Assembly: GCA_944393585.1 (NCBI GenBank)
Contig: CALYAR010000045.1
Location: forward strand, 1-45,442
Direction of reading: 5' to 3'
Length of the DNA: 45,442 nt
Source of the DNA: an uncultured Clostridia bacterium
GTDB taxonomy: Bacteria > Bacillota > Clostridia > CALYAR01
This document shows positions 1 through 45,442 of this stretch, one piece after another (positions within the stretch are counted from its first letter, which is position 1; every line of letters begins with the position of its first letter). A program made the position numbers and the translations under genes. The notes beneath the pieces were generated by a model. That model saw only the letters and a program-made list of their open reading frames with translations, ran no database searches and was not told where the DNA came from.

Positions 1-198
1 CAGGTGTATGAACGGTACAGCTATATGGGCGGCAACCGGCTCAGCCTTAATGTGACCACGCTGGAACACGACGGTACGATCCATTTGGTTGCCATAACGG
101 CGGGAGGAAGCCAGGCCATGTTTTTTAAGATAAATACCTTTGGGGAAGAAGCGTTTTTGGATAAACTCAAAGAGGCGGTCGAACAGTTTCGGTCTTAG
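1..198 (+). CDS. DUF6054-like protein, C-terminal part (gene starts before the window)
   Basis: The reading frame is open from base 1, so only the last 65 or so codons of a gene that begins upstream are present; the GTG at 4 is not a credible start because nothing upstream can be seen. The fragment reads as a small alpha/beta domain with a YMGGNR turn, an ITAGGSQAMFFK strand and a closing amphipathic helix with several Glu/Lys residues. This resembles the C-terminus of small clostridial proteins of unknown function in the DUF6054 family, from memory. The stop codon is followed after 30 bases by the aldose epimerase start, so the two may be co-transcribed. No function can be given. Confidence 0.6.
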   Translation, partial: QVYERYSYMGGNRLSLNVTTLEHDGTIHLVAITAGGSQAMFFKINTFGEEAFLDKLKEAVEQFRS

Positions 199-228
199 TT
201 ATCATAATAATAGAAAGCAGGAGAGAAA

Positions 229-1281
229 ATGGTGCAGACGGAGCAGTTTGGAAGGTTGACAAATGGGACAGAGGCGAAACGCTTTACCATTGTGAACCGG
301 AATGGAATGAAGGCGGTCTTAACAGATCTGGGAGCGAATCTGCTGGAGTTGTGGGTGCCCGATCGGACTGGATCGCTTCGCGACGTTGTATGGGGATATG
401 AGACGGCGGAAGGATATGAGCACAACCCTACGGGATTCGGTTCCACCATTGGACGCAATGCGAACCGCATCGGCGGGGCGGAGGTTACCATTGGCGGCGT
501 ACGCTATCCTCTGGAGAAAAACAACAACGGCCTTCACAATCTCCACAGCGGAACAAAAGGTTATAATAAGCGGATGTGGCAGGCCCGGGTGGAATATCAG
601 GGCGTAGAATTTACTTTAATCAGTCCGGACGGCGACCAGGGCTTTCCGGGAAATGCAGAGATTCACGTTACTTATACCCTGACAGATGAAAATGAATTAA
701 AAATTCGCTATCGTGCGGCGGCAGACCGGGATACGATCTTCAATCTGACGAATCACAGCTACTTTAATTTAGAGGGGGAGGAAAGCGACAGCGTACTGGG
801 GCAGATTGCCTGGATCGATGCGGACTTTATTACTCCGGTTGCAGATTCCCGCGCGATTCCAACGGGGGAAATCCGGCCCGTCAAAGGGACGCCAATGGAC
901 TTTACAAGCCCCAAACCCATTGGTAAGGAGATTGACGCGGATTACGACCAGCTGATCTACGGCGGCGGTTATGACCACAATTATGTGCTGAACCGGCAGG
1001 GAACCTTTCGGAGCGTAGCGTCCCTCTATTCGGAGCAAAGCGGCATTTGGATGGAAGTTTGGACTGATTTGCCGGGGCTTCAGTTTTACACGGCCAATTT
1101 TTTGGATGGCGAAACGGGCGGCAAGCGCGGACGGGTCTATGGCCGCAGGAGCGCGGTCTGCTTTGAAACGCAGTATTATCCGGACGCCGGCCATCACCCC
1201 AATTTTCCGAGCACCGTTGTCCCGGCGGGGAAACAATACGAAACGCAGACCGTCTACGCTTTTTCAGTAAAAGAAAAATAA
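229..1281 (+). CDS. galM: Aldose 1-epimerase (galactose mutarotase)
   Basis: Cytoplasmic enzyme that interconverts alpha and beta anomers of galactose, glucose and related aldoses, feeding the Leloir pathway. The 350-residue length is normal for the family. Visible signatures: a substrate-binding GRNANR segment near residue 75-80, LHNLHSG around 102-108 with His106, the NHSYFNLEG block at 175-183 containing the catalytic acid His176, GYDHNYVL at 247-254 with Asp249, and FETQYYPD at 312-319 containing the catalytic base Glu313. The ATG at 229 is preceded by a GCAGGAG ribosome binding site. No galactose operon genes are beside it, so it may act as a general mutarotase. Identification is secure at family level. 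Confidence 0.95.
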   Translation: MVQTEQFGRLTNGTEAKRFTIVNRNGMKAVLTDLGANLLELWVPDRTGSLRDVVWGYETAEGYEHNPTGFGSTIGRNANRIGGAEVTIGGVRYPLEKNNNGLHNLHSGTKGYNKRMWQARVEYQGVEFTLISPDGDQGFPGNAEIHVTYTLTDENELKIRYRAAADRDTIFNLTNHSYFNLEGEESDSVLGQIAWIDADFITPVADSRAIPTGEIRPVKGTPMDFTSPKPIGKEIDADYDQLIYGGGYDHNYVLNRQGTFRSVASLYSEQSGIWMEVWTDLPGLQFYTANFLDGETGGKRGRVYGRRSAVCFETQYYPDAGHHPNFPSTVVPAGKQYETQTVYAFSVKEK

Positions 1282-1310
1282 AATATCTTCCCCCCGGCAA
1301 ACAGCCGGGT

Positions 1311-1530
1311 ATCTGCAAGACAGTATTGTACTGGGATTGAGAAAGCGGCGCCACATTAAATTGATCGCGCCGGAGCTGGCGAAGTGAAATGGCGTGACTG
1401 AAAAGCTGAAAGCCGGTCGCTCAATAGAATGGGGACGACTGAAGAACGCTTGTAAGGCGCAATCGTGAAGTTTGAGCCGGTTTATGATGGATGCTGAGGA
1501 CGTCCGGACAAAAGTATCCGGGTATTTTTT
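1311..1530 (+). ncRNA. Candidate structured non-coding RNA ending in an intrinsic terminator
   Basis: About 220 bases without an ORF but rich in short complementary segments and purine-rich loops. Seen: a hairpin CAGTA/TACTG at 1321-1333, long-range pairing of ATTGAG (1336-1341) with CTCAAT (1420-1425), CGCC/GGCG at 1368-1381, ACGA/TCGT (1435-1466) enclosing a CGCTT/AAGGCG stem, and a terminal CCGGA/TCCGG hairpin at 1504-1521 followed by six T. A strong CCCGGC-AAACA-GCCGGG hairpin at 1293-1309, just after galM, may end the galM transcript or belong to this RNA. Length and Firmicute setting suggest something like the raiA-motif class, but I cannot confirm the family. It could instead be a degraded region. 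Confidence 0.45.
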
Positions 1531-1560
1531 GTGCAGAGGGTAGAGTTTTTCCTGTTTTTC

Positions 1561-1633
1561 TGATATACTTTCTTCAATAAAAGCTGTGGAGGCGGAGAAT
1601 ATGGTGACATTCTTAAAATTACGAAATATCTAA
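1561..1633 (+). other. Promoter, ribosome binding site and 10-codon stub ORF (possible 5' remnant of a lost gene)
   Basis: An extended -10 element (TG-A-TATACT, 1561-1569) is followed by a strong ribosome binding site GGAGGCGGAG and ATG at 1601, but the frame (MVTFLKLRNI) stops after ten codons at 1631-1633. Immediately afterwards the DNA becomes visibly AT-rich. This looks like the start of a gene whose body was replaced when the next gene arrived; a leader peptide is the alternative. Confidence 0.35.
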
Positions 1634-1648
1634 GTACATAGAACTGCG

Positions 1649-1691
1649 TTAAATAGTTTTATGTACATACAAAATACTAAAAACTATTTAA
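1649..1691 (+). repeat. 12-bp perfect inverted repeat before the P-loop gene
   Basis: TTAAATAGTTTT (1649-1660) is the exact reverse complement of AAAACTATTTAA (1680-1691), with 19 bases between that include the palindrome ATGTACAT (1661-1668). It ends three bases before the AAGGAG ribosome binding site (1694-1699). It could be an operator, a leader hairpin, or an end of the inserted AT-rich segment. Confidence 0.6.
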
Positions 1692-1706
1692 TTAAGGAGA
1701 TTTGTA

Positions 1707-2369
1707 ATGATATTTCAAGATAATGTAATCAAAGAATACTTAAAAAATGTGTATTTTATATCTGGCACACCTTGCGGTGGAAAGACAACGATTTCACGTA
1801 AGCTGGCTAAAAGATACAATCTGCTGGTTTATGACATTGATGAGCAGTTTGCAGGTCATCAGAAAATTTCAAATTCGGCTTTTCAACCATCAATGAACCA
1901 AGTCTTTCGGGATGCCGATGAGTTTTTTTGCCGCACGGTCGAGGAATACAAACAATGGCTGATTGGCAATACAAGAGAACAGCTGGATTTTGTGCTGCTG
2001 GATTTAATTCGTCTTTCACAAAATCAAATTGTATTATGTGACTGCCATTTGGAAGTAGATGAAGCAGATAAATTAACGGAATCATCCAGAATCGTCTTTT
2101 TGATCAAAGAACCTTCAAATTTAGTTGACGATTATTGCAACCGGTCAGACCATCAAGATTTTAGTGATTTTATAAACATTGCATCTGATGTAAAAAGAGC
2201 AAAGGCGGTATGCAGTGAAACCTTAAAAAGCCTCAATGAGAAAAGATATGAACGGATGAAAAACAGTGATTATTTTTGGGTTGAAAGAAGTGAGAACAGT
2301 ACGGTTGACGATACTGTGAGAAAAGTGGAGCAGCATTTTCAATTTGCCGAACGGCTTAAATCCCTTTAG
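1707..2369 (+). CDS. P-loop NTPase of the small-molecule kinase type
   Basis: A 220-residue cytoplasmic protein with a Walker A motif GTPCGGKT at residues 20-27 directly after a first beta strand, followed by a YDIDE segment at about 43-47 where adenylate/shikimate-kinase-like folds place substrate-binding acidic residues. Later segments (IVLCDCHLE, RIVFLIKEP) fit the core beta strands of this fold. No partner domain, signal peptide or membrane segment is seen. The AAGGAG ribosome binding site ends seven bases before ATG 1707. Base composition is clearly more AT-rich than galM before it or the recombinase after it, which suggests horizontal acquisition. It could phosphorylate a nucleoside, antibiotic or other metabolite; the substrate cannot be read from the sequence. 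Confidence 0.6.
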   Translation: MIFQDNVIKEYLKNVYFISGTPCGGKTTISRKLAKRYNLLVYDIDEQFAGHQKISNSAFQPSMNQVFRDADEFFCRTVEEYKQWLIGNTREQLDFVLLDLIRLSQNQIVLCDCHLEVDEADKLTESSRIVFLIKEPSNLVDDYCNRSDHQDFSDFINIASDVKRAKAVCSETLKSLNEKRYERMKNSDYFWVERSENSTVDDTVRKVEQHFQFAERLKSL

Positions 2370-2587
2370 GTATTAAAGGGCGCACTTCCATACCCTCCTG
2401 TTGAGAGTACGGTGCGTTCTTCGGAGCTTCATTTTCCGTTACCAAAAAGAAACTGCATGGCCAAAAATGCTGCATCGTTTCGTTCCGTCAGGGCGGCAGC
2501 CCTTTTGCATTGCTAAAGCGGCTGCCGTCTGCAGACGGTGTTGACAAACTGCTTGCCGTCAGCGAGTTTGAATGATGTGCAGAAAAC

Positions 2588-2621
2588 AATCCTCCGTATG
2601 GATACAACCATACGGAGGATT
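2588..2621 (-). terminator. Intrinsic terminator for the interrupted gene / recombinase transcript
   Basis: A perfect 14-bp stem (2588-2601 with 2608-2621, six-base loop). On the minus strand it is followed by TTGTTTT, so it ends transcripts arriving from the 3' gene half at 2671 and from the recombinase. Confidence 0.85.
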
Positions 2622-2670
2622 TGCTGTTTTACAGACATCGCCCTGTGGCCGGGGCGGAGTGTTTTACGGG

Positions 2671-3084
2671 CTACTGGTCACAGCCGCAGCCGCAATTATT
2701 GTCCCTGGAGCGGGCCGGCGGGAAGAACTGGTTCATGGGGAACTGAATCTTCGAGAACAGGTCGCAGGGGTTTTCTTCGGTTGCCGCGATACATTCTTTA
2801 TCCGGGATTAAGAAGTCGTAGGTCGGGATCAAAAGCTGAACCTTGCGTTCCAGCTTTACAATCGAGAATACGCCGAGCGATACATATACTTTTTTCTGTT
2901 CGCCGCGGATGACGAAGTTGTCGCCGAAAATCTGGCAGATAGTTTCCGGAATCGGCGTGTTTTCGATGGTTTCGTTTTCGCAGCCGCAGCTGCAGCATTC
3001 ATCTACTTCGACCAGTCGGCAGGAGAGTGCGATCGGGTCTACTACCTCCACAGCTGCCCCCAAAGAGGAAGATGAGACGGTCAT
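2671..3084 (-). CDS. 3' half of an interrupted gene: C-terminal part of a Cys-rich protein of unknown function
   Basis: Open frame of 137 codons, but only the last 124 (2671-3045) appear native. The first 13 residues (to AAVE) are encoded by element DNA and the adjoining recombinase end: the ATG at 3084 overlaps the recombinase stop as ATGA, and no good ribosome binding site precedes it. The native part begins VVDPIALS, has a CCSCGC cluster near the start, a VSLGVFSIVKL strand and a CGCGC tail. Joined in frame after Glu171 of the 5' half at 10752-11303, it gives a 295-residue product. From memory such full-length proteins occur in Ruminococcaceae-type clostridia as uncharacterised proteins. 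A coat-like role is inference from the Cys clusters and the skin-like arrangement. Confidence 0.75.
   Translation of the reverse strand: MTVSSSSLGAAVEVVDPIALSCRLVEVDECCSCGCENETIENTPIPETICQIFGDNFVIRGEQKKVYVSLGVFSIVKLERKVQLLIPTYDFLIPDKECIAATEENPCDLFSKIQFPMNQFFPPARSRDNNCGCGCDQ
3046..3065 (-). other. Left attachment site: core CTC plus attP arm
   Basis: Plus-strand CTC at 3046-3048 is the shared core; the element-side arm GCCCCCAAAG at 3056-3065 is the near-exact inverted partner of CTTTGCGGGC at 10775-10784. When the ends are joined as in an excised circle, the arms (9 of 10 bases paired) flank a 16-bp spacer with the TC dinucleotide exactly at the centre of the dyad. That is the geometry of a serine-integrase attP. 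Confidence 0.7.
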
Positions 3085-4568
3085 TTGGTATGAGAGGATG
3101 GATTTGCGGACTGAAATTGAATTTCGGTTTTTCCGTCGGGCGACACGCGGATCTCACAAAGAAGCTGTTTCATTTGCCGGTGGCTCCAATTTTCCAGACC
3201 GAGCCCGCGTTCCGGCGAAAACCGGGGATCGGGCAAAGGCGGGGCGGCTTTTTTCTGCTCCATGGCCTGGCTAAGCCGGGCTTCGCGCCTGCGGCATTCG
3301 GAAACGTTTTGCTTGCATTCTTCGATCGAGATGACGTCGTTTTGATATAAGGTAAGCCATTTGCCGATTTCACGCTGAATTTTAGCCAGTGAGTTTTGAT
3401 ATTGTTCCTGCTGTGCCAACCATTGGGCGGAAGGAGCCGTGCGTTTTTGGCGGATTCGTTCTAACAGTCGAGCAGGTTCTGGCAGTTTGGATAGCAAATA
3501 GGCTTCCAGCCATCCATACAAGTCCGCTTCCGGAAGGGAGACGGCATTGGAACAAAAGGAACTTCCATAGTGGTCATGGCCGGAACAGCGCCAGCGGGGG
3601 GCAGAGTCTCTGGTCTGTTTTCGAATGAACGAGCGGCCGCATTCCGTGCAGCGGATCAGGGTGCTGAGCGGATATGTACTGCTGGGCCGGGTTGCACCGG
3701 AGGTTTGTTTTCCGCGCTCCGAAAGGAGTTTTTGGGCCTTTTCAAATACCTCGTCGGATACGATGCGGTATTCCGGCCGCTCGAGAACAAAGCGTTCTTC
3801 CGGGCCGGTTGTCCGCTGGGCGCCGCTCAGGAAATCCGTGGTTTCGTATTTGTTGGTAATCAATGTCCCTTTGTAGATGGGATTTTGCAGAATGCGCCGG
3901 ACGGTTTTGGGATCCCAGTTACCGCAGCCTTTTTTGGTTGGAACCTGCATGCCGCTAAGCTGTGCGGCAATGCTGCGCGTCCCGGCACCCGCTTCGGTAT
4001 AGAGCGTAAAAATTATCCGAACGACATTTGCTTCGAAGGGGTTTGGCTGGAGCTTAAAAGTGTCTACTTTATCATAGCCAAAGATAAGGTTTGGAACACG
4101 GCCCTTTTTGGCATTAACCTTCTTGCCGAATTTGACCCGCTTGGAAAGGCTTGCGCTTTCTTCCTGTGCTAAGGCGCTGAAAATGGTAAGGACAAATTCC
4201 GAATTTCCCAAAACAGTTTGGTTGTTGGTCAGAAACAGCACTTCAATGCCGCGGCTTTTTAACAGCCGCACGGCATTTAAAAAATCTACCGTATTTCGGG
4301 CAAAGCGGGAGATGTCTTTGACCACTACAAGATCAAAAGAATGCTCTCTGGAATCTTCCAGCAGCTGTAAAAATTCCGGCCGGTTTTTCATTTGTTTTCC
4401 CGAGATCCCTTCATCTGCGTAAATTCGGATCAGTTCATAATGGCTTTTTTGGGCAAATTCTTCAAAAAAGGCCTTCTGATTGGCCAGCGATTCCAGCTGT
4501 TCTTCTTTTTCCGTGCTAACGCGGCAGTAAGCCGCCATCCGTTCCAATTCCCGCCTCACTCCTTCCAT
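3081..4568 (-). CDS. Large serine recombinase (site-specific excisionase/integrase)
   Basis: A 495-residue, apparently intact large serine recombinase. The resolvase-type catalytic domain runs from about 10 to 150 with nucleophile Ser18 in YCRVST and the SRFARN segment at 87-92; a Recombinase DNA-binding domain follows at about 155-270 (GYDKV to KAQKLL). A zinc ribbon has Cys307, Cys310, Cys328 and Cys339, and a coiled-coil-like region lies at about 385-440. Such enzymes cut at a 2-bp core between attP and attB. The gene ends 33 bp from the left core and its stop overlaps the ATG of the 3' gene half. ATG 4568 has little spacing for a ribosome binding site; the in-frame TTG at 4547 or ATG at 4538 (MAAYCRVS) may be the true start, using AAGGAG at 4560-4565. 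A sigma-E-like promoter lies upstream at 4741-4768. Confidence 0.93.
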   Translation of the reverse strand: MEGVRRELERMAAYCRVSTEKEEQLESLANQKAFFEEFAQKSHYELIRIYADEGISGKQMKNRPEFLQLLEDSREHSFDLVVVKDISRFARNTVDFLNAVRLLKSRGIEVLFLTNNQTVLGNSEFVLTIFSALAQEESASLSKRVKFGKKVNAKKGRVPNLIFGYDKVDTFKLQPNPFEANVVRIIFTLYTEAGAGTRSIAAQLSGMQVPTKKGCGNWDPKTVRRILQNPIYKGTLITNKYETTDFLSGAQRTTGPEERFVLERPEYRIVSDEVFEKAQKLLSERGKQTSGATRPSSTYPLSTLIRCTECGRSFIRKQTRDSAPRWRCSGHDHYGSSFCSNAVSLPEADLYGWLEAYLLSKLPEPARLLERIRQKRTAPSAQWLAQQEQYQNSLAKIQREIGKWLTLYQNDVISIEECKQNVSECRRREARLSQAMEQKKAAPPLPDPRFSPERGLGLENWSHRQMKQLLCEIRVSPDGKTEIQFQSANPSSHTK

Positions 4569-4689
4569 ACTGGTCTGGTTTTGAATCGGAAACCGTCGCG
4601 GCGGGGCATGTTAGAATTGCCTCGAGCAGTGTTTCCCATTTTTCCGGCGTATTGGGATCGACCCAAACAAGGTCTGGTTTGCGTTTCGT
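4516..4689 (-). CDS. Possible small protein upstream of the recombinase, no standard start codon
   Basis: A 57-codon frame begins at ACG 4689, four bases after a strong GGAGGTGG ribosome binding site (4693-4700), and reads KRKPDLVWVDPNTPEKWETLL before running into and overlapping the recombinase start. Its residues look protein-like, with an amphipathic helix near the middle. There is no ATG, GTG or TTG in this frame after the upstream stop, so either ACG is used, or an ATG mutated, or the ribosome binding site is a relic. Translation through it could couple to the recombinase. No family recognised. Confidence 0.4.
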   Translation of the reverse strand, partial: TKRKPDLVWVDPNTPEKWETLLEAILTCPAATVSDSKPDQYGRSEAGIGTDGGLLPR

Positions 4690-4740
4690 TTGACCACCTC
4701 CAGTTGAAAACTACCTTCCCATCAGGATGGTTTCATTTCA

Positions 4741-4768
4741 TTTCTATGCGGTAAGATTTGGAATATGT
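4741..4768 (-). promoter_or_regulatory. Sigma-E-like promoter for the recombinase
   Basis: On the minus strand, ACATATT (4768-4762) and CATAGAAA (4748-4741) are separated by 13 bases. This resembles the Bacillus mother-cell sigma-E pattern, roughly KMATATT and CATACAHT with a 13-15 base gap. Six of seven and six of eight positions agree. The predicted start near 4734 precedes the ribosome binding site at 4693-4700. B. subtilis spoIVCA, the skin recombinase gene, is also controlled by sigma-E. Motifs this short can occur by chance. Confidence 0.45.
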
Positions 4769-4770
4769 TC

Positions 4771-4842
4771 GCATATCACAAATATGCAAAAGGGATCTTG
4801 CGCTCTGTAATTATTGACATATGGCCAAAATAGAGGTACAAT
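4771..4842 (+). promoter_or_regulatory. Sigma-A promoter and upstream inverted repeat for the DUF134 operon
   Basis: TTGACA (4814-4819), a 17-base spacer and TACAAT (4837-4842) form a near-consensus promoter reading into the cargo operon. Upstream, GCATAT/ATATGC (4771-4787) with a five-base spacer forms an inverted repeat that could bind a regulator, possibly the DUF134 protein itself; it also abuts the recombinase promoter region. Confidence 0.8.
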
Positions 4843-4871
4843 ACCAGTAGATTCCAAATGGAGGGGTGAAC

Positions 4872-5225
4872 ATGCCGAGACCGCAGAAGTGCCGAAAAAT
4901 TTGTGCATTGCCGAAAGTTGTGAACTTTGGGCCGCTGGAGTATGTACCGGAAGAGGAAGAAGCGGTTCAGATGGGGGTCGATGAATTTGAAGTGATCCGG
5001 CTGATTGATTTGCTGGGAATGACCCAGCAGCAGTGTGCAAAACGGATGGGCATTGCCCGCACAACCGTAACGAGGATCTATGAATCTGCCCGCAGAAAGA
5101 CGGCGGACGCGCTGGCCAATGGAAAAAAACTGACCATTGGCGGCGGGGAATTTACTGTCTGCGATGGTCTGCGTCCGGAATGTGCAGACAATGAAAATTG
5201 CTGCTGGCGCAGCAGAAACGGATGA
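4872..5225 (+). CDS. DUF134 (UPF0251) family DNA-binding protein
   Basis: A 117-residue putative regulator starting MPRPQKCRKIC, the hallmark opening of the DUF134 family, followed by FGP and a sigma-70-region-4-like helix-turn-helix at about 45-80 (EVIRLIDL, MTQQQCAKRMGIARTTVTRIYESAR). The C-terminal tail carries four Cys residues (VCDGLRPEC, ENCCW), possibly metal- or redox-sensing together with the N-terminal Cys pair. The ATG at 4872 is chosen because GGAGGGG (4860-4866) is correctly spaced from it, whereas the upstream in-frame GTG at 4866 lies inside that site. It is first in the cargo operon, 60 bases before the sulfur enzyme, so control of that operon is a reasonable inference. Confidence 0.85.
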   Translation: MPRPQKCRKICALPKVVNFGPLEYVPEEEEAVQMGVDEFEVIRLIDLLGMTQQQCAKRMGIARTTVTRIYESARRKTADALANGKKLTIGGGEFTVCDGLRPECADNENCCWRSRNG

Positions 5226-5285
5226 AAAAGTCCTGGATGGAGAAAAGCCCGTCTGGGAAAAAATAATGAAACGGGGGTTTAATTT

Positions 5286-7868
5286 ATGAAGGTATTAGTC
5301 ATTGGCGGCGTTGCTGCCGGAACCAAAGCCGCAGCAAAGCTGAAACGGGTGGACCGCAGTGCAGAAGTACTGATTATCACGAAAGACCCGGACATTTCCT
5401 ATGCCGGCTGCGGGCTTCCCTATTATGTGGGCGGTGCGATTGCAGACCGGTCTGAATTGATCGTGAACACGCCGGAGAGCTATTGCGCCTTAACCGGCGT
5501 AGAAGTGCGGACGGGACGGGAGGCCGTATCGCTCGACAGTGCGAAAAAATGTGTTACGGCAAAAAATATGGTTACGGGAGAGACGGAGGTCTATTCTTAC
5601 GATTCGTGCATTCTGGCAACCGGCGCTTCGCCGGTCGTCCCCGACATGCCAGGGATCACGATGCCGGGCATATTTAAAATGCGTACGCCGGAAGATGCTG
5701 TCACTATGCGCGATTATATGGGAAGCCATGGCGTAAAAAAGGCGGTCGTCGTAGGCGGCGGGTTCATTGGGCTTGAAATTGCGGAAAATTTGAAACAGCA
5801 GGGCTTAAATGTAACCGTCATCGATCTGGCTCCCCAAATTATGCCCAATGTATTCGACCCGGAAATGGCGGACTTTGCCGCAAAGCATTTGCGGAAGAAC
5901 GGAATCCGCGTCATGACCGGTACCGGCCTCAAAGCGGTGCTGGGAGAAGAGTGCGTGACAGGCGTTCAGACTGAGGCGGGAGTCATTCCCTGTGATCTGG
6001 TGGCCTTGTCCATCGGCATTCGGCCCAACACGGCATTTTTAGAAGGCAGCGGCATTGCAATGCAGAAGGGAACTATCCTGACCGATTCCAGGCTTCGGAC
6101 CAATCTGCCGGACGTATACGCCGCGGGGGACTGCGCGATGGTAGAAAACCGGCTCACCGGAGCGCCGCAGTGGTCTGCCATGGGGTCTTCTGCCAACTAT
6201 GAAGGACGTACGCTTGGACAGATTTTAGGCGGAGCGGACAAGCAGTACCCGGGCGTTTTGGGAACCGGCGTAGTAAAAATGGCAGGGCTTAACGGCGGCC
6301 GGACGGGGCTGACAGAGGCGCAGGCAAAAGCGGCCGGATTTGATGTCATCACGGCATTGGCGGTGACGGATGATAAAGCGCATTATTACCCTGGGGCTTC
6401 CTACTTTGTGACAAAGCTCATTGCCGACCGGAATACTCATCGGCTTTTGGGCATGCAGGTGTTCGGGCCGGGCGCGGTGGATAAAATGGTCGATACGGCA
6501 GTCGTCGGTATTTCCATGGGAGCGAAGCTGGAAGACTATGAAAACATGGATCTGGCCTATGCGCCGCCGTTTTCCACTGCCATTCACCCGTTTGTCCAGG
6601 CGGTCTACATTCTGCTCAACAAGCTGGAAGGACAGCTGGTCAGCATGACGCCGGCGGAATATGCGGCCGGAGCTGCGAAAGGATATCGAGTGATAGACGT
6701 CGGCAAGCTGCCCTCCATCCCCGGCGCGACGTTTGTAAATCTGGGAGCAGTGCGCGGAGAAGTGGACGGCTTGGGAAAGGACGAAAAACTGCTTTTGGTC
6801 TGCAACCGCGGAAAACGCGCGTATTTTCTCCAAAACCGGCTCCGTCATTACGGCTATACCAATACGGTTGTCTTAGAGGGCGCTACATTCTTCAATGACG
6901 TCCGTGTCGAGGGAGTGAAATACACCGTCACGCCGGAGGACATAACCCGGGTCAAGGCGCTGGGCTTTTTGCAGGATAAACGCACGCCGGACTGCTTTAA
7001 CGGGCGAGTCATCACGCGCAACGGAAAAATTACAGCGGAAGAGAGCCGGTTCATTGCGGAGGCGGCGGAGAAATTCGGCAGCGGGGAAATTACTATGACC
7101 TCCCGCTTGACGCTGGAGATCCAGGGGGTTCCCTATGCCAACATTGAACCGCTGCGCGAATATTTGATGCAGGCGGGTCTGGAGACAGGCGGAACGGGTT
7201 CCAAGGTACGGCCGGTCGTCTCCTGCAAGGGTACGACGTGCCAATATGGCCTGATTGACACTTTTGCCCTGTCGGAGGAAATTCACGAACGCTTCTACCA
7301 TGGATATCACGATGTAAAGCTCCCGCATAAATTTAAAATTGCAGTGGGCGGATGTCCCAATAACTGTGTCAAACCGGATCTGAACGATCTTGGGATTATC
7401 GGCCAGCGCGTTCCGCTCATTCGAACGGACAAATGCCGCGGCTGTAAGGTATGCCAGGTGGAGAAGGCATGTCCAATCAAAGCGGCCAGCCTGGCGGAAG
7501 GAAAAATCGTCATCGATCCGCAGCAGTGCAACCACTGCGGCCGTTGCATCAGCAAATGCCCCTTCGGCGCATTGGAGACGGAGGTTAGCGGATATAAAGT
7601 ATATATCGGCGGCCGCTGGGGCAAGAAGGTGGCGCAGGGAAGGGCGCTTGACCGGATTTTCACCAGCCGGAAGGAAGTTTTGGACGTGGTCGAAAAGGCC
7701 ATTCTGCTGTTCCGGGAACAGGGCAATACCGGCGAACGCTTTGCCGATACCATTGCCAGAATCGGGTTTGAGGAGGTTCAGGCCCAGCTTCTGGATGATG
7801 CGCTTCTGGAGCGGAAAGAGGAAAATCTCGCTGCGCAGAAACATGTAAAAGGCGGGGCAACCTGCTAA
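5286..7868 (+). CDS. Four-domain sulfur oxidoreductase: CoA-disulfide/persulfide reductase - rhodanese - sulfite reductase - 2x[4Fe-4S] ferredoxin
   Basis: An 860-residue cytoplasmic fusion. Residues 1-450 form a FAD/NAD(P) disulfide oxidoreductase of the CoA-disulfide reductase group: FAD loop GGVAAG (7-12), single active Cys42 in SYAGCGLPYY, NAD loop GGGFIG (157-162), and YAAGDCA near 278-284. Residues about 455-545 are a rhodanese domain with active Cys506 (VCNRGKR). Residues about 570-705 match the siroheme/[4Fe-4S] half of sulfite/nitrite reductases, with Cys647, Cys652, Cys690 and Cys694 in a C-x5-C...C-x3-C pattern. A ferredoxin domain with two clusters follows (Cys717/720/723/729 and 748/751/754/758). 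Likely NAD(P)H- or ferredoxin-driven reduction of persulfide, polysulfide or sulfite; the exact substrate is inferred. It lies between DUF134 and an ABC importer and carries no frameshift. Confidence 0.85.
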   Translation: MKVLVIGGVAAGTKAAAKLKRVDRSAEVLIITKDPDISYAGCGLPYYVGGAIADRSELIVNTPESYCALTGVEVRTGREAVSLDSAKKCVTAKNMVTGETEVYSYDSCILATGASPVVPDMPGITMPGIFKMRTPEDAVTMRDYMGSHGVKKAVVVGGGFIGLEIAENLKQQGLNVTVIDLAPQIMPNVFDPEMADFAAKHLRKNGIRVMTGTGLKAVLGEECVTGVQTEAGVIPCDLVALSIGIRPNTAFLEGSGIAMQKGTILTDSRLRTNLPDVYAAGDCAMVENRLTGAPQWSAMGSSANYEGRTLGQILGGADKQYPGVLGTGVVKMAGLNGGRTGLTEAQAKAAGFDVITALAVTDDKAHYYPGASYFVTKLIADRNTHRLLGMQVFGPGAVDKMVDTAVVGISMGAKLEDYENMDLAYAPPFSTAIHPFVQAVYILLNKLEGQLVSMTPAEYAAGAAKGYRVIDVGKLPSIPGATFVNLGAVRGEVDGLGKDEKLLLVCNRGKRAYFLQNRLRHYGYTNTVVLEGATFFNDVRVEGVKYTVTPEDITRVKALGFLQDKRTPDCFNGRVITRNGKITAEESRFIAEAAEKFGSGEITMTSRLTLEIQGVPYANIEPLREYLMQAGLETGGTGSKVRPVVSCKGTTCQYGLIDTFALSEEIHERFYHGYHDVKLPHKFKIAVGGCPNNCVKPDLNDLGIIGQRVPLIRTDKCRGCKVCQVEKACPIKAASLAEGKIVIDPQQCNHCGRCISKCPFGALETEVSGYKVYIGGRWGKKVAQGRALDRIFTSRKEVLDVVEKAILLFREQGNTGERFADTIARIGFEEVQAQLLDDALLERKEENLAAQKHVKGGATC

Positions 7869-7893
7869 AACGCAGTAAGAAAGGAATTCAGCT

Positions 7894-8877
7894 TTGAATC
7901 ATAAGAAAAAACTTGTATATCCCCTCATCGTTTTCTGTCTGTTTCTGTTTGCCGCCTGTGCACCGGGCGGCACAGAGCAGCCGCCTTCCGCTTCCCAGCA
8001 GGCGCAGGCGTTTTATACCTTTACCGACGATGCCGGCACGCAGATCACATTGCAGGAAAAACCGGAAAAAGTGGCGGTGCTCTTTTCCTCTTTTGCCGAT
8101 ATCTGGCGCACGGCAGGCGGAGACGTCAGCATTACGGTCGGCGAAAGCGTAGAACGCGGCTTTGCGGAAGAAGGGGTTCTGCTGGTCGACGATGGGGCCG
8201 GAAAAACCATCAATCAGGAACTGCTTGTATCGTATGAGCCGGACCTGGTCATCTGCTCCGCCGATATTCAGGCGCAGGCCGAGACGGCAAAGCTTTTAAA
8301 CGATGCCGGCATTCCGGCGGCTCAATTCCGTGTGGAGTCCTTTGAAGATTATCTTCATATGCTGAAGATTTGTACGGACATTACGGAAAATGCGCAGGCC
8401 TATCAAACCTATGGACTGGATGTGGAGGAAGACATTGAAACCCTGCTCTCCGGTCTGGAACAAAAAACAGCGGCGGCAGAGCAGAAGCAAATCCTTTTTG
8501 TCCGCGCCGGTTCTCAGTTTAGTTCCACGAAGGCAAAGACGGCGGAAGATAATTTTGTCTGCGTGATGTTAAAGGAGCTTGGAACCTACAACATTGCCGA
8601 AAACGCGCCGGTGCTCCTCGACGGGCTCAGCTTTGAAGAGGTTTTAATTTCCGATCCCGACTACATCTTTATTACCACAATGGGGAAGGAAGACGCGGCG
8701 AAAGCGTACATGGAAGATCTGTTTCAGGAAGACGGATGGAAAGACCTTACCGCAGTAAAAGAGAAAAACTATTGTTATTTGCCGAAGGATTTGTTTCATT
8801 TTAAACCCAATGCACGCTGGGGAGAGGCCTATCAGTATTTAGCCGATTTACTTTATCCGGAAAAGGCAGGGGAGTAA
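7894..8877 (+). CDS. ABC transporter substrate-binding lipoprotein, FecB/BtuF type
   Basis: A 327-residue extracellular binding protein. Residues 1-21 are a lipoprotein signal peptide (KKK, hydrophobic stretch, FAAC lipobox), so Cys22 should be lipidated and anchored outside the membrane. The mature part begins with a Ser/Gln-rich linker, then the class III binding-protein fold: FTDDAGTQITLQEKPEKVAVL opening strand and VSYEPDLVICSADIQAQ, typical for iron-siderophore, heme and cobalamin binders. Start is TTG 7894, with AAGGA eight bases before it. It sits 25 bases after the sulfur enzyme and two bases before the permease. The ligand is not readable; iron complex, heme/siroheme or cobalamin are all possible. 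Confidence 0.85.
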   Translation: MNHKKKLVYPLIVFCLFLFAACAPGGTEQPPSASQQAQAFYTFTDDAGTQITLQEKPEKVAVLFSSFADIWRTAGGDVSITVGESVERGFAEEGVLLVDDGAGKTINQELLVSYEPDLVICSADIQAQAETAKLLNDAGIPAAQFRVESFEDYLHMLKICTDITENAQAYQTYGLDVEEDIETLLSGLEQKTAAAEQKQILFVRAGSQFSSTKAKTAEDNFVCVMLKELGTYNIAENAPVLLDGLSFEEVLISDPDYIFITTMGKEDAAKAYMEDLFQEDGWKDLTAVKEKNYCYLPKDLFHFKPNARWGEAYQYLADLLYPEKAGE

Positions 8878-8878
8878 T

Positions 8879-9898
8879 ATGTCGAAATGGCAGCCATCTG
8901 ATTCCAGTCCCTATCGTTTCCGCAGGGGAGCGCTGCTGGTTTTGCTGGCGCTTCTGCTTGCGGGGGTAGTAATTGCCGGGTTAAGCCTGGGCAGCGCCCC
9001 GCTGAATCTGCCGCAAATCTGGGGAGGGCTCTGGGGAAAAGAGGGCTTTGAGACGGAAGGGATCATCCTGCGGACTGTCCGCCTGCCCCGCGTAGTGGGA
9101 GGCGTCTTTTGCGGGATCGGCCTGTCCGTGTCAGGCGTTTTGCTCCAGGCCGTGACCAATAATTCTCTGACAAGCCCGAATATCATTGGGATCAATGCCG
9201 GAGCAGGGTTTTTGGTCATTTTGCTGTCCTGCTTTTTTCCCGCCGCTTACTCGGCTCTGCCCTTTGCCGCCTTTGCCGGTGCATTTTTGACGGCTCTTTT
9301 CATCATTACGGTCTCCCACCGTATCAGTTCGTCCAAAATAACGGTTATTTTGGCGGGCATGGCGTGCAACGCCGTCTTAAATGCCGGAATTTCCTTTTTG
9401 TCTCTGCTGTTTCCGGACGTGTTTACCTCCTACCGCTATTTTTCGGTGGGCGGCCTGTCCGGCGTCAGTTTGGACCGGATCTGGCTGCCTGCGGTCATTA
9501 TTCTGCTTTGCCTGGGTGCGGCGCAGGCGCTTTCCGGAAAGATTAATCTGCTGTGCGTAGGCGACAGCATGGCATCTTCGCTGGGAGTACGCGTCAAGCG
9601 CCTGCGCATGGCATGCCTGATTCTGGCCAGCGCATCCGCGGCGGGGGTTGTATCGTTTGCGGGCCTTTTGGGATTTGTGGGCCTGATTGTGCCCCATATT
9701 GCCCGCCGGATTGTAGGCGGGAACGTGCGCTGGCTGATCCCTGTTTCCGCACTGGGCGGAGCAGTGCTTGTGGTGCTGTCTGATCTTTTGGGGAGGGTGC
9801 TGTTTGCACCTACGGAGCTTCCGGTGGGGATTATTCTGTCGCTCATCGGCGCACCGTTTTTCTTTGTGCTTTTGCTGAAAAGGAGGACGGAATTATGA
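8879..9898 (+). CDS. ABC transporter permease, FecCD/BtuC type
   Basis: A 339-residue polytopic membrane protein with about ten hydrophobic segments. Family marks include LRLPR-like TVRLPRVVGGVFCGIGLSVSG near 60-85, NSLTSPNIIGINAGAGF at about 96-112, and the conserved cytoplasmic GLIGFVGLIVPHIAR-like stretch (GLLGFVGLIVPHIARRIVG) that contacts the ATPase, at about 262-280. It would form the homodimeric channel of a type II importer for iron-siderophore, heme or cobalamin. The ATG follows the binding-protein stop by one base with a GGGGAG ribosome binding site inside that gene's end, and its own stop overlaps the ATPase start, so translation is likely coupled. Confidence 0.92.
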   Translation: MSKWQPSDSSPYRFRRGALLVLLALLLAGVVIAGLSLGSAPLNLPQIWGGLWGKEGFETEGIILRTVRLPRVVGGVFCGIGLSVSGVLLQAVTNNSLTSPNIIGINAGAGFLVILLSCFFPAAYSALPFAAFAGAFLTALFIITVSHRISSSKITVILAGMACNAVLNAGISFLSLLFPDVFTSYRYFSVGGLSGVSLDRIWLPAVIILLCLGAAQALSGKINLLCVGDSMASSLGVRVKRLRMACLILASASAAGVVSFAGLLGFVGLIVPHIARRIVGGNVRWLIPVSALGGAVLVVLSDLLGRVLFAPTELPVGIILSLIGAPFFFVLLLKRRTEL

Positions 9899-10662
9899 TG
9901 CTGGAGGTAAACAGAGTTTCGGCGGGCTATCATGGAAAAAAGGTATTAAAGGACATATCCTTTTCCGTTTCACCGCATAAAATGACCGCAGTACTGGGCA
10001 AAAACGGCTGCGGAAAGTCAACTTTGGTTTCGTGTATCAATCAGCAGATTGCGGACTATACCGGGCAGATCCGGTTGCAGGACCGCGATCTCAAGGAGAT
10101 GACGCCGGTAGAACGCGCACGGGCGGTTTCCATATTGCCGCAGCTGCTCCCTGCGCCTTCGGTAACGGTGGGCGAGCTGGTGCGCTTCGGCCGCAGTCCC
10201 TATCTCGGCTGGGGAAAGAGGATGTCTGAGCTGGATGAAGAATTGGTTGCGCAGGCCATGGAATTGACGGAAATCACCAGCATGGAACAGAACCTGGTAT
10301 GCAATCTGTCGGGAGGGGAGCGGCAGAAGGCGTACCTGGCCATGATATTGGCTCAAAACACCCGCCTGATCGTATTGGATGAGCCGACGACGTATATGGA
10401 TATTGAATACCAGGGAAAGCTGATGAAGCTTTTGACGTATCTCAAAAAGGAAAAGAAAAAAACGCTGTTGGTCGTCATGCACGATTTGTCCCTTGCGCTT
10501 CGCTATGCGGATAATATCGTTCTATTGGAGGACGGCTGCGTACGCTTTCAGGGGACGGCGGAGGAGTGCCTTTCTGCGGATGCGCTGGAGCAGGTTTTTC
10601 GTGTGCGAAAGCATATGATAGAAGAAAACGGAAAACGGTATGTTGTATTTGATTCGGAGTAG
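9895..10662 (+). CDS. ABC transporter ATPase, FecE/BtuD type
   Basis: A 255-residue cytoplasmic ATPase that powers the importer encoded just before it. Motifs in order: Walker A GKNGCGKST at about 36-44, Q-loop around ILPQLL, signature LSGGERQ at about 141-147, Walker B LIVLDEPTTYMD at about 158-169 and a switch histidine in VVMHD. This order and the YMD after the Walker B are typical of iron-chelate/cobalamin importers. ATG 9895 overlaps the permease stop; the next codon is also ATG, so 9898 is an alternative start. Last gene of the cargo operon, followed directly by a terminator and then by the right attachment site. Confidence 0.93.
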   Translation: MMLEVNRVSAGYHGKKVLKDISFSVSPHKMTAVLGKNGCGKSTLVSCINQQIADYTGQIRLQDRDLKEMTPVERARAVSILPQLLPAPSVTVGELVRFGRSPYLGWGKRMSELDEELVAQAMELTEITSMEQNLVCNLSGGERQKAYLAMILAQNTRLIVLDEPTTYMDIEYQGKLMKLLTYLKKEKKKTLLVVMHDLSLALRYADNIVLLEDGCVRFQGTAEECLSADALEQVFRVRKHMIEENGKRYVVFDSE

Positions 10663-10688
10663 ACGCCGCCCTTCGGGCCGGCGTTTTT
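10663..10688 (+). terminator. Intrinsic terminator of the cargo operon
   Basis: GC-rich hairpin with ACGCCG/CGGCGT and inner CCC/GGG pairs around TTC, followed by TTTTT, directly after the ATPase stop. It keeps cargo transcription from running antisense into the interrupted gene. Confidence 0.85.
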
Positions 10689-10751
10689 CCATATTAGAAG
10701 CAGAATGGCATTGGACTGGCTGTAATAGCAATTTTATAGATAGGTTGATTA

Positions 10752-11303
10752 TTATTTGGAATAAAAAAATTCCACTTTGCGGGCCGTTATCTCTACAATG
10801 GCCCTGGGAAGATTGGTCTTTTCCCAATCCTGGGAGTTAAAATCATTGCAGGTATAGTTGGAAGAGAATACCTTGCAGTTCCCTTCCGAGCCGAAGAGCA
10901 CAACGCGCTTGTCAAAGGTTGCAAGCCCTTCGACTTTTGTTGGACAGGACAGCCCGCTGTAGACGTCAAAGGTGAGACGGAAGAAGAATTTCAGGTCTAC
11001 GCTGTAATAGCCCCGGTTAAAGGCCAGCGGTTCAATGTCGGTAAAGACCCAGATAATTTCCGCTTTCCTGACCTTGACGTTGATAGCACAGTTGATGAGC
11101 TCCTGGCCGCTTGGGGTAAAGTAAACTCTTACGTCTTCCAGACAGTCTTTGTCCCGGCATTGGTCATAGACCTTATCCGTATGTATGCCGACAGCTTCTT
11201 TGATGCCGTTTAAGCTGTTTTCGCTGATGACTTCGTTTGTATTATTGCATGCGCATTCGTCATTGGTAAATCCCTGAGTGGTTCTTACTGCGCGATCAGG
11301 CAT
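10752..11303 (-). CDS. 5' half of an interrupted gene: N-terminal part of a Cys-containing protein of unknown function
   Basis: 183 codons, of which 171 (to Glu171 in NLPRAIVE) appear native; the last 12 (ITARKVEFFYSK) and the stop are supplied by element DNA. A consensus AAAGGAGG ribosome binding site precedes ATG 11303. The protein has an N-terminal DECACNN Cys pair, then a VGIHTDKVYDQCRDKDCLEDVRVYF segment, and alternating beta-like strands. No signal peptide or membrane segment is visible. Joined after Glu171 to VVDPIALS of the 2671-3045 half it becomes one 295-residue protein. From memory, intact proteins with these two halves fused exist in related clostridia; that needs a search. Expression in spores is suggested only by the sigma-E-like promoter upstream. 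Confidence 0.75.
   Translation of the reverse strand: MPDRAVRTTQGFTNDECACNNTNEVISENSLNGIKEAVGIHTDKVYDQCRDKDCLEDVRVYFTPSGQELINCAINVKVRKAEIIWVFTDIEPLAFNRGYYSVDLKFFFRLTFDVYSGLSCPTKVEGLATFDKRVVLFGSEGNCKVFSSNYTCNDFNSQDWEKTNLPRAIVEITARKVEFFYSK
10775..10793 (-). other. Right attachment site: attP arm plus core CTC
   Basis: Element-side arm CTTTGCGGGC (10775-10784) and shared core CTC (10791-10793). It pairs with the left arm at 3056-3065. Just inside, TGGAAT-TTTTTT-ATTCCA (minus strand, about 10774-10757) is a further small inverted repeat overlapping the stop of the truncated 5' half. Confidence 0.7.
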
Positions 11304-11335
11304 AAAATATAACCTCCTTTAAAGTTACGGTTTGG

Positions 11336-11382
11336 TGTAACCTCTGTTACATACTATGCCTGCTTGGATGAATTGTTACATA
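11336..11382 (-). promoter_or_regulatory. Sigma-E-like promoter and operator-like repeats of the interrupted gene
   Basis: On the minus strand TAACAAT (11378-11372), 13 bases, then CATAGTAT (11358-11351): the same CATAG-type -10 and the same spacing as the recombinase promoter at 4741-4768. Overlapping it are a TGTAAC-CTCT-GTTACA palindrome (11336-11351) and a direct repeat TGTTACATA at 11345-11353 and 11374-11382, possible binding sites for a regulator. No consensus sigma-A promoter is apparent for this gene. Confidence 0.4.
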
Positions 11383-11598
11383 ATTTGCCATTTACAGCTG
11401 AAAACCTGGCTCGACCAATTATTTGTTTTTTACGGCGGCTGCTGTTTTCCGTCATTGCTCCGTTTCATTTTACGCATTTTAAGCGCGTCCGGTTTCTGCT
11501 CATTCGAATTGACTTTTAAAAGAACCTGTCCGCCGCCGAATTTACACTTGCGGAGGATAGAATAACATATTTTTGAGAGAATTGCGGCCTGATTCTGT

Positions 11599-11627
11599 TT
11601 GACGGTACGGATGAGGAACGCTATAAT
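11599..11627 (+). promoter_or_regulatory. Sigma-A promoter of nrdG
   Basis: TTGACG (11599-11604), 17 bases, TATAAT (11622-11627). The half-sites GTACGG (11605-11610) and CCGTAC (11633-11638) form an inverted repeat flanking the -10. The remaining bases between 11383 and 11598 hold no gene I can support. Confidence 0.8.
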
Positions 11628-11711
11628 AGAGACCGTACGTTTGTTTATTACAGAGCGGTACCACAAGACAATCGCATATTGCGGTAATTTTAGAAAAAGG
11701 GGAATTAAGAA

Positions 11712-12404
11712 TTGAAGCTTTGCGGTTTACAGAAACTTACTCTCTTGGACTATCCCGGTAAGGTCGCCTGTACGGTTTTTACGGGCGGCTGTAATTTCCG
11801 CTGTCCTTTTTGTCACAACGCTGAACTGGTCCTGCCCGGACAGCCCTTGGAACAAATCGGGGCAGGCGATCTGCTCGCTTTTTTGAAAAAACGCAAAGCA
11901 GTGCTCGACGGCGTGTGCATCAGCGGGGGAGAACCGTTGCTGCAGCCCGATTTACTCTCCCTTCTGCGGGAGATCAAGGGACTTGGCTACTTCGTCAAGC
12001 TGGATACGAACGGCAGTTTTCCCGACCGGCTTCGGGAGCTGGTGCAGGAAAATCTCATTGATTATGTAGCCATGGATATCAAAAATTCTCCTGAGCGTTA
12101 TGCCGAAACCATTGGAATGGATCAATTTGATATAGCCCCGGTGCAGGACAGTGTCGCTTTTTTGCTGAGCGGAGCGGTTCGCTATGAATTTCGGACAACG
12201 GTAGTCCGGCAGTTTCATGATGAAAAAGATTTTATTTCAATCGGAGAATGGATCCGCGGCGCAGAGCAATACTTTTTGCAGGCCTTTCTTGATTCGGGAA
12301 ATACCATCAAAAGCGGCCTTTCCGGATATGAAAAGAGCGAATTAGAGCGCTTTGCAGCCCTTTTAAAGAAGGACGTTCCGCAAACGGAAATCCGGGGGAT
12401 ATAA
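11712..12404 (+). CDS. nrdG: Anaerobic ribonucleotide reductase activating protein (radical SAM)
   Basis: A 230-residue radical-SAM activase that uses S-adenosylmethionine and a [4Fe-4S] cluster to install the glycyl radical on NrdD, encoded next. The cluster motif is Cys27-x3-Cys31-x2-Cys34 (CNFRCPFCHN), followed by an ISGGEP S-adenosylmethionine-binding segment at about 75-80 and KLDTNGS near 97-103. The short length with no extra cluster domain fits the NrdG-type activase group found in anaerobes. The start is TTG 11712, nine bases after AAGGGG; it opens with MKLCGLQKLTLLDYPGK, the standard family start, so no earlier codon is needed. A pyruvate formate-lyase activase is excluded mainly by the neighbouring nrdD. 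Confidence 0.92.
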   Translation: MKLCGLQKLTLLDYPGKVACTVFTGGCNFRCPFCHNAELVLPGQPLEQIGAGDLLAFLKKRKAVLDGVCISGGEPLLQPDLLSLLREIKGLGYFVKLDTNGSFPDRLRELVQENLIDYVAMDIKNSPERYAETIGMDQFDIAPVQDSVAFLLSGAVRYEFRTTVVRQFHDEKDFISIGEWIRGAEQYFLQAFLDSGNTIKSGLSGYEKSELERFAALLKKDVPQTEIRGI

Positions 12405-12448
12405 CTATATATAGTGTACTGTTTAAAATTCTGCACAATATATTGACA
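12402..12448 (+). promoter_or_regulatory. Two NrdR boxes over the nrdD promoter
   Basis: Box 1 (12402-12417, TAACTATATATAGTGT) matches 14 of 16 positions of the consensus ACACWATATATWGTGT-type palindrome; box 2 (12433-12448, GCACAATATATTGACA) is a weaker match. Their centres are exactly 31 bp apart, three helical turns, the spacing typical of NrdR operators. Box 2 contains the -35 hexamer of the nrdD promoter and box 1 overlaps the nrdG stop codon, so NrdR repression of nrdD when dATP is plentiful is expected. Confidence 0.85.
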
Positions 12449-12471
12449 AACAAGCCACGGCATTGTATAAT
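12443..12471 (+). promoter_or_regulatory. Consensus sigma-A promoter of nrdD
   Basis: TTGACA (12443-12448), 17 bases, TATAAT (12466-12471): a perfect vegetative promoter, with its -35 inside NrdR box 2. It shows that nrdD can be transcribed independently of nrdG. Confidence 0.9.
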
Positions 12472-12552
12472 AGGTTCACAGCAAAGCAAGTGGCATCTTG
12501 GATAACAATTTTTTATTACAATATAAAAATACATAGAAATGAGGGGTTTGGC

Positions 12553-14931
12553 ATGTATGAGGTAGTAAAGCGGGACGGAGCCCGTGCAGAATTCAACATC
12601 GCAAAAATCAGCGCCGCGATTACAAAGGCATTTGAAGCACAGGAAAAGCAGTATCATCCCAGCATTATCGATTTGCTGGCATTGAAAGTAACGTCTGATT
12701 TTGAACCAAAGATCAAAGATGGCGTGATCGCAGTAGAGGATATCCAGGACAGCGTGGAATCGGTCTTAATTCAGGCAGGCTATGCAGACGTTGCAAAAGC
12801 ATATATTTTGTACCGCCGGCAGCGGGAAAAAATCCGCAATATGAAGGCCACAATTTTGGACTATAAGGAATTGGTGGACAGCTATGTGAAAGTAACGGAC
12901 TGGCGCGTCAAGGAAAACTCCACCGTGACTTATTCCGTCGGCGGCCTGATTTTAAGCAACAGCGGCGCAATCACGGCAAACTACTGGCTGTCCGAGGTTT
13001 ATGACGACGAAATTGCAAATGCACATCGGAATGCGGACATCCATCTTCACGACCTGTCCATGCTGACCGGCTACTGTGCGGGATGGTCGCTCAAGCAGCT
13101 TATTCAGGAAGGACTCGGCGGCGTTCCCGGAAAAATCACCTCAAAACCCGCCAGCCATTTGGCAACGCTGTGCAACCAGATGGTAAACTTTTTGGGAATC
13201 ATGCAGAACGAATGGGCAGGAGCGCAGGCCTTCTCTTCCTTTGATACATACTTAGCTCCCTTTGTAAAGGTGGATAATCTTTCTTACTATGAAGTGAAAA
13301 AGTGTATTGAATCCTTTATTTTCGGCGTCAATACGCCAAGCCGCTGGGGAACGCAGGCTCCGTTTTCCAACATTACTCTGGACTGGACTGTTCCGAACGA
13401 TCTGGCAGAGTTAAACGCCATTGTCGGCGGCAAGGAAATGGACTTTAAGTATAAAGACTGCAAAAAAGAAATGGATATGGTCAACAAAGCCTTCATTGAA
13501 ATTATGATCGAGGGCGATGCGAACGGGCGCGGTTTCCAATACCCCATCCCGACCTATTCCATTACCAAAGATTTTGACTGGTCGGAAACAGAAAACAACA
13601 AACTCCTGTTTGAGATGACGAGCAAATACGGCACCCCCTATTTCTCGAACTATATCAACAGTGATATGGAACCGAGCGATATCCGGAGCATGTGCTGCCG
13701 TCTGCGGCTGGATCTGCGGGAACTGCGCAAAAAGTCCGGCGGCTTCTTTGGAAGCGGGGAAAGTACGGGATCGGTCGGCGTTGTCACGATCAATCTCCCG
13801 CGGATTGCCTACCTGGCGGAGGATGAAGCAGATTTTTACCGCCGTCTTGACCGGATGATGGACATTTCGGCGCGGTCGCTGAAAATCAAGCGCACGGTTA
13901 TAACAAAGCTTCTCAATGAAGGGTTGTATCCATACACGAAGCGTTATCTGGGGACGTTTGATAATCACTTTTCGACCATTGGATTGGTTGGAATGAATGA
14001 GGCCGGACTCAATGCGAAATGGCTCCGTGCAGATTTAACGCACGAAAAAACGCAGAAGTTTGCCAAGGACGTTTTAAACCATATGCGGGAGCGGCTGTCG
14101 GATTATCAGGAGGAATATGGGGATCTCTACAATCTGGAAGCGACCCCGGCGGAATCCACCTCATACCGGCTGGCAAAGCATGATGTAGCGCGGTACCCGG
14201 ATATTATTACAGCCTCGGAAGAGGGGGGAACACCCTACTATACCAACAGCTCTCACCTGCCGGTTGGTTATACGGAAGATATTTTTGACGCGCTGGACGT
14301 TCAGGATGAATTGCAGACGCTTTATACTTCCGGAACAGTGTTCCACGCATTTTTGGGAGAAAAGCTTCCGGATTGGAAAGCGGCGGCCAACCTGGTTCGA
14401 AAGATCGCGGAGAATTATACGCTTCCTTACTACACGCTTTCGCCGACGTATTCCATCTGTAAACACCATGGCTATTTGGCAGGCGAACAATATGTCTGCC
14501 CCGAATGCGGTGAAAAGACGGAGGTTTACAGCCGGATTACCGGATATTACCGTCCGGTTCAGAACTGGAACGATGGAAAACTGCAGGAATTTAAAGAGCG
14601 GAAAGTGTATAACATTGGAACTTCCAAATTGAAAAAAGAGCGGAAAGAGAGCTGCGCCTGCAGCGGAAGGGAAAATCCTGTTGCTGAAGGGGAAAAGCTG
14701 TTGTTGTTTACCACCAAAACCTGTCCGAACTGCAAACTGGCTTACGAACTGTTAAACAATGCGCACGTTTCCTATGAAGTGATTGATGCGGAGGAAAACG
14801 CCGATCTGGTCAGCGCATACGGCATCCGGCAGGCGCCGACTTTGGTCGTGGTACACGGCGATCAGTTTGAAGCTTATGGAAACCTGTCGAATATCAAAGG
14901 ATATTTGGAAAAGCTTCGGCTTCTGGCATAA
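12553..14931 (+). CDS. nrdD: Class III anaerobic ribonucleoside-triphosphate reductase with C-terminal glutaredoxin-like domain
   Basis: A 792-residue glycyl-radical enzyme making deoxyribonucleotides for DNA synthesis without oxygen. Residues 1-95 form an ATP-cone for allosteric control (VVKRDGARAEF). The catalytic barrel follows, then a zinc-binding region with Cys636, Cys649 and Cys652, and the radical site Gly664 in RITGYY. After a Cys-containing linker (CACSG, about 701-705), residues 714-792 form a glutaredoxin/thioredoxin-like domain with a CPNC redox pair (724-727), probably recycling active-site thiols. ATG 12553 with GAGGGG before it is the true start; the frame is open further upstream but that runs through the promoter. 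Controlled by NrdR boxes at 12402-12448. Confidence 0.96.
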   Translation: MYEVVKRDGARAEFNIAKISAAITKAFEAQEKQYHPSIIDLLALKVTSDFEPKIKDGVIAVEDIQDSVESVLIQAGYADVAKAYILYRRQREKIRNMKATILDYKELVDSYVKVTDWRVKENSTVTYSVGGLILSNSGAITANYWLSEVYDDEIANAHRNADIHLHDLSMLTGYCAGWSLKQLIQEGLGGVPGKITSKPASHLATLCNQMVNFLGIMQNEWAGAQAFSSFDTYLAPFVKVDNLSYYEVKKCIESFIFGVNTPSRWGTQAPFSNITLDWTVPNDLAELNAIVGGKEMDFKYKDCKKEMDMVNKAFIEIMIEGDANGRGFQYPIPTYSITKDFDWSETENNKLLFEMTSKYGTPYFSNYINSDMEPSDIRSMCCRLRLDLRELRKKSGGFFGSGESTGSVGVVTINLPRIAYLAEDEADFYRRLDRMMDISARSLKIKRTVITKLLNEGLYPYTKRYLGTFDNHFSTIGLVGMNEAGLNAKWLRADLTHEKTQKFAKDVLNHMRERLSDYQEEYGDLYNLEATPAESTSYRLAKHDVARYPDIITASEEGGTPYYTNSSHLPVGYTEDIFDALDVQDELQTLYTSGTVFHAFLGEKLPDWKAAANLVRKIAENYTLPYYTLSPTYSICKHHGYLAGEQYVCPECGEKTEVYSRITGYYRPVQNWNDGKLQEFKERKVYNIGTSKLKKERKESCACSGRENPVAEGEKLLLFTTKTCPNCKLAYELLNNAHVSYEVIDAEENADLVSAYGIRQAPTLVVVHGDQFEAYGNLSNIKGYLEKLRLLA

Positions 14932-14944
14932 CATATGATTCGAA

Positions 14945-14973
14945 CAGGCTGCGCCATACTGTGGCGCAGCCTG
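14945..14973 (+). terminator. Intrinsic terminator of nrdD
   Basis: A perfect 12-bp GC-rich stem (14945-14956 with 14962-14973) and five-base loop, followed by TTTGC, 14 bases after the nrdD stop. Confidence 0.85.
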
Positions 14974-15104
14974 TTTGCATGGATTCTCGTTGTTTTGTCA
15001 ATGCTTTTTAATAGGGTTCTTTTAACAATCTGCAATTTGGAAGATGGGAAATCAGGCCATGCTTTTTAAACCAATCGCCAAAAACCAAACAATTCGAACT
15101 GAAT

Positions 15105-15390
15105 AATGATCCCCCGGCGGAGCCGGGGGTATTTCATATGTGGGCAAAGCCCCATATAATCAGCGCCACGTGTCAGGTCATGTTGGTACGATCTGGCAGC
15201 CGCAAAAAGTTTGTTACTTGCCGCTCGTAAATGAGCTTTTTAGAAGTTTCCCATTGTCATCTGTTTTCCTCCTTTTGTTGTTCCTTACAGGTGCCAGAGT
15301 GTATGCCTATTCTGCAACAAAAGGAGTTTTTTTCTGCCTCATCGGCATAAGCTTTTTTTGAAGCGCTCGCCCTGCGAGTGGTTTTCTTAT
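15105..15390 (-). mobile_element. Internally deleted IS200/IS605-family element (PATE/MITE-like)
   Basis: Read on the minus strand, the stretch has the parts of an IS200-type element in order: end hairpin CTCGC-AGG-GCGAG (15366-15378); a leader with a 12-bp stem (15315-15326 pairing with 15269-15280) that would hide a GGAGG ribosome binding site; ATG with the short frame MTMGNF then stop; a GGGC/GCCC hairpin near 15141-15155; and the other end hairpin CCCCCGGC-TCC-GCCGGGGG (15111-15129). The transposase body is missing, so 5' and 3' ends are almost directly joined. It resembles IS200 ends known from gut clostridia by memory; exact ends are approximate. It occupies most of the nrdD-ppk intergenic gap. 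Confidence 0.55.
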
Positions 15391-15397
15391 ACAGTAA

Positions 15398-15429
15398 AAG
15401 AGAGATTCCATCTGTTTGGAATCTCTCTT
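15398..15429 (-). terminator. Terminator between the IS remnant and ppk
   Basis: Perfect 13-bp stem (15398-15410 with 15417-15429, six-base loop), directly after the ppk stop on the minus strand and able to act on both strands. Confidence 0.8.
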
Positions 15430-15434
15430 CGTTC

Positions 15435-17573
15435 CTATTTTTGCTTTTTCAGTGTTTTTTGCACCAGAGATAAAACCCTGTTTTTGACTTCGTTGATAGC
15501 TGCGAAATCGCCTTCTGTCCCTTCCGCCTCCTGAATAAAGTATTCCTGGCAGTTGATGAATTCTCCCATATCAGAAGGCTTTCGGTAGGTTCCATCCTGC
15601 TCCAGAATGCGTGCTTTGGTGTTGTCGCTTTTCATGATTTGCATCATATGCAAAATACGGTGGCGGATTGCAGGGTCATAGACGGGGCACGCAATTTCGA
15701 CGCGCCGGTTGGTATTGCGTGTCATCATATCTGCCGATGAGATATACATGCGCATAGAGTCGCCGGTTCCAAAGCAGTATACCCGCGAGTGTTCCAGGAA
15801 GCGCCCTACGATGCTTCGGACGGTAATGTTGTCGGTTTTTCCCGGAATTCCGGGAAGCAGGCAGCAAATTCCCCGGACGATCAGCTCAATCTTAACCCCT
15901 GCTTGTGATGCAAGCGCCAGATGATCGATTACTTCACGGTCGGACAGGGAGTTGAGCTTCATAAAAATGTATGCCTCCGCCCCATAAGTCGCTTTTACTA
16001 TCTCCTGTTCAATCAGAGACAGGATTCCTTTTTTCAATCCAGCTGGAGCAACCAAAAGTTCCTTGTATTCTCCCTCTAGATTGGAGATTGCCATATTATT
16101 GAAAAAAGCCGCGGCGTCGCGTCCAATTCCATTGTGAGCCGTCATAAGGCTATAGTCCGTATAAAGCTGGGCCGTTTTTTCATTGTAGTTTCCAGTGCCG
16201 ATTTGTGTAATATAACTGATCTTATTTTTTTCCTTGCGCGTAATCAAACAGATTTTGGAATGCACTTTAAAACCGTCCAATCCATAGATTACCGTACAGC
16301 CGGCTTCTTCAAGCATTTCGGCCCAGTTAATATTGTTTTCCTCATCAAAACGGGCCCGAAGCTCAATCAGGACCGTTACCTCTTTCCCGCGTTCTGCAGC
16401 GGCATTTAAGTACTCGACCAGTCTGGATTTATTCGCCAGCCGATAAATTGTGATTTTAATCGACATGACAGATGGATCATAGGCCGCCTCTTTGACTAAG
16501 CGGAGAAAGAGGTCCATGGACTGGTAAGGATAGCTCAAAAGGCAATCGTGCTTTGAGATAAACTTGATGATGCTCTCATCCTTTTTATACCTTGTTTCAG
16601 GCGTTGGCTGAAACGGCGGATAGCATAAAATTCGCTTTTGCGCCTGGGAAAACTGATCCACCAGCGAATAGACATAGCTCATCACCAGTGGGGAATTGCA
16701 TAGATAGACCTGTTCTGCTTCCAGTCCCAATTTGTCGCATAGATAGCCGGCAAGATGTTCAGCCACTTTTGGTCCGTTTTTCATTTCCAAACGAACTGGC
16801 GCTAAACGCGCCCGCTTTTTGAGGATTTTTTTCATATAATAGAGGTAATCGTCATATCCTTCGTCATTGGGACTGATATCGGCATTTCGCGTGACGGATA
16901 AAACCGATTTCGTCTGAATTTGATAGATGGTAAAGACGTTTTGTGAAAATTCCTCTACGACTTTTTCCAGCAGTATATAGCGGATTTTCGGCCCGCGTAA
17001 ATGGATTATCTTGGGTAGAGAGGGGGGAATGGGAATCATACCGAAGATATCCTCATTGTTTTCTCCCTTCAAAAATGCGGCCACGTAGAGAGCTTTGTTG
17101 GTCAAATGGGGAAAAGGGTGGTGGCGGTCAATAATTTGAGGAGACAAGACGGGGAGGATAATATCATTGAAATAATCCTGTACGTATTCATACTCCTCTT
17201 CGGTCAGCTCGCTGATCTCCAGATTTTCAATTTCATTTGCGCGAAGCTCCTGTTCAATCGCAGAAAAAACTTGATCCCGTTTTTCATACAAAGGGCGGAC
17301 AGCCTGAAAAATCGTGTGGAGCTGCTGCAGGGGATCCATTCCGGATTTATTATCGATCGGCGGTTCCGGCATTAAAGCAAGATCCGTTAGACTGCCAACC
17401 CGAACCATAAAAAATTCATCCAAATTGCTCGTAAAAATTGCCGCAAATTTTAAACGTTCATATAAGGGAACCTGGGGATCTGCCGCCTCTTCCAAGACGC
17501 GTTCGTTGAATTTCAGCCACGATAGCTCCCGATTCTGTGTAAAACTGTTATCAAAGCTGTAGTGCTCCATCAT
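15435..17573 (-). CDS. ppk: Polyphosphate kinase 1
   Basis: A 712-residue enzyme that reversibly transfers the ATP gamma-phosphate to inorganic polyphosphate. Full family length. The N-terminal domain opens with RELSWLKFNERVLEEA and contains the conserved NLDEFFMVRVG (50-60); the two phospholipase-D-like catalytic domains follow. The autophosphorylated histidine is His438 in GFKVHSKICLI, preceded by the phosphate-binding ITIYRLANKS (374-383) and LIELRARFDEENNI (402-415). The ATG lies inside the end of the exopolyphosphatase gene (23-base overlap), with AAAGGA five bases before it, so the pair forms a translationally linked unit controlling both synthesis and breakdown of polyphosphate. The second codon is also ATG. 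Confidence 0.96.
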   Translation of the reverse strand: MMEHYSFDNSFTQNRELSWLKFNERVLEEAADPQVPLYERLKFAAIFTSNLDEFFMVRVGSLTDLALMPEPPIDNKSGMDPLQQLHTIFQAVRPLYEKRDQVFSAIEQELRANEIENLEISELTEEEYEYVQDYFNDIILPVLSPQIIDRHHPFPHLTNKALYVAAFLKGENNEDIFGMIPIPPSLPKIIHLRGPKIRYILLEKVVEEFSQNVFTIYQIQTKSVLSVTRNADISPNDEGYDDYLYYMKKILKKRARLAPVRLEMKNGPKVAEHLAGYLCDKLGLEAEQVYLCNSPLVMSYVYSLVDQFSQAQKRILCYPPFQPTPETRYKKDESIIKFISKHDCLLSYPYQSMDLFLRLVKEAAYDPSVMSIKITIYRLANKSRLVEYLNAAAERGKEVTVLIELRARFDEENNINWAEMLEEAGCTVIYGLDGFKVHSKICLITRKEKNKISYITQIGTGNYNEKTAQLYTDYSLMTAHNGIGRDAAAFFNNMAISNLEGEYKELLVAPAGLKKGILSLIEQEIVKATYGAEAYIFMKLNSLSDREVIDHLALASQAGVKIELIVRGICCLLPGIPGKTDNITVRSIVGRFLEHSRVYCFGTGDSMRMYISSADMMTRNTNRRVEIACPVYDPAIRHRILHMMQIMKSDNTKARILEQDGTYRKPSDMGEFINCQEYFIQEAEGTEGDFAAINEVKNRVLSLVQKTLKKQK

Positions 17574-18471
17574 GTTCCTTTAACACCTTTCCATAAATAT
17601 ATCCCTCGCGCACGCCGTGTCCGCTGACATAGACCTCTTCGGATCCAAAACGGTTAATCACGGCATTTAAGATTAAAAGTCCGGTTGTAATGGTATGGAT
17701 CCGCTCCGGTACAATTTTGACAATCGTCTTTGCCATTCCAATTTCATCTTTAGCAATGCGTTTGAGGATTTTCCGAATATGGTCCGTGTCCATTTCCCGG
17801 TTGACCGTGGGTTCGTCAAACAGACGGTTGTTGAGCTTTAAGGCCGCACGAAGTGTACCTCCAACTCCGCAGAGAACCGGCAGTTTGGGAGAAGGCAGAT
17901 CGTCAATATTCGAAATTTCCTCCTCGATCCGTTTTTTAATCTTTTCCCGTTCTTCCGCATTGGGAATCAAACGTTTCACATACTGAGAATAAAGGTTCAG
18001 CGAACCAATCGGAATGCAGGCCGCTTTTACAATTTTAGCGTTCTCATAGATTACGATCTCAGTACTTCCGCCGCCAATGTCAACCATGACGCCGTCCTTA
18101 ACGTCTGCTTCATGAAATACCCCAATAAAGTCCAGCCTCGCTTCTTCTTCACCAGAGAGAACTTCAACCTGAAATCCGGTCTGTTCCCGGATGATCCGGA
18201 CAACGGTTTCCGTGTTGGTAATATTCCGCAGCGAAGCCGTCGCAAAAACATACAGCCCATCCAGCGAAAAATTTGATATAATTTCCAGAAAATTCAGCAG
18301 TGCCGTGCATGCCACCTGTATCCCAGTCTGCGATAGTCTTCCATTTTTGATATAGCTTGCAAGTTCTGCCATTTCTTTGCGGTCAATAATGCGCTTGAGC
18401 GTACCATCCTCATAATGATAAATACACAGACGAATGGTATTAGAGCCCATATCAATGATTCCATAATTCAT
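17551..18471 (-). CDS. ppx: Exopolyphosphatase / (p)ppGpp phosphohydrolase family (Ppx/GppA)
   Basis: A 306-residue ASKHA-fold phosphatase that removes terminal phosphates from polyphosphate or hydrolyses pppGpp. It begins MNYGIIDMGSNTIRL, the phosphate-1 loop, and has the phosphate-2 loop VDIGGGSTEIVIY at about 122-134, and a VCGVGGT segment near 200. This is the short form lacking the C-terminal HD domain of the enteric enzymes. ATG 18471 is preferred to the frame's earliest ATG because AAGAGGAAG lies just before it; the upstream 18 codons are AT-rich non-coding sequence. Its end overlaps ppk. The stretch to the glycerol kinase stop (18472-18705) shows no gene. Confidence 0.92.
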   Translation of the reverse strand: MNYGIIDMGSNTIRLCIYHYEDGTLKRIIDRKEMAELASYIKNGRLSQTGIQVACTALLNFLEIISNFSLDGLYVFATASLRNITNTETVVRIIREQTGFQVEVLSGEEEARLDFIGVFHEADVKDGVMVDIGGGSTEIVIYENAKIVKAACIPIGSLNLYSQYVKRLIPNAEEREKIKKRIEEEISNIDDLPSPKLPVLCGVGGTLRAALKLNNRLFDEPTVNREMDTDHIRKILKRIAKDEIGMAKTIVKIVPERIHTITTGLLILNAVINRFGSEEVYVSGHGVREGYIYGKVLKEHDGALQL

Positions 18472-18705
18472 AAAACTTCCTCTTTTCAAAAGTTTTTCAA
18501 GTACACTTACTAATTTAGTATACAAAAAAAAACGAAAAAAATATATGATTTTTTCTTAAAATGTTTGTTAAATTGTATCCTTTTGGAAGCCGAGGGCATA
18601 TTTTGTAAAAAATAGCCATCGGCACAGTCCGTTTGCCAATTGAAAATACCCCTTACATCATTACGAAAGAGAATAAATTGAAGCAGCAAACTCCTTTTCA
18701 AAAAG

Positions 18706-20190
18706 CTATTTCCACATTCGGGTGCAGGCAACGGCCGCATTCCAGCGTCGGAGTTTTTCTTCCCGCAAAGACGCTTCCATTTTGGGGCGGTAAACCGTAT
18801 CGAGTGTCCAGTGGCGTTTGATGTCCGCTTCATCCTTCCAAAATCCGGCGGCCAGACCCGCAAAATAGGCGGCGCCCAGTGCCGTGGTCTCGCGGATCAT
18901 CGGCCGGATAATGGCCGTGTCCATGATATCGGCTTCGAACTGCATGATGATATCGCTTACGCTGGCGCCGCCGTCTACCTTGAGTTCCGGGATTTCCAGG
19001 CCTGTGTCAAGCTTCATTGCGTCAAGCACATCCTTGCACTGGAATGCAATTGCTTCAAGACTGGCGCGTATGATATGGTTCTTGCTGGTGCCCCGGGTAA
19101 GGCCAAAAATGGCACCGCGTGCATCCGAATCCCAATGCGGCGCTCCCAATCCCGTAAATGCCGGAACAATGTAGACGCCGCCGCAGTCGCTGACACGTCC
19201 GCCGAAATAGTCAGCGTCTGGTGATTCTTTAAAAAACATCATTTCATCGCGAAGCCACTGCAGCAGCGCGCCGCCGATAAAAACGCTGCCCTCGAGCGCA
19301 TAATGGATTTTGCCGTCAATCCCGCTTGCGATGGTAGTCAATAATCCGTGGGCACTGCGGCAGGGCTGATCTCCGGTGTTCATCAGCATAAAACAGCCGG
19401 TGCCGTATGTATTTTTCACTTCGCCGCGGTGAAAGCAGGTCTGGCCGAATAATGCGGCCTGCTGATCGCCTGCAATGCCGCAGATGGGAATTTCTACCCC
19501 GTGAATGTTGGTATAGCCGTAGATTTCGGAGCTGTTGCGAACCTCTGGCAGCATACATGCGGGAATGTCGAGTTCTTTTAGAATCCGTTCGTCCCAGCGG
19601 AGGGTATGGATATTGAACATCATCGTTCTGGAAGCATTGGTGTAATCGGTCACATGGACACGCCCGCCCGTTAATTTCCAAACAAGCCAGGAGTCTACCG
19701 TTCCAAAAAGAAGCTCGCCCCTCTGTGCGGCCTCGCGTGCTCCCTCGACATGGTCTAATATCCATTTGATCTTAGTTGCAGAAAAGTAAGCGTCTACGAT
19801 CAAACCTGTGTTCTCCCGAATGTATTCGGCAAATTCTGGGTTTTGTTCTGATATTTCAGCGCAAAATGGTGCGGTCCGGCGGCACTGCCAAACAATGGCA
19901 TTGTAAATGGGTTTTCCGGTTGCGCGTTCCCATACGATTGTGGTCTCCCGTTGGTTTGTAATTCCAATTCCGGCAATCTCCCTTGGATCGACGCCGGATT
20001 TTTCCACTGCTTCGAACAAGGCGGCATACTGAGAGACATAGATATCAATGGCGGATTGCTCCACATATCCTTCCTTGGGGTAGAATTGAGCAAATTCCTT
20101 TTGGGATATTGCAGCGATGTTGTGGTCGCGGTCAAATAGGATACAGCGGGAGCTGGTAGTCCCTTGGTCCAGTGCGGCAATGTATTTCAA
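18706..20190 (-). CDS. glpK: Glycerol kinase
   Basis: A 494-residue cytoplasmic FGGY-family kinase converting glycerol to sn-glycerol 3-phosphate with ATP. The N-terminus [18 protein letters not shown] is the ATP-phosphate loop; other family blocks are [27 protein letters not shown], the [13 protein letters not shown] segment, the [11 protein letters not shown] loop and the [10 protein letters not shown] block. Length is normal. The start is taken as TTG 20190, seven bases after GGAGG; the TTG two codons earlier is too close to that site. No facilitator or dehydrogenase gene is adjacent, and the phosphotransferase-target histidine loop was not checked. The 254 bases upstream contain no other gene. 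Confidence 0.96.
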
Positions 20191-20355
20191 AGTCAATCCT
20201 CCTTCGGTTATTCTATTGGTTTTAGCTGATTCACATTACAGATTTCGTATATTTCTATCATAGCACAGGGGGGGAAAGGGAGTCAATCCGCTTTTCTTTT
20301 GTATATGGAAAGAAAAATATAATAGTTCTATTTAAGATTTAGCAGTTAAAATAAA

Positions 20356-20389
20356 AACTGCTCCTTACCCTAATTCGCAAGGAGCAGTT
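20356..20389 (-). terminator. Intrinsic terminator of the dnaD-dnaI operon
   Basis: An 11-bp perfect stem (20356-20366 with 20379-20389) followed on the minus strand by TTTTATTTT, downstream of the helicase-loader gene. Confidence 0.88.
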
Positions 20390-20444
20390 ATCTTTTTCAT
20401 CGTCACCTGATGGCACCAGAACATTTCAGCAGATAGATCAAACT

Positions 20445-21452
20445 TCAGCTTTGTGCCTGATCACCCAGCATTTTTTGCAGGCGAATGTCGGTTCCCAGAA
20501 ATTCCAGCTGTGTGAAATATTCAAAAATCCGCGACGAAAGACGCTGCGAATAAATTTTATTCAGCTCCTGCACCGTCTGATTGGTCGAAATAATGAGACT
20601 TTTCCCTCCGCGCAAACGTGTATCGATTAAATTAAACAAAAATGCCGTAGTCGTACGGGAGATAATTTCCGTCCCCAAATCGTCGATAATCAACAGGTCG
20701 ACGTCATACATGCGGTCAATCCGGGCTTTTGCATTTTCCGCCGGAATCCGCATGAATTTGTAATCCTCATAGAGCGAACAGAGGTCGAACGAAGACTCGT
20801 AGATCACCGTGCGTCCGGAGTCGAGTATTTCCTTGGCAATACAGCTGGATAAAAAGGTTTTTCCAATGCCGGGAGGCCCATAAAACAGTAAATTTTCAAA
20901 TTTTTCCCCAAAGTTTTCCACAAATTCCCTGCACACAGCATAAATGGACCGGATCCGCTCATAGGGAGAGGTACGGTCTACTGGATTCGGGGTTTTGGAG
21001 TAATAGGAAAAATCAAAGCTTTCAAAATTCTGCGTTTCAAACAGACGTTCCAGATTGGAAAGATGATACGACTTTGCAATAAGCTTCTGCTTGAGGCAAA
21101 TACATTGCCGGTTTTCAATGTAACCAGTGTCGCGGCACTGCGGGCATTCGTAATGCAGCTTTAAAACATCGTCCGGATACTGATGTTCACGCAGCAGAGC
21201 GGCTTTTTCCTGATTGAGGGAGAGAACCTGCCGTTTGAGCTGTTCTAACACTTCTTCCGCACGGTCCGGCTCAGAGATTACCTTGAGCGACAGGGAATAG
21301 CCGATTTCACGCAGTTCACTGTCTATATCGCGTATCCGCGGAAGCGCAGAATAAACTTCCTCGCGGCGGCTGTCCAGCTCTGCCTGTTCCCGCTGCCGAA
21401 GCTGTTCGTATTCATTCATAACCTCCCGGTAGATGTTGCTGTCAAATGCCAT
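20445..21452 (-). CDS. DnaC/DnaI-type helicase loader ATPase
   Basis: A 335-residue AAA+ ATPase that loads the replicative helicase. N-terminal coiled-coil-like region (10-95), then a zinc-binding site with Cys103, Cys106, Cys117 and Cys119 as in DnaI, and the ATPase core with Walker A GPPGIGKT (192-199), Walker B LLIIDDLG (253-260) and a sensor segment LIISTNQ. The zinc site and length match Firmicute DnaI rather than the shorter enteric DnaC. It lies three bases downstream of the DnaD-domain gene, the same pairing (DnaB/DnaD then DnaI) seen in primosome operons of Firmicutes, which supports the assignment. Confidence 0.9.
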   Translation of the reverse strand: MAFDSNIYREVMNEYEQLRQREQAELDSRREEVYSALPRIRDIDSELREIGYSLSLKVISEPDRAEEVLEQLKRQVLSLNQEKAALLREHQYPDDVLKLHYECPQCRDTGYIENRQCICLKQKLIAKSYHLSNLERLFETQNFESFDFSYYSKTPNPVDRTSPYERIRSIYAVCREFVENFGEKFENLLFYGPPGIGKTFLSSCIAKEILDSGRTVIYESSFDLCSLYEDYKFMRIPAENAKARIDRMYDVDLLIIDDLGTEIISRTTTAFLFNLIDTRLRGGKSLIISTNQTVQELNKIYSQRLSSRIFEYFTQLEFLGTDIRLQKMLGDQAQS

Positions 21453-21455
21453 TGG

Positions 21456-22451
21456 TTACACTTCCTTTTTGGTGACATAGCTGTTTAGCTTTTGTGCGGC
21501 AATTTTGGAAATTTCTTCGTAGTCATAATCGCTGCCGCCATAAACCTGAAATTTTGGATACGGCCTTTTTGCATAAGCAGATTCTTCCGCACGGCTTTGG
21601 CGGAAGCTTTCATTACCGCGGCGGGCCTCGTCCGGAGAGGTAATCCCTTTTTCACACCAGGATTTCAAAATGGCATTCATATAGGGAAGCTGTATACGCC
21701 CGATCTGCGCGGCGCAGTATTCGCCGGCAAGAGCAACCAGTTCCGGCGATGAATGATATTGGGTCAGCCAGATAGAAAAATACTTTTTTTCATTTTGCGT
21801 CAGCGTTTTTTCAATTCCCAAAAGCCGCTTGAGCTCTTCAAAATACGCTTCTTTTTTTCCCAGCTCCATGATATACGCTTCTGCCGCCGCAACAGTCGTT
21901 AAGCCCATCTCATGCCAGCTGATGGCGGTCTTTTCAATAAAACTCATTTTCGTGTCTGATATGGACACGCAATATTCCAAAAGCATTAAAATCACATTGA
22001 CCGGCAGGCCGAGCCAGTCGTAGAAGGAATAGAGCGTTTTGGCATCCGATGGCGAAAGCGGCCGGCCCAAAATCGTTTGAGCAAGCCGGAACATGTCTTT
22101 GATTTCCTTGTCCGCCCGTTTCTTTTTTACTGCTGGTTTTCCCACCACTGCATCTTGTTCCGGCTCTTTGGATTCAATTCGGAAACGAAGCGTATAAAGA
22201 AGGCTGTCCTGGGAATGGCACGAAGATTCTAAAATTCCCTGCGTATTCCAATATTCGATTGCCAGCAATACATCAGTTGCCAGCATATGTAGCGTCTGCG
22301 CGGTTTCCGCTAGACTGATTTCTGCGATTCCATTCCGGTCTGCAAGCGAGAGTGCATAGAGATATACTTTAATAAAATAAGGATTTGCCTCCGGCATGTA
22401 TTTTTCAATAAATTCGCAGGAAATCCCTACATTGCATTCGTTTTCCGACAT
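21456..22451 (-). CDS. DnaD-domain primosome protein
   Basis: A 331-residue replication-initiation protein. The N-terminal 100 residues look like a winged helix (PYFIKVYLYALSLADRNGIAEISLAETAQTLH), followed by a charged linker, then two DnaD/DnaB2-type domains: ILGRPLSPSDAKTLYSFYDWLGLPVNVILMLLEYC around 125-165 and a second helical block with ILKSWCEKGITS around 262-273, near the conserved YxxxI-type motif of the family. The C-terminus is polar with Tyr residues. It is likely the DnaB/DnaD-like partner of the helicase loader encoded three bases downstream. The ribosome binding site is GAAAGGAAG before ATG 22451. Confidence 0.88.
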   Translation of the reverse strand: MSENECNVGISCEFIEKYMPEANPYFIKVYLYALSLADRNGIAEISLAETAQTLHMLATDVLLAIEYWNTQGILESSCHSQDSLLYTLRFRIESKEPEQDAVVGKPAVKKKRADKEIKDMFRLAQTILGRPLSPSDAKTLYSFYDWLGLPVNVILMLLEYCVSISDTKMSFIEKTAISWHEMGLTTVAAAEAYIMELGKKEAYFEELKRLLGIEKTLTQNEKKYFSIWLTQYHSSPELVALAGEYCAAQIGRIQLPYMNAILKSWCEKGITSPDEARRGNESFRQSRAEESAYAKRPYPKFQVYGGSDYDYEEISKIAAQKLNSYVTKKEV

Positions 22452-22546
22452 CGATTTGCTTCCTTTCTAACCAGCTTAACCATCACAACCCAGATTAATT
22501 CTATATTATATCACAGTGAATGGAATTTGTGAACAAGTTTCTAATG

Positions 22547-23005
22547 TCAATAATTTCTATCCTTCCGGACTGCTTGAAAAAATTCTGACATAAGCTGTTG
22601 GCATTCTTTTTCCCGGATCCCGCCGAAAACTGCCGTTTGTTTTTCCACAATTTCAAACATTCCCTGGCAGAAAGCTCCGCCATCCGGATCATATGCCCCA
22701 AAATAGAGTGTTCTGATCCGCGCCTGCACAATAGCTCCTGCACACATGGGACAAGGTTCCAGCGTGACATAGAGGTCACATTCCGACAGTCTCCAGGTAC
22801 CAAGTGCCCGACATGCTTGGTCGATTGCGACGATTTCGGCATGGAGGAGTGCGTTTTGTCTGGCTTCCCGAAGGTTGTGGCCTGATGCAACTATCTTGCC
22901 GGCTTTGGCAATAATACAGCCAACTGGAATTTCTCCCTCTGTCAATGCAAGCTGTGCCTCATAAATTGCTTTTTGCATCAGTTTTTCCTGATAAGCCACG
23001 TCCAT
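22547..23005 (-). CDS. tadA: tRNA-specific adenosine deaminase
   Basis: A 152-residue zinc deaminase that converts adenosine 34 of tRNA-Arg(ACG) to inosine. Zinc ligands are His55 in HAEIVAI, Cys85 and Cys88 in PCPMCAGA; Glu57 is the proton shuttle. The EGEIPVGCII opening block is typical. The start at 23005 follows AGAGGAGA; the frame extends 19 codons further upstream but without a ribosome binding site. Guanine or cytosine deaminases share the fold, yet the PCPMCAGAIVQARI stretch favours TadA. It is encoded alone, between the primosome genes and the small protein at 23156. Confidence 0.94.
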   Translation of the reverse strand: MDVAYQEKLMQKAIYEAQLALTEGEIPVGCIIAKAGKIVASGHNLREARQNALLHAEIVAIDQACRALGTWRLSECDLYVTLEPCPMCAGAIVQARIRTLYFGAYDPDGGAFCQGMFEIVEKQTAVFGGIREKECQQLMSEFFQAVRKDRNY

Positions 23006-23092
23006 TCTCCTCTCTTCTATGCTGTATAGTGATAGTATAAAGCAAATGCTTCGCTTTTTCAACGAATTCTTTTTGAGAAAGAAATCGAAGGA

Positions 23093-23149
23093 CTCCGCTG
23101 TACTGTGACCTCATTTGGATTGATCCGAAATCGAATCACAGCAGCGGAG
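23093..23149 (-). terminator. Long hairpin after the 53-residue gene
   Basis: CTCCGCT-x3-CTGTGA (23093-23108) pairs with TCACAG-x-AGCGGAG (23136-23149), a 13-bp interrupted stem with a 27-base loop just beyond the small-gene stop. No T-run follows immediately, so termination is only likely. Confidence 0.5.
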
Positions 23150-23155
23150 CCGAAA

Positions 23156-23317
23156 TTAAGAAATGCGGCGGAGAAGTCCGGCAACTTTTTTGGTAGTTTG
23201 GATGCTGAAATGAAAGCGTTTCAACAGCAAAATACCCTTTTGTATGGTATATACAATGCCAAAGATTCGATATCCCCATAAAAAAATCGTTTGAAACCGT
23301 TTGAGTGTTTGAAACAT
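23156..23317 (-). CDS. Small basic hydrophobic protein (53 residues), unrecognised
   Basis: A 53-codon frame starting MFQTLKRFQTIFLWGYRIFG and ending LLRRIS. A consensus AAAGGAGG ribosome binding site stands six bases before ATG 23317, much better than chance, and a hairpin follows the stop. The protein has a hydrophobic aromatic segment (about 10-33) framed by Lys/Arg, so it could associate with membranes or nucleic acid. Upstream on the minus strand, CATACTA (23356-23350) looks like a forespore sigma-F/G -10 box, with ACATA 19 bases before it. A longer overlapping frame in another phase lacks a ribosome binding site and was dismissed. No family recognised. Confidence 0.6.
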   Translation of the reverse strand: MFQTLKRFQTIFLWGYRIFGIVYTIQKGILLLKRFHFSIQTTKKVAGLLRRIS

Positions 23318-23348
23318 AAAAAACCTCCTTTTGCATGCTTCATCCTCA

Positions 23349-23380
23349 TTAGTATGAATCGTAGGCAGGCGGTTTTATGT
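23349..23380 (-). promoter_or_regulatory. Sporulation-type promoter candidate for the 53-residue gene
   Basis: Minus-strand CATACTAA (23356-23349) fits the CATnnTA -10 pattern of sigma-F/sigma-G; a possible -35 ACATA (23380-23376) is one base further away than usual. Weak evidence alone. Confidence 0.3.
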
Positions 23381-23604
23381 ATCTATGAAATCAAATGGCA
23401 TTCATATCTCCGCAAACGGAAATCGGAACCGGCATAATTGAATTCTTTCTAAACCGGAAATGAGCAAAAAAGAAAAGTTAAAACTGTGCGCACGTCTGCG
23501 TACAAAGGGTTTAGGGTATATTTTTTGTTACTCTGCTTCGTTTGCTTCGTAAACTTGATTTATAATAAAAAATTTCCAAATCTCGTGCTATTTGGCTGAG
23601 AATG

Positions 23605-23745
23605 TGGTATAATAAAAACCGTTGCAGGGAGTTATAGAAGATAATGCAATAAATATGGAAGCAAACTGGTTTTTGCTGGTTGCCGTGCGTTCAGAGGTTG
23701 TTCTCTTCGGCGCGGAAAAATAAAGTTGGTTTGGGAACTTCTAAT
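23605..23745 (+). promoter_or_regulatory. Extended -10 promoter and structured 5' leader of the permease gene
   Basis: TG-g-TATAAT (23605-23613) is a strong extended -10. The predicted transcript then carries three hairpins before the ribosome binding site: TTGCA/TGCAA (23622-23649), GCAAA/TTTGC (23661-23676), and CCGTGC/GCGCGG (23683-23715) with an inner AGAG/CTCT stem, followed by AAAAATAAAG. A metal- or metabolite-sensing leader is possible; it matches no riboswitch consensus I can recall. The bases between 23381 and 23600 show no gene. Confidence 0.45.
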
Positions 23746-23759
23746 GGAGGCGTCGAAAA

Positions 23760-24767
23760 ATGGGAAATCATGAGCATACGGGCTTTATCAGTGAGGGTTT
23801 GCACGAATTACTGGAAAATATGGGGCTTAGTCATGAGTGGACGGAGTGCATTGTGCATTTTGCAGTGGACACGATCCAAATTTTTTTCATTTTATTTGTT
23901 GTGATGTTTGCGGTCTCGTTTTTGAGGACCTTCTTGGATTTCGAAAAGCTGGAGCGTCGTTTGGCGAAGCTGAAAAGTGTCTGGGGCTTTTTGCTTGCAG
24001 CGGGAATGGGAATGCTGTCGCCTTTTTGCAGCTGTACTATTGTTCCAGTTGTAATAGGGCTTTTAAGCATGGGAGTACCGACGGTAATTTGTATCTGTTT
24101 TCTGACGGCGGCTTCGCTGATGAATCTGACGGCGCTGATTTCGTTCTACACCATCGCAGGTCCGGCTTATACAGCCTGGTATATCGGAATCTCGATTGCA
24201 GTGATTTTGATTGTATGTGTTATTCTATCGGTGTTCGGTCTGAACAACCGGAAATATGTTCTATCTTATGGTTCAAAAGAGGAAAAAGCACATCAGCACC
24301 ATCATCATGGAGCATGCAGCTGCGGGCATGATCATATTCATTTCGAGGAGCATTCGCTGAAAGGCCGTATCGCGGAGTCGCTTCATGAAGTCGTGCACGT
24401 TTTTCGGGACACATGGATTTATATTTTGATCGGGGTTGCGCTGTCCTCAGCAGTAACGGCCTTTGTCCCATTGGATGCGATTGCGGGAGCGATTGATGAG
24501 AACAATGCGTTGTCGGTTGTTTTAGCTGGTTTGATCGGCGCGCCCATTCATTCCGATATGTTTACGATCATGCCGCTCATTTTAATTTTGAAAGATATCT
24601 CGGCAAGCGTGACATTGACTTTTGTGACAGCGGCAATGGTGATTTCGGTTCCGGAGGTAGTATTGCTGACACGTGCTTTTAAGCCCAGATTTTTGGCAGT
24701 ATACGGTTCCGTTGTTGTCGTATTATCGATGATCGCTGGATTTGTTGTATATGCCGCAGGGTTTTAA
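23760..24767 (+). CDS. Permease of the SO_0444/DUF318 (ArsP-like) metal efflux family
   Basis: A 335-residue membrane protein with about eight hydrophobic segments. The marker PFCSCTIVPV at about 82-91 is the Cys-containing motif of the DUF318/ArsP permease group, and a mirrored segment GLIGAPIHSDMFTIMPL occurs in the second half, giving the two-repeat layout of the family. Between the halves lies a cytoplasmic His/Cys-rich loop (HQHHHHGACSCGHDHIHFEEH, about 177-197), a clear metal-binding tract, so export of a soft or transition metal (Cu, Zn, Cd or arsenicals) is likely. ATG 23760 follows GGAGG by nine bases. The YbaK-like gene follows after 21 bases, probably in the same transcript. Confidence 0.8.
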   Translation: MGNHEHTGFISEGLHELLENMGLSHEWTECIVHFAVDTIQIFFILFVVMFAVSFLRTFLDFEKLERRLAKLKSVWGFLLAAGMGMLSPFCSCTIVPVVIGLLSMGVPTVICICFLTAASLMNLTALISFYTIAGPAYTAWYIGISIAVILIVCVILSVFGLNNRKYVLSYGSKEEKAHQHHHHGACSCGHDHIHFEEHSLKGRIAESLHEVVHVFRDTWIYILIGVALSSAVTAFVPLDAIAGAIDENNALSVVLAGLIGAPIHSDMFTIMPLILILKDISASVTLTFVTAAMVISVPEVVLLTRAFKPRFLAVYGSVVVVLSMIAGFVVYAAGF

Positions 24768-24788
24768 GGGAACGGAGGAAAAACAAAA

Positions 24789-25277
24789 ATGAAAAAAATA
24801 CCAAAGACAAATGTAATGCGCATTTTAGACGGAGCCAAAATACCCTATCAGTGTTATTCTTATGATGCAAAAGATGGAAAGATTGATGGAATCAGTGTTG
24901 CTGAAAAATTGTCAGTAGATCCTTCTATCGTATATAAAACGCTGGTAACATCAGGCGCCAGCGGCGAACACTATGTGTTTGTGCTTGGCGTGGGAGACGA
25001 ATTGGACTTGAAAAAGGGCGCGGCGGCAGTCAAAGAAAAATCCGTCCATATGGTTCAGGTGGCCGAACTTCTTTCTCTGACCGGGTATATCCGCGGCGGC
25101 TGTTCGCCCATTGGAATGAAAAAGCAATTTACAACGACGATTGACTCGTCTGCCTGTGGGAAGGACATCCTGGTCAGTGCGGGGAAGATCGGTGTTCAGG
25201 TGCAGATTCGTGCAGAGGAATTAGCCGGGCTCATTGGAGCCAAATTTTCCGACATCATACATGATAATATGGAATGA
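24789..25277 (+). CDS. ybaK: Cys-tRNA(Pro)/Cys-tRNA(Cys) deacylase, YbaK/EbsC type
   Basis: A 162-residue trans-editing enzyme that hydrolyses mischarged Cys-tRNA(Pro). Family blocks: KTNVMRILDGAKIPYQCYSYD at the start, VYKTLVTSG around 50-58 containing the conserved Lys, and GYIRGGCSPIGMKK at about 98-111 forming the substrate pocket. Length is typical. The GGAGG ribosome binding site lies in the 21-base gap after the permease gene. It is interesting that a tRNA-Pro gene lies about 3 kb downstream, but they are separate transcription units. No T-box or terminator is evident between its stop and alaS. Confidence 0.93.
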   Translation: MKKIPKTNVMRILDGAKIPYQCYSYDAKDGKIDGISVAEKLSVDPSIVYKTLVTSGASGEHYVFVLGVGDELDLKKGAAAVKEKSVHMVQVAELLSLTGYIRGGCSPIGMKKQFTTTIDSSACGKDILVSAGKIGVQVQIRAEELAGLIGAKFSDIIHDNME

Positions 25278-25498
25278 AATGATCGGAATATCCTTCGGTT
25301 TTTGAAATGAAACTTTGCAGTAAACGACATGGTAAAGTGGATTTGGAAAAATTGGCCTAATTGACCGCCGGTACCATTTGTAGTGAGTATGTACAGAAAA
25401 GAGTGCCGGTTGAAATCCATATGAAAAATCCCGGTTTTTGTTTTTATTTCTGAACTTTATGATTTTGTGGACAAAATGGGGATTCCAGGCTGAAATGA

Positions 25499-25527
25499 TT
25501 GACAGATAAAATCGATTTCTCTATAAT
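25499..25527 (+). promoter_or_regulatory. Sigma-A promoter of alaS
   Basis: TTGACA (25499-25504), 17 bases, TATAAT (25522-25527), 40 bases before the start codon. The short leader leaves no room for a T-box, and the 220 bases upstream show no gene. Confidence 0.9.
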
Positions 25528-25566
25528 GTTATTCATATATTTGCAGTACAAAGGAGGTAAATTAAT

Positions 25567-28197
25567 ATGAAATTTATGGGTTTAAATGAAATTCGCGAAA
25601 GCTATTTGCGTTTTTTTGAAAGTAAAGGACATCTCCGCCTTCCCAGCTTTCCGCTTGTTCCAATCAATGATAACAGCATTCTGCTGATTAATGCGGGTAT
25701 GACCCCATTGAAACCATATTTTATGGGACAGGAGGTTCCGCCTTGCAGCCGTGTTACGACCTGTCAGAAGTGTGCCAGAACACCGGATATTGATAATGTT
25801 GGAAAAACGGCACGACATGCTACATTTTTCGAAATGCTGGGGAATTTTTCGTTTGGGGACTATTTTAAGCATGAGGCCACGGCATGGGCATGGGAGTTTT
25901 TGACCAAAGTTTTGGAAATTCCGGCGGACAAACTATGGATTACGATTTATGAAGACGATGACGAGGCATATGAGATTTGGACAAAAGAAGTTCATATTCC
26001 GGCTGAGCGAATCATTCGTATGGGAAAGGAAGATAACTTCTGGGAACATGGAACCGGTCCCTGCGGCCCGTGTTCAGAAATCCATTATGACCGCGGGGAA
26101 AGCTATGGCTGCGGGAAACCCGATTGTGCAGTCGGATGTGACTGCGACCGCTATATGGAGGTTTGGAATTTAGTATTTACCCAGTTTAATAAGACTGCCG
26201 ACGGAAAGTATGAACGGCTGCCCAAGCCGAATATCGATACGGGAATGGGATTAGAGCGGCTTGCCTGTGTCATGCAGGGGGTTGGAAACCTGTTCGAAGT
26301 GGATACCATCAAGAACGTTATGGCGAAAGTATGCGAAATCGCGAAGGTTGAATATGGAAAAGAGTATCAAAAGGACGTATCGCTTCGGGTTATCACGGAT
26401 CATATCCGCGGCACGGTATTTTTAGTAAGCGATGGAGTGCTTCCGTCCAATGAGGGACGGGGTTATGTACTGCGGCGGCTTTTGCGGCGTGCAGCGCGGC
26501 ATGGCAAGCTTCTAAATATCGAGGGCCCGTTTTTATGTGAAGTAGCACAGACTGTGATAGAAGAATCCAAAAACGCATATCCGGAACTGGTAGAAAAGCA
26601 GGATTATATTATGAAGGTAATCCGCATCGAGGAAGAAAATTTTGACCGGACCATCAATCAGGGACTGGAATTGCTCAATGATTATCTTGCACAGGCAGAG
26701 CAGCAGGAGAAAAAAGAACTCAGCGGTGCAATGGTATTCAAGCTGTACGATACGTTTGGATTTCCGATTGATTTAACGCGGGAAGTTGCGGAAGAAAAAG
26801 GAATTTCGATAGACGAAGACGGATTCGCTGAGCAAATGAAAAAACAAAAGGAAACCTCGCGCGCTTCCCGTGATGACAACACAAAAGAAGCATGGGGAGA
26901 AGAGGTATATGCTGCGCTTCCCAAAGAACTGAGAACGGAATTCATCGGTTATGATAAAGATGGCTGCGAAAGTCAGATTCGGGCCTTGATTGAGGACGGA
27001 AGACAAGTGACAGAAGCTTCCTGCGGGCAGGAAGTCACAATTATAACCGATAAGACTGTTTTTTATGCTGAAATGGGCGGGCAAGTCGGCGATACGGGTG
27101 TAATTGAGACGGAGGCAGCTAAAGTCCTGGTTTTGGATTGTAAAAAGCAGGGTGACCGGTTTTTGCATGTTGGCAAAGTCGTTTCCGGAGAAATCAAGCA
27201 GGGGGATACTGCCAAGTTTACGATCGATCAGCAATATCGTGCAGCGATCGAACGCAATCATTCTGCGACGCATTTGATTCAAAAAGCGCTTCGCAACTGC
27301 CTGGGCGACCATGTGTATCAGTCCGGATCCTATGTCAGTGCTGATCGGCTTCGGTTTGACTTCACGCATTTTGAAGCCGTGAGTGCAGATGATTTAAGAA
27401 AAGTAGAACAGGAAGTCAATCAAATGGTATTGGCGGGTCTTCCAGTCGTCATTCGCAGCATGGATATTGAGGAAGCCAAGAAAAACGGTGCTATGGCATT
27501 GTTTGGAGAAAAATACAGTCAAGTAGTACGCACAGTTAAAATGGGTGAGTACAGCTTTGAGCTGTGCGGCGGATGTCATGTAAAGAACACGGCACAGATC
27601 GGTTTGGTTAAAATCGTTTCGGAAAGCAGTGTATCTTCCGGTGTACGCCGGATTGAGGCGGTCACTGGTTTGGGTGTTATGGATTATATTTATGAACAGG
27701 AAGAACGAATTCACAAAACGGCTGCGGCACTCAAGTCCAATGTGGGTGAAATTGACCAGCGCGCAGCAGCGGTCATGGAAGAGTTAAAAACAGCACAAAA
27801 GCAGATTGAAACGCTGAATCAAAAGCTTGCCCGCAATTCTGTTTCCGATCTTGTCGCAGAGGCAAAAGATATCAATGGAATTCGTTTCGTAGCAAAGCGC
27901 CTCGACGGAGCGGATGTCAATGTTTTGCGTACGCTGGGAGATCAGCTGAAGGAAAAACTGGGCTGTGCTTATATTTTGCTGGCAGGTGTAAATAATGCAA
28001 AAATCACATTTGTTTCTATGGCCACGGAGGATGCAGTGAAACGCGGAATTCACGCGGGGAATCTGGTCAAGGAAGCCGCAAAGATTACCGGGGGCGGCGG
28101 CGGCGGAAAACCGGCCTCTGCACAGGCTGGAGGAAATGACGTGAGCAAGCTCGGAGATGCGTTTGCGGCGGTTGAAGCAATGATCCAGGCATTATAA
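25567..28197 (+). CDS. alaS: Alanyl-tRNA synthetase
   Basis: An 876-residue class II synthetase charging tRNA-Ala. The catalytic domain starts MKFMGLNEIRESYLRFFESKGH, with motif 2 in HATFFEMLGNFSFGDYFK and motif 3 near GMGLERL. A zinc-like Cys cluster (CGKPDCAVGCDCD) follows motif 2. The editing domain has the metal-binding HSATH (His565, His569) and CGGCH (Cys667, His671). A C-terminal coiled coil and Ala-type C-Ala domain end in a Gly-rich GGGGGGK stretch typical for this enzyme. AAGGAGG stands nine bases before ATG 25567; ATG at codon 4 is a less likely alternative. Confidence 0.98.
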   Translation: MKFMGLNEIRESYLRFFESKGHLRLPSFPLVPINDNSILLINAGMTPLKPYFMGQEVPPCSRVTTCQKCARTPDIDNVGKTARHATFFEMLGNFSFGDYFKHEATAWAWEFLTKVLEIPADKLWITIYEDDDEAYEIWTKEVHIPAERIIRMGKEDNFWEHGTGPCGPCSEIHYDRGESYGCGKPDCAVGCDCDRYMEVWNLVFTQFNKTADGKYERLPKPNIDTGMGLERLACVMQGVGNLFEVDTIKNVMAKVCEIAKVEYGKEYQKDVSLRVITDHIRGTVFLVSDGVLPSNEGRGYVLRRLLRRAARHGKLLNIEGPFLCEVAQTVIEESKNAYPELVEKQDYIMKVIRIEEENFDRTINQGLELLNDYLAQAEQQEKKELSGAMVFKLYDTFGFPIDLTREVAEEKGISIDEDGFAEQMKKQKETSRASRDDNTKEAWGEEVYAALPKELRTEFIGYDKDGCESQIRALIEDGRQVTEASCGQEVTIITDKTVFYAEMGGQVGDTGVIETEAAKVLVLDCKKQGDRFLHVGKVVSGEIKQGDTAKFTIDQQYRAAIERNHSATHLIQKALRNCLGDHVYQSGSYVSADRLRFDFTHFEAVSADDLRKVEQEVNQMVLAGLPVVIRSMDIEEAKKNGAMALFGEKYSQVVRTVKMGEYSFELCGGCHVKNTAQIGLVKIVSESSVSSGVRRIEAVTGLGVMDYIYEQEERIHKTAAALKSNVGEIDQRAAAVMEELKTAQKQIETLNQKLARNSVSDLVAEAKDINGIRFVAKRLDGADVNVLRTLGDQLKEKLGCAYILLAGVNNAKITFVSMATEDAVKRGIHAGNLVKEAAKITGGGGGGKPASAQAGGNDVSKLGDAFAAVEAMIQAL

Positions 28198-28218
28198 TTC
28201 GGATATTATATAGAGTAG

Positions 28219-28253
28219 AAAAAGCGAAACATGGATCACATGTTTCGCTTTTT
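28219..28253 (+). terminator. Intrinsic terminator of alaS
   Basis: A 15-bp stem (28219-28233 with 28239-28253, five-base loop) ending in a T-run, 21 bases after the alaS stop. Confidence 0.93.
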
Positions 28254-28397
28254 GCTGCCTTGCCGCCGACGCCCAATTATTTTTGGCCGTTTAAATCCCA
28301 GAGCGTGTCGATTTTTCACAGGAGAGGCATGATAAAAATAGAACATCAAAGCGATATACTCTCATTGCAAAAAATAGTCGAAATTTTAAAAAAAAAA

Positions 28398-28426
28398 TTG
28401 ACAAAGTGATAAACTTATAGTATAAT
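28398..28426 (+). promoter_or_regulatory. Consensus promoter of tRNA-Pro
   Basis: TTGACA (28398-28403), 17 bases, TATAAT (28421-28426), 21 bases before the tRNA. Confidence 0.92.
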
Positions 28427-28447
28427 TCTAAAAGTGCTGATAAGTGA

Positions 28448-28524
28448 CGAGATGTGGCTCAGTTTGGTAGAGCGCTGCGTTCGGGACGCAGAGGCCGCAG
28501 GTTCAAATCCTGTCATCTCGACCA
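28448..28524 (+). tRNA. tRNA-Pro (anticodon CGG)
   Basis: A complete 77-base cloverleaf with encoded CCA: acceptor CGAGATG/CATCTCG plus discriminator A, D-arm with GGCTCAGTTTGGTAGAGC, anticodon stem CTGCG/CGCAG around loop TTCGGGA (anticodon CGG), and T-arm GCAGG-TTCAAAT-CCTG. A consensus promoter precedes it and a terminator follows, so it is a single-gene unit. Confidence 0.97.
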
Positions 28525-28527
28525 ACG

Positions 28528-28558
28528 TCGGAGTAGGCTTTGCTTGCTCCGATTTTTT
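28528..28558 (+). terminator. Terminator of tRNA-Pro
   Basis: TCGGAG (28528-28533) pairs with CTCCGA (28547-28552), followed by six T. Confidence 0.85.
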
Positions 28559-28559
28559 G

Positions 28560-29018
28560 TGCTTGCACAAAAAATCAGTCGCCCGCGCCGCCGCTCCTCT
28601 TCTTTCGTGAAAAGTCACGCTCGCATCGCCTGCTCGTTTGTAACCGCACTCGCAACGGCTCACAATCGCTGCCAACTTTTCACGATATTGCGCCTTCGGC
28701 GCAGGCAAAATCCCCTGCCGCTGCTGCGTTTGCGGGCAAGTCCTGTAAGAATACCCGTACCCGTCCGAGTATCCATATGGGTACTCGGTTTTTTATGCGC
28801 CTATGGGAAATCCGTACTACGTCACAGCAATCATCATATCTCTTGCGGAGGCTTTTTTAAACGCACCGGCGTGCACATCCCGCCGCTTCTTCTTTCCATA
28901 GATAAGTATTTTTTATTTTAGCCCCCACGTTTTGTTAATAGAAACTAGTTTTGTAAGGCGTGCGGCTTCTAAAAAGATGATTTATTTTGCCATAGTATGT
29001 ATTTTCATGAGTATTTTC
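28560..29018. other. Non-coding stretch: GC-rich structured segment, a terminator and an AT-rich tail
   Basis: From 28560 to about 28760 the DNA is GC-rich and low in coding signal. CGTGAAAAGT (28606-28615) and ACTTTTCACG (28675-28684) form a perfect 10-bp inverted repeat around a GCATCGCC/CGGC-type core, followed by a GCGCC-TTC-GGCGC hairpin (28690-28702). A strong terminator lies at 28765-28794: CCGAGTA/TACTCGG with T6. Long frames crossing here are shadows of the tRNA and repeats. From about 28910 the sequence is AT-rich promoter DNA of the symporter gene. Confidence 0.55.
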
Positions 29019-29047
29019 TTGATTTATTAATGGTAATACAATATAAT
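29019..29047 (+). promoter_or_regulatory. Sigma-A promoter of the symporter gene
   Basis: TTGATT (29019-29024), 17 bases, TATAAT (29042-29047), about 55 bases before the start codon. Confidence 0.8.
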
Positions 29048-29101
29048 ATATTAATATAAAATGAACAAACCTGATTTTTTAGTCGGGGATTGGAGGAGAG
29101 T

Positions 29102-30655
29102 ATGGGAGATTCAGTTCAAATTATGATTACAATGGCCATTTATATGGTTGTGGTAATCGGAATTGGTGTGATGTTTGCAAAGAAGGCAAACAAAAGTTCT
29201 GAAGCCTATTTCCTTGGTGGACGTACCTTGGGCCCTTGGGTTACCGCTATGAGTGCGGAAGCTTCGGATATGTCGGGGTGGCTGCTTATGGGCCTTCCGG
29301 GTGTCGCATATTGGTGTGGAATTGCGGATGCGGCATGGACTGCTATTGGCCTTGCAGCGGGAACATACATTAACTGGCTTATCACCTCAAAAAGGCTGCG
29401 CCGATACAGCGAAAAGGCGGGCAACGCCATTACATTGCCTGAATTTTTTTCAAATCGTTTCCACGAAAAGAATAAAATTGTGATGACAATTTCTGCTCTT
29501 TTTATACTTATATTTTTTACAGTATATGCGGCCAGTTGCCTTGTAACCTGCGGCAAATTGTTTTCCACCTTGTTCGGCTTAAACTATGTTCCAATGATGA
29601 TTGTGGGGGCCATCTTTGTGCTTGTTTACACGATCATCGGGGGCTTTCTTGCGGAAAGCATTTCAGACTTCATGCAGGCGATCGTTATGATTGTCGCACT
29701 TGTTATAATTGTTATAACCGGCACAGCAGCGGCAGGCGGAATGGAAGCTGTAATCGAAAATGCCAAATCCATTCCGGGATTCTTTGAGTTTTTCGGAATC
29801 GCCACACCAGTTACCGTGGATGGAGTGCAACAGGTGCTAAACAATGTTCCGCAATTTGGAGACGCCGGAAGCTACAGCTTTCTGAACATTGTTTCTGCTC
29901 TGGCATGGGGGCTTGGATATTTTGGTATGCCACAGGTCCTTCTCCGGTTTATGGCCATACGCACCGAGCATGAACTGAAGAGCTCCCGCCGTATAGCAAC
30001 TGTCTGGGTTGTGATCTCCTTGACGGTAGCCGTGTTTATTGGCGTTATGGGACGCACATTATATCCTGATGCACTAACGACTGCATCCTCGGCGGAAAAT
30101 ATTTTTATCCTGCTTTCTACAAAATTGCTGCCCCCGCTGCTGGCTGGACTTGTCATGGCCGGTATTCTCGCAGCGACAATCAGTTCATCCGACTCGTATC
30201 TGCTCATTGCGGCTTCTGCATTTTCTAAAAATATTTACCAGGGTCTTCTGCATCGGAAAGCGACAGATAAACAGGTTTTATGGATTTCTCGTATTACGCT
30301 TCTTGCTATTACAGTAATTGCCATTATCATTGCCTTGGATGAAAACAGTGTGATCTTTACTATTGTCAGCTTTGCGTGGGCAGGTTTCGGTGCAACCTTC
30401 GGGCCGTTGATGCTCCTGAGTCTGTTCTGGAAACGTATCAACCGTGCTGGTGCTGTTGCTGGTATGATCGGCGGGGGCGGAATGGTATTTATCTGGAAAC
30501 TACTTATCCGGCCGCTCGGTGGAGCATGGGATATTTATGAACTTTTGCCTGCATTTTTGTTCTCTGTTTTGTGTATTGTGGTGGTTTCCTTGCTGACGGC
30601 GCCGCCTTCAGAGAAAATTCAGAAGGAATTCGATGATGTCCGTGCCGGAATATAA
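29102..30655 (+). CDS. putP: Sodium:solute symporter, PutP (Na+/proline) type
   Basis: A 517-residue membrane transporter of the SSS family with about 13 hydrophobic helices. Signatures: SSEAYFLGGRTLGPWVTAMSAEASDMSGWLLMGLPG in the first third (the FLGGR and SDMSGW motifs of PutP), VYTIIGGFLAESISDFMQ containing the family GG-Fxxx-SD pattern, and MAGILAATISSSDSYLLIAASAFSKN with the Na+-site serines. The fit to proline permeases is closer than to pantothenate or sialic acid members, but the substrate is inferred. ATG 29102 follows GGAGGAG; a TTG four codons earlier lies inside that site. Downstream is a strong terminator, so it is a single-gene unit. Confidence 0.9.
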   Translation: MGDSVQIMITMAIYMVVVIGIGVMFAKKANKSSEAYFLGGRTLGPWVTAMSAEASDMSGWLLMGLPGVAYWCGIADAAWTAIGLAAGTYINWLITSKRLRRYSEKAGNAITLPEFFSNRFHEKNKIVMTISALFILIFFTVYAASCLVTCGKLFSTLFGLNYVPMMIVGAIFVLVYTIIGGFLAESISDFMQAIVMIVALVIIVITGTAAAGGMEAVIENAKSIPGFFEFFGIATPVTVDGVQQVLNNVPQFGDAGSYSFLNIVSALAWGLGYFGMPQVLLRFMAIRTEHELKSSRRIATVWVVISLTVAVFIGVMGRTLYPDALTTASSAENIFILLSTKLLPPLLAGLVMAGILAATISSSDSYLLIAASAFSKNIYQGLLHRKATDKQVLWISRITLLAITVIAIIIALDENSVIFTIVSFAWAGFGATFGPLMLLSLFWKRINRAGAVAGMIGGGGMVFIWKLLIRPLGGAWDIYELLPAFLFSVLCIVVVSLLTAPPSEKIQKEFDDVRAGI

Positions 30656-30674
30656 AATGCAGCGTATATAGGCT

Positions 30675-30709
30675 AAAAAGGCATTGATCACCTTGATCAA
30701 TGCCTTTTT
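30675..30709 (+). terminator. Intrinsic terminator of the symporter gene
   Basis: A 16-bp perfect stem (30675-30690 with 30694-30709) ending in TTTTT, about 20 bases after the stop codon. The TGATCA ends may open to form a larger loop. Confidence 0.92.
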
Positions 30710-30873
30710 ATGGATTGCTTCCTGTTTCAGGATATCTTTTTTATTAAAGCTTCCCATAGTTTAATCTAACAATTTATAGCATTATAGCAAAAAGAAAAAA
30801 TTAAATTAAAATTTCCAACCTTTCTTCTATTCCGGTGTCTATATAGGTGAAAACTTTCAAGGAGATCAAACAG

Positions 30874-32544
30874 ATGAAACGTGAACATGCCGAGAGAATC
30901 ACAACTGAATACTTGAAACCCATATACGGTTTTGCACTGAAACGATGCGCTAATTTGCAGGATGCAGAGGATCTGACACAGGATATTGTCTTACGTGCGT
31001 TCCGTACGATGCTTGTTAGGGATGATTTGGATTCGCCTAAAAAATTCATTTGGACGATAGCACACAACGTTTTGGCCAATTACTATCGTGACAGGACAAA
31101 AACGACGCTCGGTGTTCCGATTGATGAACTTGCGGAGTTATTGCCGTCCCAAGATGACACGTCTGCAGAAAGCGTTGTAAATGAATCGATCGACCGTTTG
31201 CACCGTGAGATAGCCTATTTATCCAAAATGCAACGTCGCATTGTGATTGCCTACTATTTTGAAAATAAAAAGCAAGAAGTAATCGCAGAAGAACTCGATA
31301 TTCCTCTCGGCACAGTCAAGTGGCATTTGTTTGAAGCAAAAAAAGATTTGAAGAGAGGTATGGATACTATGAGACAGACAGGTGAACTCAAATTCAATCC
31401 AATCAAATTTGAACTGTGCGGAACCAATGGCTCTCCGGGAACAAAGGGCGCAAACCATAACTTCTTCCGAAGTGCTTTATCGCAAAATATTGTCTATGCT
31501 GTTTGGAAAGAGGATAAAACGATCAACGAAATTGCCGACTGCCTTGGCGTTTCCCCTGTATATGTAGAAAGCGAAGCAGAGTATCTTTCCGAATATGGAT
31601 TTCTCACCGAGAACAAAGGCAAATATCGCTGCAATATTTTGCTTGATGATCCAACAAATGAACTGATTTCGCTGCATGATGAAATGTATCAGCAAGCAGC
31701 AAAGCTCTTTGCAAATGAATTAATGCAAGAGTTGACTAACAGCGGGATTTTAAAGGATGAACGCATTATTTGCGGACAGACAGATCAACCGATTTCGCTG
31801 ACCGAATCCCCAAGAGCAGATGACAATTTTATCCTTTGGTCACTCGTGCCGTATATTGCCGCACTCAGCGGGGAGAGTCTGATGGAAAAAAGCATTTCCT
31901 TTGAGGAGGCGGCAACTGTCCGCCCGGATGGAGGACAGAATATATGTTATGCTTCTGTTATCAGCTCCGGCGTTAAAAAGCCTATGTATTTTGATAGTAT
32001 GAAACAGTGGAGTGGCCCCTGCTGGAATAGGAACGAGGATTATATTTTATGGCAGATCGACTCCGAATGGTCAGACAGACGGGTTGATGACAGCTATATT
32101 TCAAAAGCAAATCGTATTCTATCTATTTTATCAAAGTTAGATGGTTCGGTAAGTGATGAAAGTTATGCCTTTCTTGAGGAAACGGGAATCATGAGAACAA
32201 GAATGAACATCGATGGCAATAAGAGATGGTATAAATCCGTTTCTCAAGCTGTATGGCTTGAAAATACTGACATTAAAAATGAGCTCATTGCGATCGGTGA
32301 CCACATTAAAGAAAAATATTGGCATGAATTTGAGACACTGGAAGAACCTTTTGTGAAAGCAGTGCTTGATGAAACGCCGAAGCATCTTCACAAAATGCAG
32401 AAATACGGATTGCAATACACCTTCTTTTCCGACGGTTGGTTTATTCTTCATTGTATGAAGGAGCTTGTAAATAACGGAAAACTAAAACTTCCGACAGAGG
32501 CGCAGAAAAAATCACTCACAACAATAATTGTTCCAAATGTTTAA
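30874..32544 (+). CDS. ECF-like sigma factor with a long C-terminal extension
   Basis: A 556-residue cytoplasmic protein. Residues 1-170 are a sigma-70 family factor: region 2 (EYLKPIYGFALKRCANLQDAEDLTQDIVLRAF, then FIWTIAHNVLANYYRD) and region 4 (LSKMQRRIVIAYYFENKKQEVIAEELDIPLGTVKWHLFEAKKDLKRGM). A second helix-turn-helix-like block follows at about 225-255 (TINEIADCLGVSPVYVESEAEYLSEYGFL), and some 300 further residues form a Trp/Tyr-rich sensory-looking domain. No membrane segment or anti-sigma gene is near. The C-terminal part probably senses a ligand or protein partner; that is inference. ATG 30874 after AAGGAG is preferred over the GTG nine codons upstream. Similar fused factors recur in Clostridia, from memory. 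Confidence 0.85.
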   Translation: MKREHAERITTEYLKPIYGFALKRCANLQDAEDLTQDIVLRAFRTMLVRDDLDSPKKFIWTIAHNVLANYYRDRTKTTLGVPIDELAELLPSQDDTSAESVVNESIDRLHREIAYLSKMQRRIVIAYYFENKKQEVIAEELDIPLGTVKWHLFEAKKDLKRGMDTMRQTGELKFNPIKFELCGTNGSPGTKGANHNFFRSALSQNIVYAVWKEDKTINEIADCLGVSPVYVESEAEYLSEYGFLTENKGKYRCNILLDDPTNELISLHDEMYQQAAKLFANELMQELTNSGILKDERIICGQTDQPISLTESPRADDNFILWSLVPYIAALSGESLMEKSISFEEAATVRPDGGQNICYASVISSGVKKPMYFDSMKQWSGPCWNRNEDYILWQIDSEWSDRRVDDSYISKANRILSILSKLDGSVSDESYAFLEETGIMRTRMNIDGNKRWYKSVSQAVWLENTDIKNELIAIGDHIKEKYWHEFETLEEPFVKAVLDETPKHLHKMQKYGLQYTFFSDGWFILHCMKELVNNGKLKLPTEAQKKSLTTIIVPNV

Positions 32545-32618
32545 GAAAGGCTCTGTGAGAGTTCAAGTCCCTTTAAAAAATGGCAGAAGCTTCTTTTTAT
32601 CTCACCTTTACACATGAA

Positions 32619-32656
32619 AACCCGCTGGAATCAACGTTCCGGCGGGTTCCGTTTTT
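32619..32656. terminator. Bidirectional terminator between the sigma factor and restriction genes
   Basis: AACCCGC (32619-32625) pairs with GCGGGTT (32642-32648), extended by GGAA/TTCC; TTTTT follows on the plus strand and TTTTC on the minus strand. It overlaps the last codons of the restriction gene, so both convergent genes end here. Confidence 0.85.
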
Positions 32657-35621
32657 GCTCTAAGACTTCCTGGATGATTTGCTTTATTTGTTTATTGTTG
32701 ATCTGCTCCTCAAAAGAAATGGTATAACCATCCTGCGCAAGGGTTTCAAAAAAGAGGCGGGCGCATTCTATTTTAGCAGCTTCCGTGCCTTGAAGCTCTC
32801 CCTTGTTTTCGACGTCTTTCGTCTCGACGACAAGGTTCACTACCATTTCGCTGGAGGCTTTTTTGACAACGTACATAAAATCGGGGCTGTACATTTCCCC
32901 GGTAGTTGTGGGGATTGCAATGCTGCCCCGCGGGATCTTTCCATATACGACGACCTCTTTAATATCTGCGGTGAGATTGTTCTGCTCCAGCGGAGAGTCA
33001 TAGGTATAGGAATCGTATAGGTACTTTTCGCTCGGCGTGCCGGGCATTAATTTTGTTCCAATCCGCCCCTGTGAAATTTCGGGACGAGGCGTACCGTCCG
33101 AATAGGTAAGCGCGGTAGCTTTGGTAATTGCGCTGCTTTTTACATAGCGAATGCGGGATAGCAGCGCACGGGTTTTCCAGGCCTGAAACGCTGCACAGAA
33201 AGCGCTGACAGAGTTTTCGTTGAAATACCGCGCATCCACATTACCGTGTTTTTTCGCATATGCACACAGGGCCTGATGCAATATTGTAATCGGCAGATTG
33301 GTAATACGCATAATCCGCTTGAGAAATACATTGTACGCAATCGGCCTCATGATTGTGTACTGCACACCGGTTCCACGGGTGACTGCCATTTGATCTCCGT
33401 CATTTGTCACAATGTCCCGCGTACTGCTCATTACGACATCGGTAAAGATTTTAGAGTTCTCAAACAGCGATAATACAACCGACTCTAATTCTTCATTTAT
33501 GTCTGTGGCATAATACAGCAGATAACGCTGATTTAGACTCTCCCAAAGAGGACGGATTTCTTCGTACACTCCTTTGCGGATTCGAATCGGCTTTGGCTTG
33601 TTCCGGTTGCGGTCACGCACCTTGCCGGCAGAAATTCCTGCAGCAAATCCTGGATATTCTGCAAAAAATAAATCCCGGCTTTCCGGCTTAATGTTCATAT
33701 GCCGGTCAATATAGTGCTTATCATACAGAAGATCAAATAATTCGTCCGAAGTCAAACCCATTTGAGCTGCAACCTGGATCAGGCGTTCTTCGCTGATTGC
33801 AGAAGCCAGCGGGACCTCTCCGTTGATTTGTTCGACCAGGCGTTTGGCAAAATCAGCTTCAGTAAAGTCGACAATGTAATTAAGCTGAAATTCCTCATTG
33901 GAAACGCGGTTTCCGTTTTCATCCACGGGCAAACGCAGGCCGCGTCCAACTTCCTGCAGTTTGCTGTTTTCGCTTCCGCTGGATCGGAGTTTTGCAATGG
34001 TAAAGACGTTTGGATTGTCCCATCCTTCTTTCAGCGTCCACTTGGAAAACAGAAAGCGAAGCGTATAATAGCTCCCATCCTCGTTGCGAAATGAGAGCAG
34101 TTTCTTTTTGCCGTGCAGAATAATGTCGACTTCTTTGGCAATATTTTCATCGGAATCGCTGTTATCCTGAGAAAAATATCCGGCATGGCAGGCCGAAAGA
34201 TCAGCCAGGCTCGCTTCCAGATAAGCGCGGTATTCCACCTCATGTTCATTGAGCGAAGCCAAAACCAATTCAATTCGTTCTTTGAGCAGCTGTTCAAATT
34301 TCATGCGCAGGTATGGCAGCTTCCCATTTTCATCAGCACGGTAAGAGGTAATATCTTCAATAAAAAACAGTGCCAGCGTCTTTATTTTAAACATCCGATT
34401 GCAGAAATTTTCCCGCTCTGTCTCAAAATGACGATCCAACGCAAGACGCAGCATTTGCTCCTGATAGGACGTCATATAGATGTCAACATCCAGTTCCTCT
34501 CCTGTGGTTTTGACTACGCCGTTGGAAAATTCCACAGTAGAGGAAGCAATGGCATAAACAGAAATTCCTTCCAAGGCCTTGCTGATCATCGATAAGGAAT
34601 CCCCTGTTTTCAGTTTGTATAATTTTGTTGCTTCATCGCGTTTTTTATACTGCAGGGTAACGGAGTCTTTGCTGGCGATGGACATGATTTTGATCTTTTC
34701 CTCACGCTTTGAGACCGGCTCAAAATGCTCTTTTGCCACTCCCTTAATCAAGCCCTGGTTAAAGGATTCACAGGCGTTGAGGTCGTAGAGTAAATTCTGA
34801 TAATCTTTTACTGTTACTTTGTTTTTCCCCCGGCCATTGGTTATCTCGGGAAAAGTAGCGCCGAAGCGGATCAGGCACTGCGGACGGATTTCTTCCATAA
34901 TTGCCTTGAATGCCTTTTGCTCGCGGGAGAAGCGATGAGGCTCGTCGATGATGACGATGGGATAAGTAGCTCTGAGTGCGTCTAAAGGGCGGTAAAACCC
35001 TTCGATCCCATACCCGTAGTCATCCCGGGTAAGTAGTTTTGCACTGGTCAAAAGCTGCATATTAAACAGCAGGACATGGATTTTTCTGGTGTTTTGACAG
35101 GAGCCCTTTACAAAGTTGCTTACGGCGCCTGGAAAATATGCCCGTCCCTTTTTCTTGTTTTTCGGCGGTTCCAGGACATTGACTTCCAGCTCCGTTCCAT
35201 AGCCGCAGCCATCTGAAAAATGCCGGCGGACGTATTCATCTTGAAGAAACTGCGCCGTTCCCGCTTTAATGGCAAGAGAAGGGGTGACAATGATAAATTT
35301 GTTCATTCCAAAGCGCCGGTTCAGTTCAAAAATAGTTTTGGTATATACGTAGGTTTTTCCAGTGCCGGTTTCCATTTTAATATCCAGATTCAGACAATTT
35401 CCAATGGGAGCATTGCTCTGATAGGACAAAGGAAGGGGAGCCTGAATCCGGTGAATGTTAACGGGTAGCCTTGGATCGGTCAAAGATATTCTGGGGTTTT
35501 CAAAATATAGTTTTGGCGCAGAAATCTGAACGCCTTCCAAGGCCGCACAAATTGCGTCTACGGCCTTTTGCTGATGAGGGAGGTTTTGCTGCAAGAGTAT
35601 TTCCATGGTCATCTTCTCCAT
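32631..35621 (-). CDS. Type III restriction enzyme, Res subunit (helicase-nuclease)
   Basis: A 996-residue subunit that, with Mod, translocates along and cuts unmodified DNA. The superfamily 2 helicase has Walker A METGTGKT (83-90), Walker B IIDEPHRF at about 224-231 and motif VI VGRGLRLP near 590. The C-terminal nuclease is visible as SPDFMYVV followed by LVVETKD (about 924-947), the PD-(E/x)K catalytic pattern. Length is typical. Its start overlaps the mod stop (TAATG), the ATG at codon 6 being better spaced from GGAGA. It therefore depends on mod translation. No frameshift is seen, so the system appears functional. Confidence 0.93.
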   Translation of the reverse strand: MEKMTMEILLQQNLPHQQKAVDAICAALEGVQISAPKLYFENPRISLTDPRLPVNIHRIQAPLPLSYQSNAPIGNCLNLDIKMETGTGKTYVYTKTIFELNRRFGMNKFIIVTPSLAIKAGTAQFLQDEYVRRHFSDGCGYGTELEVNVLEPPKNKKKGRAYFPGAVSNFVKGSCQNTRKIHVLLFNMQLLTSAKLLTRDDYGYGIEGFYRPLDALRATYPIVIIDEPHRFSREQKAFKAIMEEIRPQCLIRFGATFPEITNGRGKNKVTVKDYQNLLYDLNACESFNQGLIKGVAKEHFEPVSKREEKIKIMSIASKDSVTLQYKKRDEATKLYKLKTGDSLSMISKALEGISVYAIASSTVEFSNGVVKTTGEELDVDIYMTSYQEQMLRLALDRHFETERENFCNRMFKIKTLALFFIEDITSYRADENGKLPYLRMKFEQLLKERIELVLASLNEHEVEYRAYLEASLADLSACHAGYFSQDNSDSDENIAKEVDIILHGKKKLLSFRNEDGSYYTLRFLFSKWTLKEGWDNPNVFTIAKLRSSGSENSKLQEVGRGLRLPVDENGNRVSNEEFQLNYIVDFTEADFAKRLVEQINGEVPLASAISEERLIQVAAQMGLTSDELFDLLYDKHYIDRHMNIKPESRDLFFAEYPGFAAGISAGKVRDRNRNKPKPIRIRKGVYEEIRPLWESLNQRYLLYYATDINEELESVVLSLFENSKIFTDVVMSSTRDIVTNDGDQMAVTRGTGVQYTIMRPIAYNVFLKRIMRITNLPITILHQALCAYAKKHGNVDARYFNENSVSAFCAAFQAWKTRALLSRIRYVKSSAITKATALTYSDGTPRPEISQGRIGTKLMPGTPSEKYLYDSYTYDSPLEQNNLTADIKEVVVYGKIPRGSIAIPTTTGEMYSPDFMYVVKKASSEMVVNLVVETKDVENKGELQGTEAAKIECARLFFETLAQDGYTISFEEQINNKQIKQIIQEVLEQKRNPPER

Positions 35622-37546
35622 TAATATCGAATATCAAAGTTAATGCGCAGATTTTTCTCTGTATCTTTTAGCCGCTTCAAATTGATTTGCAAAGCTTCCA
35701 GCTGTGTCCAGGTAAAACTGTAGCCAAACAGCACAACATTTTCCGGATTGAAGCATGCGTCCGTTTCATATCTTGTTATGATCGCTTCGATCGCCTTGTC
35801 GGATAGTTCCGGATCAGTCAAATACAAATGTTTTTTCATCCAATAGGCCCGATATCCGGCAAAATTCATTTCCTCAGCCGAAGCAGTAAACCCATATCCG
35901 TCCCGAACCAGCCATGTCGTTAAAACGGCTGATGTTCCGAATTCCTCTAAGACAGAGCTGTTACCGGATATGGCGCTGTCCTCTATGGAAAAACTCTCCA
36001 GCCTGTCCAGCGTACCGCTTGACGGCTCCGACAAGATATAGTGGCGGAATCCCAAATCGGCACCGGTTTGCGGATTCTCTTCCCGGATTTTTTGTGAAGC
36101 GCGGATGATCCGCTCCATTCCGATTTGATCCAAGGTATGAGGCCTGTTGTGTTTATCTAACAGCTCAACAATGGGAAGCCACTTTTCTTTCTCGCTTTTG
36201 GAAGCCGATTCGATCAAGGCGTCGATATCCTCCGGCAGCTGAACCAGAATGAAATGGCAGCTGCAATCGAGACCATAGCGAAGTGTAGATTCGGCAGTTG
36301 TTGCAGAACCGGCAAAAAAGTCGAGCACGATATCATCGTTCTTGACGTTTGCCAGTCCAATAATTGCGTCAATTAATTTTGTAGGCTTTGGATTGCTGAA
36401 AGCGTTTTTAAATCCAAACAGCTCCGACAGCTCGGCGCTGGCCAACTGATTGTTCCCAAATATCTCGCTGGGCCACCAATTGCAGGCGCATTGTCCCTCT
36501 TGCTCCCGCTCAAACTGAAAATATTTTTTTCGCGGCATTCCATCGCCGCCGCGGGGGAATACAATTCGATTGTCCGATAAGAGTTTTCGATAGGTATGTT
36601 CGTCTCCCATCCATTCTTCGTCTAACATTACACCGGTGGGAGTGGTAATGGTATACCGGGTTCCCGACTGATCAGAGCCTGATTTCCACGGTTTAGAGGC
36701 CCAGGGACCGCGGGGATCATTGTCTGGATTGGAAAATTCTCCTGTCAGCGCCAATTTTCCAACCCCTTTTTCTTTTAAAAACTGGCTGTCTTTGGAGTAT
36801 ACCAGAATGTGTTCAGCCACCAGACCGATTAATTTGGTTCTGTCGTTTGGCTGATTGCTCCGCCGTCTCCAGTGGATATGGCCCTCAAAATTTTCTTCTC
36901 CGAATATATCATCGCACAGGAGCTTTAAATTTGCCTGCTCGTTGTCGTCAATCGAGATAAAGATCACACCGTCTTTTTTCAGCAAGTCTTTAGCGAGCAG
37001 CAAACGCGGATATAGAAACATCAGCCAGGCAGAATGAGAGGCAGAATCCCGTTTGGTGAAATCCAGGATCCGTTTTGCCTCTGCTTCGCTGACGCTTAAT
37101 TTTTCCGAGAGTTCCTCTATGGTAAAATGAAAGTGATCGTGATATACAAAGCTATCCGATCCGGTATTATAGGGCGGATCAATATAGATGCACTTGACCT
37201 CACCGGTATAGGATTTCAGAAGGTGTTTGAGTGCATCCAAGTTATCCCCGCTGATGTAGATGTTTTCGCTTTTTTTGTTTTCCGGTTTTGCATTATGATC
37301 TTCATCCGGTATGATTACAGTGGTAGTATCCAGAGAGGCAAGCAGACGGGCATAATTCTTGCCTAAAAATTTCAACTCGTATCCTTCATTTGTGACGGTT
37401 ATATTTTTACTCAAACATTCCCGAAACCGCTCTAAATCAAAACTGCCGTCTTTTCGAAAACAGGAAGGGAAATTTTCCCGTAAAACAGCCATTTCCCGGC
37501 TGTTGGGTGCTGTCTTTTCATTGGCGGCGATGATATCTTTTATCAT
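35621..37546 (-). CDS. Type III DNA-adenine methyltransferase, Mod subunit
   Basis: A 641-residue methyltransferase and recognition subunit of the type III system. The catalytic motif DPPYNTG (123-129) precedes the S-adenosylmethionine-binding motif DFFAGSATT (about 409-417), the beta-class order for N6-adenine enzymes. Between them lies the variable region that reads the target site, which cannot be predicted here. The N-terminal 60 residues and C-terminal helical tail match Mod proteins. No homopolymer tract or long simple repeat that would cause phase variation was noticed. The ribosome binding site is a modest GGGAG before ATG 37546. Together with Res it forms a two-gene operon. Confidence 0.93.
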   Translation of the reverse strand: MIKDIIAANEKTAPNSREMAVLRENFPSCFRKDGSFDLERFRECLSKNITVTNEGYELKFLGKNYARLLASLDTTTVIIPDEDHNAKPENKKSENIYISGDNLDALKHLLKSYTGEVKCIYIDPPYNTGSDSFVYHDHFHFTIEELSEKLSVSEAEAKRILDFTKRDSASHSAWLMFLYPRLLLAKDLLKKDGVIFISIDDNEQANLKLLCDDIFGEENFEGHIHWRRRSNQPNDRTKLIGLVAEHILVYSKDSQFLKEKGVGKLALTGEFSNPDNDPRGPWASKPWKSGSDQSGTRYTITTPTGVMLDEEWMGDEHTYRKLLSDNRIVFPRGGDGMPRKKYFQFEREQEGQCACNWWPSEIFGNNQLASAELSELFGFKNAFSNPKPTKLIDAIIGLANVKNDDIVLDFFAGSATTAESTLRYGLDCSCHFILVQLPEDIDALIESASKSEKEKWLPIVELLDKHNRPHTLDQIGMERIIRASQKIREENPQTGADLGFRHYILSEPSSGTLDRLESFSIEDSAISGNSSVLEEFGTSAVLTTWLVRDGYGFTASAEEMNFAGYRAYWMKKHLYLTDPELSDKAIEAIITRYETDACFNPENVVLFGYSFTWTQLEALQINLKRLKDTEKNLRINFDIRY

Positions 37547-38246
37547 TTGTTTATCTCCCAGCTCTGGATATCCGGTTTGGAATCTGCTCTTTCTTGGAAA
37601 CAGCCGTTTCGCACATCACCTTCTTAGGTGACTGGAAACCGCTGAAGTATACTTCGTCCAAGTCATTATTTGCTTGGATCATTGAACGATAAGGAGCAGT
37701 TTTCTCATCCAGTTAATTAAATCTATTATATCATAAAATGGGGGAAGATTCAATGGAGGAGAGAGGGAAGAAAGGGAGAGTTTGTAGGAGAGACATTCCT
37801 GCTTATGACCCAAGCAGGGCCGTCTCAAATGCCAAATCGGAAGCAACGGCAGTAAGAGGGAGGGGTAGAAGGATAGGACGAATTAAATCATTGTAACGGA
37901 ATTAGCAGCAGAGATTAAATCGGTAGAGAAGGAAAAAGAGATTTGCGGATAATATTCGAAAGACACAGCAGCAATTTCTAATTCCTTTCACGTATTTCCT
38001 AAGTATTGAACCGTAAGATAGAGGGCCGAACCAAAAAAGCAAAACACGCATGGAACAAAATAAGACCTTTTTGCCGAAAATAATTCAGAAGGCACGAAAC
38101 GGCAAAAAGTATATTTTGAATTTCGCGCCTTCTGGTTCTATGATTATTCAATTATTTTTCACTGCAAATTTGCAGGGTTAACGAAATGGTGTAACAAAAA
38201 TAACCCCAACATTCGGCACACAGGAGCAATAATCCGGGAGATTTAA
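37547..38246. other. Intergenic stretch with interlocking hairpins; no supported gene
   Basis: About 700 bases. Near mod, TCCAAG/CTTGGA (about 37649-37672) could be an operator. From 37740 to about 37900 the plus strand is purine-rich with no credible gene. At 38067-38134 two stems compete: CTTTTTGCCG (38067-38076) with CGGCAAAAAG (38100-38109), and CAGAAGGC-x-CGAAA (38086-38099) with TTTCG-x-GCCTTCTG (38121-38134). The second, read on the minus strand, is followed by ATTATTTT and probably terminates the mannitol-phosphate dehydrogenase transcript. Confidence 0.55.
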
Positions 38247-39422
38247 TCAATTCGTTTCTGCAAGCAGCTCGTTATAATCGCTCACGATTTGCTTTGAGAG
38301 CGAACTTTCGGCACTCAGTTTGCAGTATTCTTCTATCGCAGCAAGGATGCCTTTCTCTTTGATATAATCCTGTATTTTCTGTGCGCTTTCATCGGCCGGC
38401 GGCGCAAACAGGAAGGCGGCCGCCGCCGCGGTTAAGATATGCTTTGCTTCGATCCCATGCTTTTTGCAAAGGTTTACGGCCCCGATCAGGCGGTCATTGG
38501 GAGAAAGCTTGCGGATGGGATCTTTTCCTACGCGTTCGATCGTATCTTTTAACATAACATTAGTAAAACGATCTAACAAATTATCGCGGCTGCTCTCAAT
38601 TTCAGATAAAGCAATTCCATGCTCTGCCGACAGTGCCTGAGCCGATTCCGTCATAGCCGCTTTTACATTGGCATAAATATCCGGATCTGCGATTGCTTCA
38701 TAAATATAAGTATAGCCCTTTAAATAGCCCAAATACGCTGTTGCAGCATGGCCTAAATTATGTAAGAACAGCTTCTTTTGAATATGATATTCAAATGGGG
38801 AAGAAGGGATCATCCCCACAATTTCCGGCATATCTCCTTTGATTGCATCCCGGTCGACAGGCAGCTCTTTGAAGGGTTCTGCACAAGCAGTTAAAATATT
38901 GCCGTTTTGCATTTCGGGGGATACTGCCGGCACCATCCGGCCAATGGATGCCTCAACCAGACCAATCGTTTGATCAAACAGGTTTTTTTCCTCGTCTGTT
39001 AATTCTTCTTTGACCATTTTTTCCAAATATCGATTCGCATCGATCATATTTTCACATATAATGATATTGAGCGGGGTCAGATTACCTTCAGACCACCGTT
39101 TGCGGAATCCAGCTACCAGGGGTCCTACAATTCTGGGCAGAATATTGACTCCTACGGCCGTTGCCATTACATCTGCCTGGGCTATCGCTGCTGCTACAGC
39201 CTCAATATCAGTGCCATTGACGCCGCTGACGTTGGCTACAGCAATTTCCTGTGTCCCCTGATTGGACACGAGCTTGACAGGATAACCTCCGTCGGAATTC
39301 AATTTGTTGATAATGTCCATGTTGACATCGACAAAGGAAGTCCAAAAGCCAGATTCGTAAAACAGCTGACCGATGAATCCTCTGCCGATATTACCGGCTC
39401 CATACATAACTGCCTTTTTCAT
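38247..39422 (-). CDS. mtlD: Mannitol-1-phosphate 5-dehydrogenase
   Basis: A 391-residue NAD-dependent dehydrogenase converting mannitol 1-phosphate to fructose 6-phosphate. The N-terminus MYGAGNIGRGFIGQLF is the nucleotide-binding loop of the family; IICENMIDAN and VGMIPSSPFEYHIQKKLFLHNLGHAATAYLGYLKG (about 205-239) contain the catalytic Lys and the conserved NxGHA. The length matches MtlD; the related longer fructuronate/altronate dehydrogenases are less likely. No mannitol phosphotransferase genes are visible within the window, so it could be a stand-alone gene. The ribosome binding site is AAGGAG. A -35/-10 pair lies at 39472-39500. Confidence 0.93.
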   Translation of the reverse strand: MKKAVMYGAGNIGRGFIGQLFYESGFWTSFVDVNMDIINKLNSDGGYPVKLVSNQGTQEIAVANVSGVNGTDIEAVAAAIAQADVMATAVGVNILPRIVGPLVAGFRKRWSEGNLTPLNIIICENMIDANRYLEKMVKEELTDEEKNLFDQTIGLVEASIGRMVPAVSPEMQNGNILTACAEPFKELPVDRDAIKGDMPEIVGMIPSSPFEYHIQKKLFLHNLGHAATAYLGYLKGYTYIYEAIADPDIYANVKAAMTESAQALSAEHGIALSEIESSRDNLLDRFTNVMLKDTIERVGKDPIRKLSPNDRLIGAVNLCKKHGIEAKHILTAAAAAFLFAPPADESAQKIQDYIKEKGILAAIEEYCKLSAESSLSKQIVSDYNELLAETN

Positions 39423-39471
39423 AATGATATCTCCTTACTTGTTTTGTTTGAAACGATCAAAATCAAGTTTC

Positions 39472-39500
39472 ATTTTATCATTATATTTGGTTTTTGTCTA
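39472..39500 (-). promoter_or_regulatory. Sigma-A promoter of mtlD
   Basis: Minus-strand TAGACA (39500-39495), 17 bases, TAAAAT (39477-39472). Confidence 0.65.
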
Positions 39501-39615
39501 TATTTTTGTTACATAATTTTTATAAAATATCAAACCAACAAGAAATTAATATTTTTTAAAATAGTGGAGAATTTTATAAATTTTGTGAATAAATTGTAAA
39601 AAAAATACTTTTTTG

Positions 39616-39644
39616 TTGACTCATATCGTAAATAGTGATAGAAT
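39616..39644 (+). promoter_or_regulatory. Sigma-A promoter of the AbrB-like gene
   Basis: TTGACT (39616-39621), 17 bases, TAGAAT (39639-39644). The divergent gap to mtlD is strongly AT-rich, a possible site for AbrB-type binding. Confidence 0.75.
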
Positions 39645-39707
39645 TAGCATGTAAAAAGGTATTTTTTGCAAGAACTGTGTAATTTTTTTATGGGAGGATG
39701 TAGAAAA

Positions 39708-39947
39708 ATGAAATCGACAGGAATTGTACGGCAAGTTGATGATTTGGGAAGAGTCGTAATTCCGATTGAGCTCCGCAGAACAATGGGAATCTCGGAAAAA
39801 GACTCGATGGAAATCTATGTTGACGGTGATACGATTATTTTGAAGAAGTATGAACCGGCATGTGTATTTTGCGGAAATGCGAAAGATGTTTTCGTATTCA
39901 AAGGGAAAAATATCTGTCCGCAATGCATCAAAGAATTGAATTCTTAA
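39708..39947 (+). CDS. AbrB/SpoVT-family transition-state regulator with zinc-finger tail
   Basis: A 79-residue DNA-binding protein. Residues 1-50 are an AbrB swapped-hairpin domain (STGIVRQVDDLGRVVIPIELRRTMGI, DSMEIYVDGDTIILKKY). Residues 55-79 contain a CVFC...CPQC pair, a probable zinc-binding tail found in clostridial AbrB relatives. In Bacillus, AbrB represses post-exponential and sporulation genes; a similar role here is inference. ATG 39708 is chosen because it follows GGGAGG and begins the domain; the frame open upstream lacks such a site. It is transcribed alone from a sigma-A promoter and ends at a strong terminator. Confidence 0.92.
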   Translation: MKSTGIVRQVDDLGRVVIPIELRRTMGISEKDSMEIYVDGDTIILKKYEPACVFCGNAKDVFVFKGKNICPQCIKELNS

Positions 39948-39969
39948 TTTGAGTTTGATTCATTTTAAG

Positions 39970-40000
39970 CAGCGCCTATTTGGAAATAGGCGCTGTTTTT
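39970..40000 (+). terminator. Intrinsic terminator of the AbrB-like gene
   Basis: CAGCGCCTAT (39970-39979) pairs with ATAGGCGCTG (39986-39995), followed by TTTTT. Confidence 0.92.
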
Positions 40001-40091
40001 ATGAAAAAATGATTTCGATCAAAGAAAAAGTGAAATATCATGAGACTCCATATTTCATTTTGGATAGAATGGAATATGGGAGGTATGAAAA

Positions 40092-41459
40092 ATGATTCGA
40101 ATAAACGACAAAAGCAATCTGCTGGAATTGGACCCATATAATTATTCATTGCAGGATGTAGAGCAGCCGAACTTATTTGCAGACATCTTCTGTTATGATG
40201 AAGTGCCGAAAATACCGTTTAACAATCGAAAGGTGCCGGTGTGTATGCCAAAGGAGATTTGGATTACCGATACAACCTTTCGCGACGGACAGGAATCCAG
40301 GCCTCCTTATACGGTAAACCAGATATTTGACCTTTATCAGCTTCTCCATCGACTGGGAGGACCGAACGGCATAATTCGACAAACTGAATTTTTTGTATAC
40401 AGCAAAAAGGATCAAGAGGCATTATACCGCTGTATGGAATTAGGCTATCAATTTCCGGAAGTGACGACTTGGATTCGGGCGAAAAAAGAAGACTATCAGC
40501 TGGTCAAGGACATCGGGATCAAAGAATCCGGCGTTTTGGTAAGCTGTTCCGACTATCATATTTTTAAAAAGCTGAACATGACACGGCGCGAGGCTTTGAA
40601 TCATTATTTGTCCGTCATCCAGGATATGATGGAGTCTGGACTCAGACCACGCTGTCATTTTGAGGATATTACACGTGCTGATTTTTATGGTTTCGTCATA
40701 CCGTTTGTCAACGAACTGATGAAGCTGTCCGAACAATCTGGGATTCCAATTAAAATTCGGGCCTGCGATACCCTTGGCTACGGCGTGCCGCACAGTGGGG
40801 TTGCGCTGCCCCGAAGCGTTCCCGGGATTATCTACGGTTTGCAGCATCATTCAAAGGTTCCCTCGGAACTCATTGAATGGCATGGCCATAATGATTTTTA
40901 TCATGGAGTTGCCAATGCTACAGCTGCTTGGCTGTATGGGGCTTCGGCTGTCAACTGTTCCTTGCTTGGAATCGGGGAGAGGACCGGAAATGTTCCGCTG
41001 GAAGCTATGGTAATGGAATATGCCTCTTACCGGGGGACGTTTGATGGAATGGATCCCACCGTCATTACGGAAATTGCGGAATATTATGAACATGAAATCG
41101 GCTATGAGATCCCCCCTATGACTCCGTTTGTGGGAAAAAATTTCAATGTCACCAAAGCGGGCATTCATGCAGACGGTCTTTTAAAAGATGAAGAAATTTA
41201 TAACATTTTCAATTCCACAAAGCTGTTAAATCGCCCGCCGGCAGTCGCGGTCAGTAACAGTTCTGGTTTAGCGGGAATTGCCTATTGGATCAACCAATAT
41301 TTCCGGCTTCCCAAGGATAAACAGGTGGCGAAGAACGATCCCCTTGTTCTGGAAATGAAACAATGGGTTGATCAGCAGTATGCGGATGGACGCGAAACCG
41401 TGATGAGCGATGGTGAGCTGGAAGAATATGTTCGGTCTAAACGGAAACAGCAGCCGTGA
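40092..41459 (+). CDS. Re-citrate synthase-like enzyme (isopropylmalate/homocitrate synthase family)
   Basis: A 455-residue TIM-barrel condensing enzyme of the DRE-TIM metallolyase family. The metal- and acceptor-binding motif appears as TDTTFRDGQESRPPYT (about 59-74), and the metal-binding HGHNDF at about 258-263 with the GERTGNVPLE block near 294-303. The long N-terminal extension, the DGQ-xSRPPYT sequence and lack of the leucine-feedback domain of LeuA match, from memory, the Re-citrate synthase of Clostridium kluyveri and relatives better than LeuA or homocitrate synthase. It would make citrate from acetyl-CoA and oxaloacetate for glutamate synthesis in an incomplete TCA cycle. No aconitase or isocitrate dehydrogenase is adjacent. 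Confidence 0.78.
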   Translation: MIRINDKSNLLELDPYNYSLQDVEQPNLFADIFCYDEVPKIPFNNRKVPVCMPKEIWITDTTFRDGQESRPPYTVNQIFDLYQLLHRLGGPNGIIRQTEFFVYSKKDQEALYRCMELGYQFPEVTTWIRAKKEDYQLVKDIGIKESGVLVSCSDYHIFKKLNMTRREALNHYLSVIQDMMESGLRPRCHFEDITRADFYGFVIPFVNELMKLSEQSGIPIKIRACDTLGYGVPHSGVALPRSVPGIIYGLQHHSKVPSELIEWHGHNDFYHGVANATAAWLYGASAVNCSLLGIGERTGNVPLEAMVMEYASYRGTFDGMDPTVITEIAEYYEHEIGYEIPPMTPFVGKNFNVTKAGIHADGLLKDEEIYNIFNSTKLLNRPPAVAVSNSSGLAGIAYWINQYFRLPKDKQVAKNDPLVLEMKQWVDQQYADGRETVMSDGELEEYVRSKRKQQP

Positions 41460-41483
41460 ATTGTCCATAAATAATACAAAAAA

Positions 41484-41535
41484 ACGGCGGCCTTTGAGGA
41501 GTTTAAAAACCTGAAGGACCGCTGTTGTTCTTTTT
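41484..41535 (+). terminator. Intrinsic terminator after the citrate synthase-like gene
   Basis: ACGGCGG-CCTT (from 41484) pairs with AAGG-A-CCGCTGT (to 41525) with one bulge, followed by a T-rich run (41526-41535). Confidence 0.75.
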
Positions 41536-41651
41536 ATAAGACTTTTAGCACTTTGCCGTCCCATTTCGATCTTTACATGAGAGCTTTTAAGATTTTTTAT
41601 CGTTGGTGACAATTTCATCTGGACACTTACGGTCCAAAAATGCGCCTTGTA

Positions 41652-42254
41652 TTAATGCTTGCACTTTTTTAGCAGAAACCGTTTCACAAAATTCGGACGC
41701 CGGTGCGCCGTCAAGCGATAGAGGCCAAATCCAGCCGCTGTTCCCAGCGTATTGAGCCACAAATCGTCGATATCAGTTCCGCGGGCTACCGGCATTTGAC
41801 AGAGCTCGATCAAAAGAGAACAGCTGAATCCGATGAGAAGCACCTTTTTCATCGGCATTTTTTCCCACAGCAGGGGGAGGCAGAAACCGATTGGAAGAAA
41901 TAAAATGATATTGCCTACAAAATTGATAAAAAAGTAACTGATATTGTTCCGCTCAAAATACTCCATCCAAATGTCATAAAACACGACAAAAGGAATCACA
42001 TTGATCGTTCCGTTTCCCCAGTCATCGATCCGCAGACCATCGGAAGTCCATTCCAGTTTTGGGATTATGGTAACAGATGCAAGGGCGCACAAAAACATAA
42101 CCCATAACAGAAATACAGCTTCATGACACCGGTTAAAGAGATAAGTTCTTTTTCGTTTTTTCCAAACAATCCACCGAACTAAGCAAAAGACTGGAATTGC
42201 GGCGATTGCCGGCAGAAGGATCTGTAGGAAATAATTGAGTAGAATCTTCATCAT
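41652..42254 (-). CDS. VanZ-family membrane protein
   Basis: A 200-residue protein with four to five membrane helices. Family marks are NVIPFVVFYDI in the first loop, FVGNIILFLPIGFCLPLLW (about 110-128), the SCSLLIELCQ helix near 143-152 and the closing RGTDIDDLWLNTLGTAAGFGLY with its conserved acidic residues (about 158-179). VanZ in vancomycin operons confers low-level teicoplanin resistance; most chromosomal relatives have unknown, probably cell-envelope, roles. No van resistance genes are present here, so resistance should not be inferred. It lies 12 bases downstream of azlD on the same strand and may share the transcript. Confidence 0.88.
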   Translation of the reverse strand: MMKILLNYFLQILLPAIAAIPVFCLVRWIVWKKRKRTYLFNRCHEAVFLLWVMFLCALASVTIIPKLEWTSDGLRIDDWGNGTINVIPFVVFYDIWMEYFERNNISYFFINFVGNIILFLPIGFCLPLLWEKMPMKKVLLIGFSCSLLIELCQMPVARGTDIDDLWLNTLGTAAGFGLYRLTAHRRPNFVKRFLLKKCKH

Positions 42255-42266
42255 GATTCCTTTCGT

Positions 42267-42566
42267 TTAGAAAATGATAATAACCAAAAACGCAGCAGCA
42301 ACCGCGCAAATCGCTACAACGATCAAAGAGCGTTCCCATAGAGCCAAGATTCCTGCCACAAGGCAGCCGGCAAGGGAAGCGGCTGTATGCCCGGTAGAAT
42401 AAAAGATTGCCGGAAATGTCATAGCAGTCAGAACCGAGTAGGGGATATAATATAGAAATGCGCGGATAAACCGGTTATTCACCGGGCGTTTTAGAAGGGC
42501 AAACGGCAAAAAGCGAATCAAATAGGTGATTGCCATCATAGCCCCCATCGATAGCAGTAATTTCAC
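42267..42566 (-). CDS. azlD: AzlD-family branched-chain amino acid exporter, small subunit
   Basis: A 99-residue membrane protein with three to four helices, partner of AzlC. The start is GTG 42566, which overlaps the azlC stop (GTGA) and follows AAAAGGAGGAG; the frame continues upstream inside azlC but without a suitable start. The sequence LLLSMGAMMAITYLIRFLPFALLKRP near the N-terminus and the following YYIPYSVLTAMTFPAIF are typical AzlD blocks. In Bacillus, AzlCD exports leucine-type amino acids. The overlapping stop/start suggests coupled synthesis of equal amounts. Confidence 0.88.
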   Translation of the reverse strand: MKLLLSMGAMMAITYLIRFLPFALLKRPVNNRFIRAFLYYIPYSVLTAMTFPAIFYSTGHTAASLAGCLVAGILALWERSLIVVAICAVAAAFLVIIIF

Positions 42567-43282
42567 TGTCCGGTCTCCTCCTTTTTTACACATGTCACTG
42601 CCGCTCCGATTGCTGCGCCCAGCACGGCTGTAACAATTACTGCCCACCCCTGAGAAAGGAATTGGAAAACGGGAACATAATAAAACAGGCAGCTGAGCGC
42701 CGCTGAAATTACTACTACCAGCAAAACCATTCGGTGGTGTTTTGCCGGCGGAATAATCAAACAGATAAACATTGCGTACAGCGCAATGTTAAGAGCGGAT
42801 TTCAAATCCTCCGGCAGCAGTCCCGCCGCGACAGCACCCAAAAATGTCCCGAACGTCCATCCAAAGATGGGCAAAAGAATTAAACCGCTCATGTAGGAGA
42901 ACGTAACGGGCTCTTTCCGCATGGAGGACACGGCAAAAGTCTCATCGGTAATGCCGTAAGCAAAGATCGCTTTTTTCCAAAGCGGTATTTCCGGCTCAAG
43001 TTTTTGAGAAAGAGACAACCCCATTAAAAGATAACGGATGTTTATAATAAGTGTGACAAAAATAATTTCAACAACCGATCCGCCTGTCAAAATAAGATTG
43101 GTTGCGGCAAACTGACCGGATGATGTAATGTTTGTCAAAGAGATTGCAGTTGTAATTCCGATCGACAAACCGCCTGCTGCGGCAAAGCTTCCATATGTAA
43201 AGGATACGGGGAGATATCCCAGCATAATGGGGAATCCATCCCGCAGCCCCGCAATAAATTGATTTTTTTCATGTGTGCTCAA
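42563..43282 (-). CDS. azlC: AzlC-family branched-chain amino acid exporter, large subunit
   Basis: A 239-residue polytopic inner-membrane protein of the LIV-E family that, with AzlD, exports branched-chain amino acids. Family blocks include GLRDGFPIMLGYLPVSFTYG at about 12-31, the FAATNLILTGGSVVEIIFVTLIINIRYLLMGLSLS run near 58-92, and FAYGITDETFAVSS at about 107-120, the last containing the conserved TDE. Start is TTG 43282, downstream of AAAGGGG by eleven bases, a long spacing; no ATG in frame fits better. The stop overlaps azlD. A regulator such as AzlB is not visible nearby. Confidence 0.88.
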   Translation of the reverse strand: MSTHEKNQFIAGLRDGFPIMLGYLPVSFTYGSFAAAGGLSIGITTAISLTNITSSGQFAATNLILTGGSVVEIIFVTLIINIRYLLMGLSLSQKLEPEIPLWKKAIFAYGITDETFAVSSMRKEPVTFSYMSGLILLPIFGWTFGTFLGAVAAGLLPEDLKSALNIALYAMFICLIIPPAKHHRMVLLVVVISAALSCLFYYVPVFQFLSQGWAVIVTAVLGAAIGAAVTCVKKEETGQ

Positions 43283-43322
43283 ATTTTAGCCTACCCCTTT
43301 GTTATGATTCCATGCCTTCCTT

Positions 43323-45176
43323 TTACTTAAAATCGATTGCAGACGCTATGATGTCTGCAAAAGCCCAGTGCTCCGGTGATACGTCCCGGAAGAGAGTATG
43401 GTATTCCTCTATGTCAACCGAATCCGCTGTCCGTCCCGTTGCCGCATTGAGAATCCGTACTGCTTCCGCACGTGTAATGGGCTGATCCGGATAAAAATTT
43501 CCATCCGGCATTCCTGCAACCAGCCCATTTTCCTTTGCGTATGCGATCGCGCCGGATGCCCAATGGGAAGAGGGAACATCCGGATAGGGATTGGACGAAG
43601 AAGCAGTTATCGTATCATAACGGGTCAGGATTGAAACAAATTCTGCCCGCGTTATCTCCTGATCCGGACGGAACGTCCCGTCCGGAAAACCGGAAATGAT
43701 ACCGCATTGTTCCACAAAACCGACTGCATTTTGATACCACGTTCCTGCTTTGACATCCGGAAAGCTCGACTGGTACGGACTGTTTTCCAGAAACAGCAGT
43801 GTCCCGTCTTCCGACACGGTAAGCCGGGCAAAAATTGCCGCAGCTTCTGCTCTGGAGAGATTCTTTTCCGGCATAAAATTTCCACCGCTTCCCTGCATAT
43901 AAGCCTGATGCAGGGTTTTATCCAGAAAAACCTTTCTGGATTCTTCTGGTGTTTCCGGCTCCTCCCCGGGTTCTTCCGGCATAATGCCTCGATAGTATTC
44001 TTGGTATAATTCCAAAAGCTCCGGACTCGAAGCGATATCTCCATAACGATAATGAACTTCCCCGGCCACTTCATCCAGCTGTTCGTTCAGTTCCAGCTGA
44101 TCCCGAATGGCGCTCGTTCCATACCAGGGATCTGAGGGATCTTGCGCATTCGCTTTGTAATCGGCCATTCCGACATACAAGGCACAATCGGTCCCAGCGG
44201 TTACGTCCGCCCACCAATAAACCAAAGTTTCATAGTCGGCGACGGAATATCCAATGTACCAATAAATTTGCGGACAAATGTAATCGATCCATCCCTCCTT
44301 CACCCATTTGCGTGTATCGGCATACGATTGAAAATAGGATTCGCGGCCGCTTGTAGCCGATCCCTCCGGCAAACTGCTTTGGTTTGCCCAGATACCGGAC
44401 GGACTGATCCCAAACGAAAGATCCGACCGCTCCTCGTGAAGAACTTGATCCAGCTGTTTTACGAGCAAGTCAACATTATTTCTCCGAAAATCCCCGATGT
44501 TGTCAAATTCGCTTCCATACTTCTCATAGGAAGCCGAATCACCAAAATCTGTGCCGGGATAAAAATAGTCATCCAGATGAATTCCATCTACATCATAATT
44601 TCGTACAATTTCCAAAGCCCCATCGACCACCATTTGCCGAACTTCCGGAATGGCCGGATCGAAATAATAATTGCCGTCTGTATATCGAACGACCCACTCC
44701 GGATGCAGTTTTGCCGGCGAGCTCTCCGATAAGCTTTCCCATTCGCCCTCTTGTGAACAAGTAATCCGATAAGGATTGATCCAGGCATGCAGTTCCAATC
44801 CTCTTTTGTGGGCTTCTGAAACCCAGTAATCCAAAGGATCGAAATCATTTTCCGGTTCCTGCGTCTGAGAACCAGTTAAATAACGGCTCCACGGATAAAC
44901 AGAGGAGGGATAAAATGCGTCGGCGCTTGGACGTACCTGCAAGAATACTGCCGTCATACCCATCTCCACGCATCCATCCAAAATTCGGTCCGCTTCTTCT
45001 TTCAAAGTTTGCTCTGAAACTGTTTGCCTGGAGGGATAGTCTAAATTATAAACCGTCGACACCCAAACTCCTCGAAATGATTTGGAAGCCGTCTGTGCCG
45101 AAACATTTTTCGGAAACACTGAAAAGCACAATAGCAGAATAAAAATCCATACAGTAAGCTGATATTTCTTTTTCAT
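43323..45176 (-). CDS. Secreted glycoside hydrolase-like (GHL10/DUF187) protein with three SLH domains
   Basis: A 617-residue exported protein. Residues 1-28 are a Sec signal peptide (KKKY, hydrophobic core, SAQTA cleavage region). A (beta/alpha)8 glycosyl-hydrolase-like domain of the GHL10/YngK group follows: FRGVWVSTVYNLDYPS near 33-48, FLQVRPSADAFYPS around 78-91, DGIHLDDYFYP around 201-211 with candidate catalytic acidic residues, and IDYICPQIYWYIGY near 303-316. An acidic Pro/Glu linker (EEPGEEPETPEE) leads to three S-layer homology repeats (about 420-617; FPDGTFRPDQEITRAEF is a clear example) for wall anchoring. ATG 45176 follows GAGGAG. The glycan target is unknown, possibly peptidoglycan or a secondary wall polymer. 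Confidence 0.92.
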   Translation of the reverse strand: MKKKYQLTVWIFILLLCFSVFPKNVSAQTASKSFRGVWVSTVYNLDYPSRQTVSEQTLKEEADRILDGCVEMGMTAVFLQVRPSADAFYPSSVYPWSRYLTGSQTQEPENDFDPLDYWVSEAHKRGLELHAWINPYRITCSQEGEWESLSESSPAKLHPEWVVRYTDGNYYFDPAIPEVRQMVVDGALEIVRNYDVDGIHLDDYFYPGTDFGDSASYEKYGSEFDNIGDFRRNNVDLLVKQLDQVLHEERSDLSFGISPSGIWANQSSLPEGSATSGRESYFQSYADTRKWVKEGWIDYICPQIYWYIGYSVADYETLVYWWADVTAGTDCALYVGMADYKANAQDPSDPWYGTSAIRDQLELNEQLDEVAGEVHYRYGDIASSPELLELYQEYYRGIMPEEPGEEPETPEESRKVFLDKTLHQAYMQGSGGNFMPEKNLSRAEAAAIFARLTVSEDGTLLFLENSPYQSSFPDVKAGTWYQNAVGFVEQCGIISGFPDGTFRPDQEITRAEFVSILTRYDTITASSSNPYPDVPSSHWASGAIAYAKENGLVAGMPDGNFYPDQPITRAEAVRILNAATGRTADSVDIEEYHTLFRDVSPEHWAFADIIASAIDFK

Positions 45177-45323
45177 AATTTCTCCTCGGATAAACATAGT
45201 TAATGGTCACTCTCGTACTTTTTTGTATTATATCAAATCATTGTTAGCTTTTCAACCGGCTTTCTTAACCGCGCTTTCCGAAAATGTAGGAGTACAATAC
45301 ATATTGGACAGATGAAAAAAAGA

Positions 45324-45398
45324 ATGAAGGATAGCGTCTCATGAGGTATAATTAAGTTAGAACACATCAATATACCGAAAGGAGACAGTATCCTTCAT
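45324..45398 (+). repeat. Inverted repeat that can hide the transposase start codon
   Basis: ATGAAGGATA (45324-45333) is exactly complementary to TATCCTTCAT (45389-45398), whose last bases include the transposase ATG; the GAAAGGAG site (45377-45384) lies inside the loop. A TATAAT at 45347-45352 inside the loop could start shorter transcripts that lack the left arm. Confidence 0.65.
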
Positions 45399-45442
45399 GA
45401 CCAGTATAACACAAGATATGAAGTATCGGCAATCCCTAATGC
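45397..45442 (+). CDS. Transposase/integrase, N-terminal start only (IS3/IS481-like)
   Basis: Only 15 codons lie in the window (MTSITQDMKYRQSLM). GAAAGGAG stands 12 bases before ATG 45397. The opening closely resembles, from memory, helix-turn-helix plus DDE integrase transposases abundant in gut clostridia. The element's left end is probably in the 45280-45325 region (TGTAGGAGTACAATAC...), but cannot be fixed without the right end. It follows the SLH protein promoter region; the gap between (45177-45323) holds no other gene. Confidence 0.65.
   Translation, partial: MTSITQDMKYRQSLM

Follow-up and report, generated by a model that had tools for sequence, protein, structure and literature searches.

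AsrABC is an NADH-linked enzyme whose siroheme subunit, AsrC, belongs to the group III Dsr-LP type. This type of subunit is described with extra clusters (PMC3448663). The F420-dependent sulfite reductase Fsr (7np8, 7npa) holds a flavin donor, an N-terminal F420H2-oxidase domain, in the same chain as a C-terminal siroheme domain into which a 2[4Fe-4S] ferredoxin is inserted, and its R423, K460 and K462 are reported as sulfite-binding residues (PMC10229431). NirB, the NADH nitrite reductase, also has FAD/NAD and siroheme domains in a single chain, and DsrC is a separate protein that carries sulfur for DsrAB. CoA-persulfide reductases, or CoADR-RHD proteins (E. faecalis 8a56, B. anthracis 3icr and the NADH-dependent persulfide reductases), join a FAD/NAD(P)H domain with Cys42 to a rhodanese; in CoA-persulfide reductase the distance from C42 to the rhodanese cysteine is given as 26.6 Å, a gap that a swinging CoA is proposed to cross (PMC9405070). 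In Halanaerobium, thiosulfate reduction by a rhodanese plus Asr was proposed (PMC5497025).

The window, which is the whole stretch of 45,442 nucleotides analysed here from an uncultured Clostridia bacterium, encodes one protein in which parts of this kind meet. The sequence-only reading had described a CoA-reductase, a rhodanese, a sulfite reductase and a ferredoxin in a single polypeptide, and the intact open reading frame with its Pfam domains confirms this. The features of the locus are:

4866 to 5225, forward strand: DUF134 gene with a helix-turn-helix-like product that probably regulates the cassette (Pfam DUF134, E = 2e-23)
5286 to 7868, forward strand: CoA-reductase/rhodanese/sulfite-reductase(ferredoxin) fusion ORF, 860 amino acids, ATG start, no internal stops
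5286 to 6590, forward strand: FAD/NAD(P)H CoA-persulfide/disulfide reductase domain, residues 1-435, Cys42 (PRK09564 378 bits, TIGR03385 382 bits; alignments with 8a56, 3icr and 6pfz)
6648 to 6908, forward strand: rhodanese domain, about residues 455-541, catalytic Cys506 (Pfam, structure alignment and conservation)
6981 to 7169, forward strand: sulfite reductase ferredoxin-like half domain, residues 566-628, invariant R574 (NIR_SIR_ferr, E = 7e-14)
7197 to 7790, forward strand: siroheme/[4Fe-4S] sulfite reductase domain, residues 638-835, C647/C652/C690/C694 (NIR_SIR, E = 3.6e-32; Fsr alignment)
7419 to 7577, forward strand: 2[4Fe-4S] ferredoxin inside the siroheme domain, residues 712-764, eight cysteines (Fer4 models, Fsr alignment)
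7851 to 7865, forward strand: C-terminal GGATC tail, residues 856-860, Cys860 being the last residue (conservation in 50 fusions)
7894 to 8877, forward strand: solute-binding lipoprotein of a candidate siroheme importer (Peripla_BP_2, E = 1e-18)
8879 to 9898, forward strand: FecCD-type permease of the candidate siroheme importer (FecCD, E = 4e-83; neighbourhood test)
9895 to 10662, forward strand: ATPase of the candidate siroheme importer (ABC_tran, E = 4e-27; neighbourhood test)

Pfam places Pyr_redox_2 at residues 1-287, Pyr_redox_dim at 336-433, Rhodanese at 477-532, NIR_SIR_ferr at 566-628, NIR_SIR at 638-835 and Fer4 models at 712-764. The four parts named earlier are all present, but the ferredoxin sits inside NIR_SIR, as in Fsr, and is not appended to it. 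The rhodanese match (E = 5e-4) is slightly below the Pfam gathering score; a spurious domain is ruled out and the assignment is firm because the rhodanese of 8a56 aligns with it, Cys506 lies on the catalytic loop, and the first two domains of the AlphaFold2 model superpose on 8a56 with a TM-score of 0.92 (Foldseek), which also bears out the earlier remark that reductase and rhodanese are a known pairing. The model has a mean pLDDT of 86.6 and a pTM of 0.75, with the GGATC tail below a pLDDT of 50. The closest solved structures are 8a56 over residues 2-533 and 7npa over residues 580-828.

In an alignment of 50 fusions, all key residues that the sequence-only reading had named exist and are invariant: C42, C506, C647, C652, C690 and C694, together with the ferredoxin cysteines C717, C720, C723, C729, C748, C751, C754 and C758. 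G509 of the rhodanese loop is invariant as well, and so is an additional cysteine, C860, the terminal residue of the protein. R642, K682 and K684 align with R423, K460 and K462 of Fsr, and R574, which lies beyond the reach of this alignment, would be a fourth sulfite-binding residue. The first pair of siroheme/cluster cysteines has an unusual C-X4-C spacing, whereas Fsr has C-X5-C. Every domain is under purifying selection among related fusions (dN/dS of 0.01-0.15 for computable pairs), and wherever values for all three parts of a pair could be computed, that of the sulfite-reductase half is the lowest. A chance fusion is dismissed because all domains are under this selection, and the intact frame and invariant residues also rule out a frameshift or a pseudogene.

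With its FAD/NAD domain, Cys42 and fused rhodanese cysteine, the protein belongs among the CoA-persulfide/disulfide reductases with a rhodanese, whose fold is shared by its first 541 residues. It differs from them by the added C-terminal sulfite reductase and tail, and it falls below the NCBI equivalog cut-offs for CoA-disulfide reductase (382 against 578.8 bits for TIGR03385 and 378 against 458 for PRK09564). The siroheme-[4Fe-4S] motif, the two further [4Fe-4S] sites and the sulfite-binding Arg and Lys residues place the C-terminal half with the group III Dsr-LP and Fsr-type enzymes. Unlike Fsr, the N-terminus is not an F420H2-oxidase, and the NAD(P)H CoA-reductase/rhodanese would stand as donor instead of the F420 domain. 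Compared with AsrABC, the CoA-reductase takes the place of AsrA/AsrB, and the AsrC model TIGR02912 gives 107.3 bits against a cut-off of 324.1. Scores for DsrA and DsrB (TIGR02064 and TIGR02066; 92.6 and 99 bits) are below the cut-offs too.

Based on these parts, we suggest that the fusion is a single-chain NAD(P)H-linked reductase of sulfite, and probably of thiosulfate, to sulfide, which obtains its siroheme through the transporter encoded next to it; we give this reading a probability of a little under 60%. By analogy with its family, NAD(P)H would reduce the FAD/Cys42 domain, while rhodanese Cys506 would take sulfane sulfur from thiosulfate, with the release of sulfite, or from CoA and other persulfides. 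As CoA-persulfide reductase does, the CoA-reductase domain would use CoA and Cys42 to reduce the persulfide to HS-. Since the ligands and the sulfite-binding residues are all present, sulfite is proposed to be reduced at the siroheme-[4Fe-4S] center, with the inserted 2[4Fe-4S] ferredoxin as the probable entry point for electrons, whose source may be FAD or an external ferredoxin. The fusion would hold the activities of the Halanaerobium-type rhodanese and Asr together with a persulfide reductase, which makes thiosulfate, sulfite and persulfides its likely substrates, with sulfide as the likely product; the proposed division of labour is the same, with separate genes in Halanaerobium and one chain here. 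The earlier idea, in which electrons from NAD(P)H arrive at siroheme and the rhodanese deals with persulfide, is a plausible one.

Another option is a NirB-like sulfite reductase, in which the CoA-reductase is the electron entry only, sulfite is the sole substrate, and the rhodanese and tail have minor or regulatory roles. Joining a FAD domain with a siroheme domain in one chain does follow the logic of NirB and Fsr, and the NirB model TIGR02374 matches the fusion in two stretches. We nevertheless regard this option as somewhat unlikely, as the score of 231.5 bits is below the cut-off of 578.35, Fer2_BFD is absent from the Pfam results, the rhodanese evolves under constraint, and Cys42, Cys506 and G509 do not vary in the 50 fusions. 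The rhodanese and inserted ferredoxin also set the fusion apart from NirB.

The sequence-only reading had implied that the four-part fusion is rare. Among 41 related genomes, full-length fusions are found in the window's genome and two others (G034 and G008), and three more (G011, G020 and G006) have the halves as neighbouring but separate genes. In a scan of public genomes the 80 best-scoring loci, mostly from gut Clostridia as named in their records (e.g., Mediterraneibacter, Gemmiger, Fournierella, Blautia and Eisenbergiella), comprise 75 fused forms, one split and adjacent form, and four without the module of CoA-reductase and rhodanese, which rules out a rarity. Because these loci were picked as best-scoring they over-represent the fused form, and a fairer count is that of an even class sample of 391 Clostridia genomes, which may share species with the 80 loci. 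Here the sulfite-reductase half (counted at E up to 1e-70) occurs in 61 genomes at 63 places, 5 of them fused (window included), 17 adjacent and 41 without the module. These 41 places indicate that the sulfite reductase does not always need electrons from the CoA-reductase, and therefore a different donor must serve there. In a large tree, the fused forms fall in one supported clade that also contains module-less forms, which we read as later losses. The earlier reading had also left room for a common, already characterised enzyme: common it is, but searches of the open-licence PMC literature gave no paper on the four-part architecture, the nearest case being a rhodanese fused to NirA, given for 19 of 529 halobacterial proteins (PMC11237513). 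The fusion enzyme is a new combination of known parts, and a common one.

All 50 aligned fusions end in G-G-A-x-C, with G856, G857, A858 and C860 invariant. Over 142 loci, this tail is found at 95 of the 97 that have the module, fused or adjacent, the two exceptions being L066, where the frame is broken, and L158, at the end of a contig, and at 2 of the 45 without the module (L098 and L157), both fused to a different redox cysteine domain, PF09719. Endings in SGATC (L167) and TTATC (L174) were scored as lacking the tail. For the class sample alone, the table of tail against module is 21, 1, 1 and 40, with a Fisher p of 2e-14 that is inflated by relatedness. In a small careful tree of 60 rows, four of four supported independent pairs agree with the link between tail and module and none oppose it (p = 0.125), and six of six agree when all branches are used. 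The large tree, a quick one that omits four of the 142 loci for lack of a usable core (L066, with its broken frame, L142, L158 and L184), has three supported independent pairs, of which a mean of 2.8 agree and none oppose (p = 0.25); a less strict count gives 8-10 of 10-11 pairs in agreement and none opposed. The link rests on few independent events, four on supported branches. A close module partner elsewhere in the genome was found in none of the 33 genomes whose sulfite reductase has no adjacent module (best match 41% identity, true partners being about 52-71% identical). At one locus (L155) a rhodanese remnant is accompanied by a tail whose cysteine is gone.

The occurrence of the tail together with the module, and its near absence otherwise, suggests a built-in sulfur-carrying arm between the sulfite-reductase and persulfide-handling halves. 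Such a flexible GGAxC arm may shuttle sulfur between the halves in the way that DsrC serves DsrAB. As a swinging CoA is proposed to bridge the gap between C42 and the rhodanese in CoA-persulfide reductase, an extra carrier for the sulfur of the sulfite reductase would make sense. If so, the likeness to DsrC is a C-terminal cysteine beside a siroheme enzyme; yet here it would be a short one-cysteine tail on the enzyme itself, and homology is not claimed. The tail also bears on the option that the chain simply joins two uncoupled enzymes, namely a CoA-persulfide reductase for persulfide detoxification and an assimilatory sulfite reductase running on outside ferredoxin. Separate adjacent genes do exist and sulfite reductases of this family also occur alone, but whether the sulfite-reductase half bears the tail goes with whether the other half is there, and we hold this option to be unlikely.

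Among the 80 loci from named relatives, 34 also have a DUF134 gene beside the gene of the enzyme. Upstream of the fusion there is also a serine recombinase gene (3081-4568, reverse strand), and the fusion had been placed on a mobile element. This location was not borne out by gene content or by the loci of relatives: the recombinase is a lone gene with a match at only one of the 80 relatives' loci (L043, 26% identity), the flanking genes are housekeeping (NrdG/NrdD and AlaRS), and the other window genes scanned are chromosomal in kind.

The question of how the enzyme obtains its cofactor is raised by the host genome (95.5% complete), in which no match to SUMT, CysG-N, HemB or CbiK was found while control genomes were positive; among the chelatases, the search covered CbiK. 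Lacking these four, the bacterium should not make siroheme. PAPS reductase also gave no match in this genome, so sulfite should not come from PAPS-type assimilatory sulfate reduction and the sulfur substrate is presumably external. Among the 61 genomes with the sulfite reductase, HemB is found in 25 and SUMT (above cut-off) in 26, with 25 shared; one genome (G364) has SUMT and no HemB. In the Eisenbergiella tayi locus, SUMT, HemB and HemL lie downstream of the fusion, and the candidate importer family was not found at that locus.

In the window, the genes for the lipoprotein, FecCD permease and ATPase lie directly downstream of the fusion, and we propose that they import siroheme or sirohydrochlorin because the host is predicted to be unable to make siroheme. 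In a neighbourhood test of 62 loci, which omits the window (itself with the transporter and without HemB), a FecCD-class transporter is near the sulfite reductase at 27 of 35 loci of genomes that lack HemB against 0 of 27 loci of genomes that have it (Fisher p = 1.5e-10). A profile of the solute-binding protein, made from 30 sequences and used genome-wide at a threshold of 200 bits (G107 being counted as two fragments), finds the family, among genomes with the sulfite reductase, in 34 of the 36 without HemB and in 0 of the 25 that have it. This profile was partly built from tested genomes (22/61); among the 14 HemB-lacking genomes outside it, 12 carry the family, again against 0 of 25. In 6 of the 34 the transporter lies away from the sulfite reductase in the assembly used (G069, G252, G321, G085, G101 and G176), so that the association is not merely shared linkage. 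At 360 bits over the 391 genomes, those that have the sulfite reductase and lack HemB carry the family in 30 of 36 cases; where HemB is present too the count is 0 of 25, where neither is present 3 of 272, and where HemB is present alone 1 of 58. On the tree, nine supported independent pairs differ in HemB, and the transporter changes in the opposite direction in eight, is unchanged in one and contradicts in none (p = 0.008); the same-genus pair G206/G333 shows this swap and the same-genus pair G245/G297 does not. Two genomes, G245 (99% complete) and G048 (97%), have the sulfite reductase and no HemB, and the family was not found in them. The proposed importer is thus seen alongside the siroheme enzyme when siroheme synthesis is absent, which, together with the invariant siroheme/cluster ligands and sulfite-binding residues and the lowest dN/dS of the sulfite-reductase half where all parts are computable, makes it very improbable that the siroheme domain is unloaded or holds another cofactor in such hosts, as the missing pathway in the window's genome might otherwise indicate.

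Four genomes carry the family at 360 bits or above and do not have this sulfite reductase, and three of these have siroheme-pathway or sulfite-pathway genes adjacent to it. In G136 an operon holds the solute-binding protein, CysG-N (above cut-off), FecCD and the ATPase; in G242, which also has HemB, the transporter adjoins NirJ2 (above cut-off), a protein whose family name points to haem d1 synthesis. The transporter of G058 is divergent from AprA and CysDN and is accompanied by a CbiK-like chelatase that exceeds the Pfam cut-off for CbiK and falls below the NCBI one, and that of G337 is found at the end of a contig. Relatives that score lower (about 150-315 bits) are often found in apparent cobalamin clusters. 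Taken together, these neighbours indicate that tetrapyrroles are the probable substrates of the family, siroheme or sirohydrochlorin being most likely for the branch beside the fusion enzyme. In the 30-sequence profile, R204 and K215 of the solute-binding protein are invariant and K304 nearly so, residues that would suit an eight-carboxylate ligand. The haem and cobalamin importers BhuTUV and BtuCDF are of the same transporter class and have the same parts, whereas the candidate importer, with its predicted substrate, accompanies siroheme enzymes in hosts that lack siroheme synthesis. It may be argued that the adjacent transporter imports haem, a corrinoid or a ferric siderophore, all covered by the FecCD class, and that lifestyle explains why it goes with missing siroheme synthesis; the cobalamin clusters of the weaker relatives would fit this, and Foldseek does not discriminate between substrates, the model of the solute-binding protein being similar both to binders of siderophores and to binders of haem. 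The counts at 360 bits (30/36 against 3/272 and 0/25) and the pathway neighbours of three of the four carriers speak against it, and we consider it improbable. Among the matches listed from the open-licence PMC literature no description of siroheme uptake or transport was found, and the siroheme auxotroph met there is fungal.

The C-terminal cysteine tail and the transporter, both overlooked by the sequence-only reading, are the more novel parts of the locus. Put together, they could form a widespread cassette of gut Clostridia in which a siroheme auxotroph uses a dedicated ABC importer to gather siroheme or sirohydrochlorin and so load a one-chain thiosulfate-to-sulfide reductase, with the GGAxC arm as its built-in DsrC; we offer this wider picture tentatively, with the odds somewhat against it. 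The predictions on the tail and, above all, on the importer are sharp and testable, and the tail permits a one-residue test of sulfur movement within the enzyme.

Sulfide formation in the gut is usually counted by way of dsrAB and asrABC. The fusion is below every curated cut-off for these, so surveys relying on them could miss it, even though its sulfite-reductase half is present in 61 of the 391 sampled Clostridia genomes. If the importer reading is true, 36 of the 61 hosts depend on siroheme, or on a late precursor of it, made by others. If the cassette as a whole is true, it would be the first siroheme-uptake system and would reveal a cofactor cross-feeding dependence between gut microbes.

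The genes that surround the fusion of CoA reductase, rhodanese and sulfite reductase in the window include:

3081-4568, minus strand, serine recombinase (Resolvase, Recombinase and zinc ribbon), adjoining the cassette
4866-5225, plus strand, DUF134 gene, immediately 5' of the fusion
12463-14931, plus strand, NrdD, anaerobic ribonucleotide reductase, adjoining NrdG
32631-37546, minus strand, Type III restriction-modification pair

At the loci of relatives the serine recombinase does not travel with the cassette. The DUF134 gene, a putative regulator, recurs at 34 of the 80 named loci, and at other loci the upstream position is often taken by a divergent LysR gene. NrdD carries a glutaredoxin-like C-terminal domain (PF00462, amino acids 747-796).

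The same sulfite reductase was also seen in a second fusion type, joined to a PF09719 (C_GCAxxG_C_C) redox domain, and in a degenerate copy:

L098:6518-7936, PF09719/sulfite reductase fusion
L157:3268-4614, PF09719/sulfite reductase fusion
L155:174-1205, minus strand, degenerate copy

Both PF09719 fusions end in the same GGATC tail, and the degenerate copy starts with a rhodanese remnant and ends in GGAASL, the cysteine being gone.

The transporter family that adjoins the fusion (lipoprotein, FecCD and ATPase) shares an operon with CysG-N at locus L226 (genome G136), is adjoined by NirJ2 at L224 (G242) and is found together with a CbiK-like chelatase plus AprA/CysDN at L225 (G058). Related solute-binding proteins lie in apparent cobalamin synthesis clusters (L227, L228, L230, L231, L232, L233 and L237), and these proteins are possibly importers of corrinoid precursors.
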